Part shown: piece after piece, positions 1 to 64,000 of the stretch | Layout of the letters: each line of letters opens with the position of its first letter | How positions within the stretch are numbered: the stretch's first letter is position 1 | Source: Sorangium aterium | Lineage (GTDB): Bacteria > Myxococcota_A > Polyangia > Polyangiales > Polyangiaceae | DNA length: 64,000 nucleotides | Direction: 5' to 3' | Assembly: GCF_028368935.1 (NCBI RefSeq) | Contig: NZ_JAQNDK010000006.1 | Location: 463,001 to 527,000, forward strand | Translations under genes and position numbers: made by a program | Notes under the pieces: model-generated | The model's database searches: none | Seen by the model: the letters and a program-made list of their open reading frames with translations, nothing else | Told to the model about the DNA's origin: nothing

Positions 1-2
1 GC

Positions 3-3000
3 ATCGAGCGCGACCTCGCGGCGATCCCTGGCGTCGTGTCCGCGCGGGCGAGCGCGCGCACCGGGCGGGTGCTCGTGCGCGTGGGGCAGGACGCGGCGGA
101 CGAGGCTGCGCTCGTGCTCGGCGCCCACGCCGTGCCCGGCGCCCCGCCGCCGCCGTCCGCGCGCCGCGCCGCGCGGGCCCTGGCCGAAGGCGTGGGCGCG
201 CTCGTGCACGCGGCGCGTGGCTGGGCGCGCCCCCGCGAGAGCGCGGCGGGCGAGGGCGACCGCCGCGCGTGGCAGGCGCGGGCCTGGGGGAGCGAGGGCG
301 CGCCGGCCGGGCAGGGTGAGGGCGCGCCGACCGGGCAGGGTGAGGGCGCGCCGGCCGGGCAGGGGGAGAGCGCGCCGGCCGGGCAGGGGGAGAGCGCGCC
401 GGCCGGGCAGGGGGAGAGCGCGCTGGCCGGGCAGGGCGGAGGCGAGCGCGCCCGCCGCGTCGACGTGGCGCTCCGCGCCCACGCGGAGGACGCGGGCGAG
501 GTCGCCCGCGCGCTCGGCGTCGATCCGCGCGAGGGGCTCCCCGCCGCCGAGGCGCGCCGCCGCCTCCGCGCGGTCGGCCCGAACGAGCTCGCCGGCGTCG
601 CGACCCGCTCGTCGATCGAGATCCTCGCCGGGCAGATCTTCACGGTGCCCACGGCGATGCTCCTCGGCGCGGCGGGCCTGTCGCTCGCGCTCGGCGACCT
701 GATCGACGCCGGCGCCGTCCTCCTCGTCGTCGGCGCGAACGCCGCGATCGGCACGTACACCGAGTCGCGCGCCGAGGAGCTCCTGCACGCGTGGGGCGAG
801 CTCCGCGTCGGGTGGGCGCGCGTCGTGCGCGACGGGCGCGAGCAGCGGCTCGCCGCCGCGGAGCTCGTGCCGGGCGACGTGCTCGCGCTGCGCGCAGGCG
901 AGCCGGTCGCGGCGGACGCGCGCGTCGTCGACGCGCACGGCCTCGCCGCCGACGAGAGCACGCTGACCGGCGAGAGCGAGCCCGCCGAGAAGCGCGCCGC
1001 GAGGGTCGGCGGCGTCGCGCCGCTCGCCGAGCGCCGCAGCATGGTGTACGCGGGCACCACGATCGCCTCGGGCGAGGGGGCGGCGGTGGTCGTCGCGACG
1101 GGCCGGTGGACCGCGCTCGGCGACATCCAGCGCGCGCTCTCCCGCGAGTCCGATCGCACCCCGCCGCTCGAGCAGGAGCTCGCCTGGATCGGCCAGCGCC
1201 TCGCGACGTTCGCGCTCGCGAGCTCGTCGGCGGTGATGGTCGTCGGCCTCGCGCGCCGGAGGCCGCTCCACGCGCTCTTGCGGAGCGCCGTCGCGCTCGG
1301 CGTCGCCGCCATCCCCGAGGGGTTCCCCACCGTGGGCACCACGGCGCTCGCGCTCGCGAGCCGCCGCCTGCGCGGCTCCGGCATCGTGATCCGCCGCCTC
1401 GCCGCGGCCGAGACGCTCGGCGCGGTGAGCGTCGTCTGCGCCGACAAGACCGGCACGCTCACCGAGAACCGGATGCAGGTGGCCGAGATCTTCCTCCCCG
1501 GCGAGGGCGCGCTGCGGGTGGAGCGCGGCGCCCGCCGGGGCGACGGCGAGGGGCCTGGGCGCCGGATCGCGCTGATCGGCGAGGACGGGCGCGAGGTCGA
1601 CGCCGCCGCCCCGCGCGTGCACGCGCTCGCGCGCATCGCCGCGCTGAACGCCGACGTCGAGCTGAGCGAGGCGGGCAAGGTCGTCCAGGGCAGCGGCACC
1701 GAGCGCGCCCTCGTGGAGTTCGCGCTCGCCGCCGGCTACCCCGTGTCGGCGCGGCGCCTCGCGGCCCGGCGCGTGAGCGAGGCGCGACGCTCGGCCGAGC
1801 GCGCGTTCATGGTGACGGTCCACGACCACCCGGAGCTCGGGCACATCGAGCTCGTGAAGGGCGCGCCCGAGCAGGTCGTCGCGCGCTGCGACGCGCCGCC
1901 GCGGGGCGAGGCGGCCGGCGACGAGCGCGGCGAGGCGCTCCGGCACAACGACGCGATGGCCTCGCGGGGGCTGCGCGTGCTCGCGCTCGCGTGGCGGCAG
2001 AACGGCCGGCCGGACAACGACGCTCCGCTCGAGTTCGCCGGCCTCGTCGGCCTCCGCGACCCGCCTCGCCCCGGCGTGCGAGAGGCGCTCGAGGCCCTCT
2101 CTGGCGCCGGCATCCGCACCCTGATGCTCACGGGCGACCAGGAGCGGACCGCGCGCGCGATCGGCGCCGAGCTCGGCATCCCGCAGGACGCCGTGCACAG
2201 CCGGGTCACCCCGGAGGCCAAGCTCGAGATCGTGCGGGCGCTCCAGCAGGGCGGCGCGATCGTGGCGATGACGGGCGACGGCGTGAACGACGGACCCGCG
2301 CTCAAGGCGGCCGACGTCGGCGTGGCCATGGGCAAGCGCGGCACGGACATCGCGCGGGCCGTGGCCGACGTGGTCCTCGCCGAGGACGATCTGCCGAGCC
2401 TCACCGCGGCGGTCTGCGAGGGGCGGCGGCTCCACGACAACGTCCGCCGGGCGATCGCCTACTTCGTCGCGACGAACGCGAGCGAGGTCCTCGCGATGCT
2501 TGTCGGCGCCCTCTGCGGCGCCTCGCCGCTGACGCCGCTGCAGCTGCTCTGGATCAACCTGCTCACCGACGTGGCGCCGGCGCTCGCGCTCGCGCTCGAG
2601 CCCGCCGAGCCCGGCGTCATGCGGCGCCCCCCGCGCGACCCTGCGGCGCGGCTGCTCGGCGCGGCCGATCTCCGCGCGCTGGGCGTGGACGCGGCCGCGA
2701 TGTCCGGCGCGTCGCTGTCGGCGTATGCGCTCGGCGGCCGGGCCACCGCTGGGACGAGGGCGTTCACGGCGCTGGTGACCGCGCAGCTGCTCCACATGCT
2801 GGCCTGCCGCGCCGGCGCCGGGGATCTCGCGCCCGGGGCCGCGCTCCGCCGGGACAGCCCGCACGTGGCCCGCGCGCTCGCCGCCACGTCCGCGCTCCAG
2901 GCGCTCGCGCTCGGCTCCCGGTCCCTCGGCCGCCTGCTCGGGGCGCAGCGCCTCCGCGCCGGGGAGCTCGCGCTCGCCGTGGCCGTCGGCGCGCTGCCCG

Positions 3001-3257
3001 CGCTGCTCCGCGGTCCTCTGGGGCGCTCCGCGAGCGCTGGCCGCGAGATCGTGTTCGTCAACGGCAGGCGCGCGGAATCGGCATCGGCATCGGCATCGAA
3101 CGCGTCAGCAGAAGCCGAAGCGAAAGCAGCGGAAGCGAAAGCAGGAGAGGCAACGGACGAGGGCACAGGCGAGGGGGCGGGGGCGGCCGAGAGACCCAAG
3201 CAAGGCGTGCGCGCCACGCGCGTCGCCGGGCTGCGCAAGGGAGACATGGCATCATGA
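3..3257 (+). CDS. P-type cation/heavy-metal-transporting ATPase (CtpI/PacL-like), 5' end missing
   Basis: ATP-driven cation pump of the inner membrane; the substrate cannot be read from the sequence. The reading frame is open from base 3, so the true start lies outside the window; 1084 residues are visible. The visible N-terminus reads as the end of an HMA-like metal-binding fold ([20 protein letters not shown]). A Gly/Ala/Gln-rich linker made of 24-bp repeats follows, then a cation-ATPase N-terminal domain. The actuator motif TGES lies near base 970, the phosphorylation motif DKTGTLT near 1443-1463 and the hinge motif TGDGVND near 2272-2292. Membrane helix 4 carries PEGFP, not the CPC of P1B pumps or the usual PEGLP of P2 pumps, and helix 6 has [20 protein letters not shown]. 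This combination resembles mycobacterial CtpI/CtpH-type pumps. The C-terminal tail is Ala/Ser/Glu-rich. The stop overlaps the next start (ATGA). Confidence 0.9.
294..437 (+). repeat. 24-bp in-frame tandem repeat (6 copies) in the P-type ATPase gene
   Basis: Six consecutive units of exactly 24 bp start at 294, 318, 342, 366, 390 and 414. Each encodes an 8-residue peptide of the form GQGE(S/G)AP(A/T). Units differ by one to three bases, which suggests slippage or unequal crossover. They form a low-complexity linker between the HMA-like region and the pump core. Because the unit is divisible by three, copy-number change would keep the frame. Confidence 0.95.
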
Positions 3258-3538
3258 AGTTCCATCCACCGTCGTTCGCCCTGGGGGTTGGCACTGCCGT
3301 CCTCCTGATGGGCAAGAAGCAGCACCTCCGGCCGGTGGTCGTCGAGATCGCGGCGCTCGGGCTCCACCTGGGCAGGCTGGGCCTCGGCTTGATCGAGCGC
3401 CAGCGGGAGCACGTCGAGGATCTCTTCGCCGAGGTCACCGAGCGGGTGCGCCAGAAGGCCGCGGGCGGGGCGCACGGCCAGCGGGCTGCGCACAAGAGCA
3501 ACGGCGCCTCGGGGCTCCACGGCGAGCCGTCGTCATGA
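3254..3538 (+). CDS. small DUF5132-like membrane-associated protein, partner of the P-type ATPase
   Basis: 94-residue protein. The N-terminus ([13 protein letters not shown]) looks like a short membrane-inserted helix. A longer amphipathic stretch follows, then a charged segment, [20 protein letters not shown]. This layout matches the DUF5132 family, which is often encoded next to HMA-containing P-type ATPases; the family match is from memory and not verified by search. It overlaps the ATPase stop and the next start by ATGA on both sides, so the three genes are almost certainly translationally coupled. No function is known. A role as regulator or anchor of the pump is an inference from context. 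Confidence 0.75.
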
Positions 3539-4149
3539 CGTCGCCGCCGGTCCTCGTCGTCCACGCCCTGGGGCGGCGCGTCCGCCTGCGCGCGCCGGCG
3601 CTGGCCGGCCATCGCCGCGTGTGCGAGCGGATCGCGGAGAAGCTCGCCGCCGATCCTGCGTGCGAGGTCGTCTCGATCCGTCCGATGACGGGCTCGGTGA
3701 TCGTCGAGCGCTCCGAGGGCGAGCTCGAGCCGGAGCGGCTCCGCGCCCTGCTCGCCGGCCTGGTCGACGGGGCGCGCGACGACGACGGCCACCCGATCGG
3801 CGCGCCGCGGCCCGAGGGCCACCCTGGCCCGACGCGCGTCGCCCGCGCGGTCGCGCACGCCTTTGCCGGGATCAACGCCGATGTACGCGAGGCGATGGAT
3901 TACCGCGCGGATCTGGGCACCATCTTGCCGGTCGTCTTCGCGGCGGCGGGGCTCGCCGAGGTCGGGGCGACGCGCAGGCTGCCTGTGCCGGCCTGGTTCA
4001 ACCTGCTCTGGTGGTCGCTCCGGTGGTTCATGACGTTCAACCCCGGGGCGATCTCGGAGGAGCTGCACAGCGGCGGCGGGGCGGAGGGCCAGCCGGGCGT
4101 CGTGGGCGAGGGGCCCGACGAGGCGGTCCCCGTGTGCGACGATCTCTAG
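3535..4149 (+). CDS. HMA_2-type metal-binding-like domain protein with C-terminal hydrophobic segment
   Basis: 204-residue protein. Residues about 5-75 read VVHALGRRVRLRAPAL and, further on, CEVVSIRPMTGSVIVERSEG, the pattern of the HMA_2 (heavy-metal-associated-like) fold. It lacks the CxxC metal pair of classical HMA domains. Residues about 125-170 are hydrophobic (LGTILPVVFAAAGLAEVGA, then FNLLWWSLRWFMTFNPG) and may sit in or on the membrane. It follows the 94-aa protein with an ATGA overlap and closes the ATPase operon; a large inverted repeat begins at its stop codon. The similarity of its N-terminus to the visible N-terminal end of the ATPase suggests that the same fold occurs twice in this operon. 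Confidence 0.75.
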   Translation: MTSPPVLVVHALGRRVRLRAPALAGHRRVCERIAEKLAADPACEVVSIRPMTGSVIVERSEGELEPERLRALLAGLVDGARDDDGHPIGAPRPEGHPGPTRVARAVAHAFAGINADVREAMDYRADLGTILPVVFAAAGLAEVGATRRLPVPAWFNLLWWSLRWFMTFNPGAISEELHSGGGAEGQPGVVGEGPDEAVPVCDDL

Positions 4150-4278
4150 AGCAGCGGTCACCCGCTTCGGATACGGGCCCACCTCGGCGTTTTCGGTGCT
4201 CAGCGCACCGGAGTGCGCTTGCGCGCCGAAAACGCCGATCTGGGCCCGTCTCCTGTGCGGGTGACCGCCGCTCTGCTC
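4149..4278. repeat. 130-bp imperfect inverted repeat (very long hairpin) after the ATPase operon
   Basis: Left outer arm 4149-4165 (GAGCAGCGGTCACCCGC) pairs with right outer arm 4257-4278 (GCGGGTGACCGCCGCTCTGCTC). An inner arm around GGGCCCACCTCGGCGTTTTCGG pairs with CCGAAAACGCCGATCTGGGCCC. The apex contains another small palindrome, GCGCACCGGAGTGCGC. Nearly the whole element can fold into one stem. It starts at the last base of the TAG stop, so it can act as transcript end or 3' stabiliser. Its size is also like a miniature inverted-repeat element. Confidence 0.85.
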
Positions 4279-4336
4279 GGCGTGGTGCAGAGGTAGGCGG
4301 AAAGCGCTGTAGAGCGTCGGGGGCCGCCGGGGCGGG

Positions 4337-4492
4337 CTAGCTCGGCCCTTGGCGCAGCGCGCCGACCAGGTAGATGCCGCCCATCACGGTGAGCAGGGCG
4401 CCGGTGAGGCCCTGAGTCCAGCGCGAGTTCACAACCTCGGCGAGCGCGACGGGGATCAGCGTGCTCAGCAAGATCATGGTTCGGAAAAACAT
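4337..4492 (-). CDS. 51-residue hydrophobic membrane microprotein
   Basis: Short minus-strand frame from ATG (4492-4490) to TAG (4339-4337). The product begins MFFRTMILLSTLIPVALAEV and continues through a polar turn (NSRWTQ) to a second hydrophobic stretch (GLTGALLTVMGGIYLVGALR), giving two probable membrane helices. A purine-rich AAAGGAAG lies directly upstream of the first ATG; the spacing is tight, and the second ATG (codon 6) is an alternative start. The clean hydrophobic-turn-hydrophobic pattern and the basic end are unlikely by chance in DNA this GC-rich, but no family is recognised. It converges with the ATPase operon across the 130-bp inverted repeat. Confidence 0.55.
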   Translation of the reverse strand: MFFRTMILLSTLIPVALAEVVNSRWTQGLTGALLTVMGGIYLVGALRQGPS

Positions 4493-4860
4493 CTTCCTTT
4501 CGCGGACGCCCCTCGGGGCGCTCTGGGCGCGGGCGAAGGCGGGCTCGTCGGCTCGGCGCGCGGGGGCAGCGCTCGGCGGGAGCTGCCCCCCGCGGCGCTC
4601 GCGCGGAGGGCAGGAGAGCGCGAGACAAGGGCATTCCTCCGGCCGGGCCAGGATTCTCGGCGGTCACCTCGCCTCGGACATCTCCTTGGGATCGCGGCGT
4701 GATCGTGTCGGCGCGCTTTCGAGCTCGTGGCGGCTCCTGTCGACCCCGACGTAAAGCGGCGATGTCTCACGATGGCTCGGGAATAGATTGAACCTTGGTG
4801 GCGGGGCGCGTACCCTCTTGGTCCGGATCGTAAGCCCCGGAAGCAGAGGGGAACACGTTG
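4493..4860. other. gene-free stretch between the microprotein and the collagen operon
   Basis: About 370 bases with no convincing gene on either strand. The two neighbouring genes diverge from here, so it should carry promoters both ways. The right part is slightly AT-richer and contains the promoter candidate listed at 4788-4816. Nothing else was recognised. Confidence 0.5.
4788..4816 (+). promoter_or_regulatory. candidate promoter of the collagen-like operon
   Basis: TTGAAC (4788-4793), a 17-bp spacer and TACCCT (4811-4816). The -35 matches five of six consensus bases; the -10 keeps only the T-A---T frame, as in the other candidates in this window. It lies about 45 bases before the ATG at 4861. 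Confidence 0.4.
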
Positions 4861-5238
4861 ATGGTGCGACTGCAATTCCCGGTGTGGCTAGGCCTGACTG
4901 TTGCATCGCTCGCCGTGTTTCCGGGCTGTAGCTGTGGCAGTCCCGACGTGTCCGTGCCTGGGGCCGGGTCGGGGGGTGAGGGGCTCGGGGGTGCTGGCGG
5001 GGCTGGTGCAGGCGATCCTGTGGCTTCGGCGGGCGGGGGTGGCGCAGGTGGGCGGCCCGAGGTCGGGGAGCGGGGCATCGCTGCGGGCGAGATGGTCAGC
5101 GCGGGGAAGGTCGTGAGGAGTCCGAGCTATCGCATGGTCTTCACGCTCGGTCAGCCGACGCAGATGCAGGGAAAGGCGACCTCGCCGAGTTACCGCGTGC
5201 AGGGCGGTCTGGTCGGGGCGAACGGGAGCTTGCCATGA
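4861..5238 (+). CDS. lipoprotein with duplicated SPSYR motif, partner of the collagen-like protein
   Basis: 125-residue predicted outer-membrane or periplasmic lipoprotein. The signal peptide ends in a lipobox-like VFPGC. A Gly/Ala-rich linker follows, then a C-terminal region with two related pieces, [15 protein letters not shown] and [12 protein letters not shown]. This SPSYR...GQP...SPSYR...GG pattern recurs near the ends of exported proteins in several phyla; its function is unknown. The ATG at 4861 is chosen over an in-frame TTG one codon earlier because AGGGGA sits eight bases upstream of it. The stop overlaps the collagen gene start (ATGA), so the two are made together and may act together at the cell surface. 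Confidence 0.75.
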
Positions 5239-6542
5239 ACGGGATGGGACGGCGTGTCCTCGCGATGGGTGTTTTTCTCGCCGCCTCCGTCGGCCTCGCG
5301 CGCGGCGCGGCCGCCGCCGTGCCGATGCAGATCTCGCATCAGGGGCGGCTCTTCACGGCCAACGGCGAGCCGGTCAATGACGTCCTCTCGGTGACGTTCG
5401 CCATCTACGCCGCCGAGGACGACGACGAGCCGCTCTGGAGCGAGGCGATCGCGCTCTCGTTCGATGAAGGCTATTTCTCCACGGTGCTCGACTTCACCGA
5501 GGAGCAGGCCGAAAAGGTCTTTGACGGCTCGGTCCGCTACATCGGAATCGCGGTCGGGGACGATCGGGAGATGGAGCCTCGCGCTTCGATAGGGAGCGTC
5601 CCGTATGCGATGGTCGCGAACAACGCCGTTGGTGAGATCACGCCGAAGCTGGTGAAGATCGGCGGCCGGGTCGTCATCGACGAGAGCGGCAACTGGGTGG
5701 GCGACTCGAGCGGCATCGCGGGGCCGAGGGGACCGACGGGGCCGACAGGGCCCGAGGGGCCGGCGGGGCCGACAGGGCCCCAGGGGCCGAAAGGGCCCGA
5801 GGGGCCGACGGGGCCCCAGGGATCGACGGGACCCGCGGGCGCGACAGGGCCCGAGGGGCCGGCGGGGCCGGCTGGCCTGCCCGGCGAGAGGGGACCGATG
5901 GGGCCCGAGGGACCGACGGGGCCCACGGGCGCGACAGGGCCCCAGGGGCCGATGGGGCCCGAGGGACCGATGGGCCCTGAGGGCCCGATGGGGCCTGAGG
6001 GACCGATGGGGCCCGAGGGACCGATGGGCCCTGAGGGCCCGATGGGACTCGATGGCCCGATGGGACCCGAGGGGCCGACGGGGCCCACGGGCGCGACAGG
6101 GCCCCAGGGGCCGACGGGGGTGGTCGCCACGATCGCGATTGCGGGCAACATGGCTCCCCTTTTTGATGGTGGCAGCTCCGCGTATGTCTTCGTCGGCCCC
6201 CCGGGGTCGGTGACCATCACCGGCAGCCAGCGCGTGACCGGATCGGCCTCTGCGCCGCTCGGGTTGCGGTCGTCCAGCGCTGCGTTCGTCGCTCCGCTCG
6301 GCCTCTGCTACCAGCGCCGCAGCGGCGGCGAGCTGGTCAACTTCTTCGGAGGCATCTTTACGAGCCACTATTTCACGCCGACCCGCACAACCTACTCGGT
6401 CTCTGCCACGACGGTGCTGACAGAGGGCGAATGGAATGTCGGCATGTGCCTCCGCAACGAGGGGACCAGCCCGATCCAGGGATCGACCTCGACGACCGGC
6501 AACGGCTTTGTGAACGGCTGGTTCATCGTCACGAACGACTGA
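5235..6542 (+). CDS. secreted collagen-like protein with 44 uninterrupted Gly-X-Y triplets
   Basis: 435 residues. A signal peptide ([18 protein letters not shown]) is followed by an N-terminal domain of about 130 residues ([20 protein letters not shown]...[10 protein letters not shown]...). That domain is also found at the start of other bacterial collagen-like and phage-tail-fibre-like proteins. Bases 5721-6116 encode 44 perfect Gly-X-Y triplets rich in GPT, GPE and GPM, with one GERGPM. A C-terminal domain of about 140 residues probably nucleates the trimer. Collagen triplets form a triple-helical stalk, so the likely role is a rod on the surface. A good ribosome site (GGGAG, six bases before ATG) is present. 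Frames read on the opposite strand of the repeats are compositional shadows. Confidence 0.9.
5721..6116 (+). repeat. collagen Gly-X-Y coding repeat
   Basis: The 9-bp period (GGN CCN NNN) runs for 44 units without interruption. Higher-order 18-bp units alternating GPE and GPM dominate from about 5940 to 6070, a sign of recent local expansion. Confidence 0.95.
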
Positions 6543-6580
6543 GGGCGAGCCCGCCGTCAGGGGTCGTGAGCCCGGCGCTG

Positions 6581-6785
6581 CTCTCAGGAAGGCAGCCGGC
6601 CCCGTGCAGGGGTGTTTTGTCGCGGGGTACGGAGGGGACCGGTGTTCGTTGCGCTGTCAGGAACGTGACAGACCCCATGCGGGGGTGTCCGTCACGCAGC
6701 GCGGAGAGGGCCGGCGTTTGTCCTGTTCTCACGAAGGCGGCCGGCCCCGTGCGGCGGTGTCCGCCGCGGGGCCGGGCAGCTCGGC
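6581..6785. repeat. three degenerate about 72-bp tandem repeats in a convergent intergenic region
   Basis: Units start at 6581 (CTCTCAGGAA), 6654 (CTGTCAGGAA) and 6726 (TTCTCACGAA), spaced 73 and 72 bp. Each has a core of the form (G/A)CCCC(G/A)TGC(A/G)GNGGTGT. The third copy folds into the strong hairpin listed separately. The repeats fill the space between the ends of the collagen gene and carB, which face each other. Confidence 0.75.
6741..6775. terminator. hairpin between the collagen gene and carB (probable bidirectional terminator)
   Basis: CCGGCCCCG (6741-6749), a two-base bulge and CGGCGG pair with CCGCCG and CGGGGCCGG (to 6775) around a TGT loop. The stem is about 15 pairs and is followed by no T-run. 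Its place between convergent genes fits a factor-independent or Rho-assisted end for both transcripts. Confidence 0.55.
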
Positions 6786-6836
6786 ACGACGTCCCGAGCC
6801 ACCCGGAGCCTCTCCTCGCCGCGTCGGCGCCTCAGG

Positions 6837-9800
6837 TCACCTCAGCGCGACCGGGCTCCGCGCGAGGTACTCGTCGTAGGACAGCGTCCGCAGATCCTCG
6901 ATCCTCTTCGCGCGCATCGCCCCGATGACCGCCCGCGCGAGCTGGAGGTCCGTGAGGAGCGGGATGTTCGCGTCGACCGCGCGCCGCCGGATCAGGTAGC
7001 CGTCCGGACGGCCGAGCTGGTCGTACTCGCGGGGGATGTTGATCACGAGATCCACCTTCCCCTGCTCGATGGCGCTCATCGCCGTCTCTCCCTCGTCGGG
7101 CTGCTTCGCGAGGCTCGTGCACTCGAGCCCGAGCGCCCGGAGCGCCTCGGCCGTGCCCGGCGTCGCGAAGATGGGGAGCTTCAGGTGCTCGGCGATGACG
7201 CGGGCCTCGTCGGCGAACCAGTACTTGTCCTCGAGGGGCCCGAGCGAGAGCAGCACGCCCTTCTTGGGGAACCTGAAGCCGGTCGCGAGCAGCGAGTGCA
7301 GGAGCGCCTCGTGCATGTCGTCGCCGAAGCAGCCGACCTCGCCGGTGCTCGCCATCTCCACGCCGAGCATCGGATCGGCCCCCACGAGGCGCGAGAACGA
7401 GAACATCGGCGCCTTCACCCCGACGTAATCGAGGTCGAGCCCGCGGTTCTCGACCGGCTGCGACACGCCGAGCATCCTGCGCATCGCCTCCCGGACGAAG
7501 TTGTTCCCCGTGACCTTCGACACGAAGGGGAAGCTCCGCGACGCGCGCAGGTTGCACTCGATCACCTTGACCGTGTTGTGCTTGGCCAAGAACTGCATGT
7601 TGAACGGCCCGGTGATCGAGAGCGAGCGCGCCACCTGCTGGGCGATCTGCTTGATCCTGCGGATCGTCGCGATGTAGAGCGACTGGGGGGGCAGGACGAG
7701 CGTCGCGTCGCCGCTGTGGACGCCGGCGTTCTCGATGTGCTCGCTGATCGCCCAGAGGATGATCTCACCGCGATCGGCGACCGCGTCGATCTCCACCTCG
7801 CGGGCGTGGGTCTCGAACTTGGACACGACCACGGGGTAGGCGGGGGAGACGGCCTTCGCGCGGGCGAGGATGCGATCGAGCTCGTTGGGCTCGTGCGCCA
7901 CGCTCATGGCCGCGCCGCTCAGCACGTAGCTCGGCCGCACGAGGACGGGGAAGCCGCCGAGCTTGTTCACGATCTCGCCTGCCTGGCCCGCGTCGACGAC
8001 GTGCGCCCAGCGCGGCTGGTCGATCTCCAGCCGGTCGAGCAGATCGCTGAACTTCTTCCGGTCCTCGGCGGTGTCGATGCTCCCCGGGCTCGTGCCGAGG
8101 ATGCGCGCCCCCGCCTCGTGCAGCCGGAGCGCCAGGTTGTTCGGGACCTGCCCGCCCATGCTGACCACGATGCCGTAGGGCTGCTCCCGCTCGTAGATGT
8201 CGAGCACCGTCTCGAAGCTGATCTCGTCGAAGACCAGCTTGTCGCACGTGTCGTAGTCGGTGCTGACCGTCTCCGGGTTGTAGTTCAGCATCATGGTCTC
8301 GTAGCCGAGCTCCGAGGCCGCGCGGATCGCGTTGACGCAGCACCAGTCGAACTCGACGCTCGATCCGATGCGGTAGGCGCCGGAGCCGAGCACCATGATC
8401 TTCTTCCGCCAGGACGGCGCGACGTCGGTGGCCGACGCGTGGTAGCTCGAATAGAGGTAGTTCGTCTCGGCGGGGAACTCGGCCGCGAGCGTGTCGATCT
8501 GGGCGAGGTGCGGCACGACGCCGTGCCGCTTCCTGGCCTCCCGGATCGAGCCCCGCGGCGCGCCCGTCAGCGTGCCGATCATCCGGTCGCTGAAGCCGAG
8601 CTGCTTCGCCTCCCGGAGGGTCGCCTCCTCGAGCGCCGGCTCCTGCGCGGCCGCGGCCTTGTCGGCCTGCGCGGGGACGGCGACCTTGAGCGCCTTCAGG
8701 TCCCGGTGCATCCGCACGATCGGGTCGATCTGGTTCAAGAACCACCGGTCGATCTTGGTGAGATCGTGGATCTCGTCGACCGCCATCCCCTCCTGGAGCG
8801 CGCGGGCCACGGCGAAGATCCGGAGCGGCGTCGCGTTCTTCAGCTCGTCGCGGAGGTCCTGGAAGGTGAACGCGTCGGGGTCGAGCCCCTTCACCCCGAT
8901 GTCGAGCATGCGGAGCGCCTTCTGGATGACCTCGGGGAACGTCCTGCCGATGGCCATGACCTCGCCGACGCTCTTCATCTCGCTGCCGATCCGCATCGAC
9001 GCGCCGCGGAACTTGCCGAGATCCCAGCGCGGGACCTTGCAGACGAGGTAGTCGAGCGCCGGCTCGAAGAACGCGGTCGTCCTGCGGGTGATCGCGTTGG
9101 CGATCTCCGGCATGGTGTAGCCGACGGCGATCTTCGCGGCGACGTAGGCGAGCGGGTAACCCGTCGCCTTGCTGGCGAGGGCGCTCGACCGGGAGAGGCG
9201 CGCGTTCACCTCGATGACCCGGTAATCGGCGCTGTGCGGGTCGAGCGCGTACTGGATGTTGCACTCGCCCACGATGCCGAGGTGGCGGATCGTCTTCAGC
9301 GCGACCGAGCGGAGGAGCTGGTACTCCTCGTCGTTCAGCGTCTGCGACGGGGCGACGACGATCGACTCCCCTGTATGGATCCCCATCGGGTCGAGGTTCT
9401 CCATGTTGCAGACGGTGATGCAGTTGTCGCGCCCGTCCCGGACGACCTCGTACTCGATCTCCTTCCAGCCCCGGAGGCACTCCTCGACGAGCACCTGGGG
9501 CACGCCGCCGGCGAAGCCGCGGCGCACGGCGTCCTCGAGGTCGCGCTCGCTCTCGACGATGCCGCTGCCCTTGCCGCCGAGCGCGTAGCCGCCGCGGAGC
9601 ATCACGGGGAACCCGATCTCGCGCGCCGCCTCCATGGCCTCGGCCGGCGAGCGGCAAGCGCGGCTGCGGGCCGTCTTCACGCCGATCTCGTCGAGGCGCT
9701 CGATGAAGAGCCGCCGGTCCTCGGTGTCGCGGATCGCCTTGATCGGCGTGCCGAGCACCCGCACGCCGTACTTGTCGAGGATACCGGAGTCGTGGAGCTC

Positions 9801-10109
9801 GAGCCCGCAGTTGAGCGCGGTCTGCCCGCCGAAGGAGAGGGCGATCGCGTCGACCTCCTCCTTGACGATGATCCGCTCGACGAACTCCGGGGTGACCGCG
9901 CAGAGATGGATGCGGTCGGCGAGCCCCTCGCTCGTCTGGATGGTGGCGATGTTGGGGTTCACGAGGACGGTGGCGATCCCCTCTTCCTTGAGGGCCTTGA
10001 TCGCCTGCGATCCCGAGTAGTCGAACTCGCCGGCCTGGCCGATCTGGAGCGCGCCGGAGCCGAGCACGAGGACGCGCCGGGGTTTCTTGGGGAGATAGGC
10101 GCCGTACAT
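6837..10109 (-). CDS. carB: carbamoyl-phosphate synthase large chain
   Basis: 1090 residues; the E. coli enzyme has about 1070. It makes carbamoyl phosphate from bicarbonate, ATP and the ammonia delivered by CarA, for pyrimidine and arginine synthesis. The protein shows the doubled CPSase core: N-terminal VLVLGSGALQIGQAGEFDYS with an ATP-grasp half (GGQTALNCG, LGGKGSGIVE), and a second half with MVLGSGAYRIGSSVEFDW and VSMGGQVPNN. A C-terminal MGS-like allosteric domain follows (FATPGTAEALRALG, ending in VARSPVALR). The start ATG at 10109 has AGGAAGGAG six to seven bases upstream; the open frame extends further only as a shadow over carA. It lies two bases after the carA stop and is surely co-transcribed with it. 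Confidence 0.97.
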   Translation of the reverse strand: MYGAYLPKKPRRVLVLGSGALQIGQAGEFDYSGSQAIKALKEEGIATVLVNPNIATIQTSEGLADRIHLCAVTPEFVERIIVKEEVDAIALSFGGQTALNCGLELHDSGILDKYGVRVLGTPIKAIRDTEDRRLFIERLDEIGVKTARSRACRSPAEAMEAAREIGFPVMLRGGYALGGKGSGIVESERDLEDAVRRGFAGGVPQVLVEECLRGWKEIEYEVVRDGRDNCITVCNMENLDPMGIHTGESIVVAPSQTLNDEEYQLLRSVALKTIRHLGIVGECNIQYALDPHSADYRVIEVNARLSRSSALASKATGYPLAYVAAKIAVGYTMPEIANAITRRTTAFFEPALDYLVCKVPRWDLGKFRGASMRIGSEMKSVGEVMAIGRTFPEVIQKALRMLDIGVKGLDPDAFTFQDLRDELKNATPLRIFAVARALQEGMAVDEIHDLTKIDRWFLNQIDPIVRMHRDLKALKVAVPAQADKAAAAQEPALEEATLREAKQLGFSDRMIGTLTGAPRGSIREARKRHGVVPHLAQIDTLAAEFPAETNYLYSSYHASATDVAPSWRKKIMVLGSGAYRIGSSVEFDWCCVNAIRAASELGYETMMLNYNPETVSTDYDTCDKLVFDEISFETVLDIYEREQPYGIVVSMGGQVPNNLALRLHEAGARILGTSPGSIDTAEDRKKFSDLLDRLEIDQPRWAHVVDAGQAGEIVNKLGGFPVLVRPSYVLSGAAMSVAHEPNELDRILARAKAVSPAYPVVVSKFETHAREVEIDAVADRGEIILWAISEHIENAGVHSGDATLVLPPQSLYIATIRRIKQIAQQVARSLSITGPFNMQFLAKHNTVKVIECNLRASRSFPFVSKVTGNNFVREAMRRMLGVSQPVENRGLDLDYVGVKAPMFSFSRLVGADPMLGVEMASTGEVGCFGDDMHEALLHSLLATGFRFPKKGVLLSLGPLEDKYWFADEARVIAEHLKLPIFATPGTAEALRALGLECTSLAKQPDEGETAMSAIEQGKVDLVINIPREYDQLGRPDGYLIRRRAVDANIPLLTDLQLARAVIGAMRAKRIEDLRTLSYDEYLARSPVALR

Positions 10110-10111
10110 GC

Positions 10112-11293
10112 TCAGCTCCTTCCTGCGGTGGGGGTAGAGCGGAGGTCCACGGCAGCGGCCCCCGCGGTCTTGAGTCGCGAATCGGAGGACCCCTTCATCG
10201 CGCCGCAGAGGCGGAGGAAGTCGTCGAACAGGTAGCTTGCGTCCTCGGGCCCGGGCGTCGCCTCGGGGTGGAACTGGACGCTGAAGAAGGGGCGGAGCCG
10301 CGAGCGGATGCCCTCGTTGGTGCCGTCGTTGATGTTGACGAACCAGGGCTCCCACTCGGCGGGCAGCGACTCGTGCTTCACCGCGTACCCGTGGTTCTGG
10401 CTCGTGACGTAACAGCGGCGGCTCAGGAGGTCCTGCACCGGCTGGTTCACGCCGCGGTGGCCGTACGGCAGCTTGAAGGTGTCGCCGCCGGCGGCCAGCG
10501 CGAGGATCTGGTTGCCGAGGCAGATGCCGAAGATCGGCTTCGTGTAGGTGCCGAGCAGGCCGCGCAGCGCGGTGACCAGCTGGCCGAGGTCCTTGGGGTC
10601 GCCGGGGCCGTTGCCGATGAGGATGCCGTCGGCGCTCTCGGCGAGCTCGGCGATGGGCGCGTGGTAGGGGGCGCGGATGACGGTGACCCCGCGCCGCAGG
10701 AGCGAGCGGACGATGTTGTCCTTCGCGCCCGCGTCGATGAGGAGCACCTTCAGGGGGCCGCCCTCGTACGTGATGGGCTCGCGGGGCGAAACGAGGCGGA
10801 ACACCTCCTCGCGCATGTCCACGGCCTCGGCCGAGCGCTTCACCCGCTCGAGGTCCATCTCGGCCGGGAACAGCCAGCCCTTCATCGTCCCGACCTCCCG
10901 GAGCCGCCGCGTCAGCGTGCGCGTGTCGATCCCCGTGATCGCCGGGATGCCCTCGCTGGCGAGCCAGGCGCCGAGCGAGCGGACCGCGGCGTGGTGGCTG
11001 TACCGCTCCACGTAGCTCTGGACCACGAGGCCCTGCACCTGGATGCGGTCGGCCTCGTAAGGCCCGTCGACGCTGCCCGCTCTCCGCGGCGCGGGCACGC
11101 CGTAGCTGCCCACGAGCGGGTACGTGATCGTCAGGATCTGGCCTCTGTACGAGGGATCCGTGAGCGTCTCGACGTACCCCGTCATGCCGGTGTTGAAGAC
11201 GACCTCGCCGCTCACCGCGCGCGGGGCGCCGAAGCACCGGCCCGTCATGGTCGTCCCGTCTTCGAGTACGAGCTTCATCCGATTCGCATCCAT
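10112..11293 (-). CDS. carA: carbamoyl-phosphate synthase small chain (glutamine amidotransferase)
   Basis: 393 residues. It hydrolyses glutamine and channels ammonia to CarB. The N-terminal CPSase small-chain domain (LVLEDGTTMTGRCFGAP, VFNTGMTGYVETLTDPSY) is followed by a class I amidotransferase domain. That domain has the nucleophile elbow GICLGNQ and the catalytic pair in FHPEATPGPED. A tail of about 30 residues after the amidotransferase (KGSSDSRLKTAGAAAVD...) is not usual. The first ATG (11293) has AGAGG directly abutting it; the ATG at codon 6 is a possible alternative start. First gene of the carAB pair. Confidence 0.95.
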   Translation of the reverse strand: MDANRMKLVLEDGTTMTGRCFGAPRAVSGEVVFNTGMTGYVETLTDPSYRGQILTITYPLVGSYGVPAPRRAGSVDGPYEADRIQVQGLVVQSYVERYSHHAAVRSLGAWLASEGIPAITGIDTRTLTRRLREVGTMKGWLFPAEMDLERVKRSAEAVDMREEVFRLVSPREPITYEGGPLKVLLIDAGAKDNIVRSLLRRGVTVIRAPYHAPIAELAESADGILIGNGPGDPKDLGQLVTALRGLLGTYTKPIFGICLGNQILALAAGGDTFKLPYGHRGVNQPVQDLLSRRCYVTSQNHGYAVKHESLPAEWEPWFVNINDGTNEGIRSRLRPFFSVQFHPEATPGPEDASYLFDDFLRLCGAMKGSSDSRLKTAGAAAVDLRSTPTAGRS

Positions 11294-11646
11294 CCTCTTT
11301 GACCGCCTGGGCCGCCGCGGCGCGGACCCTTACGCAGGAGGGGCCGTGAGCGCATGCAGCGCCGTGGGCCCATGGGGTACCAGGTCCGCGCGCACGCCGC
11401 GCGGCGGGCCGGCATCATGCTCGAGGCAAGGCGTCCAAGCACCCCCGCTCGTCGGCACCGGTTGCTCCGGCGCTCCGTCGAGGTGGGGCAGGGCGCCCGG
11501 CGTCCCGTTCTTCCACATGCCGGGGACGCCCATTTGCCGTCCCCTCGCTCCACGTCAACCACGAACTTTCGGCCGAGCTTTCTCGGCCGCTTCCGGCCCG
11601 CTTTTCGCGGCCTGTCCGGAGCGCGCCGGAGCGCGCGCGGGTCTGC
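11294..11646. other. gene-free stretch upstream of carA
   Basis: About 350 bases between the end of the carbamoyltransferase gene and carA, both on the minus strand. It should hold the carAB promoter, but no clear -35/-10 pair was found. A short open frame on the minus strand (11533-11330) has no family resemblance and no convincing start. A hairpin next to the upstream gene's end is listed separately. Confidence 0.5.
11570..11589 (-). terminator. hairpin after the carbamoyltransferase gene
   Basis: CGGCCGAG (11570-11577) and CTCGGCCG (11582-11589) form a perfect eight-pair stem with a four-base loop, about 57 bases past the minus-strand stop at 11647. There is no long U-tract, as is common in GC-rich genomes. 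Confidence 0.5.
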
Positions 11647-13365
11647 CTAGAGGGCCGGCGCGCGCTCGAGGTAGGCCCGCTCGAGGACGAGCACGTCCAT
11701 CTTGGTCCGGAGGAAGCAGTCGAGCGCTTCCTTTGGGGTGCAAACGATCGGCTCGCTCGCGTTGAACGAGGTGTTCAGGAGGACGGGCGTGCCGGTCTGC
11801 CGGCCGAACTCGCTGATGAGCGCGTGGTAGCGCGGGTTCTCCTGGGCGGTCACCGTCTGGAGGCGCCCCGTGCCGTCGACGTGGGTCACGGCGGGGATCT
11901 CCGCGCGGCGCTCGGGCTTGATCTTGTAGACCTTGACCATGAACGGATCCGGCGAGGTCTGCTCGAAGTAGTCGCCGACGCGCTCGAGGGGGAGCGCCGG
12001 CGCGAAGGGGCGGAACAGCTCGCGGCGCTTGATCCGCTCGTTCATCACGTCCTTGATGTCCACCCGCCGCGGGTCGCAGAGGATGCTGCGGTTGCCGAGC
12101 GCGCGCGGGCCGTACTCCATCCGCCCCTGGAACCAGCCGACCACCTTGCCCTCGCTGAGCGCCCTGGCGACGCGGGGGATCAGGTCCTCGTCGGGGAGGG
12201 TCTCGAACGCGACCTGCTCCTTCCGGAGCAGCTCGTCGATGGTCTCCTGCGAGAAGGCCGGGCCGAAGTAGCTGTGCGTCTGGTGGAAGCCGCGCGGGTT
12301 GTCGAGCTTGTGGTGGTGGACGTAGAGCGCCGCGCCGAACGACGTGCCCGCGTCGCCGGCCGCGGGCTGGATGAAGACATCGTCGAACAGCCCCTTCGGC
12401 CGGATTTTCCCGGCGGCCACGCTGTTGTAGGCGCAGCCGCCCGCGAGGGCGAGGCGCGTCGAGCCGGTGAGGTGCTTCGCCGTCGCGAGCAGCTCGAAGT
12501 ACACCTCCTCGAACGCCGCCTGGGTCGAGGCGGCGACCGCCATGAAGCGATCTTCCATCCGGCTCTTCGGGCTGCGGGCGGGGCCGAGCAGGTCGATCAG
12601 GCGCTCGGAGTGGATGGGGCCGTAGCGCGGTTCGCCCTCCCAGGTCATCGCGATGCCCTTCGTGTGGTGCTGGAAGTACTCGAGCCCGAGCTCGAACGCC
12701 CCGTCCTTGACGCGCACCACCTGCCGGAGCTTGTCGAGCAGATCCGGCTGGCCGTAAGCCGCCAGCCCCATGACCTTGTACTCGTCGCCGAACTTCGGGA
12801 AGCCGAGGTACTGCGTCAGGCCCGAGTAGAACAGCCCGAGCGAGTGGGGGAAGCCGACGCGCCGGAGGATCTCCAGCTTGTTGCCGCGGCCGCGCGCCCA
12901 CATCGTGCTGACGAAGTCGCCGAAGGCGTCGACGGACAGGACCGCCGCCTCGTCGAAGCCCGAGGGGAAGAACGCGGAGGCGAGGTGCGCGCGGTGGTGC
13001 TCGACGCTGTGCGACGCGGCGCGGATGCGCTTCGGATCGACGCCGAGCGCGGCGCCGAGGTGCACCTTCGGGTCGCTCGCGCCGAGCGAGCCCTTGAGGA
13101 GCCCTGCCGGCGAGCGCCGCGTCAGCGCGTAGAGGAGCTTGTCGCCGAGGTGCGCCCTCGTGTCGCGGCTGATCGCGATGTGATCGATGTCCTCGACCCG
13201 CGCGCCGGCGGCGCCGAGGCAGTACTCGACCGCGAGCCGCGGGAAGCCCGCGCAGTGCTTGATCCTGCTGAACCGCTCCTCCTCCGCCGCCGCGACGAGC
13301 TGGCCGTCGACGAGCAGGGCGGCCGACGCATCGCCGTGATAGGCGTTGATCCCGAGGATGAGCAT
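11647..13365 (-). CDS. NodU/CmcH-family carbamoyltransferase
   Basis: 572 residues. Enzymes of this family (NodU, CmcH, TobZ) move a carbamoyl group from carbamoyl phosphate, through a carbamoyl-adenylate, onto a hydroxyl of a sugar or natural product. The N-terminal domain opens with ILGINAYHGDASAALLVDG and holds the metal-site pattern HHRAH (near residue 120) followed by SVDAFGDF and EYKVMGLAAYG. The C-terminal YrdC-like domain has GGCAYNSVAAGKI, QPAAGDAGTSFGAALY, GRMEYGPRALGNRSIL and TGTPVLLNTSFNASEPIVC. Length and motifs are complete. The gene sits just upstream of carAB on the same strand, so its donor is made next door. The acceptor is unknown: no glycosyltransferase or synthase cluster flanks it. 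Confidence 0.93.
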   Translation of the reverse strand: MLILGINAYHGDASAALLVDGQLVAAAEEERFSRIKHCAGFPRLAVEYCLGAAGARVEDIDHIAISRDTRAHLGDKLLYALTRRSPAGLLKGSLGASDPKVHLGAALGVDPKRIRAASHSVEHHRAHLASAFFPSGFDEAAVLSVDAFGDFVSTMWARGRGNKLEILRRVGFPHSLGLFYSGLTQYLGFPKFGDEYKVMGLAAYGQPDLLDKLRQVVRVKDGAFELGLEYFQHHTKGIAMTWEGEPRYGPIHSERLIDLLGPARSPKSRMEDRFMAVAASTQAAFEEVYFELLATAKHLTGSTRLALAGGCAYNSVAAGKIRPKGLFDDVFIQPAAGDAGTSFGAALYVHHHKLDNPRGFHQTHSYFGPAFSQETIDELLRKEQVAFETLPDEDLIPRVARALSEGKVVGWFQGRMEYGPRALGNRSILCDPRRVDIKDVMNERIKRRELFRPFAPALPLERVGDYFEQTSPDPFMVKVYKIKPERRAEIPAVTHVDGTGRLQTVTAQENPRYHALISEFGRQTGTPVLLNTSFNASEPIVCTPKEALDCFLRTKMDVLVLERAYLERAPAL

Positions 13366-13490
13366 GGCTCCGCCATCTTCCGGCGCCCCCGCGCGAGGGT
13401 CAAGGCGAGCCCTCCGTGCGAGCGCAGCGTGATGGAGCGCGGGTTCGTGACGTAATTTCGGCGGTCGCGTGGCAATGCGGCGCATTGCAG

Positions 13491-13551
13491 GCAATGCCCC
13501 CCGCTGCGCGGCAATGCCCTCCGCTGCCGCGGCCATGCCCCCCGCTGCGCG
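13491..13551. repeat. about 20-bp tandem repeat (3 copies) between moeA and the carbamoyltransferase gene
   Basis: Units at 13491-13510, 13511-13531 and 13532-13551 share GC(A/C)ATGCC(C/T)CCCGCTGCGCG-like sequence. A partial fourth unit follows, and a looser copy (GCAATGCGGCGCATTGCAG) lies just before. The units have no spacers, so this is a minisatellite and not CRISPR. Confidence 0.8.
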
Positions 13552-13589
13552 GCCATGGTGCGCGCAGCGCGGCATGGCGCGGCGTGCGC

Positions 13590-14807
13590 TCAGATCTCCG
13601 CGAGGCGGATGGCCTCGAGGCGATCGCCCGCGTCGATGCGCTCCCGATCGGCCGGCACGAGGACGAGCGCGTCGGCCTCGGCGAAGCTCGTGACGGCGCC
13701 CGACGCCTGGTTCGCGGCGATGCGGGCGACGAGCTCGCCGCTCGAGACGTCGAGGCGGGTGCGGAGGAACTCGGCGCGACCGGTCTGGCGCCTGAGCGCG
13801 CTGTCCGCGCGGACGATCACCCGGGGCGGCCGCGGCGCCGCGTCGCCCTGGAGCGCGCGGAGCAGCGGCACGCCGAAGAGGACGAACGTGAGCGAGGCCG
13901 AGGCCGGATTGCCTGGCAGCCCGAGCACGTGGACGACGCCGCACCGCGAGAGCTCGGCGCGCCCCACCGCGAGCGGCTTGCCCGGCTTGATGGCGACGCG
14001 CCAGAAATCGAGCGACACGCCGGCTGCCTCGAGCGCGGGGCGGACGATGTCGTGGTCGCCGACGCTCACGCCGCCGACGGTCACCACGAGATCGGACCCG
14101 CGCAGCGCCGTCGACACCGCCTCGGCGGCGCGCGCCGCGTCGTCGGGGACGAACGGCGAGACGCGGACCGCAGCGCCCGCCGCGCGCGCGGTCGCGGCGA
14201 TGAAGTAGCTGTTCGACTCCGGGATCGTGCCGGCGGGGCCTGGCGAGCCGGGCGCGCGCAGCTCGTCGCCGGAGCACATCACCGTGACCACGGGGCGGCG
14301 CGCGACGAGGACGCTCGGGCGATCGAGAGCGGCCGCGAGCGCGACCTTCCCCGGCGTGAGCCGCGCTCCTCGGCGCAGCGGGACGGCGCCCTCCGCGAGG
14401 TCCGCGCCACGGCGGCGCACCCAGGCACCCGCCCGCGGCGCTTCCTGCAGGGTGATCTCGTCGCCGCTGCGCACGGCATCCTCTTGCGGCGCGATCGCGT
14501 CGGCGCCGGGCGGCAGCCGCGCGCCGGTGAAGATCCGACACGCCGTGCCCGGCTGGAGCGCCGGCAGCGGGCGGCCGGCCGCGCTCTCGCCGCGGACGGG
14601 CAGCCTGAAGGGCCCGCTGCCCGCGAGGTCGGCCGAGGCGATGGCGTAGCCGTCCATCGCGCTGTAGTCGAAGGCGGGCATCGCGTCGGCGGCCGCGATG
14701 TCCTCGGCAAGCACGCGCCCTGCCGCGTCGTCGAGCGGCACCCGCTCGGGGCCGACCGGGACCGCGGTCGCGAGCAGCCGATCGAGCGCCTCTTCGAAGC
14801 GGATCAT
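13590..14807 (-). CDS. moeA: molybdopterin molybdenumtransferase MoeA
   Basis: 405 residues, normal for the family. It inserts molybdate into adenylated molybdopterin in the cytoplasm. The N-terminal MoeA domain shows PAFDYSAMDGYAI and RIFTGARLPPGADAI. The central MoCF-binding domain has TVMCSGDEL, TIPESNSYFI and DLVVTVGGVSVGDHD, then KPGKPLAVGR and LGLPGNPASA. The C-terminal domain IV carries GRAEFLRTRL. It overlaps moaB by ATGA, so the two cofactor genes are coupled. The window shows no molybdoenzyme, so the user of the cofactor lies elsewhere. Confidence 0.96.
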   Translation of the reverse strand: MIRFEEALDRLLATAVPVGPERVPLDDAAGRVLAEDIAAADAMPAFDYSAMDGYAIASADLAGSGPFRLPVRGESAAGRPLPALQPGTACRIFTGARLPPGADAIAPQEDAVRSGDEITLQEAPRAGAWVRRRGADLAEGAVPLRRGARLTPGKVALAAALDRPSVLVARRPVVTVMCSGDELRAPGSPGPAGTIPESNSYFIAATARAAGAAVRVSPFVPDDAARAAEAVSTALRGSDLVVTVGGVSVGDHDIVRPALEAAGVSLDFWRVAIKPGKPLAVGRAELSRCGVVHVLGLPGNPASASLTFVLFGVPLLRALQGDAAPRPPRVIVRADSALRRQTGRAEFLRTRLDVSSGELVARIAANQASGAVTSFAEADALVLVPADRERIDAGDRLEAIRLAEI

Positions 14808-15340
14808 CCGCGCTGCTCCTCGCCCTGCGCGGGCTGCGGGGATCGGTGGTGGTGCCCGCCCTTGCCGGACGCCAGCGTGACCGCGTGCGCGAGGACGGGG
14901 CCGATGATCTGCGTGACGGCGAGCTCCACCGCCTTCGGGCTGCCGGGCAGCGCGATCACCACGAGCCCTCGCGCGACGCCCGCCGCGGCGCGCGACAGGA
15001 TTGCGTTCGGCCCGATGGCGTCCCAGCTCAGGCGCCGGAACGCCTCGCCGAAGCCGTCGAGCGTCTTCTCGAAGAGCGGCGCGAGCGCCTCGAGGGTCCG
15101 GTCGCGCGGGGCGATCCCGGTCCCGCCTGTGGTGACGACCGCGTCGGCCGAGCCGGCGTCCGCGATCTGAACGATCGCGGCTCGCAGCAGCTCGGGCTCC
15201 TCGCGGACGACGGCGTGGGATGTCACGGAGAAGCCGGCGCGCTTCAGGAGCTCGCCGAGGAGCTGTCCGCCCTCGTCATCGTCGAGGGTGCGGGTGTCAC
15301 TGAGCGTCAGCGTGGCGACGCGCACGGGGGAGCGGCTCAT
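14804..15340 (-). CDS. moaB: molybdenum cofactor biosynthesis protein MoaB/MogA family (MoaB-like)
   Basis: 178 residues. This family adenylates or otherwise processes molybdopterin before metal insertion by MoeA. Motifs are LTLSDTRTLDDDEGG at the start, DAVVTTGGTGIAPRD (GGTG loop) and DGFGEAFRRLSWDAIG. SRAAAGVARGLVVIALPGSP follows. The FGE.FR.LS stretch and the short length favour MoaB over MogA. The C-terminal extension contains a HHH run. First gene of the moaB-moeA pair. Confidence 0.93.
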   Translation of the reverse strand: MSRSPVRVATLTLSDTRTLDDDEGGQLLGELLKRAGFSVTSHAVVREEPELLRAAIVQIADAGSADAVVTTGGTGIAPRDRTLEALAPLFEKTLDGFGEAFRRLSWDAIGPNAILSRAAAGVARGLVVIALPGSPKAVELAVTQIIGPVLAHAVTLASGKGGHHHRSPQPAQGEEQRG

Positions 15341-15604
15341 GCGGCAGATTTACGCCTGTCCCCGGCGATAGGCGAACTCTTGACGACACCGGCGCGACGT
15401 CGCGGCGGACTTCGCCCGAGCGCGGTGGCGCAACGGCGCGATGGCGCGACGGCGCGATCGCCGATCGAGCGAAGGCGGCCTCGCTGCGTCCCAGGCGCTC
15501 CCGCCGCGCCCAGCGAGCCGTCCGCGGCGCGTGGCGCGGCCTTGTCGCTCCGACGTCATCGACGGCGGATGGCTTTCGCCCCGTCGCTGCGCTAGGGGAG
15601 CGGC

Positions 15605-16558
15605 GTGTCAGGCCCTCTGATCCCTTACATCGAGCTCCCCGAGATCCCGCTCGCGTTCCTGGAGCACATCCCGCTCGTGGGGCAGCTCATCGATCCGGCG
15701 AAGCCGCCGTCGATCAAGCCGTTCGGCACGCTGGTGGCGCTCGGCGTCTACATCGGCGCCATGGTCGCCACGCGGCACGCCCGCGAGCGGCGCCTCGACG
15801 AGAAGAAGATGAGCGAGTTCATCTTCTGGGTCGTGGCGGCCGGGTTCATCGGCGGGCACGTCCTCGACGCGATCTTCTATCACCCGCAGCGCGTCGCCCG
15901 GGATCCTCTCTATCTCTTCGCGCTCTGGGACGGCCTGTCGAGCTTCGGCGGCTTCACCGGCGCGCTGATCGGCGCGTTCTCGTGGCGCTTCTATCGCCGC
16001 GAGCGGATCCTGCCCTACTGCGAGGTCGTCAACAGCGCGTTTCCGCTCGCGTGGGTCTTCGGGCGCGCAGGCTGCGCGTCGGTCCACGATCATCCGGGCC
16101 GCATTTCCGACGCATGGTTCGCGGTCCAATACCCGCTCGGGACGGGACACGTCGGCCGGTTCGATCTCGGCCTGTATGAGTGTGTGCTCGCGATCCCGCT
16201 CGCGATCGCGTTCGCGGTGCTCTGGCGCCGGAACCCCCATCGTCCGCTCGGCTTCTACACGGGGATCATGTGCACCGCGTACGCTCCGGTGCGGTTCGCG
16301 CTGGATTTCCTGCGCGAGCGAGAGGGCACGGTCGTCGGCGGCGATCCGCGCTATGGCGGTCTCACTCCGGCGCAGTGGGCCTGCTTCGGTCTGTTCGCGG
16401 TGGGGCTCTATTTCCTGCGCATGGCGGCGCGCGGCGAGCCGTCGAGCGCCGGCGCGGACCCGCTGGACGGCTCGCCGCGCGTCGCCGACGACGACCCGTC
16501 CGACGAGGACGATGAGCCCGAGGCGCCTCGGGCCTCCCGCGCCCGGGCCGAAAGGTGA
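15605..16558 (+). CDS. lgt: divergent prolipoprotein diacylglyceryl transferase (Lgt family)
   Basis: 317 residues, starting at GTG with GGGAG five bases upstream. Lgt moves diacylglycerol from phosphatidylglycerol to the lipobox cysteine. Several membrane helices are visible (FGTLVALGVYIGAMVAT, FIFWVVAAGFIGGHVLDAIF, FPLAWVFGRAG and others). The Lgt signature region reads WVFGRAGCASVHDHPG, keeping the essential GR. The region equivalent to the HGG motif of E. coli reads SFGGFTGALIG, so the usual catalytic-region histidine is absent by my alignment. A later conserved arginine is present in FLRERE. The Asp/Glu-rich C-terminal tail is probably cytoplasmic. It could be a lineage-specific Lgt or a paralogue with altered role. 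Confidence 0.85.
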   Translation: MSGPLIPYIELPEIPLAFLEHIPLVGQLIDPAKPPSIKPFGTLVALGVYIGAMVATRHARERRLDEKKMSEFIFWVVAAGFIGGHVLDAIFYHPQRVARDPLYLFALWDGLSSFGGFTGALIGAFSWRFYRRERILPYCEVVNSAFPLAWVFGRAGCASVHDHPGRISDAWFAVQYPLGTGHVGRFDLGLYECVLAIPLAIAFAVLWRRNPHRPLGFYTGIMCTAYAPVRFALDFLREREGTVVGGDPRYGGLTPAQWACFGLFAVGLYFLRMAARGEPSSAGADPLDGSPRVADDDPSDEDDEPEAPRASRARAER

Positions 16559-17077
16559 GCCCGCACCTGGGCGCCGTGGACCGGTCGTTTCGGGTCTCGG
16601 ACAGATCCGCGCCGCGCGATGCGCTCATACGCTGGTTGGCGCTGGACCGCTCGGCCCTGCCGACCGCTGGGCGTCCCGAGCGCCGGCCTGGCCACGCCCG
16701 CCTGTGACGGAGTGCGCGCGCTGAGGAGCCCCTGGTCGCCTGGGGCGCCCTCAGTCTTCCGGACCGGCGCTCGGGTGAGGGGCGTAAGGCCCCCAAGGCG
16801 CGCGGGGGGCCCGGGACGGCTCCTTCCGGGCCTTCATTTGGCTCGCCCGCCCGTGGCGGGTCCCTTGACGCGCCTGGGGCGCCAGATATCGTGGGGTGGA
16901 GTTTGCACCAGAGGGTCGGCCCGCCGACCTTCGCTCGATTGAGCTCGGTCGCTCCTTCCGCCGACGGAGGGGCGATCGAGGCGCGCTCGCGAAAGGCTCC
17001 GCATCATCGACATCGATCACGGAGCGAGTGGACCAAAATAAGAGGGAACGCAGGGGCCAACCCCAGGTTTTTCTACA
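16559..17077. other. gene-free stretch between lgt and the RRM protein
   Basis: About 520 bases with no convincing gene in six frames. It holds the promoter candidate at 16865-16892 and a long untranslated leader of about 180 bases before the RNA-binding protein. The last 60 bases are AT-richer. No terminator hairpin is clear after lgt. Confidence 0.5.
16865..16892 (+). promoter_or_regulatory. candidate promoter of the RNA-binding protein gene
   Basis: TTGACG (16865-16870), a 16-bp spacer and TATCGT (16887-16892). It would give a leader of about 180 bases before the ATG at 17078. Long leaders are common for cold-shock-type RNA-binding proteins. Confidence 0.4.
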
Positions 17078-18007
17078 ATGGCTGAAGATTCGCGTAAGTT
17101 GTTCGTGGCGGGCTTGCCCGACTCCATCACCGAAGACGTTTTGCGGCAGCTCTTCGAGGCCACCGGCGGCAACGTCGTCGAGGTCAGTCTTCCGAAAGAT
17201 CGCGCGACGGGTCGTCCGCGCGGGTTCGGCTTCGTCACACTCTCGACGACCGGCGAAGCCAACGCCGCGCGCGAGTCGCTCGACGGTTCATTTCAGGGCG
17301 GCAAGTCCATCTCGGTCCGCCCCTTCCAGGCCGAGCCGCCGCGGCGCGAGGGGCGCCCGATGGGCCCCGGCGGTGGTCCCGGCGCTGGCCCAGGTGGCCC
17401 TGGCGGCGGTGGCGGTATGGGCGGCGGCGGGCCGGCTGCAGCGCCCGATCGCACCCTCTACGTCGGCAATCTCCCCTACGACGCGAGCGTCGAGGAAGTC
17501 GAGGGGCTCATCGGCGCGACGGGCGCCGGTCCCGTGGTGCGGGTCCACCTCCCGATGGATCCTGACGGTCGCAAGCGCGGCTTCGGCTTCGTGACGATGG
17601 CGAGCGCCGAGGCAGCGCGCGGCGCGATCGATGCCCTGCGCGGCGTGGACGTGCGTGGTCGACGGCTCGTCGTCAACCTCGCACACCCGAAGGGTGAGCG
17701 GCCGGCGCGCGAGGACCGCCCGGGCGGCTTCGGCGGTGGTGGCGGCGGCTTCGGCGGTGGTGGCGGCGGCTTCGGCGGCGGCGGCGGTGGCTTCGGCGGC
17801 GGCGGCGGCGGCTTCGCCGGTGGTGGTGGCGGAGCTCCTCCGCCGCCTGCGCGCAAGACCTTCGATGATCGCCGGCGGCGCGGCAGTCACGACGGGGATG
17901 GTCCTCCCGGCGGTGGTGGCGGTGGCGGCGCTGGTGGTGCTGGCAAGCGCAGCAACAACAAGAACTGGGATCGCGGCCGCACCGGTGACGACTGGGACGA
18001 CGAATGA
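17078..18007 (+). CDS. double-RRM glycine-rich RNA-binding protein
   Basis: 309 residues. Two RNA-recognition motifs are visible. RRM1 (residues about 7-85) has RNP2-like LFVAGLP and RNP1 RGFGFVTL; RRM2 (about 125-205) has LYVGNLP and RGFGFVTM. They are joined by a Gly/Pro linker. The C-terminal third is a low-complexity Gly-Gly-Phe region from five 21-bp DNA repeats, then an Arg/Asp/Asn-rich tail. Most bacterial RRM proteins, in cyanobacteria and myxobacteria, carry one RRM; this one is organised like eukaryotic hnRNP proteins. Binding of single-stranded RNA in the cytoplasm is likely; targets are unknown. No strong Shine-Dalgarno precedes the ATG, only AGG about ten bases away. Confidence 0.92.
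   Translation: MAEDSRKLFVAGLPDSITEDVLRQLFEATGGNVVEVSLPKDRATGRPRGFGFVTLSTTGEANAARESLDGSFQGGKSISVRPFQAEPPRREGRPMGPGGGPGAGPGGPGGGGGMGGGGPAAAPDRTLYVGNLPYDASVEEVEGLIGATGAGPVVRVHLPMDPDGRKRGFGFVTMASAEAARGAIDALRGVDVRGRRLVVNLAHPKGERPAREDRPGGFGGGGGGFGGGGGGFGGGGGGFGGGGGGFAGGGGGAPPPPARKTFDDRRRRGSHDGDGPPGGGGGGGAGGAGKRSNNKNWDRGRTGDDWDDE
17726..17830 (+). repeat. 21-bp tandem repeat coding for GGFGGGG units
   Basis: Five 21-bp units (17726, 17747, 17768, 17789, 17810) of the form GGCTTCGGCGGNGGNGGNGGN. The fifth has GCC in place of GGC after TTC, giving FAGG. They encode the phenylalanine-spaced glycine tail of the RRM protein. Confidence 0.95.
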
Positions 18008-18017
18008 GCGCTCCCGG

Positions 18018-18045
18018 TTGACAACTGCATCGTTTCTCGTAGGGT
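18018..18045 (+). promoter_or_regulatory. candidate promoter of rpmG
   Basis: Perfect TTGACA (18018-18023), a 16-bp spacer and TAGGGT (18040-18045), ten bases after the stop of the RNA-binding protein gene. It would start a transcript with about 150 untranslated bases before rpmG, including the GNRA hairpin. Confidence 0.5.
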
Positions 18046-18155
18046 AGCGCCCTCCAGACGGGCGGTCGGGCGTCGCTGATCCGGCACACGTCCTCTGGTG
18101 CCCCCCGCCGGTTGCGGTGCTAGCGCTTCCCGTGCTGCCCGTGCCTAGGTTCAAC

Positions 18156-18186
18156 CAGGGCCGCCTGTGGAAACAGGTCGGCCCTG
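18156..18186 (+). promoter_or_regulatory. leader hairpin with GGAA tetraloop before rpmG
   Basis: CAGGGCCG + CCTGT pairs with ACAGG + (bulged T) + CGGCCCTG, closing a GGAA loop of the GNRA class. The stem has 13 pairs with one bulge. It ends 16 bases before the rpmG ATG, where it could bind a protein or control translation. No T-run follows, so a simple terminator is unlikely. Confidence 0.6.
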
Positions 18187-18202
18187 TCTTCGGAGACCTC
18201 CG

Positions 18203-18364
18203 ATGCGCGACATCATCAAGCTGACGTGCGGCAACTGCGGCCGCGCGAACTACCACACGACGAAGAACAAGCGGACGATGACGGACAAGTTCGTCATCAA
18301 GAAGTTCTGCCCGACCGAGCGCAAGCACACCGAGCACAAAGAAGGCAAGATCTCGAAGGGCTAG
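18203..18364 (+). CDS. rpmG: 50S ribosomal protein L33
   Basis: 53 residues, the normal size. L33 is a small protein of the large ribosomal subunit near the E-site. The sequence has the zinc-type first pair ([14 protein letters not shown]) and the usual [17 protein letters not shown] ending. The second metal pair is incomplete: CPxC is replaced by CPTE. The form is thus intermediate between zinc-binding and zinc-free L33. GGAG appears about ten bases before the ATG (GGAGACCTCCG). A GC hairpin follows the stop. Confidence 0.95.
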
Positions 18365-18391
18365 GCCACGCTGCACCGCTGGCCGCTGCCG

Positions 18392-18417
18392 CCGGGGCCC
18401 ACGCAAGCGGGCCCCGG
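18392..18417 (+). terminator. terminator-like hairpin after rpmG
   Basis: CCGGGGCCC (18392-18400) and GGGCCCCGG (18409-18417) form a perfect nine-pair GC stem with an eight-base loop. It lies about 28 bases after the rpmG stop and 61 bases before mreB, so it may separate the two or attenuate read-through. Confidence 0.6.
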
Positions 18418-18469
18418 GTCGGGTTGCTGCGTCCTCCGTGGTGCTCGGCTTAACCTCTTTCCTTTCTAG

Positions 18470-19513
<1,044 letters not shown>

Positions 19514-19662
19514 GGGTCGTCTTCGTGTCCCGCCCGTGAGCACGCCGGCGGGGGTGTTTGCGGCGCGCGGCGAGCCGCCCCGCGCCGGGGTGGGCGCCGC
19601 GCGCGGCGTCGAGAGGGGTGGCCTCGCGGGGCGCCTCGTACTACCTGGGTCCGGGAGCCACG

Positions 19663-20520
19663 GTGAACCTCAAACGCTACCGCGACTTCGTGATCGTGCT
19701 GTTGGCGCTCGCGGTGCCGTTCTGGTTCCTGCGCGCCAGCATGCGCGACCCCAAGCAGAACACGGGCGCCGACCGGATCATCATCAGCATCGCGGCGCCG
19801 ATCCAGTACGCGGCCGCGACGCTGGCGCGTGGGATCTCGAACCTCTGGGGCGACTACATCTACCTGGTCGACGTCAAGGAAGACAACGCCAGGCAGGCCT
19901 CGCAGGTCGCCCGCCTACGAGAGCGGGTGCGGAAGCTCGAGGCGCTCGAGGAAGAGAACCGCCGCCTGCGCAGGCTGCTCGACCTGCGCCAGAGCCTCCG
20001 GACCGACGTGGTGAGCGCCCAGGTCGTCGGCAAGAGCACCAACGATTTCTTCCGGGTCGTTCGCGTCACGCTCGATCGCGAGGCGCGGGACATCGTCTCC
20101 AACTTGCCGGTCCTCTCCGCGGACGGCGTGGTCGGCACCACGCTGAAGAGCGCCGGCGACACGGTCGACGTGCGGCTCGTCGTCGACGGGGGCAGCGGCG
20201 TCGACGTGGTGGTCGAGCGCACCGGTGCGCGCGGCTTCGTCCGCGGCACGGGCGACGAGAGCAAGTACTCCTGCAGCGTCGAGTACGTGCAGCGCACCGA
20301 CGAGATCGAGGTCGGCGATCTCCTCGTGACGAGCGGCGTCGGCCGGCGCTTCCCGAAGGGGATCCCGGTCGGGACCGTGACGCAGGTCGTCCGCCGCGAC
20401 TTCGGCATTTACCAGCAGGTGTACGTCGCGCCCGCGGTCGATTTCTCGCGGCTGGAGGAGGTGCTCATCGTGACGACGACGCCGCCGGAGGAGACGCCCC
20501 CCCAGGCGCAGCGGAGGTGA
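19663..20520 (+). CDS. mreC: rod shape-determining protein MreC
   Basis: 285 residues from the chosen GTG. MreC is a single-pass inner-membrane protein whose periplasmic part scaffolds PBP2. One N-terminal helix is seen (FVIVLLALAVPFWFL). A coiled coil follows (VARLRERVRKLEALEEENRR), then the beta-rich MreC core (VSAQVVGKSTNDFFRVVRV, GVVGTTLKSAG, GDLLVTSGVGRRFPKGIPVG). The frame is open upstream to a TTG at 19558, but GTG 19663 has GGGAG at a good distance and puts the membrane helix close to the start. It lies 149 bases after mreB and four bases before mreD. Confidence 0.93.
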   Translation: MNLKRYRDFVIVLLALAVPFWFLRASMRDPKQNTGADRIIISIAAPIQYAAATLARGISNLWGDYIYLVDVKEDNARQASQVARLRERVRKLEALEEENRRLRRLLDLRQSLRTDVVSAQVVGKSTNDFFRVVRVTLDREARDIVSNLPVLSADGVVGTTLKSAGDTVDVRLVVDGGSGVDVVVERTGARGFVRGTGDESKYSCSVEYVQRTDEIEVGDLLVTSGVGRRFPKGIPVGTVTQVVRRDFGIYQQVYVAPAVDFSRLEEVLIVTTTPPEETPPQAQRR

Positions 20521-20524
20521 CGCG

Positions 20525-21049
20525 ATGAGAAACTCCGCGTTCCTGGCGATGGGGGCCGCCCTGCTGATCCTTCAGTCGAACCTGTTCCGGCTCATCGGCA
20601 AGCTGAACATCCCGGGCTCCACGCCGAGCCTTCTCCTCCCGCTCGTCGTGTTCATGGGGGTGCACGAGTACTCGATCGCGCGGGGCGCCGCGCTCGCGTT
20701 CCTGCTCGGGTACCTGCTCGATCTCTTCACCGGCGCGCCGGTCGGGCTGTTCACCTTCATCACCGTCGCGACCTTCGTCGTGTCGCGGGCGGCCGGCGTG
20801 CGGCTCGCCGCGCAGACGCTCCTCACGAAGATCGCGCTGGCCTTCGTCTTCGGCCTCGTCGAGGGGGTGCTCATCGTGATCCTCACCGCCATCTTCGGGG
20901 GCGACGCGGCGCGCACCCGCGCGCTCGCCCGGCTCGTCGCGCCGCACGCTGTCTCGACGGCGCTGTTCGCGCCGTTCGTCTTCCGGCTGGCCGAGCGCGT
21001 GCACCAGGCGACGATCAACGTCCCGCGGCCAGGGGAGAGCCCGCGGTGA
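20525..21049 (+). CDS. mreD: rod shape-determining protein MreD
   Basis: 174 residues, the normal size. It is a multi-helix inner-membrane protein with about five to six helices (LLLPLVVFMGVHEYSIARGA, LAFLLGYLLDLFTGAPVG, LTKIALAFVFGLVEGVLIV). The GYLLDLFTG motif is typical of MreD. It belongs to the elongasome with MreC, PBP2 and RodA. The coding end overlaps the mrdA start by four bases. Confidence 0.93.
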   Translation: MRNSAFLAMGAALLILQSNLFRLIGKLNIPGSTPSLLLPLVVFMGVHEYSIARGAALAFLLGYLLDLFTGAPVGLFTFITVATFVVSRAAGVRLAAQTLLTKIALAFVFGLVEGVLIVILTAIFGGDAARTRALARLVAPHAVSTALFAPFVFRLAERVHQATINVPRPGESPR

Positions 21050-23001
21050 GCCTGCTCGTCCAGCGCTCCGACGTGAGCGAGTTCCGCCGGCGCTTCCGGT
21101 GGATCGCGCTCGGCATGGTCGTCGGCTTCATGGTGCTCCTCGGGCGCCTGTTCTACCTGCAGGTCCTCGAGGTCGACGAGAACAAGGCCATCGCTCGCGA
21201 GAACATCGTCCGGCGCGTGACGCTCGCGACGACGCGCGGGATCATCCGGGACAAGAACGGCAAGGTGCTCGCGGCGAGCCGGCCGTCGTACAACGTCTAC
21301 GTCGTCCCGCGGCGCCTCGACATGGAGACGATCTGGCCGAAGCTCGTCGAGTACCTCGGCGTCGGGATCGAGGAGCGCGCGAGGCTCGAGGCGCTGATCA
21401 CCTCGATCCGCGCCGACGAGGGCCCGCGCAAGAACCAGCAGATCCTGCTCAAGGAGGACATCTCGCGCGACGCCGTGGCGACCTTGGCGACGCACGACGC
21501 CGAGCTGCCGGGGGTCGACGTGGTGCCTGTCCCGGTGCGCTACTACCCGTACGAGGAGGTCGGCTCGCACGTCCTCGGCTACATGGCCGAGGTGGACGCC
21601 GAGCGGCTCGCGTCGCTCCGCAGCGTCGGCTACATCGAGGGCGATCGCATCGGCGTGACCGGGATCGAGCGCGCCTGGGAGAGCTACCTGCGCGGCACGC
21701 GCGGCTGGGAGAAGGTGCTCGTCGACGCCAAGGGGCGGCGCAGGGCGGGCGGCGACGGGATCATCGAGGAGCCGCGGCGGGTGGACCCGATCCCCGGCCG
21801 CGATCTCCGGCTGACGCTCGACGCCGACATCCAGAAGGCGATCGACAAGGCGATGCGCGGCGAGCTCGCCGGCGGCGTCGCGGTCATCGACGTGCGCACC
21901 GGGCGCATCCTCGGGCTGTACTCGAAGCCCGGCTACAACCCGAACGCGCTCTCCGGCGGCTCGGGGAAGCAGGTCATCCGCGACGCGTTCCGGCGGCTCT
22001 ACTCCGATCCGCTGAAGCCCGCGCTCGACAAGACGCTGTCCGGGGCGTACCCGCCCGGCTCGACGTTCAAGCCGTTCACCGCGCTGGCGGCGCTCGAGAA
22101 GGGGCTCATCGATCCCCGCCAGTCCTCGCGGTGCCGGGGCGCGCTGACGTTCGGCAAGCGCACCTTCCGGTGCACGCACGTGCACGGGCCGGTCGCGATG
22201 CAGCAGGCGATCGCGGAGTCGTGCAACGTCTACTTCTACCGGCTGGCGGCGGAGTACGGCGTCGGCATGGACGTCATCGCGGAGATGGGCCAGCGCTACG
22301 GGCTCGGCGCGCGGACGGGGCTCGGCATCAACGCCGAGGCGGGGGGCAGGATGCCCACCCGGGCGTGGATGACGCTCCGGAACAAGGGCCAGTTCCGCCT
22401 CGGTTTCGGCCTGAACGCGGCGATCGGGCAGGGCGCGACGACGGTCACGGTGCTCCAGCTCGCGCTCGCGTACGCGGCGCTCGCGAACGGCGGCACGCTG
22501 TACCAGCCGCAGATCGTGCGGGCCGTCGAGACGAGCGCCGGCACGGTCGTCCAGGAGTTCACGCCGCGCGTGCGCCGCCAGATCGACATCCGGCCGGAGA
22601 ACCTCTCCCTCGTGCACCGGGCGATGGTCGCCGGCGTGAACGAGGAGGGCGGCACGGCGTTCAAGGCGCGCGTCGCGGGCGTGGAGATGGCGGGCAAGAC
22701 GGGGACCGCGCAGGTCTCGCACCGGCTCACCCGCGGCGTCGAGGCCGAGCGGGTCTGGTACTTCAACCGCGAGCACGCCTGGTTCGCCGGCTACGCGCCG
22801 ACGCGCTCGCCCGAGGTCGCCGTCGTCGTGCTCGTCGAGCACGGCGGCACGGGCGGCAAGCACGCGGCGCCGGTCGCCTTCGAGGTCGTCCGCGCGTACC
22901 AGGAGCTCGCGAAGGAGCGTCGCGGCGGCCCGAACGAGGGGCCGCGAGCGGGCAAGAGCAGCGCGGGCCGCGCGCCCGCCGCGTCGGGGCGCACGCCATG
23001 A
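21046..23001 (+). CDS. mrdA: penicillin-binding protein 2 (elongation transpeptidase)
   Basis: 651 residues. It is the peptidoglycan DD-transpeptidase of cell elongation, anchored by one N-terminal helix (ALGMVVGFMVLLGRLFYLQV). A dimerisation domain (TRGIIRDKNGKVLAASRPSY, GSHVLGYMAEV) precedes the transpeptidase domain. The catalytic motifs are present: STFK (YPPGSTFKPFTAL), SCN (AESCNVYFYRLA) and KTG (AGKTGTAQVS). The start is GTG 21046, overlapping mreD. The short C-terminal tail is Ser/Arg-rich. It pairs with RodA just downstream through an ATGA overlap. Confidence 0.97.
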   Translation: MSLLVQRSDVSEFRRRFRWIALGMVVGFMVLLGRLFYLQVLEVDENKAIARENIVRRVTLATTRGIIRDKNGKVLAASRPSYNVYVVPRRLDMETIWPKLVEYLGVGIEERARLEALITSIRADEGPRKNQQILLKEDISRDAVATLATHDAELPGVDVVPVPVRYYPYEEVGSHVLGYMAEVDAERLASLRSVGYIEGDRIGVTGIERAWESYLRGTRGWEKVLVDAKGRRRAGGDGIIEEPRRVDPIPGRDLRLTLDADIQKAIDKAMRGELAGGVAVIDVRTGRILGLYSKPGYNPNALSGGSGKQVIRDAFRRLYSDPLKPALDKTLSGAYPPGSTFKPFTALAALEKGLIDPRQSSRCRGALTFGKRTFRCTHVHGPVAMQQAIAESCNVYFYRLAAEYGVGMDVIAEMGQRYGLGARTGLGINAEAGGRMPTRAWMTLRNKGQFRLGFGLNAAIGQGATTVTVLQLALAYAALANGGTLYQPQIVRAVETSAGTVVQEFTPRVRRQIDIRPENLSLVHRAMVAGVNEEGGTAFKARVAGVEMAGKTGTAQVSHRLTRGVEAERVWYFNREHAWFAGYAPTRSPEVAVVVLVEHGGTGGKHAAPVAFEVVRAYQELAKERRGGPNEGPRAGKSSAGRAPAASGRTP

Positions 23002-24134
23002 TCCGGGGTGACTCTCTCTCTTCGCGCGATCGCGATCATTTCGACTGGCCGCTGTTCATCGCCGCGGTGTCCATCGCGGTGCTCGGCGTGGTCAACCTCT
23101 ACAGCGCGACGAGCGTCTACTCCGGCGCGCGCGCGGAGCTCTACATCAGCCAGGTGTACTGGCTGTTCATGGGCGGCATCATCGGCGGCGTGCTGATCGC
23201 GCTCGACTACCGGCACCTGGAGCGCCTCGGCTACGTGCTCTACACGTTCGGCGTCTTCTCGCTGGCGCTCGTCTTCGTGCTCGCGCGCGACGTGCGCGGC
23301 TCCGCGCGGTGGATCGAGTTCGGCGCGTTCCGGTTCCAGCCCAGCGAGTTCATGAAGGTGTTCCTGGTCATCGCGCTGGCGAAGTTCCTGCACGACGATC
23401 CGCGCAACGAGGGCCGCACCCTCCGCGATCTGGCGATCCCGGCGGCGCTGACGGCGGTCCCTGCGCTCCTCGTGCTCAAGCAGCCCGATCTGGGGACGGC
23501 GCTCATCCTCGTGTTCGTCTTCCTGACGATCGCGGCGGTCACGCGCGTGCGGTGGAGGAGCGCCGCGCTGTTCGTCGTGTCCATCGCGGTGGCGATCCCG
23601 ATCGTCTGGGAGTACGTGCTGCTCGACTACCAGCGCGCGCGCGTGCTCGTGTTCCTCCACCCCGAGGAAGATCTCCTGCACCGAGGCTGGCACGCCCACC
23701 ACTCGCGCGTCGCGATCGGCAACGGCGGCCTGTTCGGCAGCGGGTACCTGCGGGGCACCCAGAACCAGTTCCTCTTCCTGCCGGATCAGTTCACGGACTT
23801 CCCGTTCCCCGTCTTCGCCGAGGAGTGGGGGTTCATCGGGTGCATGGTCCTCGTGTGCCTCTATGCGTTCCTGGTCGTGTGGGGGATCCGCATCGCGTCG
23901 ATGGCGAAGGATCGCTTCGGCGCGGTGCTCGGCGTCGGCTGCGCCGCGATCATCTTCTGGCACGCGGTCATCAACCTCGGCATGACGTCGGGCGTGCTGC
24001 CGGTCGTCGGTGTCACGCTGCCCCTGTTCTCGTACGGCGGATCGAGCGTGACCACGGTGATGGTGGCGATCGCGCTCCTCATGAGCGTGTCGATGCGCCG
24101 CTACTCCGGCGTCGCCTCGCTCGATCGGCTGTGA
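22998..24134 (+). CDS. rodA: peptidoglycan polymerase RodA (SEDS family)
   Basis: 378 residues, about ten membrane helices. RodA is the glycosyltransferase that polymerises lipid II during elongation, working with PBP2. SEDS marks are LYSATSVYSG, SARWIEFGAFRFQPSEFMK, LKQPDLGTAL, AIGNGGLFGSGYLRGTQNQF, FPVFAEEWGFIG, and LPLFSYGGSSVTTVM near the end. The start ATG overlaps the mrdA stop. It is the last gene of the mre operon and meets the minus-strand GTPase gene with only 21 bases between the two stops. Confidence 0.97.
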   Translation: MIRGDSLSSRDRDHFDWPLFIAAVSIAVLGVVNLYSATSVYSGARAELYISQVYWLFMGGIIGGVLIALDYRHLERLGYVLYTFGVFSLALVFVLARDVRGSARWIEFGAFRFQPSEFMKVFLVIALAKFLHDDPRNEGRTLRDLAIPAALTAVPALLVLKQPDLGTALILVFVFLTIAAVTRVRWRSAALFVVSIAVAIPIVWEYVLLDYQRARVLVFLHPEEDLLHRGWHAHHSRVAIGNGGLFGSGYLRGTQNQFLFLPDQFTDFPFPVFAEEWGFIGCMVLVCLYAFLVVWGIRIASMAKDRFGAVLGVGCAAIIFWHAVINLGMTSGVLPVVGVTLPLFSYGGSSVTTVMVAIALLMSVSMRRYSGVASLDRL

Positions 24135-24155
24135 TGGCGCGCCGTACGGACCGCG

Positions 24156-25457
24156 TCAGATCGCGCTTTCGGCGAGCCGCGCTTCGATGACGAACGCGAA
24201 GGCCTTGAGCGCGTCGCGCTCGGTGATCTCGCCGCCAGCGCGCGCTCTGCGGACCACGGCGCGAAAGCCGAGGTAACGGCGCCCGTCCAGGCCGAGCAGC
24301 GCCGGCACCGTCGCGGGGTCGCGCGCCGTGCCGCTCGATCCCGCGAGCTCCGCCGCTTTGTCGAAGATCGCCGCGACGAGCGCGTCGCAGCGCTCGATCG
24401 CCACGGCATACCCCTCCGCGGCGATCGCCGCCTCGATCTCCGCGATCGCCTCCCGCTCGGCGGTCGGCCAGAGCGCGACGAACGAGAGGCCCGGCTGGGC
24501 GAGGTGCTTCGTCGCCGCGGACGGGCCGTCCGCGCGCGCGGTCGCCGGGGCGTCCGCCGGCGCGGCCAGCCTCCGGGCCGCGAGCTGCAGCGACGACGGG
24601 AGCCCGCGGCTCACCGGATCCCTGACGCCGGCGCTGCGCGGCGCGAGCTCGACGCGAGGCGATGCCGTCGCGCCGGGCGCGGCCGCGCCCTCGCTCGGAT
24701 CGCCGATCGTCGAGTCCGGCGGCATCGTCGACCACGGCTTGCTGGGCGGCGCGAGCCTCGAGATCACCGCGTCGAGCGGCGCCGACGGCGGCGGCGACGC
24801 GTCGCGCAGGGCGGTGGCGAGCCCGCCCTCGATCGCGTCGAACCCGCCCAGCCCGCTCCCCATCGCGTCAGGCAGGCGGCTCTCGAACGCGCGAAGGACC
24901 GCGGCGCTGATCTCCTCGAGCCCCTCGTAGAGGCCGAGCCCCGTCTTCGCCGACGTGGCCAGCGAGGAGACGCGGGACGGGTTCAACATCGCGTCGAGCT
25001 CCGAAAGCGGCAGCAAATCAGGCAAATCGCGCTTGTTGTGCTGGAAAATGTGCGGGAGGTGATCGAGCGCCCGCCCCTGCTCGGCGAGGTTCTCGCGCAG
25101 GTTCTCCATGCTCTCCAGGTTGGCGTCGGCGCGCACGGCCTGCGAATCGCTGACGAACACGATGCCGTCCGCGCCCGTGAGCACCAGCTTTCGGGTCGCG
25201 TTGAAGTAGACCTGCCCTGGCACCGTGAAGAGCTGGAGCCTCACGTTCATCCCGCGCAGCTGCGGGAGCCGGACCGGCAAGAAGTCGAAGTAGAGCGTTC
25301 GATCGACCGGCGTCGCGAGGGAGACGAGCTTGCCGCGGTACTCGGGCTTCGCCGTGGCGTGCAAGTACTCCAGCGTGGTCGTCTTCCCGCCCAGGCCGGG
25401 CCCGTAATAGACGATCTTGAAGACGAGCTCGCGCGACAGTGGGTTCACCGACGCCAT
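24156..25457 (-). CDS. MglA-like small GTPase with a long C-terminal extension
   Basis: 433 residues. Residues 1-195 are an MglA-type Ras-like GTPase: P-loop YYGPGLGGKTTTLEYLH, switch and G3-like region LQLFTVPGQVYFNATRKLVL, G4-like QHNKRDLPDLL, G5-like SLATSAKTGLG. MglA proteins set cell polarity and drive gliding in myxobacteria; MglA itself is about 195 residues. Here a Pro/Ala/Ser-rich linker and a folded-looking domain (FVALWPTAEREAIAEIEAAI to the end) are added; I do not recognise that domain. The start at 25457 begins just before the P-loop strand as in MglA; the open frame upstream is Arg/Pro-rich and unlikely. It is probably a separate transcript from rodA. No MglB is adjacent. Confidence 0.9.
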   Translation of the reverse strand: MASVNPLSRELVFKIVYYGPGLGGKTTTLEYLHATAKPEYRGKLVSLATPVDRTLYFDFLPVRLPQLRGMNVRLQLFTVPGQVYFNATRKLVLTGADGIVFVSDSQAVRADANLESMENLRENLAEQGRALDHLPHIFQHNKRDLPDLLPLSELDAMLNPSRVSSLATSAKTGLGLYEGLEEISAAVLRAFESRLPDAMGSGLGGFDAIEGGLATALRDASPPPSAPLDAVISRLAPPSKPWSTMPPDSTIGDPSEGAAAPGATASPRVELAPRSAGVRDPVSRGLPSSLQLAARRLAAPADAPATARADGPSAATKHLAQPGLSFVALWPTAEREAIAEIEAAIAAEGYAVAIERCDALVAAIFDKAAELAGSSGTARDPATVPALLGLDGRRYLGFRAVVRRARAGGEITERDALKAFAFVIEARLAESAI

Positions 25458-25587
25458 GGGCGCCGGCGACGATACACGAAAAGGCGGACGAGGGCGCCGC
25501 GGCGTGCGCGGGCGCATGAAAGCCCGCCGCGCGCCCCGCGTGCCCGCCAGGGCGGATCGCCCGCGGAGCGGCCCGCGCGGCGCTCCG

Positions 25588-26289
25588 TCAGCGGAGCCCG
25601 ACGAGCGGCTCGAACTTGTCCTTCTGGCCGATCTGGAGCAAGAGCGCGACCTGGCCCCGCTGCGCCTGGAAGTAGTCGAGCCGCAGCCGGTGCGTCCCCT
25701 CCGTGAGGCGGGCCTCGCCGTCCACGGTCTTCGCGCTGTGGACGCCGTCGTTCGCGACCACGCGCTTGTCGTCGATGTAGAGGATCGCGCCGTCGTCCGA
25801 GGTGAGCCTGAGCTGGAACACGCCTTCCTGGGGCGCCTTGAACTCGCCCTCGAACCGGATCGCGAACCACTCGTTCTGCGCGAGCGCGCCAGGGAAGCCG
25901 CCGGAGAAGTCCTGTGACTTCACCTCGAACTTGTCCGTGTACAGCACAGCGAACGGCACGAGCCCGTCGAAGCTCGGGAGCTTCTGGGTGTTCTCGGGGA
26001 GCACGTAGGCGAGCCCCCGGAAGGCGCCGCCTTCCCCGTTGCCGAACGCGTTCGGGGCGGTGATGCGCGGCGCGTTGTTCGTGGGCAGGCGCCACTTCTG
26101 GGTCCTGCGCCGCTCCGGCTCCGGGTCGGGCTTGGCCGGCTTGCGCGACCGGGAGGCTTTCTTTGCGGGCGGCGGGGGCGGCGGCGAGGCCTCTGCCGGC
26201 GTGTTGCCGCTCTGGATGGTGACATGGCAGCCGCTGAGGAGAGACGCGGCAAGCACGCACGAGGCGATGTGCGACGAGGTTCGGACCAT
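25588..26289 (-). CDS. PA14-domain lipoprotein
   Basis: 233 residues. The signal peptide ends with a lipobox (VLAASLLSGC), so this is a cell-envelope lipoprotein. A Pro/Lys/Arg-rich linker (PPPPPPAKKASRSRKPAK) follows. Residues about 110-230 look like a PA14 beta-barrel: FAIRFEGEFKAPQEGVFQLR, then SDDGAILYIDDKRVV and EGTHRLRLDYFQAQRGQVAL. PA14 domains often bind carbohydrate. The ATG at 26289 is chosen because AGGAGA lies four bases upstream and it starts the signal peptide; the frame is open further upstream. It sits between the GTPase and the rhomboid gene on the same strand. Confidence 0.85.
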   Translation of the reverse strand: MVRTSSHIASCVLAASLLSGCHVTIQSGNTPAEASPPPPPPAKKASRSRKPAKPDPEPERRRTQKWRLPTNNAPRITAPNAFGNGEGGAFRGLAYVLPENTQKLPSFDGLVPFAVLYTDKFEVKSQDFSGGFPGALAQNEWFAIRFEGEFKAPQEGVFQLRLTSDDGAILYIDDKRVVANDGVHSAKTVDGEARLTEGTHRLRLDYFQAQRGQVALLLQIGQKDKFEPLVGLR

Positions 26290-26382
26290 GACGTCTCCTG
26301 GGAGGGAACGGGCGGATTGTCCCGTCCCCGCGTGAATGCGAGGATGGCGCTTAGACGTTCGAGCCGTGCGCCGCAATCAGCG

Positions 26383-27387
26383 TCACGTCGCGTCAGGGGC
26401 CCCCGGCACGAGCGAGCCTGCCGGCCGAGGGCCGAGCGCCTCGAGCGCGTCCTCGGGAGGCCGCTTGGACTGCCCGTGCAGCGCGGGCCCGGGCGCCTCC
26501 TGCCGCGCGTTCCCGTCGAGCGATTCCGCTGCGCGCCAGACCGGCGAGCGCTGGGCGAGCACGAGCGCGGCGAGGCAGGCGAGCACGCTGGCGAGCGCGC
26601 CGGCGTTCATCACGCCCTCGTACCGGCCGCGCGCGGGGCCCGCGTAGGCCAGCCCGAGCAGCGCGCCGCTGGCCAGGCCCCCGATGTGCGCGGCGTTGTT
26701 GATGCGGACGCCCGTGCTCGATGCGTTCACGACGAAGCCGAAGAGGACGATGTAAAACACGGCCTGGAGCGCGAGGTCCTTCCATCGCGGGTCGCGGCGG
26801 CGGAGCAGCCAGCCGAGCAGGAGGCCCATCACGCCGAACACGGCGCCGCTCGCGCCCGCGGTGCACACGACCTCGGGCTGCACGAAGACGTTCCATGCGG
26901 CGCTCGCGCCGAAGCCGCACAGGCCCGTGAGCACGTAGGTGATCGCGAACCGCGCCGAGCCGACGGCGGGCTCGGCGGCGCGGGCGAGCATGCCGAGCGT
27001 CACCATGTTCATGCCGAAGTGGAGGACGCCCATGTGCACGAAGACCGCAGAGAGCAGCCGGAACGGCTCGAAGGGCGCGCCGGGCACGAGGAGGAGCGCG
27101 CCGAAGCGGAGGTAGCTCGACGCGTCCCACGGCGAGAGGAGGCCGAGATCGCGGGAGTGCGCGGCCATCAGCTGGCCGACGAACACGAACGCCGTGAGCC
27201 CGCCCAGGATCTTGGTCGCGAGCAGGCTTCGCCCGTCGAGGCGTCCTCTGGTCGGCGCGGCGTGGGCAGGAGGCGCGAGGAGCGGCGCGCCGCAGCGGAT
27301 GCAGCGGCTGAAGTCCCCACCGTTGAGGGCGCCGCAGCGCGCGCAGTGCAGCGAGCGCCTCCGTTCGCCGGACGGCCCCGCCGTCAC
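26383..27387 (-). CDS. rhomboid-family intramembrane serine protease with N-terminal zinc ribbon
   Basis: 334 residues from the GTG at 27387. The N-terminus is a four-cysteine ribbon (LHCARCGALNGGDFSRCIRC). The rhomboid core has six or seven helices with FVHMGVLHFGMNMVTLGML (HxxxN-type motif). The catalytic serine lies in TAGASGAVFGVMGLL and the catalytic histidine in NNAAHIGGLASGALLG. Rhomboids cut membrane-spanning substrates; ribbon fusions are common in bacterial ones. The GTG has a poor ribosome site and overlaps the TGA of a short upstream frame that has a good one (see the 19-aa leader frame). The real N-terminus may thus differ. The C-terminal tail is Pro/Gly-rich. Confidence 0.88.
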   Translation of the reverse strand: MTAGPSGERRRSLHCARCGALNGGDFSRCIRCGAPLLAPPAHAAPTRGRLDGRSLLATKILGGLTAFVFVGQLMAAHSRDLGLLSPWDASSYLRFGALLLVPGAPFEPFRLLSAVFVHMGVLHFGMNMVTLGMLARAAEPAVGSARFAITYVLTGLCGFGASAAWNVFVQPEVVCTAGASGAVFGVMGLLLGWLLRRRDPRWKDLALQAVFYIVLFGFVVNASSTGVRINNAAHIGGLASGALLGLAYAGPARGRYEGVMNAGALASVLACLAALVLAQRSPVWRAAESLDGNARQEAPGPALHGQSKRPPEDALEALGPRPAGSLVPGAPDAT

Positions 27388-27443
27388 AGGGCGGTCCCGA
27401 AGCCGGGGTATGGGGGGGACCTGAACGCTGTATCGAGGGTCAC
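27384..27443 (-). CDS. 19-codon leader frame, coupled to the rhomboid gene
   Basis: GTG at 27443 preceded by AAAGGAG at good spacing starts VTLDTAFRSPPYPGFGTAL and stops at TGA. That TGA overlaps the rhomboid GTG (CTGTGACG). Between them lies a run of seven C on the coding strand (bases 27412-27418). One extra C, or a -1 slip, would fuse the leader to the rhomboid frame (...FRSPPIPRLRDRPVTAG...). It is therefore a leader peptide, a phase-variable start, or a sequencing-length error. Confidence 0.45.
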   Translation of the reverse strand: MTLDTAFRSPPYPGFGTAL

Positions 27444-27733
27444 CTGGGCTCCTTTCACGTCGGACGCTCCGCGTGGAGGCCGGCACAATGTGGCGGCTCC
27501 TGGCCGTAAGGTCCACGGCTTTGGGCCGTTGTCGAGGGGTGAATGCCGTGGCCCTCCCGCGCTCGGTTTCGCCTGCGGTTCCGCCTGCCGGTGCGCGCGC
27601 CCTCCTCGCCGGGGGCGCGCGGCGGCCCGACGGCGGCGCGCGGGGGCTCCTCGACCGCGGGGCGCGCCGGCCCGAGAGGGGCGCGAGGCGGACACCGGTG
27701 CGCTCCGTTCTGCGTCCGGGTATCGTCGCCGCT

Positions 27734-28360
27734 GTGACGGCGGTTGCAGCAGCGAGGCCCGATCTCGAGGCGGAGCGCCTGCTGTGTGAGCGCGCCGCGC
27801 AGGGCGATCGCCTCGCGCTCGGGCAGCTGCTCCGCAAGTACGGGCCGGCGCTGTACCGCGCGGTGCTTTTGCCCCGCCTCGGCTCCGACGCGGCCGCGCA
27901 GGACGCTCTGGCCGAGACGTACGCGCGCGTGATCGAGCGCTTCTACCAGTTCCAGTGGCAGAGCTGCGGCATCTATCCCTGGCTCCGCGTCATCGCGCTG
28001 CGGATCGCGCTCGACATGCTCCGCGCGCGCCGCCGCGAGGCGCTCTTCGAGCCCGAGGATCTTCAGCGCGAGATCGACGCCGCGGAGACCGACCTCACCG
28101 CGCGTGGAGAGGCCGAGCTCTGCGAGAAGCGCGATCTCGCCGACGCGCGGGCGCGTGTCGAGGACGCGCTCGGGCGCCTCAACCCCCGTTACGCCGAGGC
28201 CATCCGGCTACGGGTGCTGGACGAGCGGCCTCGCGACGAGGTGGCCCTCGCGCTCGGCGTCAGCGTGGCGACGTTCGATGTCGTCCTGCACCGCGCCATG
28301 ACCGCGCTGAAGAAGGCGCTCGCCGCGCCGCGCGCGGAGCGCAAGGAAGGAGCGCGATGA
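27734..28360 (+). CDS. ECF-type RNA polymerase sigma factor
   Basis: 208 residues from GTG 27734. Region 2 reads CERAAQGDRLALGQLLRKYG, then DALAETYARVIERFYQF and YPWLRVIALRIALDMLRARR. Region 4 reads DALGRLNPRYAEAIRLRVLD, then ERPRDEVALALGVSVATFDV and LHRAMTALKKAL, a helix-turn-helix. The size and two-region layout are those of group IV sigma-70 factors. The frame is open 87 codons upstream, but that part is Arg/Ala/Gly-rich noise. The next gene, a membrane protein, overlaps by ATGA and is the likely anti-sigma factor. Confidence 0.88.
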   Translation: MTAVAAARPDLEAERLLCERAAQGDRLALGQLLRKYGPALYRAVLLPRLGSDAAAQDALAETYARVIERFYQFQWQSCGIYPWLRVIALRIALDMLRARRREALFEPEDLQREIDAAETDLTARGEAELCEKRDLADARARVEDALGRLNPRYAEAIRLRVLDERPRDEVALALGVSVATFDVVLHRAMTALKKALAAPRAERKEGAR

Positions 28361-29211
28361 AGCCGCGGCCGCCCTCGGATCCGCGCTCGCCGCCGGCCGG
28401 CGACGGCCCCCTGGAGCGCCGCGTCGGCGCGGATCGCGGCCGGCGGCTCGCGCTCGTCGCGCCTGCCGCGGAGCCCTTCGCGCCTGCGTCCGACGACGAG
28501 CTGCGCGCGGCGCGCGAGCTCGCGGAGGCGCTCGATCGCGGCGAGGTGCCGCTCGCGGACGCGCTCAGGGCGGCGGCTCGCCCCGCCGGGCTCGACAGGG
28601 CGGAGCACGAGGCGCTGCTCGCGCGCGCGCTCGGTGACGAGGGCGCGCCGCCGACCAAGGCCGAGCTGCGCGCCGCCGAGCGCCTGCGGGAGGCGATCGA
28701 GCCCCGCGCCGCTTTCGGCGGTCGGCCGGGGCACGGCGGCGGCTCCGGGGGTGAGGGGGCGCTCGGCTCGCCTGACGCGCGCGACGAGCTCGCGGAGCTC
28801 GCTGTTGCGCTCCGGGCCGCGTGGCGTCCGGCGGCGCTCCCGGAGCTCCGGGGGCGCGCGCTCATCGACCAGGCCTTCCGCGCCTCGCCCGCGCGCGGCC
28901 CCCGGCGCATCGCGCCTGTGACGATGGCGGCGCTCTCGACCCTCGCCGCGGCTGCGGCGGCCGTGGCGCTGATCTTCGGCCACAGCAGCGAGGAGCGCGC
29001 CTCCGTCGCGCGCGCGCCCGCGGCCGCTGCTCCGGCCGCGGCGGTCGCCGCGCGGCCCCTGCTGATCGAGGCGCGCTCGACCGCCGCTCTCTTCGATCCG
29101 GCCGCGCCCTTTCCTCGGGAGGGCGGTCAGACGGAGCGGATCGACCGCATCGCCGCCGCGCGCGCGTCGGATCTGCGCCAGAACCGCTACGCGGCGTGGG
29201 GGGTGCGCTGA
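28357..29211 (+). CDS. single-pass membrane protein, putative anti-sigma factor
   Basis: 284 residues. The first 180 residues are charged and Ala/Arg-rich and probably cytoplasmic. One membrane helix follows (VTMAALSTLAAAAAAVALIFG), then about 90 residues outside the membrane. No zinc-binding HxxxCxxC anti-sigma motif is visible, so it is not a classical ZAS protein. The call rests on the topology and the ATGA overlap with the ECF sigma gene. The ribosome site GGAAGGAG is strong. It overlaps the next gene by one base (TGATG). Confidence 0.6.
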   Translation: MKPRPPSDPRSPPAGDGPLERRVGADRGRRLALVAPAAEPFAPASDDELRAARELAEALDRGEVPLADALRAAARPAGLDRAEHEALLARALGDEGAPPTKAELRAAERLREAIEPRAAFGGRPGHGGGSGGEGALGSPDARDELAELAVALRAAWRPAALPELRGRALIDQAFRASPARGPRRIAPVTMAALSTLAAAAAAVALIFGHSSEERASVARAPAAAAPAAAVAARPLLIEARSTAALFDPAAPFPREGGQTERIDRIAAARASDLRQNRYAAWGVR

Positions 29212-29813
29212 TGCGGGGCTCGCACCTGGTCGCCCTTTGCCTGGGGCTCCTCGCGGCGGCGCACCTCGGGTGCGCCCCGGGCGACGAGCGGGCGCGCGCT
29301 GCAGGGGGCCCGGGCGATCCGGCGTGCGCGTGCGCCCCGGCCCAGGTCGTCGATCCCACGCTCCTCGCCTTCCTCTCGAGGGCGCGCGCAGCGCACCATG
29401 CCGCCGACGTCGCGCTCGACGCGGGCGATCGCGCCGCTGCGCTCCGCGCCCTGGAGGGGATCATCGCCGCGCCGAGGCCGCCGGGGGCGCCGCCGGAGGT
29501 CGCCGAGGTGACGGCGGATACGTACGCCCGGCTGGCGGAGCTCCGGAGCGAGGCCGGCGAGTTCGACGCCGCGGCGCGCGACATCGACGCGGGCCTCCGG
29601 TTGGCGCCGGCGCCTTCTCATTATCAGGGCCACCTCTATGAGGTCGCGGGTGTTGTCGAGGAGCGCCGCGCGAAGGCGCTCGAGGCGAAGGGGGACCGCG
29701 AGGCGGCGACGCAGGCCCGCGCGCGGGCGGTCGGGCTGCTGGAGCGGGCGATCTCGATCCAGGACCAGGTGATCACCGAGGCCCTGAAGGGCCCCGGGGA
29801 AAAGCCGCGCTGA
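29211..29813 (+). CDS. TPR-like lipoprotein of the sigma factor operon
   Basis: 200 residues. The signal peptide ends in AAHLGC (lipobox). A Cys-rich short stretch (PACACAP) is followed by an all-helical region with TPR-like spacing (ADVALDAGDRAAALRALEGI, VTADTYARLAELRSEAGEFDAA and DIDAGLRLAP, a further VGLLERAISI). It is probably anchored in the envelope. As third gene after sigma factor and membrane protein, it may be the sensor or a partner of the anti-sigma factor; this is inference from order only. Confidence 0.75.
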   Translation: MRGSHLVALCLGLLAAAHLGCAPGDERARAAGGPGDPACACAPAQVVDPTLLAFLSRARAAHHAADVALDAGDRAAALRALEGIIAAPRPPGAPPEVAEVTADTYARLAELRSEAGEFDAAARDIDAGLRLAPAPSHYQGHLYEVAGVVEERRAKALEAKGDREAATQARARAVGLLERAISIQDQVITEALKGPGEKPR

Positions 29814-29897
29814 AGGGCGCGCTCACCGTGGTCTGCAATTGCGACGGGCGCGCGTTCGTCGTTAGACTCGAGCGGGAGGGGGCCGCTGCTCGACCCG

Positions 29898-31766
29898 ATG
29901 ACGTTGCGTGTTCCAAGGCCGAAGCCCGGGTACGATCTCAAATCGCTCCCGCTGAAACCCGCGGAGGCGTTCCTCCTGTCCCGGATCGATGGCGTCCTGA
30001 CGGATCGGGATCTGTCCTTGATCACGGGAATGTCGCACGGTGATACCGTCGAGGCGCTGCGCCGCCTGCGGGACCTCGGCGCGATCCTCCTGGACGGGGA
30101 GCCCTCCGGACAGCCTCCGCCGCGGGACGCCGCGCGGCGCACGGCCGCGGTGGATCCGGAGAAGACGATGCCGTCCGGGTCCGAGGCCACCCCGCTCGGC
30201 CGGGACGCGCTGCAGCACATGGAGTCCCTGCCGCTCTACGATCCCGCCGAACTCGACGAGCCGGTCGAGCTCGCCCCCGACCGGAAGCGGCGCATCCTCG
30301 ACCTCTACTACCGCCTCGAGGATCTCAGCTATTACGCGCTGCTCGGCGTCGCGGATCAGGCGGACAAGAAGCAGATCAAGAGCGCCTACTACCAGCTCGC
30401 GCCGGAGTTCCATCCGGACACCTATTTCCGGAAGCAGCTCGGCTCCTACAAGCCGAAGATCGAGGCCATCTTCACGCGCATCACGCTGGCGCACGACACG
30501 CTGACGTCGAAGCAGCGGCGCGCCGAGTACGACGCGTACCTCGAGCAGACCCACAAGAACCGGACGATGGCGGCGCTGATCGAGCAGACGCCCCGCGACA
30601 TCGCCACGATCACGACCGCCGTCGACGCCACGGTGCGCGCCGCGTTCGCCGATCCGCGCGACATGGGCGCGTCGCCCGGGCGTTATTCCTCCGAGCGCGC
30701 GCCCGCAGAGCAGGGCGCGTCCGCTGCGTCCTCCGGCGCCGCCGCGCCGGTTCAGCCGTCGCCGGCGCAGCCGCCCGCAGGAGCCTCGCCCGACAACGGA
30801 GGTGCGCCGGCGCGGAGCGCAGCGCCGACCACGCCTGTCGCGCCTGCTCCCACCGCCAAGGACCGGCGTGAGACGTTCGCGCGCAAGCTCACCGGAGGCC
30901 TGAGGCGCCATCCGCCGGGGGCGCCCTCTGCCTCGGCGGCCGCTGCGTCCGGCGCGGCTCCAGCGCCGGCCGCTGCGACCGCTGCGCCTCGGGCGGCCGC
31001 CGCGCCAGTTGGACCTGGAACGGCTGCCGCGCCGGCCGCTGCGCCTCGGGCGGCCGCCGCGCCGGCTGTGGCGACCGCTGCGCCTGGAACGGCCGTCGCG
31101 CCGACTGCAGCGGCAGGCGCCCCTGCGGCGCCGCCGAAGACCCCTTCCGGCGTGCGTTCGCCGGAGTCGATGCGGGCGGTCGAGGCGCTCAAGGCGCGTT
31201 ACGAGAACGCCCGCAACGATGCGCTCCGGAGCCAGATCGCGCGGTACTCCGAGGTAGCTCGGGCCGCGCTCGAGCGGAGCGAGTTCGCGAGCGCGGCCAA
31301 CGCCTACCGGATCGCCGCGTCGCTGGCTCCGGAGGACGCCGAGCTCCAGAGGGCGTCGGCCGAGGTGGAGCGCCTCGCGGCGGTGGCGCTGGCAGACGGC
31401 TACCTCAAGCAGGCCGAGTACGAGGCACAGAACGGCCGCTGGGTCGATGCGGCGCTGAGCTATGTGAAGGTGTGCAACGGCCGCCCGGACGACGCCGGCG
31501 CGCACGAGCGGGTCGCGTATGCGACGCTCCAGGCCGGGGAGAGCACGCGGCGGGCGGTGGAGTTTGCGCGGCGGGCGGTGGAGCTCGTGCCCGCCTCCGT
31601 GGAGTACCGGCTCACGCTCGCGCTGTCGTACGCGGCCGCGGGGCTCGCGAAGAGCGCGGCCGGCGAGCTCGAACGCGCCGCCGAGCTCGCAGGGAACGAT
31701 GGTAGGCTGCGCGGCCTCGTCGCGCAGGCGCGCGAGCAGGCCAAACAGCAGGGGAAGCAAGTCTAG
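29898..31766 (+). CDS. J-domain protein with N-terminal helical module and C-terminal TPR region
   Basis: 622 residues. Residues 14-66 form a compact helical module (LKSLPLKPAEAFLLSRIDG, EALRRLRDLGAILL) that recurs in the gene after dnaK. Residues about 140-215 are a J-domain: YYALLGVADQADKKQIKSAY, and the DnaK-stimulating tripeptide HPD at residues 172-174 (PEFHPDTYFRKQLG). An Ala/Pro-rich repeated linker (about 290-415) follows. The last 200 residues have TPR-like helices (ANAYRIAASLAPEDAELQRA, RAVELVPASVEYRLTLALSY). It should recruit and stimulate the DnaK encoded 160 bases downstream. It lacks the zinc and client-binding domains of DnaJ, so client choice probably lies in the TPR part. Confidence 0.88.
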   Translation: MTLRVPRPKPGYDLKSLPLKPAEAFLLSRIDGVLTDRDLSLITGMSHGDTVEALRRLRDLGAILLDGEPSGQPPPRDAARRTAAVDPEKTMPSGSEATPLGRDALQHMESLPLYDPAELDEPVELAPDRKRRILDLYYRLEDLSYYALLGVADQADKKQIKSAYYQLAPEFHPDTYFRKQLGSYKPKIEAIFTRITLAHDTLTSKQRRAEYDAYLEQTHKNRTMAALIEQTPRDIATITTAVDATVRAAFADPRDMGASPGRYSSERAPAEQGASAASSGAAAPVQPSPAQPPAGASPDNGGAPARSAAPTTPVAPAPTAKDRRETFARKLTGGLRRHPPGAPSASAAAASGAAPAPAAATAAPRAAAAPVGPGTAAAPAAAPRAAAAPAVATAAPGTAVAPTAAAGAPAAPPKTPSGVRSPESMRAVEALKARYENARNDALRSQIARYSEVARAALERSEFASAANAYRIAASLAPEDAELQRASAEVERLAAVALADGYLKQAEYEAQNGRWVDAALSYVKVCNGRPDDAGAHERVAYATLQAGESTRRAVEFARRAVELVPASVEYRLTLALSYAAAGLAKSAAGELERAAELAGNDGRLRGLVAQAREQAKQQGKQV

Positions 31767-31926
31767 CGCCGGCCCTTACAGAAGGCGCGCCGGCCTCGGG
31801 CAGGCCCGGGGCGGCGCCTTCCGCAGAGACGGCGCACGATTGGCCCGCTCGGCTCCGCGAAACGGTCTAGCATCGTGGCCTCAGCGGCCGTTCGGGCCGA
31901 AGATCACAAGAGGAGCAGCGGCATCG

Positions 31927-33756
<1,830 letters not shown>

Positions 33757-33781
33757 TGGGTGGCCGCGATGAGGGAAGACG

Positions 33782-35125
33782 ATGCGGTCGGTGCCGCCTG
33801 ACTCCAAGACCCTGGACTCCTCCTGGGGGCTCGACGAGGTGGACGAGCTCGAGGACACCCAACCGGTCGCCTCGGAGGAGCTCCTCGCGCTCGCCGCGCT
33901 CGCCCGCGAGGAGAATGGCTCACCGCGCATGGAAACCCCGCCCGCCGGCACGCCCCTGCTGCCGGACGGCGAGGGCAAGATCACGCTCCCGCCGCCGATC
34001 CCGGTCAGCGACTACGTGGCAAAGATGATGACCCGCCGCTCTCACTCGAGCTCCGAGATCACCGCCCAGCGGCAGCGCCCTCCGGAGGCCTTTCCGCCGG
34101 AGGGGTACCCGCCCGCCCCGCCGCCGCGCAGGACGATCCCGTGGGAGCCGCCGCCCGGCTCCTCGTTCTCGAGCAAACACGGCGCTTCCGGCCGAGAGGC
34201 GGCGAGGCTCGGCCTGGAGTGCGACGAGCCCGGGGTCCCGTCGCGGCCCAGCGGGCGGATGGGGTTCGGATCGCTCGACGCCGAGCGCGACTTCGGGGCG
34301 GAGCTCGACGACGATCTCCTGCGCGAGCCGAGCCAGCCGTACCCGCGCAGCTTTGGCGAGATCGACGTCTTCGGTGGCCCGCCGGTCGACGCGCGGGACG
34401 TCCACGTCCCCCCGGCCGCGAAGGGGCGCGTCCCTCGTCCGGACGACGGCGGGCCGCTGGGCATCGATTTCCGCCTCGATCTCGGGTTCGAGGAGCCGGG
34501 CCCGCCGATGGACGAGCCGCCGATCACGCCGCCGCCCGGCACGCTCCGTTACGGCCTGCTCGTGGAGGATGACGAGTCCGCGTTCCGCGGCGGGACGGGG
34601 GCGCTCGCCGGTTCGACCTCGTACAGGGTCTCGGGCGAGGCGCAGGGCGCGGCGCGCGCTCCGCGCCGATCCGAGACCGAGCGCGCGCCTGCGGCCGTCG
34701 CGAAGGCCGACAAGGGGGTTCATTCACGCGCGACCGAGCCCCAGCTGAGCGCCCAGGGGCCGCGGGAGCAGATGCAGCACCGGTTCGATCAGGGCGATTT
34801 CGGCGGAGCGCTCGTCCTCGCGGAGGGCCTGCTCGAGGAGAACCCGAAGGACTGGATGGCGCGGCAGTACGCGGACAGCTGCGTCGAGACGCTCCGGCAG
34901 ATGTACCAGTCGCGCCTCGGAGACGGCTCGCGCGTGCTGCGGCTCGCGGTGCCCCCGGATCAGCTCCGCTCGCTGAACCTCGATCACCGCGCGGGCTTCC
35001 TGCTCTCGTGCATCGACGGCTACAGCTCGATCGACGAGATCCTCGACGTGTCGGGCATGCAGACGCTCGAGGCCTTGCGGCTCCTGTACGAGCTCGTGCA
35101 GGAGGGGATCGTCTGCAGCGTCTAG
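33782..35125 (+). CDS. largely disordered protein with C-terminal helical module shared with the J-domain protein
   Basis: 447 residues. The first 320 residues are Pro/Glu/Gly-rich, with no recognisable fold. The last 130 residues are helical: a TPR-like start (HRFDQGDFGGALVLAEGLLE, ENPKDWMARQYADSC) and then a 50-residue module, LRSLNLDHRAGFLLSCIDG followed by EALRLLYELVQEGIV. That module matches the N-terminus of the J-domain protein before dnaK (FLLSRIDG, EALRRL, LG-I). It starts 25 bases after dnaK and is probably in its operon. A role as adaptor or client-handling partner of this DnaK is inferred. Confidence 0.75.
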   Translation: MRSVPPDSKTLDSSWGLDEVDELEDTQPVASEELLALAALAREENGSPRMETPPAGTPLLPDGEGKITLPPPIPVSDYVAKMMTRRSHSSSEITAQRQRPPEAFPPEGYPPAPPPRRTIPWEPPPGSSFSSKHGASGREAARLGLECDEPGVPSRPSGRMGFGSLDAERDFGAELDDDLLREPSQPYPRSFGEIDVFGGPPVDARDVHVPPAAKGRVPRPDDGGPLGIDFRLDLGFEEPGPPMDEPPITPPPGTLRYGLLVEDDESAFRGGTGALAGSTSYRVSGEAQGAARAPRRSETERAPAAVAKADKGVHSRATEPQLSAQGPREQMQHRFDQGDFGGALVLAEGLLEENPKDWMARQYADSCVETLRQMYQSRLGDGSRVLRLAVPPDQLRSLNLDHRAGFLLSCIDGYSSIDEILDVSGMQTLEALRLLYELVQEGIVCSV

Positions 35126-35237
35126 GCGCCGGCCTCGCCTGACGTCGCGGCGTCGCCTTCGCCTCATCGTTCCGGGCGAGCCGCCGCGTCCCCAGACCCG
35201 CCTTTCCGCGACGGCGCAAGCTCGCTAGGTTGCACCG

Positions 35238-37265
35238 GTGCGCACGGCTCTCCAGGCCGCTGTCGGTCTCCTCCTCGCGCTGCTCGCCGGCCGCATGGGC
35301 GCGTCGCTCCTCTCGACGATCCAGCCGATCGAGCCCGACGCTCCGGCGCGGCGGTCCCCGTCCGCTCCCTCCGGCGCCAGCGCCGCGCCAGCGCTGGCAG
35401 CTCCGGCGCCCGCGCCTCCACCGGAGGCCGAGCTCGCGGCGCACGCCGATCCTGTCGCGAGCTACACGCTGCGCGCGAGCCTCGATCCGGCGCAGCACAC
35501 GATGCACGGCGAGGGCACGCTGGTCTGGCGGAACGCGTCGCGCGCGCCGCAGCGCGAGCTGTTCGTCCACCTCTACCTGAACGCCTTCAAGGACGAGCGC
35601 ACCGTGTTCCTCCGCTCGTCCATCGACGGCTTTCGCGGCAGCGAAATGCTGTATGATTACGGGCATATCCAGGTGACTCGCTTCGCGGTTCGCGAGATGG
35701 AGGGCGCGGACGTCTGGCCCCAGGGGAAGCCCACGACGCCCGGCGATCGCGACGACGAGACCGACATCCGGGTGGAGCTGCCGCGGGCCGTCGCTCCGGG
35801 CGAGGCGATCACCATCGATCTCGCGTGGGACGCGGACCTCCCGTCGCTCGCGCTCAGGACGGGTCACTACGGGACCTTCCACATGGTGGCGCAGTGGTTC
35901 CCGAAGATCGCGCGCCTCGAGCCCGACGGGAGCTGGGCGCACTTCCCTTACCACCGGCTCTCGGAGTTCTACGCCGACTTCGGGGCGTACGACGTGACGG
36001 TCGACGTCCCGGAGCGCTTCGCGGTCGGGGCGACCGGCCGGCTCGTGGAGGAGCGGCGGGCCGACGGGCGAGCGATCCGCCGGTTCGTGCAGGAGGACGT
36101 GCACGACTTCGCCTTCGCCGCGTGGGACCGCTTCCGCGAGCTGCGCGCCACGACCGATGACGGCGTCGCGATCCGGTGCCTCTTCCCCGAAGGAAGCGAG
36201 CGCGAGGCGGCGCTGGAGATCGACCTCGTCCGGTTCGGCCTGGAGCGCTTCGGCGCGGCGTTCGGACGCTACCCGTACCGCACGCTCACGATCGTGCACC
36301 CGCCGGAGGGCGCCGAGGAGGCGGGCGGCATGGAGTATCCAACGCTCATCACGACCGGCGGCAGCTGGCTCTGGCCCGTCGTGGGCGTGCGCTACGTCGA
36401 GGCGGTCACGGTGCACGAGCTCGCGCACCAGTGGTTCTATGGCCTCGTCGCGACGAACGAGCACCGTTACCCGTTCCTCGACGAGGGCCTCACCACCTAT
36501 GCGGAAGCGGACGCGCTGCGCGCGCGCTACGGCGACGGCTCGTCGGCGCGGCTGCTCGGGCTCGAGATCGACCTCCGCACGCAGTACCGCGCCGACGCGC
36601 TCAGGTCGGGCCACAACGGCGCCGTCGCCCAGCCGGCCGCGGGCTTCGTCGACGGGACGGACTACCTCGGGCTGGTGTACGGGAGGCCCGCGGTGCTCCT
36701 CGCGACGCTCGCCGGCGTGTACGGCGAGGATCTCGTGCGGCGGGCCGTCGGCCGCTACGCGCGTGAGAACCGGTTCCAGCACCCCGGCCCCGAGGCGCTG
36801 CTCGACGCGGTGCGGCGGGAGGTGGGCGACGAGGCGGCCGAGGCGCTCCGCGCCGGGCTCTTCGAGCGGGCGTGGGTCGACTACGCGGTCGGGGCGTTCA
36901 ATGCGTGGCCCGCGGACGGCGCGGCGCTCGCGCCAGGCGAGGCCGGGATCGACGCGGCGGGTTACCGCGGCCGCGCCGTCGTGCGGCGCCGCGGCTCGCT
37001 CGTGCTCCCCGTCGATGTCGCGCTGCACGGCGCCGACGGGAGCGTGCAGCGGGCGCGGTGGGACGCGCGCGACAGCGTCGCCGCGATCCCTTACGCCGGC
37101 GCCTCGCCGCTCGTCGCCGTGGTGATCGACCCCGACCACCGGGTGCTGCTCGACGAGGACCTCGCGAACAACGCGCGCCGATCGCGCCCCGACCTCCTCG
37201 CGCCTGGCGTGCTCTCGCGCGCGAGCTTCGCCGTGGGGCTCGCGCTCACGCTCCTCGGGCCATGA
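35238..37265 (+). CDS. M1-family (aminopeptidase N-like) zinc metallopeptidase
   Basis: 675 residues from GTG. An N-terminal signal or anchor (AAVGLLLALLAGRMGASLLS) is followed by a Pro/Ala linker and an N-terminal beta domain. The zinc-binding signature HELAHQWFYG is near residue 395, with the third ligand in FLDEGLTTYAEADAL. The substrate-anchoring GAMEN-like loop reads GGMEYPTLITTGG. The C-terminal helical domain is about 200 residues. M1 enzymes trim N-terminal residues from peptides; this one is exported and probably periplasmic or membrane-bound. It overlaps the next membrane protein by ATGA. Confidence 0.9.
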   Translation: MRTALQAAVGLLLALLAGRMGASLLSTIQPIEPDAPARRSPSAPSGASAAPALAAPAPAPPPEAELAAHADPVASYTLRASLDPAQHTMHGEGTLVWRNASRAPQRELFVHLYLNAFKDERTVFLRSSIDGFRGSEMLYDYGHIQVTRFAVREMEGADVWPQGKPTTPGDRDDETDIRVELPRAVAPGEAITIDLAWDADLPSLALRTGHYGTFHMVAQWFPKIARLEPDGSWAHFPYHRLSEFYADFGAYDVTVDVPERFAVGATGRLVEERRADGRAIRRFVQEDVHDFAFAAWDRFRELRATTDDGVAIRCLFPEGSEREAALEIDLVRFGLERFGAAFGRYPYRTLTIVHPPEGAEEAGGMEYPTLITTGGSWLWPVVGVRYVEAVTVHELAHQWFYGLVATNEHRYPFLDEGLTTYAEADALRARYGDGSSARLLGLEIDLRTQYRADALRSGHNGAVAQPAAGFVDGTDYLGLVYGRPAVLLATLAGVYGEDLVRRAVGRYARENRFQHPGPEALLDAVRREVGDEAAEALRAGLFERAWVDYAVGAFNAWPADGAALAPGEAGIDAAGYRGRAVVRRRGSLVLPVDVALHGADGSVQRARWDARDSVAAIPYAGASPLVAVVIDPDHRVLLDEDLANNARRSRPDLLAPGVLSRASFAVGLALTLLGP

Positions 37266-38176
37266 GCGCGCCGGCGGAGCGGGGCGCGAGCGATCCGGGC
37301 TCGGAGGGGGCCGCGGTGGCCGATCCAGGGCGCGGGCGGCGTGCAGTGGGGCGCCCCGCCGCGCACGAGCGGCCAGCGGCGGTCGCGCTGTACTTCGGCT
37401 ACAGGGCGCTCGCCTCGGTCCTCGTCGCGGCGCCGCTGTCCGTCTTCGTGGCCCAGGTCGTCGGCGAGTACCCGCGCGGCGACGCGATCCTCTTCGATCC
37501 CGGCGGCCTGATGCTCGGCGAGCTCACACGCCTCTCGGCGCATGTCGCCGCTGCCCTCGCCACGCAGCTCGGCCTGGGCACCCTGCTGGCAGCCGCGCTC
37601 GGCCTGCTCCCGCTCGCGGTGCTCCTCGCCGCGCTGAGCCAGGAGGGACCGCTCTCCGCGCAGGACCTGGGAGGCCGCGCGGCGCGCGCCCTGGGCCCGC
37701 TCGCGCTGCTCTGGGGCGTCGCGCTCGCGGCGCAGGTCGCCGCCGCGGCGCTCGTCCTGCTCCCCGGGACGAAGCTCTGCGCGGAGCTCCCGGTCCTGCC
37801 GCGCGGCCGCGACCTCGCGGCGATCGCCGTCGCCGCGGCCGCGCTGGTACCTGTCGCGGCCATCGGCCTGCTCCACGATGTCGCGCGGGTCGCTGTGGTC
37901 GGCGAGCAGCGGGGCTTCTACACAGCCGTCTCCAGAGGGCTCGACGCGCTGCGTGCTGCTCCGCTCGCGGCCGCCTGGGCCTGTGCGTCCAGGGGCGTCC
38001 TTGCTGCCGTCGCGCTCGCCGGCGGGGCGTGGGTCATGCACCTGGCCGGGGTCAGCACGGGCCTGCGCGTCGCGGCCGCGCTCGCCGTGCAGCTCGCGGC
38101 GTTCGCCGTCGCGGCCTACCTGCGCGCCTCGTGGCTCGCGGCCGCCCTCCGGCTGCTCGATCGCTCCGCGCCCTGA
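37262..38176 (+). CDS. multi-pass membrane protein of unknown function
   Basis: 304 residues. After about 40 polar residues there are about five to six hydrophobic segments (ALYFGYRALASVLVAAPLSV, LLAAALGLLPLAVLLAAL, LAIAVAAAALVPVAAIGLLH, VLAAVALAGGAWVMHLAG). A gap of cytoplasmic or periplasmic loops separates them. No family is recognised. The ATGA overlap with the M1 peptidase suggests that they work together, perhaps anchoring or exporting the peptidase's target. It ends just before the tRNA-Phe promoter. Confidence 0.75.
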   Translation: MSAPAERGASDPGSEGAAVADPGRGRRAVGRPAAHERPAAVALYFGYRALASVLVAAPLSVFVAQVVGEYPRGDAILFDPGGLMLGELTRLSAHVAAALATQLGLGTLLAAALGLLPLAVLLAALSQEGPLSAQDLGGRAARALGPLALLWGVALAAQVAAAALVLLPGTKLCAELPVLPRGRDLAAIAVAAAALVPVAAIGLLHDVARVAVVGEQRGFYTAVSRGLDALRAAPLAAAWACASRGVLAAVALAGGAWVMHLAGVSTGLRVAAALAVQLAAFAVAAYLRASWLAAALRLLDRSAP

Positions 38177-38184
38177 AGAATTCC

Positions 38185-38212
38185 TTGACATTCGGCCACA
38201 TCCACGTAACGT
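38185..38212 (+). promoter_or_regulatory. candidate promoter of tRNA-Phe
   Basis: Perfect TTGACA (38185-38190), a 16-bp spacer and TAACGT (38207-38212), about 50 bases before the mature tRNA 5' end. Confidence 0.55.
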
Positions 38213-38262
38213 AGCCCGCCCGTGACCGACGCTTCCGGCGTAAGCGCGGGGCCCGCAGCAAA

Positions 38263-38335
38263 GCCCAGGTAGCTCAGTTGGTAGAGCAGAGGATTGAAAA
38301 TCCTCGTGTGGGCGGTTCGATTCCGTCCCTGGGCA
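38263..38335 (+). tRNA. tRNA-Phe (anticodon GAA)
   Basis: 73 bases fold into a full cloverleaf. The acceptor stem GCCCAGG/CCTGGGC, D stem GCTC/GAGC and anticodon stem GAGGA/TCCTC are intact, with loop TTGAAAA. The T stem GGCGG/CCGTC closes TTCGATT, and the discriminator is A. The anticodon GAA reads UUY (Phe). The 3' CCA is not encoded. Confidence 0.98.
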
Positions 38336-38664
38336 CTACTGTTTCCTTCCTTGGACCGGCGAGCAAACGCCGCCGTACCGTCTTCACGCTAGCGTGAGCA
38401 GCCGTTCTGCACGGCGCAGCCGCTTGTCGTGGGTTCGCGGGTAACTCCGCCTCTCGCCAGCTGGCCTCGTCGGCTCGCTGCGGAAGAGGGCAGGGCGCAG
38501 CGGTCTGTTCAGGAGTACTTTCGCGGGTTTGGCCACATCGGGTGACAGTGGAACTTGGTTCCGGTGCGGTAGCGATCCTGATAAGGTGACGGGGGGATCA
38601 CTCGTTGCAACCTGAACACTCCGGAGGCGCCCCAGGGAACGCGCCTCCTCATGGAGGCTCCCTC
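38336..38664. other. gene-free stretch between tRNA-Phe and the response regulator
   Basis: About 330 bases with no convincing gene. A weak TTGGTT (38555-38560), 18-bp spacer and TGATAA (38579-38584) might serve the response regulator. The frame of that gene is open back to a TTG at 38605, but the ribosome site favours ATG 38665. Confidence 0.45.
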
Positions 38665-39150
38665 ATGGCCGATCGTCGTGTCGACTCCTCGCGAAAGAGC
38701 TCTCCGGAAACGGCCTCCGCTTCCGACTCGGCGCCGCGGAGCCGGCCGTCCGCGCCAAGTAGCCAGCCCAGCGAGACCGCTCGAAAGAAGAAGATCCTCG
38801 TCGTCGACGACTCGCTGACTTCGCTGCTGTCACAGCAGCTGACGCTCGGCGTGGACGACTACGACATTGTCATCGCGCGCAACGGCAAGGAGGCCATCGC
38901 GAAGGCGATTGCGGAGCGCCCCGATCTCATCCTGATGGATGTCGTCATGCCGGCGATGGACGGCTTCCAGGCCTGCAGGTGGCTCCGCGCGTTCGATGCG
39001 ACGAAGACCGTCCCGATCATCATGATGACGACGAGGAGCGATCAGACGAGCATCAAGATCGGCTTCGCGAACGGGTGTACCGACTACCTCATCAAGCCTT
39101 TCGACAGCAATACGCTGCTCACGAAGGTCCGCACCCACCTAGGCGAATAA
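38665..39150 (+). CDS. stand-alone response-regulator receiver protein
   Basis: 161 residues. The first 40 are Ser/Pro-rich and basic (probably flexible). The rest is one receiver domain: KKILVVDDSLTS (acidic pair), LILMDVVMPAMDGFQ (phospho-acceptor Asp), IIMMTTRSD and DYLIKPFDS (Lys). There is no output domain, so it should act by protein contact, as CheY-like proteins do in chemosensory or motility circuits. GGAGG lies seven bases before ATG 38665. No histidine kinase is adjacent. Confidence 0.93.
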   Translation: MADRRVDSSRKSSPETASASDSAPRSRPSAPSSQPSETARKKKILVVDDSLTSLLSQQLTLGVDDYDIVIARNGKEAIAKAIAERPDLILMDVVMPAMDGFQACRWLRAFDATKTVPIIMMTTRSDQTSIKIGFANGCTDYLIKPFDSNTLLTKVRTHLGE

Positions 39151-39255
39151 GCGATCTCGCCCCCTCGGCGCGCGCGGGCGTCAGAGGCTGGGCTCCGGGA
39201 GCCGAGCCGAGCCTCCGCCCACACAGGCGCCCGGCGCCCGTCACGCGGTCAACCC

Positions 39256-39603
39256 TCAGTTAAGATTGAAGGCGGCCCAGAACTTGAGCCCGGTCGCCAG
39301 ATCGGCGCAGCCGCTCAGGTTGTCGACCTGTTCGCGGCACCCATCGACGTCGACCGCGCCGCTGCGGCACGCGAACTCGTCATCCACGCAGGAGAGGGCC
39401 TCGTCGAACTGCTCCTCGCAGCCCTGCGAAGCCGCCTCGCGCTCGGCGTCTTCGAGGTTGTCCACGCAGTCCTCTTCGTCGTCCGGGCTGCAGTCTCCGG
39501 TGCAATCGCACCTGTCCTCGCACAGACCCGAGATGGAGGGCCCGCAGCCCGGAAGCATGGCGAGCGCGAGGACGACCGTGAACGAGCAAGCGAGCTTCAA
39601 CAT
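39256..39603 (-). CDS. small cysteine-rich acidic lipoprotein
   Basis: 115 residues. The signal peptide ends in AMLPGC (lipobox). The mature part holds ten further cysteines (GLCEDRCDCTGDC, EDCVDN, QGCEEQ, LSCVDD, FACRSG, DGCREQ, SGCADL) in an acidic background, which suggests five disulphides. No family is recognised. GGAGG four bases before the ATG is a strong ribosome site. It faces the response regulator end-to-end. Confidence 0.75.
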   Translation of the reverse strand: MLKLACSFTVVLALAMLPGCGPSISGLCEDRCDCTGDCSPDDEEDCVDNLEDAEREAASQGCEEQFDEALSCVDDEFACRSGAVDVDGCREQVDNLSGCADLATGLKFWAAFNLN

Positions 39604-39949
39604 TGTACCTCCGACTGGTCGCGCGTCGCGCGAGCTACGATGTTGTGGCCTGTCTATCGCGTCCGCGGAGGGGGTACAAGCCGCACGTTCGGCGTCCCGG
39701 ACGCGCGCGGCGGCGCGTCAATCCGGGCGCCTCCTGGCGCCTTTGCAGCCCTCGGCGCGTCACGCCGGGGGCGCGGCGCGCCGACTCGGCTGCTGCCAGG
39801 CATCATGAGCCCGACCCGGGCGTCTACGGCTGATCCAGCGCCGAAAACCAGCGGTGTTGGCCACGGGCCCCTGCTCACGCAGGCATTCCCGGAGCCACCC
39901 TCCCTCGCTTCGTTCTGCTCGACTCCCGCGCGGTTCCGTTCAGCTCCGT
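39604..39949. other. gene-free stretch upstream of the cysteine-rich lipoprotein
   Basis: About 345 bases with no supported gene. It should contain the lipoprotein promoter (minus strand), which was not recognised. A small direct repeat (GTTCCGTTCAGCTCCGTTCAG) lies near 39933-39953. Confidence 0.45.
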
Positions 39950-40522
39950 TCAGTTCCTCGCGGCACCATCGGCCTGCGCTGGCCAGAGCCGGCGGAAGCC
40001 GACGCCGAGGAGCGCGCCGTCGTCGCGCTGCACCAGGCCGCCGAAGCGGCACTTCTCCACCAGCGTACCTTCGGCGAGGTCTCCGCCGTCCTGAAACCGG
40101 ATGCGCTGGCCCTCGCTCAGGGCCGCAAAGACGCGCGCGTCGGCCGCGACGGCAAGGAGCGAGTCCGGCGCCCCGGCGCGCAACGGCGCGAGGTTGGCAG
40201 GGCGCGCTCGGTGAACAACGCCCCGACCGGCCACGGCCTGAGCACGGGCCGAGCTTCGAGCTTCGTCCTGGGTGGAGGATGTGGTTGTTGTGGTGTCAAT
40301 CCACACATCGACGGTGGTGCCACGCCTGTACAGGACCACCCCGGGGAGCGCCTCGCCCGCGGCGGTGGTCAGCTGGACCAGCTCGCCCACGCCGGGCTCG
40401 GTCGACGCGCGCCCGCCCAGGCGCTCACGCACCGCGTCCACCGTGGGCGTGGTCGACGCAGGCGCCGTGGCGCGATCGGCGCGGCCCAGGTGGAGCAGGG
40501 GGAGCGAAAACTTGCGCGTCAT
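39950..40522 (-). CDS. hypothetical cytoplasmic protein
   Basis: 190 residues, no signal peptide or membrane helix. The second half has short beta-like stretches (ARVFAALSEGQRIRFQDGG, EGTLVEKCRFGGLVQRDDGA) that resemble a small barrel domain, while the middle is Thr/Ser/Ala-rich. No family is recognised. Codon-position bias is consistent with a real gene. It is the last of the minus-strand run that starts with the SH3-like protein, after a 135-base gap. Confidence 0.6.
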   Translation of the reverse strand: MTRKFSLPLLHLGRADRATAPASTTPTVDAVRERLGGRASTEPGVGELVQLTTAAGEALPGVVLYRRGTTVDVWIDTTTTTSSTQDEARSSARAQAVAGRGVVHRARPANLAPLRAGAPDSLLAVAADARVFAALSEGQRIRFQDGGDLAEGTLVEKCRFGGLVQRDDGALLGVGFRRLWPAQADGAARN

Positions 40523-40630
40523 CGGCCCCGACCATTCTACGCGAACCGACGCGCCCTCGCTCGGATGCAGCCCTGGGATCCGCGCCTGAAGCCGCCTGCG
40601 TGTTTCCAGGCAGGCCGGCGCTCGCGGCCC

Positions 40631-40662
40631 CCCTCGGTTACCGTCGGTTACCCTCGGTTACA
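40631..40662. repeat. 10-bp direct repeat (3 copies) at the end of the SH3-like gene
   Basis: CTCGGTTACC / GTCGGTTACC / CTCGGTTACA in series. The last copy overlaps the stop codon of the minus-strand gene ending at 40658. No role is known. Confidence 0.7.
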
Positions 40663-41593
40663 TGCCGATGGCGCCGCGGTACATCCACCCCGTCTTGCCG
40701 CGGTGCTCGACCTTGTACCAGTCGTTCTGCCGGCCAACGAGCTTGACCCGAGTGCCACGCACCAGGCGCATCACCACATCTCCCTCCTTGGGCGCACCGC
40801 GGACGAGCGCAGTATCCCAGCTCACCGTGGCCAGGCCGCTGGCGGCGGTCTCGCTCGTGGTCGTGCCGGCGGCCTGCTCCTGTTCGCCGCTGCCGGCCTC
40901 TGCCTTCGCGGTGTCGGCCTGCGCGCCGGGGGGATAGAAGGTGGCAGTGTAAACCAGGGAGTATCGGCGGTACTTGTGCGGGACTTCCTCGAGGGACACG
41001 TTCGAGAACTCGCGCGCCGCGCACTGGAGAATGCCGCTGGCCGTCGAGGCGGGCAGGCTCGTCTTCTTCCCCTTGACGACCTGGACCTCCTTCTTCTCGA
41101 AGTTGAGCTCGAAGCCGATCGGGAGCTTGCCGTCCACGCCGAGCGCCGCCGGACACTGGGCGAGCTCCTTCAGCCGGGGGAGCGCGATCGGATCGAACTG
41201 GAGCTCTCCGCAGTCCTCGACCTTCTTGTTCTTCTTGTCGGAGCAGCGCGTGATCCTGCCGGGGCCGACCACGACCTGCTGCTGGTTCTTCGCGGCGGCC
41301 TCCGGAGGCTTGGCCTCGGGCTCCGCGGTCCCGGGCGCGGCCGCCGCGGGGGGAGGGGACGCGGGCGTCGCCGTGGCCTCGGCCGTCGCCTTGACGTCGG
41401 AGGGCACGCTCGGGCCGATGCGGACGCCGGCGAGCTTGGGCCACGCGACGCCGACGACAAACCCCACCAGCGCGATCACCCCCACCCGTGACCAGACCGG
41501 CTGCTCATCGCCGGGACGGGGGATGTCGACCGTCAGCGGGCGCTGCCTCTTCGCCATGTCCGCCTTCGCCATGTCCAGCACGTCGCCTAGCAC
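40658..41593 (-). CDS. membrane-anchored protein with C-terminal SH3-like domain
   Basis: 311 residues. A positively charged start (ADMAKRQRPLTVDIPR) leads to one membrane helix (RVGVIALVGFVVGVAWPKLA) and a Pro/Ala linker. The central domain has CSDKKNKKVEDCGELQFDPI and PHKYRRYSLVYTATFYPPG. The C-terminal 60 residues (TALVRGAPKEGDVVMRLVRG, then WYKVEHRGKTGWMYRG) match the bacterial SH3 (SH3b) pattern, often a cell-wall-binding module. The start could be GTG 41593 or the in-frame ATG 41572; neither has a strong ribosome site. It lies 48 bases after the end of the GldG-type operon and may be its last member. Confidence 0.8.
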   Translation of the reverse strand: MLGDVLDMAKADMAKRQRPLTVDIPRPGDEQPVWSRVGVIALVGFVVGVAWPKLAGVRIGPSVPSDVKATAEATATPASPPPAAAAPGTAEPEAKPPEAAAKNQQQVVVGPGRITRCSDKKNKKVEDCGELQFDPIALPRLKELAQCPAALGVDGKLPIGFELNFEKKEVQVVKGKKTSLPASTASGILQCAAREFSNVSLEEVPHKYRRYSLVYTATFYPPGAQADTAKAEAGSGEQEQAAGTTTSETAASGLATVSWDTALVRGAPKEGDVVMRLVRGTRVKLVGRQNDWYKVEHRGKTGWMYRGAIGM

Positions 41594-41641
41594 AGGTGAG
41601 CCATCGGAACGAAATAGTCCGTTCGATCGGGCCGCGGCCGC

Positions 41642-43981
41642 TCAGTCGCCCGCGATGCCCGCCGCCTCGAGGAGCGGCCGCACCCGGGACTGCGCGATGG
41701 CGTAGACCGCGCGCACGCCGTCGCGCCGGGCGTAGACGACGTTCGTGCCGCGGAAGGCGTCGCCCGCGCCGATCGCGATCGTGAACGACCCCGCGGGCGC
41801 CCGCGGCGGGACCGCGTCGCTGTCCTCCGCCGGGGCGGCCTGCGGCCTGGAAAGCTCGACGGAGATCCGGAGGCGGGGCGGGCTGAGGCCATGATGCCGC
41901 TCCGGCTCGCCCAGCGCGACGGCGCCCTCGGCCCGAAGATCGGCGAGCGCGTCCCGGACGCCCGCGGCCAGCGCGGTGGCGCGCGCCCGATCGGCCGCTC
42001 CCGCGATCGTGAAGCCCTCCGCCGAGCGCTCGAGCACGACCGGCTTCGCGCCCCGAGGGGCCAGCGTCACCCGCGCGATCTCGTGAGGCGGGACGAGGAA
42101 GACGTCGCGGCGGAGCAACAGGCGACCGGCCGCGGCCTCCAGCGACGACGGCGCGACGAACACCGCAGCGCCGTCCCCGGCGCGCGCGAAGGAGCCCGCG
42201 CCGGCGCGCGCGCCGAGCTCCACCCGGGCCGCGCGCGTCGCCGCGCCGGTGCTTCCAGCGCCGGACTCCGTCGCGGGGTCGAGCTCGGCCTCGACCGTGA
42301 GCCGGGGCGCGCCGAGCCCGTAGCTCTGGTCAGCGTACGCGGTCATCCAGCGCTCGGCCTGGAGGCCGGCGAGCAGCTCGGCGAGCTCGTCCGCCAGCCC
42401 GCCGTCGGCCTCGAGGCCGTCGCCGCTCGGCTCGATGAGCCGCCAGGCGCCCTCGTCCGTCCGGCGGAGCCGCTGGACCAGTCCGGGGCGCTCGATCCGC
42501 AGCGCGCTGACCTGATCGGGGGTGAAATCGAACACCTTCATGGAGCGCAGCGACACCTCGGAAGGGAGGAGCGCGCCGGCGGCCAGGGCAGGGATCTCGG
42601 CGATCGCTCCGTCCTCGAGCCGCCGGACGTGCACCACACCGGCCTGCTCGGCGCCGATCTCGAGCGTCTCGATCCGCTCCTGCGGCTCGCCCTCGCTTGC
42701 CGCGCCCGGCGGCGTCGAGACGACGCGGAGGGTGGCCCGAGGCGAGGCGAGGCCGAGCGCCGCGACATCGCTCGCCCCGGGCAGGAGGTGCGTGGCGCGG
42801 ACGTCGAGGATCGCCTGGACGAGGGCGCGGCCCGTCTCCGTCGGGACAGGACGGTCCTGCGGGGCCCGCAGGTGCCACTCGCTGCCCGCGCGCGCGAGCT
42901 CCAGCGAACGCTCGCCGGCGGCGAGCTTCACCTCGGCGACCTCGTCGAGCGGCGCGGCGACGAGCGCGAGATCGACGAAGCGCGGCGCTTCCTCGGTGAG
43001 CGGATCGAGAACGCTCTCGGGCACGCAGGCGGCCGCGCGCGTGGGCTCGCGCCGCACCGCGACGACGTGGTCGGGCCGGCCCGGGCAGGCGCCGCCCACG
43101 TCGATCACGCCGCGCTTCGCCGCGGGATCGCTCGGCTCCAGCGTCAGCGTGACCCGGGGGCCGCCGGACACCGCGGCCTGCCTCGCTTCCTCCTCGGAGA
43201 GGAACGCGTCGGCCTGCATGCGGCCGAGCGCCGAGAGCACGAGGTCGAGCGCCGGCGCGCTGACCCGGACGCCGCTGCCCTCGGGCGAGCCCTCCGCGAA
43301 GCGGAAGCCGGCCCCGCGGCCGCCGCCCCAGGGGGCGCGCGAGAACCGCCGCGATCCGCCGTCGCCGTCGAGCGTGAGGCCCGAGAGCTCCGCGGCGACG
43401 TAGGGGACGAAGCTCCGCGACCGGAAGCGATCCGGCGGTACATCGAGGGCCGAGGCGAGCTGCTTCGTGATGACGAAGACACCTCGGCCCGCGACCTCGG
43501 CGTAGACCGCGCCGGGCGGCGTCGGGGCGCCGCCGCCGAGCAGCAGGCGCTCGCGGCGCGGGCCCATCGCGAGCGCGATCGAGAGCCTGGGCGAGGCCAG
43601 GCCGAGGGCGGCCGGGTCGCTCGCCTCCGCGGAGACGCGCCGCTCCGCGGTCGCGAACTCCAGCGTGCCGAGGAGCTGGTCGACCGTGGGCTCGTCGGCC
43701 GGGTAGCGATGCCCGTCGATCTCGACGTTCCAGGGGCGCTGGCCGGCGTCGTCGACCTCGCCGCGGGTGAGCCGCGCGGTCTGCGGCGCGCCGGGCGAGG
43801 CCATCGTCACGGTGAGCTCGGTGATCTCGTCGGGCCGCCACGCCTCGAGCAGGTGCTTCTTGCGGCGCTCGGCCTCGTCGGTGGACACCGAGCCCCGGTC
43901 GAGGACGAGCAGCGCGACGGCCGCCGCGGCGGCGAGCACGACCAGGAGCAACGTCGTCGCGTGCCGGCGCAGGGGCCGCAT
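41642..43981 (-). CDS. DUF4340-domain protein of the GldG-type operon
   Basis: 779 residues. One N-terminal membrane helix (TTLLLVVLAAAAAVALLVLD) and a very long exported part. DUF4340 pieces occur several times: FVITKQLASALDVPPDRFRS, GLASPRLSIALAMGPRRERL, GLGAPRLTVEAELDPATE and MKVFDFTPDQVSALRIERPG. The repeat of GLASPR-like and DVPPDRFRSR-like stretches suggests internal duplication; typical members are about half this length. DUF4340 proteins accompany GldG-like and ABC-2 proteins in many phyla and have no proven function. The start overlaps the previous gene by stop/start contact (TGATG-like). Confidence 0.85.
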   Translation of the reverse strand: MRPLRRHATTLLLVVLAAAAAVALLVLDRGSVSTDEAERRKKHLLEAWRPDEITELTVTMASPGAPQTARLTRGEVDDAGQRPWNVEIDGHRYPADEPTVDQLLGTLEFATAERRVSAEASDPAALGLASPRLSIALAMGPRRERLLLGGGAPTPPGAVYAEVAGRGVFVITKQLASALDVPPDRFRSRSFVPYVAAELSGLTLDGDGGSRRFSRAPWGGGRGAGFRFAEGSPEGSGVRVSAPALDLVLSALGRMQADAFLSEEEARQAAVSGGPRVTLTLEPSDPAAKRGVIDVGGACPGRPDHVVAVRREPTRAAACVPESVLDPLTEEAPRFVDLALVAAPLDEVAEVKLAAGERSLELARAGSEWHLRAPQDRPVPTETGRALVQAILDVRATHLLPGASDVAALGLASPRATLRVVSTPPGAASEGEPQERIETLEIGAEQAGVVHVRRLEDGAIAEIPALAAGALLPSEVSLRSMKVFDFTPDQVSALRIERPGLVQRLRRTDEGAWRLIEPSGDGLEADGGLADELAELLAGLQAERWMTAYADQSYGLGAPRLTVEAELDPATESGAGSTGAATRAARVELGARAGAGSFARAGDGAAVFVAPSSLEAAAGRLLLRRDVFLVPPHEIARVTLAPRGAKPVVLERSAEGFTIAGAADRARATALAAGVRDALADLRAEGAVALGEPERHHGLSPPRLRISVELSRPQAAPAEDSDAVPPRAPAGSFTIAIGAGDAFRGTNVVYARRDGVRAVYAIAQSRVRPLLEAAGIAGD

Positions 43982-45660
43982 CACGGCGATCCTTCGCGCT
44001 CGGCCTCGGCCGCCGCGCCGCGTCCGGCCGGCGCGCCGGGGCCCCCCTTGTCGCCGGGGCGGCGCTCGGAGCCGCGCCGGGCCAGGTACACGGCGAGGCC
44101 GAGGAGGGCCGCGGCGAGCGGCATGTACACGATGACGTAGCGGAAGATCCCGGCGAGCGAGTCCTCGCTGATCCGGAGGCCCGCCGTGGACGCCGGCTTG
44201 TCCGGGATGTCGAGCATGGGCGGGCTCGCGGCGAGCCAGGACAGCGCGCTCTCGACGAACACGGCTGTCCCGCGGAGCTCGGGGCTCTGCCAGTTCGCGC
44301 CGTAGAGCACGCCGGGTGAGCCGACCACCACGACGCGCGGCCCGTGCGCGGCGCTGGACCCCGCGGGCTTCGGCAGCTCCGAGGCGCAGGCGACCGTGAG
44401 CGGCCCCGGGTGATCGCCGTCGCGCGGCTTCGGCTCGGACGGGTCCCGGGCCCAGCCGAAGAAATCGACCATGCCGAAGGCCTGGTCGCTCGTCACGAGC
44501 AGGGGCGCCGGGGCCACCGGCCCGCTCGCCGTGGGCGCGAGCGAGCTCGCCACCGTGAGCACCGGGCCGAGCCCCTGATCGGCCGCCTTGATGAGCCCTT
44601 CGGTGATCGGATGCGGCCTGACGATCGGCGCGAAGGTCTCGCCGAAGCCCTGCGTCGACCGGAGCTTCGGGTCGAGCTCGAACACGAAGTCCGACCGGAG
44701 CTCGACCCCCGCCACGGCGAGCAGGCCCGAGAGCCCGAGGTCGACGTACCGCTGATCGCTCTCGTCCGGCACGGGGCCGAGCGCGATCAGCGCGCTGCCG
44801 CCCTTCTCGATGAACGCGCGGTAGCGGGCCACGTCGCTGGCCGGCACCGGCTGGCTCGGCCCGGCGAGGACGAGCACCCGGCACCGGTCGAGATCGACCT
44901 CCGGCGCGGGCTCCGACGGCGCGGCGCCGGCCTCCTCCTCGTCGTCGTGGCCGTCCGCGCCGCGGCCGCCGCCGAGCTCCACGACCTCGTAGTTGTTCTT
45001 GTTGAGCCTGTCCTTGAGCGCCGCGAGCCCGCCGGCGCCGCCGGCCTCGATCGACCTCTCGCCGTGCCCGGCCGCGAAGCAGACCAGCGGCCGCTCGCTG
45101 CGCAGGACGCTCCGGATCGCGCCGGTCAGCGCCTGCTCGAGCCGCGGGCGCGACCGCAGGTCGTCCTCGTCCTCGACCTCGACCAGGTCGCTCGCGGTCA
45201 GGAAATGGGGCCGATCGCCGCGCGCGACGATGATCGCCGCGTCCGTGACGATGCGCCCGTCGTCCGTCTTGCCCGCGACGACGCCGTAGCGCTGCTGCAC
45301 CGCCAGGAACTCCGCCGGGCGCCGGTCGGGATCGGTCACCTCGACCTCGATCCGCGGGTTCTCGGCCCGGTACGCGTCGAGCAGGTGCCGCACCGAGAGC
45401 GTCAGGGGATCGCCCTCCGAGAGCAGGACGTAGACGCGGATCGGCTCCTCGATCGAGCGCAGCGTCGAGACGGTCGCGTCGCTCAGCGTGTACAGCCCGC
45501 CCTGCGTCCAGTCCCAGCGCCTGTAGTGGCGGGCGACGAGCAAGTTGACGAGCACCGCGAGCACCATCGCTGCGATGATCCCGACGCTCGCCGAGAGCTT
45601 CTCGCCGAGCGAGGTGCCCGGCGGCGGAGCCCCGGCCTGCGCGCGCCGCTCTCCGGACAT
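43981..45660 (-). CDS. GldG-family auxiliary protein of an ABC exporter
   Basis: 559 residues. The N-terminal helix (VGIIAAMVLAVLVNLLVARH) is followed by the ABC-transporter-auxiliary domain: WDWTQGGLYTLSDATVSTLR, then IRVYVLLSEGDPL. AAGHGERSIEAGG and KGGSALIALGPVPDESDQRY follow. A second helix lies near the C-terminus (FRYVIVYMPLAAALLGLAVYL), so both ends are in the membrane and the middle is periplasmic. GldG is needed for gliding and secretion in Bacteroidetes; in other phyla the same trio occurs without known substrate. Overlaps the permease and DUF4340 genes. Confidence 0.88.
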   Translation of the reverse strand: MSGERRAQAGAPPPGTSLGEKLSASVGIIAAMVLAVLVNLLVARHYRRWDWTQGGLYTLSDATVSTLRSIEEPIRVYVLLSEGDPLTLSVRHLLDAYRAENPRIEVEVTDPDRRPAEFLAVQQRYGVVAGKTDDGRIVTDAAIIVARGDRPHFLTASDLVEVEDEDDLRSRPRLEQALTGAIRSVLRSERPLVCFAAGHGERSIEAGGAGGLAALKDRLNKNNYEVVELGGGRGADGHDDEEEAGAAPSEPAPEVDLDRCRVLVLAGPSQPVPASDVARYRAFIEKGGSALIALGPVPDESDQRYVDLGLSGLLAVAGVELRSDFVFELDPKLRSTQGFGETFAPIVRPHPITEGLIKAADQGLGPVLTVASSLAPTASGPVAPAPLLVTSDQAFGMVDFFGWARDPSEPKPRDGDHPGPLTVACASELPKPAGSSAAHGPRVVVVGSPGVLYGANWQSPELRGTAVFVESALSWLAASPPMLDIPDKPASTAGLRISEDSLAGIFRYVIVYMPLAAALLGLAVYLARRGSERRPGDKGGPGAPAGRGAAAEAEREGSP

Positions 45661-46406
45661 CAGCCCCACCTCCACGCGTCCACCGCGCGCACGGTCACGA
45701 AGAGCGGCAGCGCGACCACCGTCCCGTCGAACACGAGGCGGCGCAGATCGACGATCCCGCGGGAGAAGTCGTTCATCTGCGTCCACACCGAGACGTAGGC
45801 GCAGAGGTCGTGCGCCGGGCCGTCCGGGAAGATGAACTCGCCGATGCCGAGGATGAACATGCCCATCACCGCCATCGTGCTGAGCACCGCGGCCATGAGC
45901 TGGCTCTTCGTGAGCGCGCTGGTCATCGTCCCGATCGCGAGGTAGCCGGCGCCGATCGCGAAGACGGCGAGGTAGCTCGACCCCACGACCCGCCAGTCGA
46001 GCTCGCCGGTCCTGCCGATGAGGACGACGTAGAGCAGCGTCGGCGCCCACATCGCGACGTACGTCACGAGCGCCGCCGCGTACTTCGCCAGCACCACGCC
46101 GGCGGAGCCGACCGGCGCCGTCAGCAGCGCCTCGATGGTGCCGCTCCTGCGCTCCTCCGCGAAGAGGCGCATCGTGAGCAGGGGGCAGACGAAGAGCAGC
46201 GGCAGGTAGATCAGGATCGTCTGCCCGAAGAAGACCTGCACCGGGCCCGTGTCGGCGGAGAGCTCCACCTCGCCGGCGAACTGCGTCGCGATCAGGAAGA
46301 AGTGCACGCCCTGCACCAGCAGGAACGTGGTGATCAGCACCCACGCGAGCGGCGTCACGAAGAGCGAGAAGAGCTCTCGCTTGAAGATCGGCCAGAAGCC
46401 CCTCAC
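45660..46406 (-). CDS. ABC-2 type permease (GldF-like)
   Basis: 248 residues, six membrane helices (FVTPLAWVLITTFLLVQG, ILIYLPLLFVCPLLTMRL, AAALVTYVAMWAPTLLYVVLI, and others). The cytoplasmic loop LFAEERRSGTIEALLTAPVG is the ABC-2/GldF hallmark. It overlaps the ATPase gene upstream by four bases and the GldG-like gene downstream by the TGATG overlap. It forms the membrane channel of the complex. Confidence 0.92.
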   Translation of the reverse strand: MRGFWPIFKRELFSLFVTPLAWVLITTFLLVQGVHFFLIATQFAGEVELSADTGPVQVFFGQTILIYLPLLFVCPLLTMRLFAEERRSGTIEALLTAPVGSAGVVLAKYAAALVTYVAMWAPTLLYVVLIGRTGELDWRVVGSSYLAVFAIGAGYLAIGTMTSALTKSQLMAAVLSTMAVMGMFILGIGEFIFPDGPAHDLCAYVSVWTQMNDFSRGIVDLRRLVFDGTVVALPLFVTVRAVDAWRWG

Positions 46407-47482
46407 CGCCGCTCCTTCACCGCGCCGCCCTCGCCGCGTCGAGCCGCGCTGCCCTTCTTCTTCCGGTTCCCGGCCGCCGGCCGAGGCGCCTCGCCGCCCT
46501 CCGCCCCGGGCTCGGCCGGCTCTCCGGCGGCGCCCCGCGCGTCAGCGTCGTCGGCCGCGGTCAGCTCGGAGAAGACCTGCTCCAGCGAAGGGGCGCAGGG
46601 GACGAGCTCGCGCACCCCGAAGCCCGCGGCGACCAGCGCGGCGACGAGGCGCTCGGCGGCCTCGCCCGCGTCGGCGCCGGCGTCGAACTCGACCGTGAGC
46701 CGCGCCGCCTCGCCGGCGTCCTCCGCCTCGGCCGAGCGGACCTGCGCCGCGCCGCGCGCCACCGCGAGCGCCGCGTCCGCCGCCCCGCGCACGACGACGC
46801 GCGCGCCGGACGACCGGCGCATCGCGCGGATCTCGTCGATCGAGCCCTCCGCGACGAGCCTCCCGCGGGCGATCACGAGCGCCCGCGTGCACGTCGCCTC
46901 GACCTCGGAGAGGATGTGCGTCGAGAGGAGCACCGTGCGGCCCGGGCCGAGCCGGCGCACCAGCGCGCGCACCTCGCGGATCTGGTTCGGATCGAGGCCC
47001 GCCGTCGGCTCGTCCAGGATGAGCAGCGGCGGGTCGCCGACGAGCGCGTCCGCGAGGCCGACCCGCTGGCGGTAGCCCTTCGAGAGGTGGCCGATCAGGA
47101 CGCTCGCGACGTCCTCGACGCGCGCGTCGCGGAGGGCGCGCGCGACGGCCTCGCCGCGCGCGCGCCGCGGCACGAGCTTCAGCTCGGCGCGGAACGCGAG
47201 GTACTCCGAGACGCGCATCTCCGGGTAGAGCGGCGAGGTCTCGGGCATGTACCCGAGCGAGGCCCGCGCGCGCATCGGCTCCTCGGCGATGTCGTGGCCG
47301 GCGATCCGCACCCGGCCGGACGTCGCGCCGAGGAACCCCGCGAGGATGCGGAGGGTGGTGCTCTTGCCTGCGCCGTTCGGCCCGAGGAACCCGACGATCT
47401 CCCCCTGGCTCACCTGGAACGAGAGGTCGCTCACCGCCTGGTGGGGGCCGTAGGACTTGGAGAGGTGCTCGACCTCGATCAT
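46403..47482 (-). CDS. ABC transporter ATP-binding protein (GldA-like)
   Basis: 359 residues. Walker A GPNGAGKSTTLRIL, signature LSKGYRQRVGLADAL, Walker B PLLILDEPTAGLD, H-loop STHILSE. The first 225 residues are the nucleotide-binding domain. The extra C-terminal part (VVVRGAADAALAVARGAAQV, then LEQVFSELTAADD) is the regulatory extension of this subclass, followed by a basic low-complexity tail (GNRKKKGSAARRGEGG). First gene of the minus-strand operon. The upstream 295 bases (47483-47777) face the DUF3293 gene and hold no recognised promoter. Confidence 0.93.
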   Translation of the reverse strand: MIEVEHLSKSYGPHQAVSDLSFQVSQGEIVGFLGPNGAGKSTTLRILAGFLGATSGRVRIAGHDIAEEPMRARASLGYMPETSPLYPEMRVSEYLAFRAELKLVPRRARGEAVARALRDARVEDVASVLIGHLSKGYRQRVGLADALVGDPPLLILDEPTAGLDPNQIREVRALVRRLGPGRTVLLSTHILSEVEATCTRALVIARGRLVAEGSIDEIRAMRRSSGARVVVRGAADAALAVARGAAQVRSAEAEDAGEAARLTVEFDAGADAGEAAERLVAALVAAGFGVRELVPCAPSLEQVFSELTAADDADARGAAGEPAEPGAEGGEAPRPAAGNRKKKGSAARRGEGGAVKERR

Positions 47483-47777
47483 CGTGGCATCGGGCGCAGG
47501 GGGTCAGGGCCGCCGGCGCGGTGCGCGCGGGCAGGCCGGTCGATCGCGCGGAACGCTTAGCGCACCGGGCGGGTCAGGGGAAGCGCGCGCCGGGCTCTGG
47601 CGTGGTCCGGCGGTAGTCTGGCGACGAGCGGCGCCGGCGAGTAGCCAGAGCCGCGCGTCTCTGGTAACCCTGCGCCGTCGCGCCCGGCGGCCCGGGCGCT
47701 CACGCCACGGGCCCCTCTGCAAGGCGACGCACCCGGTACGCCGAGCGCCGCGGCCCCCTCACACCCACCGCTGCACG

Positions 47778-48245
47778 ATGGATCAGACGCTCCTCCGGTC
47801 GTATTTCTCGACCATCTACGAGTTCCCCACCCCGGCGGGGACGCTGCGCGTCTCGCTGGACGGCGAGATCGTCCAGGATCAGGCCGGGCTCCCCGAGCTC
47901 CTGACCCGCAAGTTCGCGGTGCTCACCGCGTACAACCCGCGCTCGATGCTCATCCCTCGCCGGGTCAACGATCAGCGCCACCACGTCCTCCGCGATCTCC
48001 TGATCCTCGGCTGTTACCGGGTGGAGCCGTGCGTCGGCTCCGAGGCGGAGCCGGAGGGCATCTGGCGCGAGCCGGCGTGGCTCGTCCACGGCATGGACCG
48101 GGACGAGGCGATCGCCTTCGGCCGCGTCTTCCGGCAGAACACGATCGTGTTCGCGCAAGGCGGCCGGCCGGAGCTCATCATCACCGATCCGACAGCGGAC
48201 GACATCGGCCGAACTTTCCAGGGGAACTGGCGGGTGCGGTCCTGA
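47778..48245 (+). CDS. DUF3293 domain protein
   Basis: 155 residues, cytoplasmic. The pattern KFAVLTAYNPRSMLIPRRVN, then LLILGCYRVEPCVGSEAEPE, and AIAFGRVFRQNTIVFAQGGR, is that of DUF3293, a small family of unknown function often encoded alone. It diverges from the ABC exporter. Start at ATG 47778; the ribosome site is weak. Confidence 0.82.
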   Translation: MDQTLLRSYFSTIYEFPTPAGTLRVSLDGEIVQDQAGLPELLTRKFAVLTAYNPRSMLIPRRVNDQRHHVLRDLLILGCYRVEPCVGSEAEPEGIWREPAWLVHGMDRDEAIAFGRVFRQNTIVFAQGGRPELIITDPTADDIGRTFQGNWRVRS

Positions 48246-48374
48246 CCCACGCGGCGGCCGCGGACGCCGATCGCCGATTCCATGTTGAAACGTACCCGCA
48301 AAATGTGGGTTCATGCCTAGGCGTTTAGGGATGGGCGGACCGGCCTCGCTCACCACATGAGGAGACACAGCAGA

Positions 48375-48815
48375 ATGCGCACCCAGGTCACCCGCGCAGC
48401 GCTCGTCGCTGCGCTCGGGCTCGTCGCCGGCGCTGGCGGCTGCGGCCAGAACAAGGTCTCGGAGTGCAACGCGCTCATCGAGGTCATCAACAAGGGCGTT
48501 CAGAGCATCGAGAAAGGCACCAAGGCCGGCACCGACCAGGGCGGGTCGAGCGAGCTGAAGACGATGGCCGACGCGATGGACAAGGTGGCGGCCGACGCGG
48601 CGCAGGTGAAGCTGACCACGCCGGAGCTGCAGAAGTTCTCGGGCGAGTACCAGGCCATGGCGAAGGACGTCGCCAAGGCGGCGCGCGATCTCGCGACCGC
48701 GGCGGACGCCAACGACGCGGAGAAGAGCAACGCCGCCCAGGCGGCGATCGAGAAGGCGATCAAGCAGGAAGATCCCCTCGTCGACAACATCAACAAGTTC
48801 TGTCAGGCGCCCTGA
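48375..48815 (+). CDS. small helical lipoprotein
   Basis: 146 residues. The signal peptide ends in GAGGC (lipobox-like), giving the mature start CGQNKVSECNALIEVINKGV. The rest is almost all helix with KxxxD-type spacing (MADAMDKVAADAAQVKLTTP, YQAMAKDVAKAARDLATAAD) and ends in NINKFCQAP, so a disulphide between the early Cys and the late one is possible. It resembles coiled-coil lipoproteins common in myxobacteria; no family name is certain. The ATG at 48375 is chosen since AGGAGA lies upstream; an earlier in-frame ATG is at 48357. Confidence 0.8.
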   Translation: MRTQVTRAALVAALGLVAGAGGCGQNKVSECNALIEVINKGVQSIEKGTKAGTDQGGSSELKTMADAMDKVAADAAQVKLTTPELQKFSGEYQAMAKDVAKAARDLATAADANDAEKSNAAQAAIEKAIKQEDPLVDNINKFCQAP

Positions 48816-48847
48816 CGGGGCGCGCCCCCGAGGCGCTCGCCCTGCGA

Positions 48848-49573
48848 TCAGGGGACGAAGCGATAGCCGACGCCGCGCACCGTCAGCAGGTGGCGCGGCG
48901 TCGTCGCGTTCTCTTCCAGCTTGTTGCGCAGCTGGAGGATGAAATTGTCGATCGTGCGCGGGGTCCCGTGGTGCGTCGGGCCCCAGACCTTGGCCTGGAT
49001 CTGCTCCCTCGACAGGACCCGGCCGCCCGCCTCGGCGAGGCAGAGCAGCACGTCGAACTCGGTCGCTGTGAGCTCGATCAGCGCGTCGCCGCGGCGGACC
49101 TCGCGCGTCGCCGCGTTGATGACGATGTCGCCGGCGCGCAGCTGCGCCCCGTCGGCGCGCGCGATCGCGTCGCGCCGGAGCACGGCCTTCACGCGCGCGA
49201 GCAGCTCGGCGAGGCTGAACGGCTTCGTGATGTAGTCCTCGGCGCCGAGCTCGAGGCCCATCACCTTGTCCATCTCGGCGCCGCGCGCGGACAGCATGAT
49301 CACCGGCAGGGTGCGCCGCTCGTTCCGGAGCATGCGGAGCAGCTCGAAGCCGTTCAGCCGGGGGAGCATGACGTCGATGATGATGAGATCGATCCCGCCG
49401 GCGCGGGCGAGCGCGAGCCCGCGCTCGCCGTCCTCGGCCACGAGGACGCGGTAGCCCTCGGCGGTCAGGTTCATCTCGAGACCCATCGCGATGCTGGGGT
49501 CGTCCTCCACGAGCAGGACGGTCCGCGCCGGTGTCTGAGGGGTTCGGGTCATGCTGAGGAGGTCCTCTAGCAT
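48848..49573 (-). CDS. OmpR/PhoB-type response regulator
   Basis: 241 residues. Receiver: TVLLVEDDPSIAMGLEMNLT, then IIIDVMLPRLNGFELLRMLR (phospho-Asp) and DYITKPFSLAEL (Lys). C-terminal winged helix: IELTATEFDVLLCLAEAGGR, RTIDNFILQLRNKLEE, LLTVRGVGYRFVP. It binds DNA as a dimer after phosphorylation. It follows the sensor kinase gene by about 28 bases. The start is 49573 (AGGA at seven bases) or 49579. The pair is complete and looks like a PhoR/PhoB or similar system. Confidence 0.95.
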   Translation of the reverse strand: MLEDLLSMTRTPQTPARTVLLVEDDPSIAMGLEMNLTAEGYRVLVAEDGERGLALARAGGIDLIIIDVMLPRLNGFELLRMLRNERRTLPVIMLSARGAEMDKVMGLELGAEDYITKPFSLAELLARVKAVLRRDAIARADGAQLRAGDIVINAATREVRRGDALIELTATEFDVLLCLAEAGGRVLSREQIQAKVWGPTHHGTPRTIDNFILQLRNKLEENATTPRHLLTVRGVGYRFVP

Positions 49574-49601
49574 GTTCATGTCCTGACCGGCGGCGGCCGC
49601 G

Positions 49602-50627
49602 CTACGGCGGCGCGCTCGCGTCGGCGCGGTGATCCGACGCGTCGTTGTGCGCCGCGGCGACCGCGGGCGCCGCGACCTGCGCGCGTCGCTCGGCGGCGCT
49701 CGCCTTGGGCGTGCTCCGGAGCGGGAGCACGAGGGTGAACGTGCTGCCCTTCCCGGGCTCGCTGTCGACGAGGATCTTGCCGCCGTGCGCCCGGATGACA
49801 TGCTTGACGATCGACAGCCCGAGCCCCGAGCCCTCCTGCTGCCGGGCCAGGAGATCGTCGACCCGGTAGAACTTCTCGAAGATCCGCTTGTGCTCCGCGC
49901 GGGCGATGCCCTTGCCGTTGTCGCGGACCGTGAGCATCGCCGACCGTTTGAGGACATGGGCAGAGACGCTGATCTTCCTCGGCTGGCCGCCGTACTTGTA
50001 GGCGTTCGAGAGGAGGTTCACGATCGCGTCGACGAGCGCGCTGCGATCGCAGAGCACGGGCGGGAGGTTCGCGTCGATGGAGACGTCGAGCTCGACGCTG
50101 CGCTTCTCGCGGGTCGGCTCGAAGGCGTGGATCGCCTCGTCGGCGATCTCCCCGAGGTGGTGCTCCGAGAGCTCGTAGACGCGCCGGCCGCTCTCCATCC
50201 GCCCCCAGTCGAGCAGCCGATCGATGAGCTGCTGGAGGCGGGCGCTCTCCTTGGTGAGCGCCTCGATGCAGCGATCCTCGCTGATCGTGTCGCCGCGCCG
50301 GAGCGTGAGGGTCTCGGTGAACATCCGGATCGACGTGAGCGGGGTGCGCAGCTCGTGCGAGACCTTGGACACGAAATCGGCCTGGAGCTCGGACAGGTTG
50401 CGCTCGCGCCGGAGGAAGACCCACACGAGGATGACCCCGGTCGCGAGCGTCCCGCAGAACGTGAGGACGATGATCCCCATGATGAGGTTGTACTGGGCCT
50501 CTCCGAGGACGAGCAGGAGGAAGCCGACGCCCGACAGGAGCACGCCGGGGATGATGACCAGGTAGACGAGGAGCTGGATGATCCGCCGGTAGCCGAGCGT
50601 GGTGAGGTCGCGCCTCGGGGTCCGCAT
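49602..50627 (-). CDS. membrane sensor histidine kinase
   Basis: 341 residues. Two N-terminal helices (IIQLLVYLVIIPGVLLSGVG, IMGIIVLTFCGTLATGVILV) with almost no periplasmic loop between them, so there is no external sensor domain. H-box VSHELRTPLTSIRMF, N-box LLSNAYKYGG, G1 DNGKGIARAEHKRIFEKFY, G2 GSGLGLSIVKHVIRAHGGKI. It phosphorylates the regulator encoded directly after it. The signal is probably membrane state or a partner protein. Confidence 0.95.
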   Translation of the reverse strand: MRTPRRDLTTLGYRRIIQLLVYLVIIPGVLLSGVGFLLLVLGEAQYNLIMGIIVLTFCGTLATGVILVWVFLRRERNLSELQADFVSKVSHELRTPLTSIRMFTETLTLRRGDTISEDRCIEALTKESARLQQLIDRLLDWGRMESGRRVYELSEHHLGEIADEAIHAFEPTREKRSVELDVSIDANLPPVLCDRSALVDAIVNLLSNAYKYGGQPRKISVSAHVLKRSAMLTVRDNGKGIARAEHKRIFEKFYRVDDLLARQQEGSGLGLSIVKHVIRAHGGKILVDSEPGKGSTFTLVLPLRSTPKASAAERRAQVAAPAVAAAHNDASDHRADASAPP

Positions 50628-50686
50628 GCCGGCAGCTTAGTGGGACCCCGCGCCGCCGGCGACCGTCCGCGAGCGCCCGCGCGCGG

Positions 50687-51997
50687 CTATGCCTCGATCC
50701 GCTCCAGCACGAGCGCGGGCGCCTCTGCGGGCGTCGGGCCGAGCCGGAAGGCGGCGCGGACGCGATCGGCCGCGGCCCGCGCGTCGTCCGCCCGGCGCGC
50801 GTGGATGCGGGCGAGGGGCGCGCCGCGGTCCACGCGATCGCCGCGCACCGCGGCGAGCTCGATCCCCACGGCGGGGTCCACGCGCTGGTCGGCGCGCGTC
50901 CGCCCGGCGCCGAGCGCGACCGCCGACAGGCCGATCTCCAGCGGATCGACGGCGGCGACGTACCCCTCGTCCTGCGCGGCGACCTCGACCACGACGGGGG
51001 CGCGGGGCAGCCGGCCGGCGTCGTGCACCACGGCCGGATCGCCCTTCTGCGCCGCGATCATCCGCGCGAAGACCTCGGCCGCCGCGCCGCTCGCGATGGC
51101 GGCCTCGAGCTTCGGCCGCGCCTCGGCCGCGCTCGCCGCCGCGCCGCCGGCGATCAGCATCTCCTCACCGAGGGCGAGCGTGCACGCGACGAGGTCGCCC
51201 GGCCCGCGGCCGTGCAGCACCTCGATCGCCTCGCGGGTCTCGATGGCGTTGCCGACGGTGCGCCCGAGCGGGGCGCTCATGTCGGTGAGAAGCGCGGAGA
51301 CGCGCTTGCCGGCCGCGGTCCCGACGCGCACGAGCGCGGTCGCGAGGGCGCGGGCGTCGTCGAGGGTCTTCATGAACGCGCCGCGCCCCACCTTGACGTC
51401 GAGCACGAGCGCGTCGATGCCCTCCGCGAGCTTCTTCGAGAGGATGCTGGCGACGATGAGCGGGATCGACTCGACCGTGGCGGTCACGTCGCGCAGCGCG
51501 TAGATGCGCTTGTCCGCGGGCGCGATCCGCGCGGTCTGCCCGATCATGCACGCCCCCACCTCGCGGACGATGCGCGCGAACGCGTCGACGTCGAGCGCGA
51601 CGTCGAACCCCGGGATCGCCTCGAGCTTGTCGAGGGTGCCGCCTGTGTGGCCGAGGCCGCGGCCGGACACCATCGGGACGGGGACGCCGCAGGCGGCGAC
51701 GAGGGGGGCGAGGCAGATCGAGACCTTGTCGCCGACGCCCCCGGTCGAGTGCTTGTCGACCTTCCGTCCGGGCACGCTGGACAGGTCGAGGACGTCGCCC
51801 GAGTGGAGCATCGCGCGCGTGAGGGCGACGGTCTCGGCGTCGTCCATGCCGCGGAAGAAGATCGCCATGAGCAGCGCGGCCATCTGGTAATCGGCCAGCT
51901 CGCCGTCGCTGTGGGCGCGGATGATCCGCGCGATCTCGTCCTCGGACAGCCGCCCGCCGTCGCGCTTCTTCGCGACGAGCTCGACAAGGGTCTGCAT
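50687..51997 (-). CDS. deoA: thymidine/pyrimidine-nucleoside phosphorylase
   Basis: 436 residues, the usual length. It splits pyrimidine (deoxy)nucleosides with phosphate for salvage or catabolism. The family signature is complete: VSGRGLGHTGGTLDKLEAIPG near residue 107. Other conserved parts are KVDKHSTGGVGDKVS, then KRIYALRDVTATVESIPLI and SILSKKLAEGIDALVLDVK. The C-terminal alpha/beta domain follows. Substrate range (thymidine only, or uridine too) cannot be told from the sequence. It stands alone between the kinase gene and the divergent cydA. Confidence 0.95.
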   Translation of the reverse strand: MQTLVELVAKKRDGGRLSEDEIARIIRAHSDGELADYQMAALLMAIFFRGMDDAETVALTRAMLHSGDVLDLSSVPGRKVDKHSTGGVGDKVSICLAPLVAACGVPVPMVSGRGLGHTGGTLDKLEAIPGFDVALDVDAFARIVREVGACMIGQTARIAPADKRIYALRDVTATVESIPLIVASILSKKLAEGIDALVLDVKVGRGAFMKTLDDARALATALVRVGTAAGKRVSALLTDMSAPLGRTVGNAIETREAIEVLHGRGPGDLVACTLALGEEMLIAGGAAASAAEARPKLEAAIASGAAAEVFARMIAAQKGDPAVVHDAGRLPRAPVVVEVAAQDEGYVAAVDPLEIGLSAVALGAGRTRADQRVDPAVGIELAAVRGDRVDRGAPLARIHARRADDARAAADRVRAAFRLGPTPAEAPALVLERIEA

Positions 51998-52143
51998 CGG
52001 CGTCGAGCTTAGCCGGGTTCGCCCCTATTTGTCCCTGGCGCGGGCCCCCCTATGGTCGGCGGGAGCGCGCGGACCGTCCCCGCAGGAGAGCGGACACGGC
52101 ACAGGGAGCGGTCGCGCGGGAGAAGGGAGCCGCACTGGGCCTC

Positions 52144-53592
52144 ATGAACAGCCTCCTCTATGCCCGGGCCCAGATGGGCCTGTCGCTGGCATTTCACATG
52201 ATCTTCGCCGCCGCCGGGGTGGCGCTGCCGCTGATCATGGTCATCGCGGACGCGCTCTGGCACCGGACGGGCGATCGAGACTACCTCGAGTTCTCGAAGC
52301 GCATGGCGAAGGGGACGGCGATCCTGTTCGCGGTGGGCGCCGTGTCGGGGACGGTGCTCTCGTTCGAGCTCGGGCTCCTGTGGCCGAGCTTCATGGGGAC
52401 GTTCGGAGAGGTGATAGGGCTCCCGTTCTCGCTCGAGGGGTTCGCGTTCTTCACGGAGGCGATCTTCCTCGGCATCTACCTCTACGGGCGCGGCAAGCTC
52501 TCGCCGAGGCTGCACCTGCTCTCGGGCGCGCTTGTCGCGCTGAGCGGCGCGCTGTCGGCGTTCTTCGTCATCCTGGTGAACGCGTGCATGAACCACCCTG
52601 CCGGCTTCACGATGGTGGACGGGCGCCCCGCGGACATCGACCCGGTCGCGGCGATGTTCAGCCCGCCGTGGAAGCACGAGACGCTGCACGGCATCCTCGC
52701 GTGTTATCAGGCGACGGCGTTCGTGATGACGGGGATCCACGCGCTGGTGCTCCTGCGGCACCCGTCGAGCCCGCTGTTCCGCAAGGCGTTCGCGGTGACG
52801 CTCGTGGTCGCCGGGGTGACGGCGCTGGCGCAGCCGCTCGTCGGTCACTATGCGGCGGTGGAGGTCGGGACGGGGCAGCCCGCCAAGCTCGCGGCGATGG
52901 AGGCGCACTTCGAGACCTCGGCGCGCGCGCCGCTCCTCGTCGGCGGCCTGCCCGACGTCGAGCGGGGCGAGGTCGACTACGCGATCGAGATCCCGGCGGG
53001 GCTCTCGGTGTTCCTGCACGCGGATCCTGACGCGGTGGTGCCCGGGCTGGATGCGGTCCCTCGGGACGAGTGGCCGCCGGTCGCGGCGACGCACCTCTCG
53101 TTTCAGGTGATGGTGGGGGCGGGCTCCGCGATGGCGCTGCTCGCGGTGGTCGGGGCGGTGCTCGCGTGGCGCCGCAGGGGGATCCCGGATCAGCGCCCGT
53201 TCCTCTGGGCGGTGATCCTGGCGAGCCCGCTCGGCATCGTGGCGATGGAGGCCGGCTGGCTGGTGACGGAGCTCGGTCGCCAGCCGTGGATCGTGCGGGG
53301 CGCGATGCGCACGCGCGACGCGGTGACCCCGTTCCCGCACCTCGCGGCGCCCTTCTGGACGTTCACGGCGCTCTATGTCTTCCTCGGCGTTGTGGTGGTC
53401 TACCTGCTGGTGCGCCAGCTCCGCGCGGCGCCGCTCGGGGTGACGGGCGGCGGCGGCGGCGCGCCGCTCGGAGTGACGGGCGGCGGCGGCGCGCCGCTCG
53501 GGGGGACGGGCGGCGGCGGCGCGCCGCTCGGGGGGACGGGAGGCGGCGGCGCGCCGCGCGCGTCCGGCGGAGGCGAGGCCGATGCGCACTGA
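52144..53592 (+). CDS. cydA: cytochrome bd quinol oxidase subunit I
   Basis: 482 residues. It oxidises quinol and reduces oxygen at a high-affinity haem site in the inner membrane. Haem-ligand areas are visible: FHMIFA (His19-equivalent), GTVLSFELGLLWPSFMGTFG, LEGFAFFTEAIFLGIYLYG, KHETLHGILACYQATAFVM and GREEN-type GRQPWIVRG near residue 378. The Q-loop between helices VI and VII is short, as in the CIO-type (cyanide-insensitive) oxidases. The C-terminus carries an unusual run of GGGGAPLG(G/V)T repeats. The gene overlaps cydB by 11 bases. Confidence 0.96.
   Translation: MNSLLYARAQMGLSLAFHMIFAAAGVALPLIMVIADALWHRTGDRDYLEFSKRMAKGTAILFAVGAVSGTVLSFELGLLWPSFMGTFGEVIGLPFSLEGFAFFTEAIFLGIYLYGRGKLSPRLHLLSGALVALSGALSAFFVILVNACMNHPAGFTMVDGRPADIDPVAAMFSPPWKHETLHGILACYQATAFVMTGIHALVLLRHPSSPLFRKAFAVTLVVAGVTALAQPLVGHYAAVEVGTGQPAKLAAMEAHFETSARAPLLVGGLPDVERGEVDYAIEIPAGLSVFLHADPDAVVPGLDAVPRDEWPPVAATHLSFQVMVGAGSAMALLAVVGAVLAWRRRGIPDQRPFLWAVILASPLGIVAMEAGWLVTELGRQPWIVRGAMRTRDAVTPFPHLAAPFWTFTALYVFLGVVVVYLLVRQLRAAPLGVTGGGGGAPLGVTGGGGAPLGGTGGGGAPLGGTGGGGAPRASGGGEADAH
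53428..53550 (+). repeat. 30-33-bp tandem repeat at the 3' end of cydA
   Basis: Units at 53428 (33 bp), 53461, 53491 and 53521 (30 bp each) of the form GCGCCGCTCGGGGNGACGGG(C/A)GG, then GGCGGC. They encode AAPLGVTGGGGG-type decapeptides at the very end of CydA, after the last helix. Copy number should be free to change without affecting the core. Confidence 0.95.
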
Positions 53593-54610
53593 GTGGTTCC
53601 TCGGCGGGGTGATGATGGCGGCGCTCGTGCTGTACGCGCTGCTCGGGGGCGCCGATTTCGGCGGCGGCGTGTGGGATCTGCTCGCCTCCGGCCCGCGGAA
53701 GCGGGAGCAGCGCGCGCTCATCGAGCGGGTCATCGGCCCGATCTGGGAGGCCAACCACGTGTGGCTCATCCTGGTCGTTGTGCTGCTCTTCACCGCGTTT
53801 CCTCCCGCGTTCGCGGCGATCTCGATCGCGCTGCACGTCCCCATCACGCTGTTCCTCGTGGGCGTCGTGTTTCGCGGCTCGGCGTTCAGCTTCCGCAGCT
53901 ACGACTCCCGGGGGGATCGGCGGCAGAAGCGCTGGGGGTTCGTCTTCTCGCTCGCGAGCGTGATCGCGCCTGTGCTGCTCGGCATGATCGTCGGCGCGGT
54001 GGCGTCCGGGCGGATCCGGGTGGCGTCGGGGGTGGTGACGAGCGGCTTCTTCGCGCCGTGGCTCTCGCTGTTTCCGTTCGTGGTGGGGCTGTTCGCGCTG
54101 GCCCTGTTCGCGTTCCTCGCGGCGGTGTACCTGACGAACGAGGCGAAGGAGCCTGCGCTCGTCGACGATTTCCGGCTGCGCGCGCTCGCCTCCGGCTGCG
54201 TGGTGGCGGCGCTCGCGCTGGCGTCGTTCGCGGCGTCGTTCCGGGGCGCCCCGCTCATTCGAGAGGGGCTGATGGATCATCCGATCACGTGGCCGCTCCA
54301 CGTCACGACGGGCCTCGCGGCCACCGCGGCGTTCTTCGGGCTGTGGACCCGCCGTTTCCGTCTGGCGCGCTTGGCGGCGGCGGCCCAGGTCACCCTGATC
54401 CTGCTCGGCTGGGCAGCCTCGCAGTACCCGTTCCTGGTGGTGCCGGACGTGACGCTCGAGGGCGCGGCGGCGAACCCGAGGACGTTGCGATTGCTTGTCT
54501 GGGTGCTCGGCGTCGGATCCGTGCTTCTGTTCCCTTCGCTGTACGTGCTCTTCCGCGTCTTTGGCAGCGGCCGGGCGGGGGCGGCGTCGGACGGCGACGA
54601 CGAGCATTGA
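53582..54610 (+). CDS. cydB: cytochrome bd quinol oxidase subunit II
   Basis: 342 residues, nine hydrophobic segments. CydB partners CydA. Family marks are YALLGGADFGGGVWDLLASG, EANHVWLILVVVLLFTAFPP, then FRGSAFSFRSYD and FPFVVGLFALALFAFLAAVYL. Start ATG 53582 lies inside the end of cydA. No cydX-like tiny gene was seen after it; the following 300 bases are noted separately. Confidence 0.95.
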   Translation: MRTEWFLGGVMMAALVLYALLGGADFGGGVWDLLASGPRKREQRALIERVIGPIWEANHVWLILVVVLLFTAFPPAFAAISIALHVPITLFLVGVVFRGSAFSFRSYDSRGDRRQKRWGFVFSLASVIAPVLLGMIVGAVASGRIRVASGVVTSGFFAPWLSLFPFVVGLFALALFAFLAAVYLTNEAKEPALVDDFRLRALASGCVVAALALASFAASFRGAPLIREGLMDHPITWPLHVTTGLAATAAFFGLWTRRFRLARLAAAAQVTLILLGWAASQYPFLVVPDVTLEGAAANPRTLRLLVWVLGVGSVLLFPSLYVLFRVFGSGRAGAASDGDDEH

Positions 54611-54910
54611 GCGGGAGTGGGGTCGACGTACGTGGAAGTCGCGGTGGCCAAATTTGATGCACCACCTCACCTACCCGCAGGAGAGGCGTGAGGACGGCTG
54701 GCTGAACAGTGGCTCTGTGTCCGTCCCGGCGCTAGGGCGCGACGACGGGATGCCGGCGGCCCATTGCATTCCTGGGACCTGCAACCCGCTCTCGCGGCTC
54801 CCTCGAAAAAATGCGAACGCTTTCGCGGGCCTCCCCACGGCGGGCGAACCGTGTTACGCTCCCAAGCGCGAAGTTTTCAGGATGCTTGTGGGGGAAGGAG
54901 CCCTGTGGAG
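54611..54910. other. gene-free stretch after cydB
   Basis: 300 bases with no supported gene. The right half turns AT-richer (CTCGAAAAAATGCGAACGC) before the surface-lipoprotein gene, where its promoter should lie. No clear terminator for cydAB and no cydX-sized frame with a helix were found. Confidence 0.45.
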
Positions 54911-56755
54911 ATGGCGAACATGGCTAGATACCGTCGACACGCGATTGTGGGGTTACTTGCAGCGACAGCCGGTGTGACGGGCTCGTTCGCCGCGTGCTCG
55001 GACTCGTACCGTCACGGGCTCACCGGCTCCGGCTCGGGCCCCACCGGGACCGGCGGCAGCAGCGGCGGCACCGGCGGCGCGGGCGGCGAGGGGGGGAGCA
55101 CGGGGACGTTCGGGGAGGGGGGGCGATGCGATCCGATCTGCTCCAACGATCTGAAGAAGATCCTCAGCTGCAATGGGGAGACGCTGGACACGTGCGGGCC
55201 GGAAGAGGGGTGCGTCAACGCGGAATGCATACCGGACCCATGCGAAGCGGCGAGGAGGTCGAAGAGTTCGTACGGATGTGACTATTGGGCGCTGAAGACG
55301 GCAATGGTGAACAACGGAAGCGGAACATGTTTCGCCGCTTTCGTGGCGAACACATGGCAAATGCCCGTCAAAATTAATGTGCAATACCAGGGGAACGAGC
55401 TCACCGACCCTGACTTGCCCTCCGAATTCATCTTTATTCCAGAGACGCAAGGCGCAACGACCACATATCGGCCTTATGTTCCTTCTGAAGGTCTTGGCAT
55501 TGGCAAGGTTGCCGTCTTGTTCCTTGCCAGGAATCCGTTCGGTGGTACCTCGGCTGACGATTGCCCCGACCCTGCCGTGGCAGCAATTCAGGACGAGGCT
55601 GGCGTTCGAGGGACGGGTCGAGGAAGTGCCTTCCATATCTCGACGGACTATCCAGTCGTCGCTTATCAGATGGCTCCGTTCAGTAGCACAGGTGTGGCGC
55701 TCTCGTCGGCGACGCTGCTGCTGCCCACGAGCGCGTGGGACAACAACTACCTGGCAATCAACGCCTATGGATACTCCGGCGCACCTGCGTATGGCTCCCC
55801 ATCCTTGGACATTGTCGCCTATGAGGATGATACCGAGGTAACTATCTTGCCCCGAGCCAAGATAGAGGAAGGGGAGAATGTGGCTGGCTCAGAAGCGAAT
55901 GAGCCCGTTACGTATACTCTCGGTGCGGGCGAATTTTTGCAGCTTACTCAGAAGGATGAGCTGACCGGGAGCCCGATCGCGTCAACGAAGCCTGTGGGGG
56001 TCTTTGGCGGGCATGAATGCATGAAGGTGCCCGACAATGTAAACGATTGCGATTCCGCTCAGCAGCAGATTGCCCCGGTCCGCGCGACGGGTAACGAGTA
56101 TGTGGGCGTTCGTTATCGTGGGCGCAATGGGGACGATGAGGAAGCCCCCCCTTGGCGGATTGTCGGCATGGTCGACGACACGGAGTTGACATGGATTCCG
56201 AGCGCTCCCGAAGGCGCTCCCATGTCGCTCAAGCTTGGGGAAACATATCAGTTTAATGCGCGAGGGCCGTTTACGGTCAAGAGCCAGAGTCCGAATAACC
56301 CGTTCTATCTTGGTGGCTACATGACAGGGGGTGTGCCGTTTCAGAGAGAAGGCGACCCTGAGTGGGTGAACATTGTGCCTCCGAGCCAATTCTTGGATTA
56401 TTACGTGTTCTTCACCGACCCGAACTTTCCAGAGACGAGTCTCGTGGTCGTTCGGACGCCTTCCAAGCGAGATGGTTCGTTTGCCGACGTGGAGCTCGAT
56501 TGCGCCGGGCCGCTCACGGGCTGGGAGGATATCGGTGCGTTCCAGTATACGCGTGTCAATCTCGTCAGCGGGAACTTCGAAGGCTTTGCGGGCTGCTCGA
56601 ATGGACGCCGCGAGATGATTAGTGAGCTTCCGTTCGGTGTTACTGTTTGGGGGTGGGGAGCGATCCAGAACCACCAGTTGGTCTCATATGCCTATCCTGC
56701 GGGGGCAGGCTTTCAGCCAATCAACGATGTTGTTGTGCCCCCTTCCGTTCAGTAA
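54911..56755 (+). CDS. IgGFc-binding-domain-like surface lipoprotein
   Basis: 614 residues from ATG 54911; GTG 54905 with AAGGAG four bases before it is an alternative start. The signal peptide ends in GSFAAC (lipobox). A Gly/Ser linker and a cysteine-rich piece (CDPICSNDLKKILSCNGETL) follow. The large remaining domain shows patterns of the IgGFc-binding N-terminal family: STDYPVVAYQMAPFSSTGVA, then LLLPTSAWDNNYLAINAY, LDIVAYEDDTEVTILPRAKI and YTLGAGEFLQLTQKDELTGS. PVGVFGGHECMKVPDN is also present. In bacteria this fold appears on secreted or surface adhesin-like proteins. The DNA from about 55,250 onward is much less GC-rich than its surroundings. Confidence 0.82.
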   Translation: MANMARYRRHAIVGLLAATAGVTGSFAACSDSYRHGLTGSGSGPTGTGGSSGGTGGAGGEGGSTGTFGEGGRCDPICSNDLKKILSCNGETLDTCGPEEGCVNAECIPDPCEAARRSKSSYGCDYWALKTAMVNNGSGTCFAAFVANTWQMPVKINVQYQGNELTDPDLPSEFIFIPETQGATTTYRPYVPSEGLGIGKVAVLFLARNPFGGTSADDCPDPAVAAIQDEAGVRGTGRGSAFHISTDYPVVAYQMAPFSSTGVALSSATLLLPTSAWDNNYLAINAYGYSGAPAYGSPSLDIVAYEDDTEVTILPRAKIEEGENVAGSEANEPVTYTLGAGEFLQLTQKDELTGSPIASTKPVGVFGGHECMKVPDNVNDCDSAQQQIAPVRATGNEYVGVRYRGRNGDDEEAPPWRIVGMVDDTELTWIPSAPEGAPMSLKLGETYQFNARGPFTVKSQSPNNPFYLGGYMTGGVPFQREGDPEWVNIVPPSQFLDYYVFFTDPNFPETSLVVVRTPSKRDGSFADVELDCAGPLTGWEDIGAFQYTRVNLVSGNFEGFAGCSNGRREMISELPFGVTVWGWGAIQNHQLVSYAYPAGAGFQPINDVVVPPSVQ

Positions 56756-56836
56756 TAATCAATGTTTCCGCTAGCTCTTTGGCTGGTGCTCATTGCTGTG
56801 TGAGTAGTGGCCGTCGTTGCATGCGCTGCCGAGCAT

Positions 56837-56902
56837 CGCGACGGCCATCGGTAGCATGAGCCGAGTCCGTCACCGCGACCGCCATCATGAGGCGAATGCG
56901 TC
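56837..56902 (+). repeat. imperfect tandem duplication before the FG-GAP gene
   Basis: CGCGACGGCCATC (56837-56849) plus ATGAGCCGAGTCCGTC (to 56871) is repeated as CGCGACCGCCATC plus ATGAGGCGAATGCGTC (56874-56902), with a six-base insert in the first copy. It lies 38 bases before the FG-GAP gene start, in its leader. Confidence 0.65.
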
Positions 56903-56939
56903 AGGAAGACGCTGAGGCGCGGCTGCAGCGAAAGAACGC

Positions 56940-58691
56940 ATGAAGAAGCACCCTGTTGCAGTGATTGTGATCTCGGTCTCGGTTTTCGGATCGTCCCTTA
57001 ACTGCGGCATGATCCTCGGCCTCGATGAGTTCTCCGACGCCGAGAGCGCGGGCGTCGGCGGCTCGACGGCAACGACTGCGGACTCTGGTAGCAGCACGTC
57101 GACAGCAGGGGGCGGCGCAAATCCGAGCCTAGCCCCGACGGTGCCGGTCCCGCGACTTCCCATGAACGGCGCAGATGTTGGCACAATGCGAAAGAGCGGG
57201 TCGCGACGTCCAAGGTTCGCATGGGAAGAGTCGATGGGAATGACGGACCGGCCTGTCGAGTACGAAATCCAGTATGGCACCGACCCGACGATGGCTGACG
57301 TTGTAACGATCACCACAGCGCGAGCCGAGTACCAGATCGATTCAGATCTGCAAGGTGAGCTGCTTCCGCCTGTGGGAAGGCGTTATTATTGGCGGGTGCG
57401 CGCCTGTTCACAGGGGGAATGCTCTTCGTTCTCTCCTGTGTGGTGGTTCAATGTCGGTCGGGTAAGATGTGATTTTAACGCGGACGGGTATGATGATGTG
57501 GCCGTAGGCGCTGTCTCGGTTACCAGGAATGACATCAATGCTGTGTACTTCTACTATGGATCCGCCGGAGTAGAGTTCGATGCGGCATCCAACGGTACAA
57601 AGACAAGGCCGTCTGACTCGGTTGCCGGCTTTGGTACGGCGCTTTCTTGCGCGGGCGATGTCGACGGTGACGGCTTCGCTGACCTCCTGGTAGGGGCGCC
57701 CTTCAGCGACCACTTGACCGGTGACGCATGGGTCTATTTTAGCGACGGCGGCGATATTTTCTCGGGTGTGCCATGGGAGCTTCGACATGGTTTGGAAGAG
57801 GGGGTCGAGTTTGGCGGAGCCCTGTCCGCGGCTGGAGACGTCGATGGGGATGGATTTGACGATATCATCGTAGGAGAGTTGGGAGGACCTTATGTATACC
57901 TCTATCGCGGGGACTCCTCAGAGCGTATTGCGGATCCGATATCGCTCTCTCTTGATGTGAATGCGTCGAGCGTGGTTGCAGCGGTGGCATCGGCAGGCGA
58001 CGTGAATGGCGACGGTTTTTCCGATGTGATGGTATCGTTTCAGCCTCGTGACTCTCTGGGGCATCAAGCGGTGGGGTTATACTTCGGGGGGACAGGGCTT
58101 GGGTTCGATGCAGTCCCAGACATCGAGCTCGCCGCGCCCATGGAGGACTCGAATTTCGGTTCTGCGATCGCTGGGGCAGGCGATGTGAATGGAGATGGAT
58201 TCGGGGATGTGATCGTCGGGTCACATGGTCTCAGTCGTAGCTATATATACATCGGCGGGCCAGATGGATTGAAACCTGCACCGTACTTGACGCTCGAGGG
58301 AAAGGCGCGCACAAATTTCGGTCTGGCTGTCGCGTCCGCCGGGGATATGAATGGGGACGGGTTTGGCGACGTAGCTGTCGGTACGAGCGATTACAGCAAT
58401 GACCCTGGGACGGTATACATCTACATGGGCGGTTCGGGGACGATGCTGAATGGCAGTGCGGACGTGGCGTTTCATAGACCGGCCAATGGTGATGGATTTG
58501 GACCGGTCCTAGGTTCTTCGGGGGATGTGAATGGCGATGGCTTCTCGGATCTCACGATCGCTGCGCCTCAGGATGACGCCGTTTTTGTGTTCTTCGGCAA
58601 GTCGAAGGCGGAGAACCCTGATCCAGAGGACGGCTCTGTAATACAGCCGTTGATTGATTTGGTATTCGGTTCGGCGGTAGCAAGGCGATAG
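56940..58691 (+). CDS. FG-GAP/VCBS repeat lipoprotein
   Basis: 583 residues. The signal peptide ends in SSLNC, an atypical lipobox, giving the mature start CGMILGLDEFSDAE. The FG-GAP region (about residues 175-560) has seven DxDGDG-type calcium loops (GDVDGDGFADLL, GDVDGDGFDDII, GDVNGDGFSDVM, GDVNGDGFGDVI, GDMNGDGFGDVA and others). This predicts a seven-blade propeller as in integrin alpha chains. A fibronectin-III-like domain precedes it (about 85-170: VEYEIQYGTDPTMADVVTIT, then YYWRVRACSQGECSSFSPVW). Probably a surface-exposed adhesin. Codon use is unlike the flanks. Confidence 0.88.
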   Translation: MKKHPVAVIVISVSVFGSSLNCGMILGLDEFSDAESAGVGGSTATTADSGSSTSTAGGGANPSLAPTVPVPRLPMNGADVGTMRKSGSRRPRFAWEESMGMTDRPVEYEIQYGTDPTMADVVTITTARAEYQIDSDLQGELLPPVGRRYYWRVRACSQGECSSFSPVWWFNVGRVRCDFNADGYDDVAVGAVSVTRNDINAVYFYYGSAGVEFDAASNGTKTRPSDSVAGFGTALSCAGDVDGDGFADLLVGAPFSDHLTGDAWVYFSDGGDIFSGVPWELRHGLEEGVEFGGALSAAGDVDGDGFDDIIVGELGGPYVYLYRGDSSERIADPISLSLDVNASSVVAAVASAGDVNGDGFSDVMVSFQPRDSLGHQAVGLYFGGTGLGFDAVPDIELAAPMEDSNFGSAIAGAGDVNGDGFGDVIVGSHGLSRSYIYIGGPDGLKPAPYLTLEGKARTNFGLAVASAGDMNGDGFGDVAVGTSDYSNDPGTVYIYMGGSGTMLNGSADVAFHRPANGDGFGPVLGSSGDVNGDGFSDLTIAAPQDDAVFVFFGKSKAENPDPEDGSVIQPLIDLVFGSAVARR

Positions 58692-59009
58692 CGCAATGCG
58701 CATTATCGAGCACCGGAATCGGTCGGGAGGTACAGCAAATGAGCCACCACGGGCTCATCCTACACGGCCTGCTGCACACGCCCGCGTGTCCAGCTACCCC
58801 CGTCGGCCGACCGCCGCGCACCGTGGATACAGTGGTCCCATCCCACAGCAGTCCTCGCTCCTCGTGGTTCGACGCGCGAGATGTCTAGCGACTTTATGCC
58901 GCGGGCCGATCGGCGTGCGGTGGAACGCCCGTGTCAATCTCTGTCCACCGCTCTCATACGCGGCCGTCGGCGCTGACGTCTGAAGTTTCGGCCTCATGGG
59001 CCGGCTCTG
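58692..59009. other. gene-free stretch holding copy 1 of a direct repeat
   Basis: 318 bases between the FG-GAP gene and the SUMF1-like gene, which face each other. No supported gene. Bases 58814-58941 are the degenerate first copy of a direct repeat whose second copy is at 60374-60514. Confidence 0.6.
58814..58941 (+). repeat. direct repeat copy 1 flanking the SUMF1-like gene
   Basis: Pairs with 60374-60514. Blocks that match: CCGCGCACCGTGGATACAG against CCGCGCGCCCCGGACACAG (15 of 19); the 26-base block 58848-58873 against 60408-60433 (23 of 26); the 26-base block 58916-58941 against 60489-60514 (23 of 26, all three changes C/T). The first two blocks hold exactly the same spacing; a 13-base length difference lies before the last block. 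Confidence 0.75.
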
Positions 59010-60308
59010 TCACTCCGCCTGGATCTTTCTGGCGCAGCGCACGCCCTGGGTCCTGCCTGTGCGATCTTCGCTGTTTCTGAACGTTGTGTCATAGAGCGGG
59101 GCGATGGCATTCCCACCGCGAACCACGTATCTTGCTGCTCCAGAGCAGCCCTGGTTCGAGCAGTCCTCGCACGGCATCGGATAATCGCCGTTGCAATCCA
59201 AGGTCCACTCCGAGACGTTTCCTAGCATATCGGCATGGCCCCACCTCGCATCGCCGGACGGCGAGAACGAGCCGACAGGCAGGAACGCGGCGACGCTGCA
59301 TCCGCTGGAGGAGCCGTCTCCTCGGCACTCATTGGCAGCGAACCCGCGCTCCCTCGAAGCGCCCCACGGATACACCCTCTGCTCGTCACCGCCGGCGGCG
59401 GCGTAGTTCCACTCGGCCTCGGTGGGCAGGTAGCCCCCGTCCCATACGCAGAATGCGAATGCCTCATACCACGTCACGCAATGGATCGGCCGGTGTTCGT
59501 TGGGGCCCGGCTCGGCGGTCCATGTCGGGTAGTACTCACATTCGAGCTGTACTTTGAGCTCCTGGGTGTTCGCCGAGAGCGAGGATGTCCAATCGAATTG
59601 CCACCCGCTATCGGTTACACCGGGGCGCTCCCCGACTCCCAGCGCCGGCGGATCCCTCCGCGTCCCCTTGAGCGCCTCCACGAACGCCCGAAATCGCCCT
59701 ACCGTGACCTCGTATCTGTCGAGCCTGAAGTCGCTGACGGTGGCTGGATAGCTCTCCTCATTGCTTCGGTAGAACGTGCCTCCCGGCACGAGGTCAGCGG
59801 CGCAGCAATCCGCGTCTCCGTCGGGCCCGCAGCTCACTCCCGTGCCAGGCGCGTCGCCGCCCTGGCAGCTGGTCGGGACGCACACGCCGTCGCGGCACCC
59901 CGGGAAGGGCGGCGCGCACGGCGCCTCCTCGACCCACGCGCCCCCTTCGCATCGCCGCGGCTTCTCACCTGCGCACCCGCGCTCGCCCTCGGTGCATGGG
60001 ACACATCGGCCCTTTGCGCAGACTGGCGCCTCTCCACTGCAAGGCCGCTGGGGGATCCACTCCCCATCTGCGCACTGCCGGGGCGTATCGCCGACACAGT
60101 CGCGCTTGCTGTGCTCGCAACCTCCTGCGCCGGAGCTCGAGTCGATGTCGCCACCGGCTCCTTCTCCTCCAGCGCTCGCCCGCGGAGCGTCCTTGAAGTC
60201 GTCGAGCCCGAGCACCAGGCCGCAGCCCGTCATCCCGGCCGCAATCGCCAGCGGAGCCATCCGCGCGCCCGCGGCGTGGCCCGTGCGCCGCCTTTTCACC
60301 GTCGACAT
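59010..60308 (-). CDS. formylglycine-generating-enzyme (SUMF1/FGE-sulfatase) domain lipoprotein
   Basis: 432 residues. The KRRR-rich start leads to a signal peptide ending in GMTGC (lipobox), with mature start CGLVLGLDDFKDAP. A Gly/Ser linker and a cysteine-rich part follow (CVGDTPRQCADGEWIPQRPC, CAPPFPGCRDGVC), like an EGF-type or tail-fibre domain. The SUMF1 domain (about residues 185-430) shows FRLDRYEVTVGRFRAFVEA, then PIHCVTWYEAFAFCVWDGGY, LPTEAEWNYAAAGG, HADMLGNVSEWTLDC and VRGGNAIAP. As an exported lipoprotein it is a surface protein of the SUMF1/C-lectin-like group. It need not make formylglycine, for which two specific cysteines in the late domain are required. The gene is bracketed by direct repeats. 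Confidence 0.88.
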   Translation of the reverse strand: MSTVKRRRTGHAAGARMAPLAIAAGMTGCGLVLGLDDFKDAPRASAGGEGAGGDIDSSSGAGGCEHSKRDCVGDTPRQCADGEWIPQRPCSGEAPVCAKGRCVPCTEGERGCAGEKPRRCEGGAWVEEAPCAPPFPGCRDGVCVPTSCQGGDAPGTGVSCGPDGDADCCAADLVPGGTFYRSNEESYPATVSDFRLDRYEVTVGRFRAFVEALKGTRRDPPALGVGERPGVTDSGWQFDWTSSLSANTQELKVQLECEYYPTWTAEPGPNEHRPIHCVTWYEAFAFCVWDGGYLPTEAEWNYAAAGGDEQRVYPWGASRERGFAANECRGDGSSSGCSVAAFLPVGSFSPSGDARWGHADMLGNVSEWTLDCNGDYPMPCEDCSNQGCSGAARYVVRGGNAIAPLYDTTFRNSEDRTGRTQGVRCARKIQAE

Positions 60309-60373
60309 GCGGCCCACGCTACACACCGTGCCGAGGTCGCGGAAGCACCGCGCGCCAGCCCGCCGCCTCAACC

Positions 60374-60514
60374 CCGCGCGCCCCGGACACAGCCGCCGGC
60401 TTCGGCGGCGGTCCTCGCACCTCCTGGTTCGACCCAGGAGACATCCTCCCCCGGCCCGAGTAGTCTCCCGCCCGGACGCCGGCCCGCATGCGGCGGAACG
60501 CCCGCGTCAACCTC
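60374..60514 (+). repeat. direct repeat copy 2 flanking the SUMF1-like gene
   Basis: The GC-rich version of the repeat at 58814-58941, placed between the divergent starts of the SUMF1-like gene and the OmpA-like gene. It has one in-frame start-like ATG (60488) that reads ...RNARVNL... but is preceded by a stop, so it is probably not the true start of the OmpA-like gene. Confidence 0.75.
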
Positions 60515-60550
60515 GTTTTTCGAGCGTTGCTTGGAGGACAGCTCACCGTG

Positions 60551-62281
60551 ATGGATCGACGAAACCTGCCGGGCCGTGCGCCGCGACGCCCGTCGCGCCT
60601 TCGCTGCGCGCTGACCGCAGCGGCCCTGGCCGCACCGGCCCTCGCCACGCTGGCGCCCTCCGCCGCCCGCGCGCAGGAACGGACCTTCTACCTCGATCGC
60701 CTCAGGATGGCCGGCGCCCCCGACGACGGGATCGGCGTCTGGCGCCCGCACATGGGGGAACGGACGCGCTTCTTCGGGCAGCTCGGGCTGGGGATGTCGG
60801 TCCACCCGCTCCGCGACGACAACTACGTCGACAACCTCGCCGTCGAGGAGCGGATCGAGGGCGACGGACCCGTCACCGCCCAGCTCATCACCTACCTGAA
60901 CGCGGGCGTCGAGATCCTCGGCCGCGGCGCCCTCCAGGTCTCGTTCCCCATCGTCGTGTTCCAGGACGGCAACCAGACCTACCACCGCGAGATCGGCCTC
61001 AACCAGAGCGTCGACCTGAAGACCGCCTCCCCGATGGACCTCCGGATCGACGCGCGCTTCCTCGCCCTGGAGCTCGACGAGCGCCGCTTCCGGCTCGGCC
61101 TCACCGGCGCGGTCTTTGCGCCCATCGGCAACACGTACTCCTTCGCCGGCGACCGGGGCGTGAGCAGCTCGTTCGGCCTCGGCGCCGAGTACGACTTCAA
61201 GGATTTCTTCGTCACCCTGAACACCGGCGTCGCGATCCGGCCGCGCGTGCAGCTCCACGAGCTCGTCGTCGGCAGCGAGCTCACGTACGGCGTCGGCGGC
61301 TACGTCCCGCTCCTCGACGGCAAGCTCCGCCTCGGGGCCGAGATCTTCGGCTCGTTCGGCCTCCTCAAGGAGACCGCGGGCGAGCTCGATGCCTCACCCA
61401 TCGAGTGGCAGCTCAACAGCAAGATGTTCCTCACCAAGGACAAGGCGGTCTACGTGGGCGCCGGCGTCGGCACCCGCATGAGCGGCGGCTACGCGCCCGA
61501 TTTCCGGGGGGTCGCCCTCGTCGGCGGCTCGTTCGGCATCGCCGACTCCGACGCCCGCTCGCCCGGCTTCAACTACGTGATCACGGCGGAGAAGGACACC
61601 GACGGCGACGGTTACCCCGACGTCATCGACCTCTGCCCGGAGGACCCCGAGGACGGCAAGCAGCCCAAGCCGAGCGACGGATGTCCGGACATGCCCGACC
61701 GCGACGGCGACGGCATCCCCGACGTCGTCGACAAGTGCCCGGACGACCCCGAGGACAAGGACGGCATCGACGATCGCGACGGCTGCCCCGAGGAGGACGC
61801 GGACCAGGACGGCATCCCCGACGCCCAGGACAAGTGCCCGAAGGAGCCGGGGCAGGTCGTCGTCGAAGACCCGGAGAAGAACGGCTGCCCCTTCTACATC
61901 CGCAGGATCACGGGCTCCGCCGAGATCGAGATCATGAAGCAGGTCGAGTTCGAGTTCGACAGCTCCAGGATCCTCCCGCAGAGCTATCCGATCCTCGACG
62001 AGGTGGTGCGCCTGCTCAAGGCGAACCCCGAGATCAAGCTGCTCAGCATCGAGGGGCACACCGACAACCAGGGCACCATCGACTACAACGACCGGCTCGC
62101 GCACAACCGCGCTATCGCGGTCAGGGTCTACCTGATCAACAAGGGCATTCAGTCGGAGCGGCTGACCTCCGTCGGCTACGGCTCCCGCCGGCCGCTCGTG
62201 TCCAACGACACGCCGGACGGCCGGCAGCGCAACCGGCGCGTCGAGTTCCATATCAAGTCGCAGTCGATCGAGGGCCGCTAA
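60551..62281 (+). CDS. OmpA-family outer-membrane protein with thrombospondin type-3 repeats
   Basis: 576 residues. The signal peptide ends in APSAARAQ. Residues about 40-340 look like an outer-membrane beta-barrel (FFGQLGLGMSVHPLRDDNYV, then VSFPIVVFQDGNQTYHREIG, and LNSKMFLTKDKAVYVGAGVG). Three TSP3-type calcium repeats follow: DTDGDGYPDVIDLCPEDPED, DRDGDGIPDVVDKCPDDPED and DADQDGIPDAQDKCPKEPG. The C-terminal OmpA peptidoglycan-binding domain ends the protein (VEFEFDSSRILPQSYPILDE, IEGHTDNQGTIDYNDRLAHN). It links outer membrane and cell wall. GGAGG lies about ten bases before GTG 60548, so ATG 60551 or that GTG is the start. Confidence 0.94.
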   Translation: MDRRNLPGRAPRRPSRLRCALTAAALAAPALATLAPSAARAQERTFYLDRLRMAGAPDDGIGVWRPHMGERTRFFGQLGLGMSVHPLRDDNYVDNLAVEERIEGDGPVTAQLITYLNAGVEILGRGALQVSFPIVVFQDGNQTYHREIGLNQSVDLKTASPMDLRIDARFLALELDERRFRLGLTGAVFAPIGNTYSFAGDRGVSSSFGLGAEYDFKDFFVTLNTGVAIRPRVQLHELVVGSELTYGVGGYVPLLDGKLRLGAEIFGSFGLLKETAGELDASPIEWQLNSKMFLTKDKAVYVGAGVGTRMSGGYAPDFRGVALVGGSFGIADSDARSPGFNYVITAEKDTDGDGYPDVIDLCPEDPEDGKQPKPSDGCPDMPDRDGDGIPDVVDKCPDDPEDKDGIDDRDGCPEEDADQDGIPDAQDKCPKEPGQVVVEDPEKNGCPFYIRRITGSAEIEIMKQVEFEFDSSRILPQSYPILDEVVRLLKANPEIKLLSIEGHTDNQGTIDYNDRLAHNRAIAVRVYLINKGIQSERLTSVGYGSRRPLVSNDTPDGRQRNRRVEFHIKSQSIEGR

Positions 62282-62324
62282 GCTCCGGCCGGAGCGGCCG
62301 GCCTATTCTCCCCCCGAGATCAAG

Positions 62325-62368
62325 CGACGTTTGCGTGCACGTGCCCCGTCATGTGCACGCAAACGTCG
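62325..62368. terminator. perfect 16-bp hairpin between convergent genes
   Basis: CGACGTTTGCGTGCAC (62325-62340) and GTGCACGCAAACGTCG (62353-62368) are perfect inverted copies separated by a 12-base loop. They lie 44 bases after the OmpA-like stop, facing the end of the minus-strand gene. A T-run is missing. Good candidate for a bidirectional terminator. Confidence 0.7.
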
Positions 62369-62436
62369 TCTCCTGAGCGCCGGTCGGGTTCGACCCGGCC
62401 ACGCGGGCGCGCGTCGGCGCTCCCGGGGACCGGCGT

Positions 62437-64000
62437 TCAGTCGTCGCGGTGCGCGAGCGCCGGGCGACGATGGTCGCACTTGCCGGGGATCGGAAAGCCG
62501 CAGACCGCCTCTTCCGTCAGGCAAACCTGCTGGGCGGGGCACTGCTCCGGATCGAGGACGTCCGGATCGCAGGGACGAGAGCAGAAATCGGGCCTCGCCA
62601 GCGGGGCGTCGTAGCGGCCGTCGCCGTCGACATCGATGTAGATCGGGTTCGTGATCGCATAGGGCGGGACCGGCGACCAGTCGGGCACCGTCGGCGTGGG
62701 CGCGAACAGGGCGCTGAGCGCGGGGATCCTGCCGAACGCGTCGCCGGCCAGCCGGGACAGCTGGATCTCACCGAAGGGGACGTCCAGGGAGACAGGGCTC
62801 ATGAGGTTCCTGTCCTCGAGCCCCATGGCGATGATCACCACCCAGGAGTCGCGATCCGGCGCCGTGAAGGTGACCTTGCCGCGCACGTCCACGATCGCGC
62901 TCGGCGGCATGGCCGGCTCCAGCAAGCGGACCATCCGGCCGTTCAGGTAGATCTCCACACGATCGACGCCGAACCAGCTCGCCGTCTGGACGTCGAACAG
63001 GAGCTCGAGCGACTCCCCGGCGCTCGCCGCCGCCACCTCACCATACGTCTTGCCGCGGATCGTCGCGCGGATGAAGGGGCCGTACGTCGCGAAGGCGTGC
63101 GCGCCACGCAAGCTCTCGACCGCAGCCGGCGCCTCGAGGGCGGCAGGGGAGTCGGTCGCGCTCCGGAAATAGGTCCGCGGGAAGCCCGGCTCCTTCGACC
63201 CGTCGTGGCTGTCGCTGCTGGCGATCTGCGCCGGCGCGAAGCCCCGCTCGAGGTAGCGGAAATAGTCGTCCACCTGGCCTGCGCGGTACGTGCACGGCGC
63301 GTCGCGCGCGTCCTCGGGGACCGGATCGCCGCCGAGCGCCGCGGGCCCGCAGAGCTCCTGGCTGTCGGAGGTCGTTCCGGAGAAGCCCCAGTTCTTCGCC
63401 TGCTCGTCGGGCGTCCGGGCGAGGATGCGCTTCATCAGCGCCCACGCGAGCTCAGTGCGGGCGCGGCGCTTGCAATCGGAGACAGCGACAGCGAGAGCGA
63501 CGCCAGCCGCGCCTGCGCCGGAAGCGCCGCCCGGCGCGGACGCCGCCGCGCACGGCGCTCGCAGCCAGCCCGCCACCTCGGGGCACGCCGCCTCGATCGC
63601 GGCGGCGCTCCCGGCGGCGTTCAGCCGCGCGAGGCAGCGGTTCCAGTGGACGACCTCGGCCACGCTCGGCGTGCGCACCAGATCGAACCGCTTGCCGTTG
63701 ATGACCTCCATCGCGTCGAACGCGCAGCTGGCGGTCCGGAAGACGGGGTTGTTCTCCTCGAGGAACGTCGGCGTCCGGCCCATCGTGTACGTGTCGACGC
63801 CGAGCTGGTCGATGTAGCCGAAGAAGCCGTCGCGCGGGTGCGCGACGATGGTCAGCGGCGCCACCGTGCCGTCGCCGGAGGCCCGGATCGCGTCGAGGAT
63901 CGCCCCGCCGGGCTCGCACGTCCAGTCGTGCGCCCCGTGGCCCGGGACGTCGAGCTCGTCGTACTCGAGCGGGAACCCGATGAAATGCCCCTGCTCCAGC
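62437..64000 (-). CDS. CehA/McbA-like metallo (PHP-fold) protein, 5' end beyond the window
   Basis: 521 residues visible; the frame is open through base 64000 (reading LEQGHFIGFPLEYDELDVPG), so the start lies outside. PHP-type metal motifs are visible: GHGAHDWTCEPGGAILDAIR, IVAHPRDGFFGYIDQL, and SSDSHDGSKEPGFPRTYF. These are the histidine and aspartate clusters of the CehA/McbA group. A C-terminal beta domain (LELLFDVQTASWFGVDRVEI, then LNGRMVRLLEPAMPPSAIVD) and a cysteine-rich tail (CSRPCDPDVLDPEQCPAQQV) follow. Members cleave phosphoesters or carbamate-type substrates; the real substrate is not predictable. The cysteine-rich end suggests export. Confidence 0.8.
   Translation of the reverse strand, partial: LEQGHFIGFPLEYDELDVPGHGAHDWTCEPGGAILDAIRASGDGTVAPLTIVAHPRDGFFGYIDQLGVDTYTMGRTPTFLEENNPVFRTASCAFDAMEVINGKRFDLVRTPSVAEVVHWNRCLARLNAAGSAAAIEAACPEVAGWLRAPCAAASAPGGASGAGAAGVALAVAVSDCKRRARTELAWALMKRILARTPDEQAKNWGFSGTTSDSQELCGPAALGGDPVPEDARDAPCTYRAGQVDDYFRYLERGFAPAQIASSDSHDGSKEPGFPRTYFRSATDSPAALEAPAAVESLRGAHAFATYGPFIRATIRGKTYGEVAAASAGESLELLFDVQTASWFGVDRVEIYLNGRMVRLLEPAMPPSAIVDVRGKVTFTAPDRDSWVVIIAMGLEDRNLMSPVSLDVPFGEIQLSRLAGDAFGRIPALSALFAPTPTVPDWSPVPPYAITNPIYIDVDGDGRYDAPLARPDFCSRPCDPDVLDPEQCPAQQVCLTEEAVCGFPIPGKCDHRRPALAHRDD

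Follow-up and report, generated by a model that had tools for sequence, protein, structure and literature searches.

Lipoproteins with unrelated domains share a short signature after the lipidated cysteine in Sorangium and other Polyangia, possibly as a sorting address

Two neighbouring lipoprotein genes in the window, i.e. the whole 64,000-nucleotide stretch of the genome of the soil myxobacterium Sorangium aterium analyzed here, encode proteins with different domains and closely similar residues behind the lipidated cysteine, which raises the question of what this common N-terminus does. The features concerned are the following (positions in the window).

56940..58691, + strand: FG-GAP beta-propeller lipoprotein gene (ORF, 583 aa; Pfam FG-GAP, E 3.5e-39).
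56940..57002, + strand: signal peptide of the FG-GAP protein, MKKHPVAVIVISVSVFGSSLN, from the translation, ending in an unusual SLN-C lipobox.
57003..57044, + strand: post-lipobox tag of the FG-GAP protein, CGMILGLDEFSDAE, from the translation and a profile match; Cys codon at 57003-57005.
57045..57190 (end approximate), + strand: Gly/Ser/Thr-rich linker behind this tag, from the translation and the linker composition of the tagged set.
59010..60308, - strand: SUMF1-like (FGE-sulfatase) lipoprotein gene (ORF, 432 aa; Pfam FGE-sulfatase, E 8.6e-38), with the ATG at 60308 picked as its start for the KRRR n-region.
60225..60308, - strand: signal peptide of the SUMF1-like protein, MSTVKRRRTGHAAGARMAPLAIAAGMTG, from the translation.
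60183..60224, - strand: post-lipobox tag of the SUMF1-like protein, CGLVLGLDDFKDAP, from the translation and a profile match; Cys codon at 60224-60222.

The original prediction described two proteins with unrelated domains, as the Pfam assignments confirm, and the same first 14 mature residues. The shared signature was indeed present, but full identity was not, as only 9 of the 14 residues agree (8 of the 13 after the Cys), and conservative replacements account for three of the five differences. Identity of at least 8 of 13 post-Cys residues was found in 3 of 4,005 random pairs among 90 lipoprotein candidates of the same genome; those three pairs had polar or repetitive N-termini, and one was near-identical and probably paralogous. 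The Asn at lipobox position -1 of the FG-GAP protein was unique among 101 mined tagged N-termini, and the orthologues L069, L079 and L092 have Gly there. An AlphaFold2 model of the FG-GAP protein alone had a mean pLDDT of 31.

The signature recurs in this genome and its relatives, with the Cys register kept and on several unrelated domains, so that the outcome named beforehand as refuting the proposal, an absence of further proteins with it, clearly did not occur. Its consensus, directly after the lipobox, is C1-[GAS]2-x3-[VIL]4-[LF]5-G6-[LF]7-[DE]8-[DE]9-[FY]10-x-D12. A profile of the tag (A4) was built without L070, L085, L086, L087, L090, L095, L102, L106, L107, L108, L110, L112, L113, L115, L139 and one of the two L111 copies, some being near-duplicates and some weak or false; the L079 row was dropped as well, having no Cys match in clustering. 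At E <= 0.001 it gave 170 matches in 69 of the 285 class genomes, 54 of which had contributed no row to it, and none in the remaining 216. The S. aterium genome itself had 13 matches at E <= 0.01, and the five Sorangium genomes of greater completeness had 6 to 12 each at E <= 0.001. In some cases tagged genes are arranged in tandem or next to each other. Loci from genomes first met after profile building were checked by a script for an open frame, a start codon, a hydrophobic stretch, the tag and, at -1, a small residue, and 28 of 32 passed. The tag can also be recognised in three of the loci that failed, L189, L311 and L182 (the last truncated where its locus stops); the fourth, L199, appears to be spurious.

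In a sample of the phylum, 31 genomes matched, and two of them lay outside the class (a share of the matching genomes, not of the out-of-class genomes sampled). One of these two matches, L193, looks real, and the other is the spurious L199. Within the phylum sample the tag is nearly restricted to one class. A genome-collection scan for GCGL[VI]LGLD returned 14 stretches, seven of which were confirmed; all seven are from Polyangiaceae, six in Sorangium records and one in a MAG.

With just 8-10 residues in the motif, coincidence or ordinary lipoprotein composition has to be considered. A decoy profile with permuted post-Cys columns (A7), however, matched in 0 of the 285 class genomes, as opposed to 69 for the tag. 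Among sampled lipoproteins of the S. aterium genome, 0 of 89 carried the tag strictly and 1 of 89 loosely, where the sample came from a crude finder with a third-codon-position G+C filter that missed the window FG-GAP gene and admitted some doubtful candidates (95 in total; of the 90 from outside the window, one was dropped for its short length). Recurrence within the class, in register and on several unrelated domains, makes coincidence untenable, and we regard it as very improbable.

The domains behind the tag include FG-GAP, FGE, RCC1, SBBP and DUF5122. In a Pfam scan of 42 tagged or loosely tagged proteins, 19 scored at or above the cut-off, in nine families, one of which (DUF4185) enters only via a loose tag. 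Clustering placed 63 proteins in 22 clusters, a number that should not be taken as that of unrelated families, as some singles (L058, L069b) are broken relatives of larger clusters; 26 of the 63 are related SBBP-type proteins. When FGE proteins were collected by domain, 8 of 15 with a lipobox were tagged and 7 were not, compared to 1 of the 89 sampled lipoproteins (Fisher p 2e-7). This count derives from 30 of 52 matches that were fetched, nine of which have a frame running off the locus, with the N-terminus unseen, and six of which have no lipobox; 14 members were assigned by script and L247 by hand, its hydrophobicity being below threshold and its lipobox visible. Two of four FG-GAP lipoproteins lacked the tag, as read from 10 of 26 loci, the others repeating the same genes and a script match inside a repeat (L267) being set aside. 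None of the curated NCBIfam models matched over the tag in ten tagged proteins, the two window proteins being scanned with their signal peptides and the other eight from the Cys on.

In the tagged proteins the tag is followed by a Gly/Ala/Ser-rich linker and then by the unrelated domains. Within orthologue groups, the tag (+5 to +12) had a mean identity of 0.65-1.00 and exceeded the domain in 11 of 11 groups, and the flanks reached 0.07-0.71 (ungapped linkers) and 0.07-0.75 (signal peptides). These values bear on the explanation that the tag is a hitch-hiking leader, an ancestral signal peptide and N-terminus copied by duplication or fusion with no role in sorting. The large share of SBBP-type relatives and the tandem or adjacent placement of some tagged genes would suit such copying, and so would the codon usage, with CTC at Leu +5 in 60 of 80 cases and at Leu +7 in 54 of 77, compared to 51-57% in matching context. 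This bias, only partly explained by sequence context, may reflect a common ancestry of the module. On the other side, across unrelated domain classes (172 pairs) identity was 12% for signal peptides and 18% for linkers versus 72% for the tag, a value that selection by the profile has inflated. The tag also outlasts both flanks within orthologue groups, and its synonymous codons vary. We consider hitch-hiking unlikely. Constraint at the DNA or RNA level was also considered and rejected, as synonymous codons from +5 to +12 vary about as in the background, save for the CTC excess. The codon pattern favours a constraint that acts at the protein level.

The tagged N-termini conform to those of bacterial lipoproteins (SPase II substrates), which have an n-region, a hydrophobic stretch, a lipobox with a small residue at -1 and an invariant Cys. 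G, A or S stood at -1 in 100 of the 101 mined N-termini, although the mining script itself demanded G, A, S, N or T there plus a hydrophobic stretch. The commonest residues at +2 to +7 are G/A/S, L/Q/A, V/I/L, L, G and L, with G, A, S, T, N or Q at +2 throughout; mean hydropathy over +2 to +7 was 1.85 in tagged proteins versus -0.74 in sampled lipoproteins, and the mean net charge there was 0.00. Behind this segment, the net charge at +8 to +14 was -2.58 versus -0.73. In both segments the values are affected by the search pattern, which partly set positions 5-8. Gly6 is missing in two relatives, L079 (CGMLLELDEF) and L070 (CGLLLDLDDF). A hydrophobic core with frequent aromatic and acidic residues, at a fixed spacing from the lipid, resembles a binding peptide, so the tag might instead be a docking peptide that recruits a specific partner, such as an outer-membrane barrel or other envelope protein, for complex assembly rather than for location. 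The propeller-type or FGE domains of several tagged proteins agree with this, but the tagged domains vary widely, and a single partner would have to serve all 6 to 12 matches in each of the five Sorangium genomes of greater completeness; we see docking as a minor though real contender.

Several known signals were compared with the tag. The Bacteroidota LES, K-(D/E)2, Q-A-(D/E)2 or SDDDD near +2 to +6, is position-critical, relies on negative charge and occurs on several surface lipoproteins (PMC5080379). Like the tag, it is a brief stretch immediately behind the acylated Cys of several lipoproteins; it belongs to another phylum, however, and the tag is uncharged on average and hydrophobic at +2 to +7, with a central Gly6 and acidic residues at +8, +9 and often +12, and does not have the at least two acidic residues in +2 to +6 typical of LES. 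The motif of T2SS/GspN lipoproteins is GGG or ND(N/D) at P2'-P4' (PMC12802150), which differs from the [GAS]-x-[VIL]-[LF]-G-[LF]-D of the tag. A GspN gene is encoded here as well, a likeness to that system: GspN (TIGR04411) was found in the S. aterium genome (G000:C2:1149639, E 7e-42), and of 38 relatives, this genome counted among them, 37 have a match at E <= 0.001 and 36 one above the cut-off. It is not specific to the tag, as relatives without a match in two of the tag searches (e.g. G028, G029, G037) also have it.

In Myxococcus xanthus, which belongs to this phylum too, location is likewise tied to residues close to the Cys, with Ala at +7 as the rule for extracellular matrix (ECM) lipoproteins and Lys at +2 for those of the inner membrane (PMC3222651). 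Position +7 of the tag was L, F, I or V in 95% of the mined N-termini and Ala in just 3%, and Lys was absent from +2. The mismatches with the published T2SS, LES and M. xanthus motifs count against reading the tag as a sorting address, as do the untagged FGE and FG-GAP lipoproteins, the two relatives without Gly6, the 216 class genomes with no match, the CTC bias and the presence of GspN in relatives with no tag match. In other bacteria, avoidance of Lol is known to be governed by post-Cys residues (PMC3222651, PMC12802150), and the tag could accordingly retain proteins in the inner membrane or keep them from Lol, leaving them in the periplasm. This appears improbable, as the +2 Lys of M. xanthus inner-membrane lipoproteins (PMC3222651) occurs in none of the 101 mined N-termini, and Gly-rich linkers with propeller or FGE domains would better suit the surface.

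In the MYXO-CTERM/myxosortase system, a variety of surface proteins of Myxococcota carry a sorting tag for which a link to lipid has been proposed (PMC11980579). That tag is C-terminal and has a transmembrane helix (PMC11980579), in contrast to the N-terminal tag of Polyangia, and a simple ad hoc pattern for such an end (Cys motif, transmembrane helix, basic end) matched 0 of 81 complete C-termini of tagged proteins. Two SBBP-type tagged proteins matched the LipL53-type SBBP lipoprotein model NF047494 (E 1.9e-22 and 6.4e-24), far under its cut-off (80-85 versus 400 bits) and in the propeller rather than the tag. A search of the literature by title and the start of the abstract, with most subscription papers outside its reach, found no description of the tag, and the strings LGLDDF, LGLDEF, GLDDFED and VLGLDDF did not appear in the text searched, mostly without subscription papers. 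The tag looks like an undescribed address label.

Recurrence in the Cys register on unrelated domains fits a sorting or anchoring tag, as was originally proposed, and judging from the sequences we take the tag for a putative address label, probably for the final place of a protein in the cell envelope. This reading, a short position-fixed address on a minority class of Polyangia lipoproteins that routes them to an envelope site, we hold with about even confidence. The best reading by analogy is a counterpart of the Bacteroidota LES or the T2SS/GspN motif with another consensus. Sec export, Lgt acylation and LspA cleavage would come first. The hydrophobic-then-acidic peptide beside the lipid might then be read by an inner-membrane or periplasmic receptor, which would divert the protein from Lol, its default route. 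The likeliest destination would be the outer face of the outer membrane, and there the linker could hold a propeller or lectin-like domain off the surface. For the carrier step we can offer a guess: GspN is encoded, and MYXO-CTERM proteins of myxobacteria travel by the T2SS, which makes the type II secretion system together with GspN the likeliest candidate.

Partly the same families also bear another signature, C-S-x-K-V-R-x-F, which is basic. The families common to both are FGE and DUF4215 over the Pfam cut-off, with weaker support for Vgb-like and Stig1-like proteins, as read from 17 of 30 fetched loci; the permuted decoy covers the first signature only. It is conceivable, as a tentative extension, that Sorangium and its relatives use a small set of swappable post-lipobox addresses, among them at least a hydrophobic-acidic type (CxxVLGLDDFxD) and a basic type (CSxKVRxF), on overlapping families for different envelope destinations or carriers, an N-terminal zip code for lipoproteins in Polyangia.

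The route of myxobacterial lipoproteins to the surface or matrix is poorly understood, the precedents being the C-terminal MYXO-CTERM tag (PMC11980579) and the single-residue rules from M. xanthus (PMC3222651). A discrete, searchable N-terminal signature marking a defined subset of lipoproteins would help to predict, from sequence, part of the surface proteome that the very large genomes of Polyangia encode, and it offers a compact peptide with which to seek the sorting receptor.

A conserved peptide occurs at a fixed position after the lipidated cysteine (+1) of unrelated proteins. Its consensus is C-[GAS]-x-[VIL]-[LF]-G-[LF]-[DE]-[DE]-[FY], referred to here as the tag. Two convergent neighbouring genes in the window encode such proteins, and their domains, FG-GAP and SUMF1-like FGE-sulfatase, are unrelated, as the original prediction held.

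56940-58691, + strand, FG-GAP protein
59010-60308, - strand, SUMF1-like FGE-sulfatase protein

The mature N-termini of the FG-GAP and SUMF1-like proteins are CGMILGLDEFSDAE and CGLVLGLDDFKDAP, respectively. Their first 14 residues had been predicted to be the same, but 9 of the 14 are identical. Ninety lipoprotein candidates were sampled in forty 20-kb stretches of the window genome (13.47 Mb). Of their 4,005 pairs, 3 matched as well as the window pair or better after the cysteine, and these pairs had polar or repetitive N-termini. The window FG-GAP protein differs from its orthologues, and is alone among the 101 mined N-termini, in having Asn at lipobox position -1 (56940-57005); its lipidation is uncertain. 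The gene next upstream (54764-56755) encodes a putative lipoprotein beginning CSDSYRHGLTG, without the tag. The same convergent pair, with both members tagged and the SUMF1 reading frame interrupted, was observed in Sorangium cellulosum So ceGT47 (G003, L069:3803-5080). No SUMF1 match was found in the 6 kb fetched around each of the FG-GAP orthologues L079 and L092.

Built from the window pair, a two-row profile picked up two more strong matches and a weaker third in the same genome. At E<=1, a five-row profile matched 29 of 39 genomes, window genome included; the 62 matches read mostly showed a signal peptide, C-x-x-x-L-G-L-D-x-F/Y or a variant, a Gly/Ser linker and a further protein, and a few (e.g., loci L087, L108, L113 and L115) were weak or false. 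The signature does recur in further proteins of this and related genomes: a 52-row profile gave 170 matches in 69 of 285 Polyangia genomes at E<=0.001, compared with 0 of 285 for a decoy with the 13 post-Cys columns permuted and the signal peptide and Cys unchanged, indicating that what counts is residue order rather than composition or the signal peptide. Fifty-four of the 69 genomes, holding 93 of the 170 matches, contributed no profile row. Within the Myxococcota_A sample, the tag is largely confined to the class Polyangia, to which 29 of the 31 matched genomes belong (31/237 at E<=0.01). In the window genome itself, 13 matches passed E<=0.01, and weaker matches beyond this threshold included recognisable ones. 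Several relatives carry tagged genes near one another or in tandem (L114, L190, L111; G252:C1:4342277 and 4344964; G391:C823:2661 and 4568).

The 101 distinct N-termini mined with C-x3-[LIVFMA]-G-[LIVFMAY]-[DENG], which imposes G at +6 and partly fixes positions 5 to 8, showed G/A/S at +2 (87%), V/I/L at +4 (94%), L at +5 (79%) and +7 (76%), D at +8 (91%), E or D at +9 (78%), F or Y at +10 (57%) and D at +12 (37%); G, A and S made up 53% of residues from +15 to +40. Lipobox -1 was Gly in 86 of the 101, compared with 43 of 90 sampled lipoproteins obtained with a simple lipobox finder. Compared with 89 sampled lipoproteins from the same finder, the tag was hydrophobic over +2 to +7 (hydropathy 1.85 vs -0.74) and acidic over +8 to +14 (charge -2.58 vs -0.73), both ranges including positions partly fixed by the pattern. 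None of these 89 matched the tag strictly, and the one loose match (L139, CADLLGIRD) was an FG-GAP protein.

The downstream parts of 63 proteins fell into 22 groups by BLAST clustering, the largest of which (26 proteins) is SBBP-like judging from its scanned members. Of 42 scanned proteins carrying the tag or a loose form of it, 19 gave Pfam matches at or above cut-off and 23 gave none at cut-off. With related models counted once, the families were FG-GAP, FGE-sulfatase, RCC1, DUF5122, PD40, SBBP, Stig1, DUF4215 and, through a single loosely tagged protein (L112), DUF4185; the first and third to sixth are propeller-type repeats by Pfam description and general knowledge. No NCBIfam model covered the tag in 10 scanned proteins.

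FGE proteins of the window genome, which has 52 FGE-sulfatase (PF03781) matches, were also gathered by domain. Thirty of the 52 loci were read, with 9 proteins leaving the locus before the N-terminus, and 8 of 15 lipobox-bearing proteins had G at +6 between hydrophobic residues or Ala.

FGE proteins with the tag: L238 (window protein), L237, L239, L245, L247, L250, L252, L254
Lipobox-bearing FGE proteins without the tag: L236, L241, L242, L248, L253, L257, L258

This frequency compares with 1 of 89 sampled lipoproteins (Fisher p 2e-7; hydrophobicity thresholds differed slightly between the sets). Two of four lipobox-bearing FG-GAP proteins were tagged, L259 (same as L139) and L261 (window protein), as opposed to L279 and L283. 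In 11 related-protein groups, identity over +5 to +12 averaged 0.65-1.00, exceeding that of the domain (0.37-0.74) in every group, but is biased upward because members were found via the tag; profile-found members are unfit for gauging tag invariance. Ungapped linkers and signal peptides gave 0.07-0.71 and 0.07-0.75, respectively. The FG-GAP group showed 0.75 for the tag, 0.53 for the domain, 0.10 for the linker and 0.07 for the signal peptide; these group values leave out orthologue L079, in which Glu replaces Gly6.

A second, basic signature, C-x-x-[KE]-[VA]-R-x-F, was common to two FGE proteins without the tag and one sampled lipoprotein.

L118, G000:C1:1964689, FGE protein
L242, G000:C1:2723188, FGE protein
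L159:5365-6432, sampled lipoprotein
L319-L338, further loci

Searching the six Sorangium genomes with a profile of the first three gave nine more matches at E<=0.01, and the signature was visible on reading in all nine (CSTKVRRF, CSPKVRNY, CGQQVRNF, CSPKDRDF and others). Thirty loci were fetched and 17 of them read; in this set L339 yielded no such N-terminus, and that of L333 was placed only on a second look. Ten scanned proteins gave FGE-sulfatase (2), Fibrinogen_C (2, spanning only about 35 residues), DUF4215, Dicty_CTDC, SSL_N and Ldl_recept_b over cut-off, with Vgb_lyase and Stig1 below it; thus FGE and DUF4215 are common to both signatures. The form C-[ST]-x-[KR]-[VA]-R-x-F was seen on Sorangium lipoproteins of FGE, DUF4215, fibrinogen-C-like and Vgb-like kinds. 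Because the families overlap, the two signatures might be alternative addresses on one domain set, a reading we regard as rather unlikely.

Among tested systems, the nearest parallels are the LES of Bacteroidota (PMC5080379) and the T2SS motif that depends on GspN (PMC12802150); the myxobacterial T2SS transports MYXO-CTERM proteins (PMC11980579). The tag consensus differs from all of these, and fits neither the +7 Ala nor the +2 Lys rule of M. xanthus (PMC3222651). A GspN gene is present in 37 of the 38 relatives, counting the window genome, so this carrier exists, but relatives without tag matches have it too. A receptor would presumably read the tag during lipoprotein trafficking. A sorting function of the tag with a surface destination is about as likely as not, and GspN as the carrier of tagged proteins is clearly less probable.
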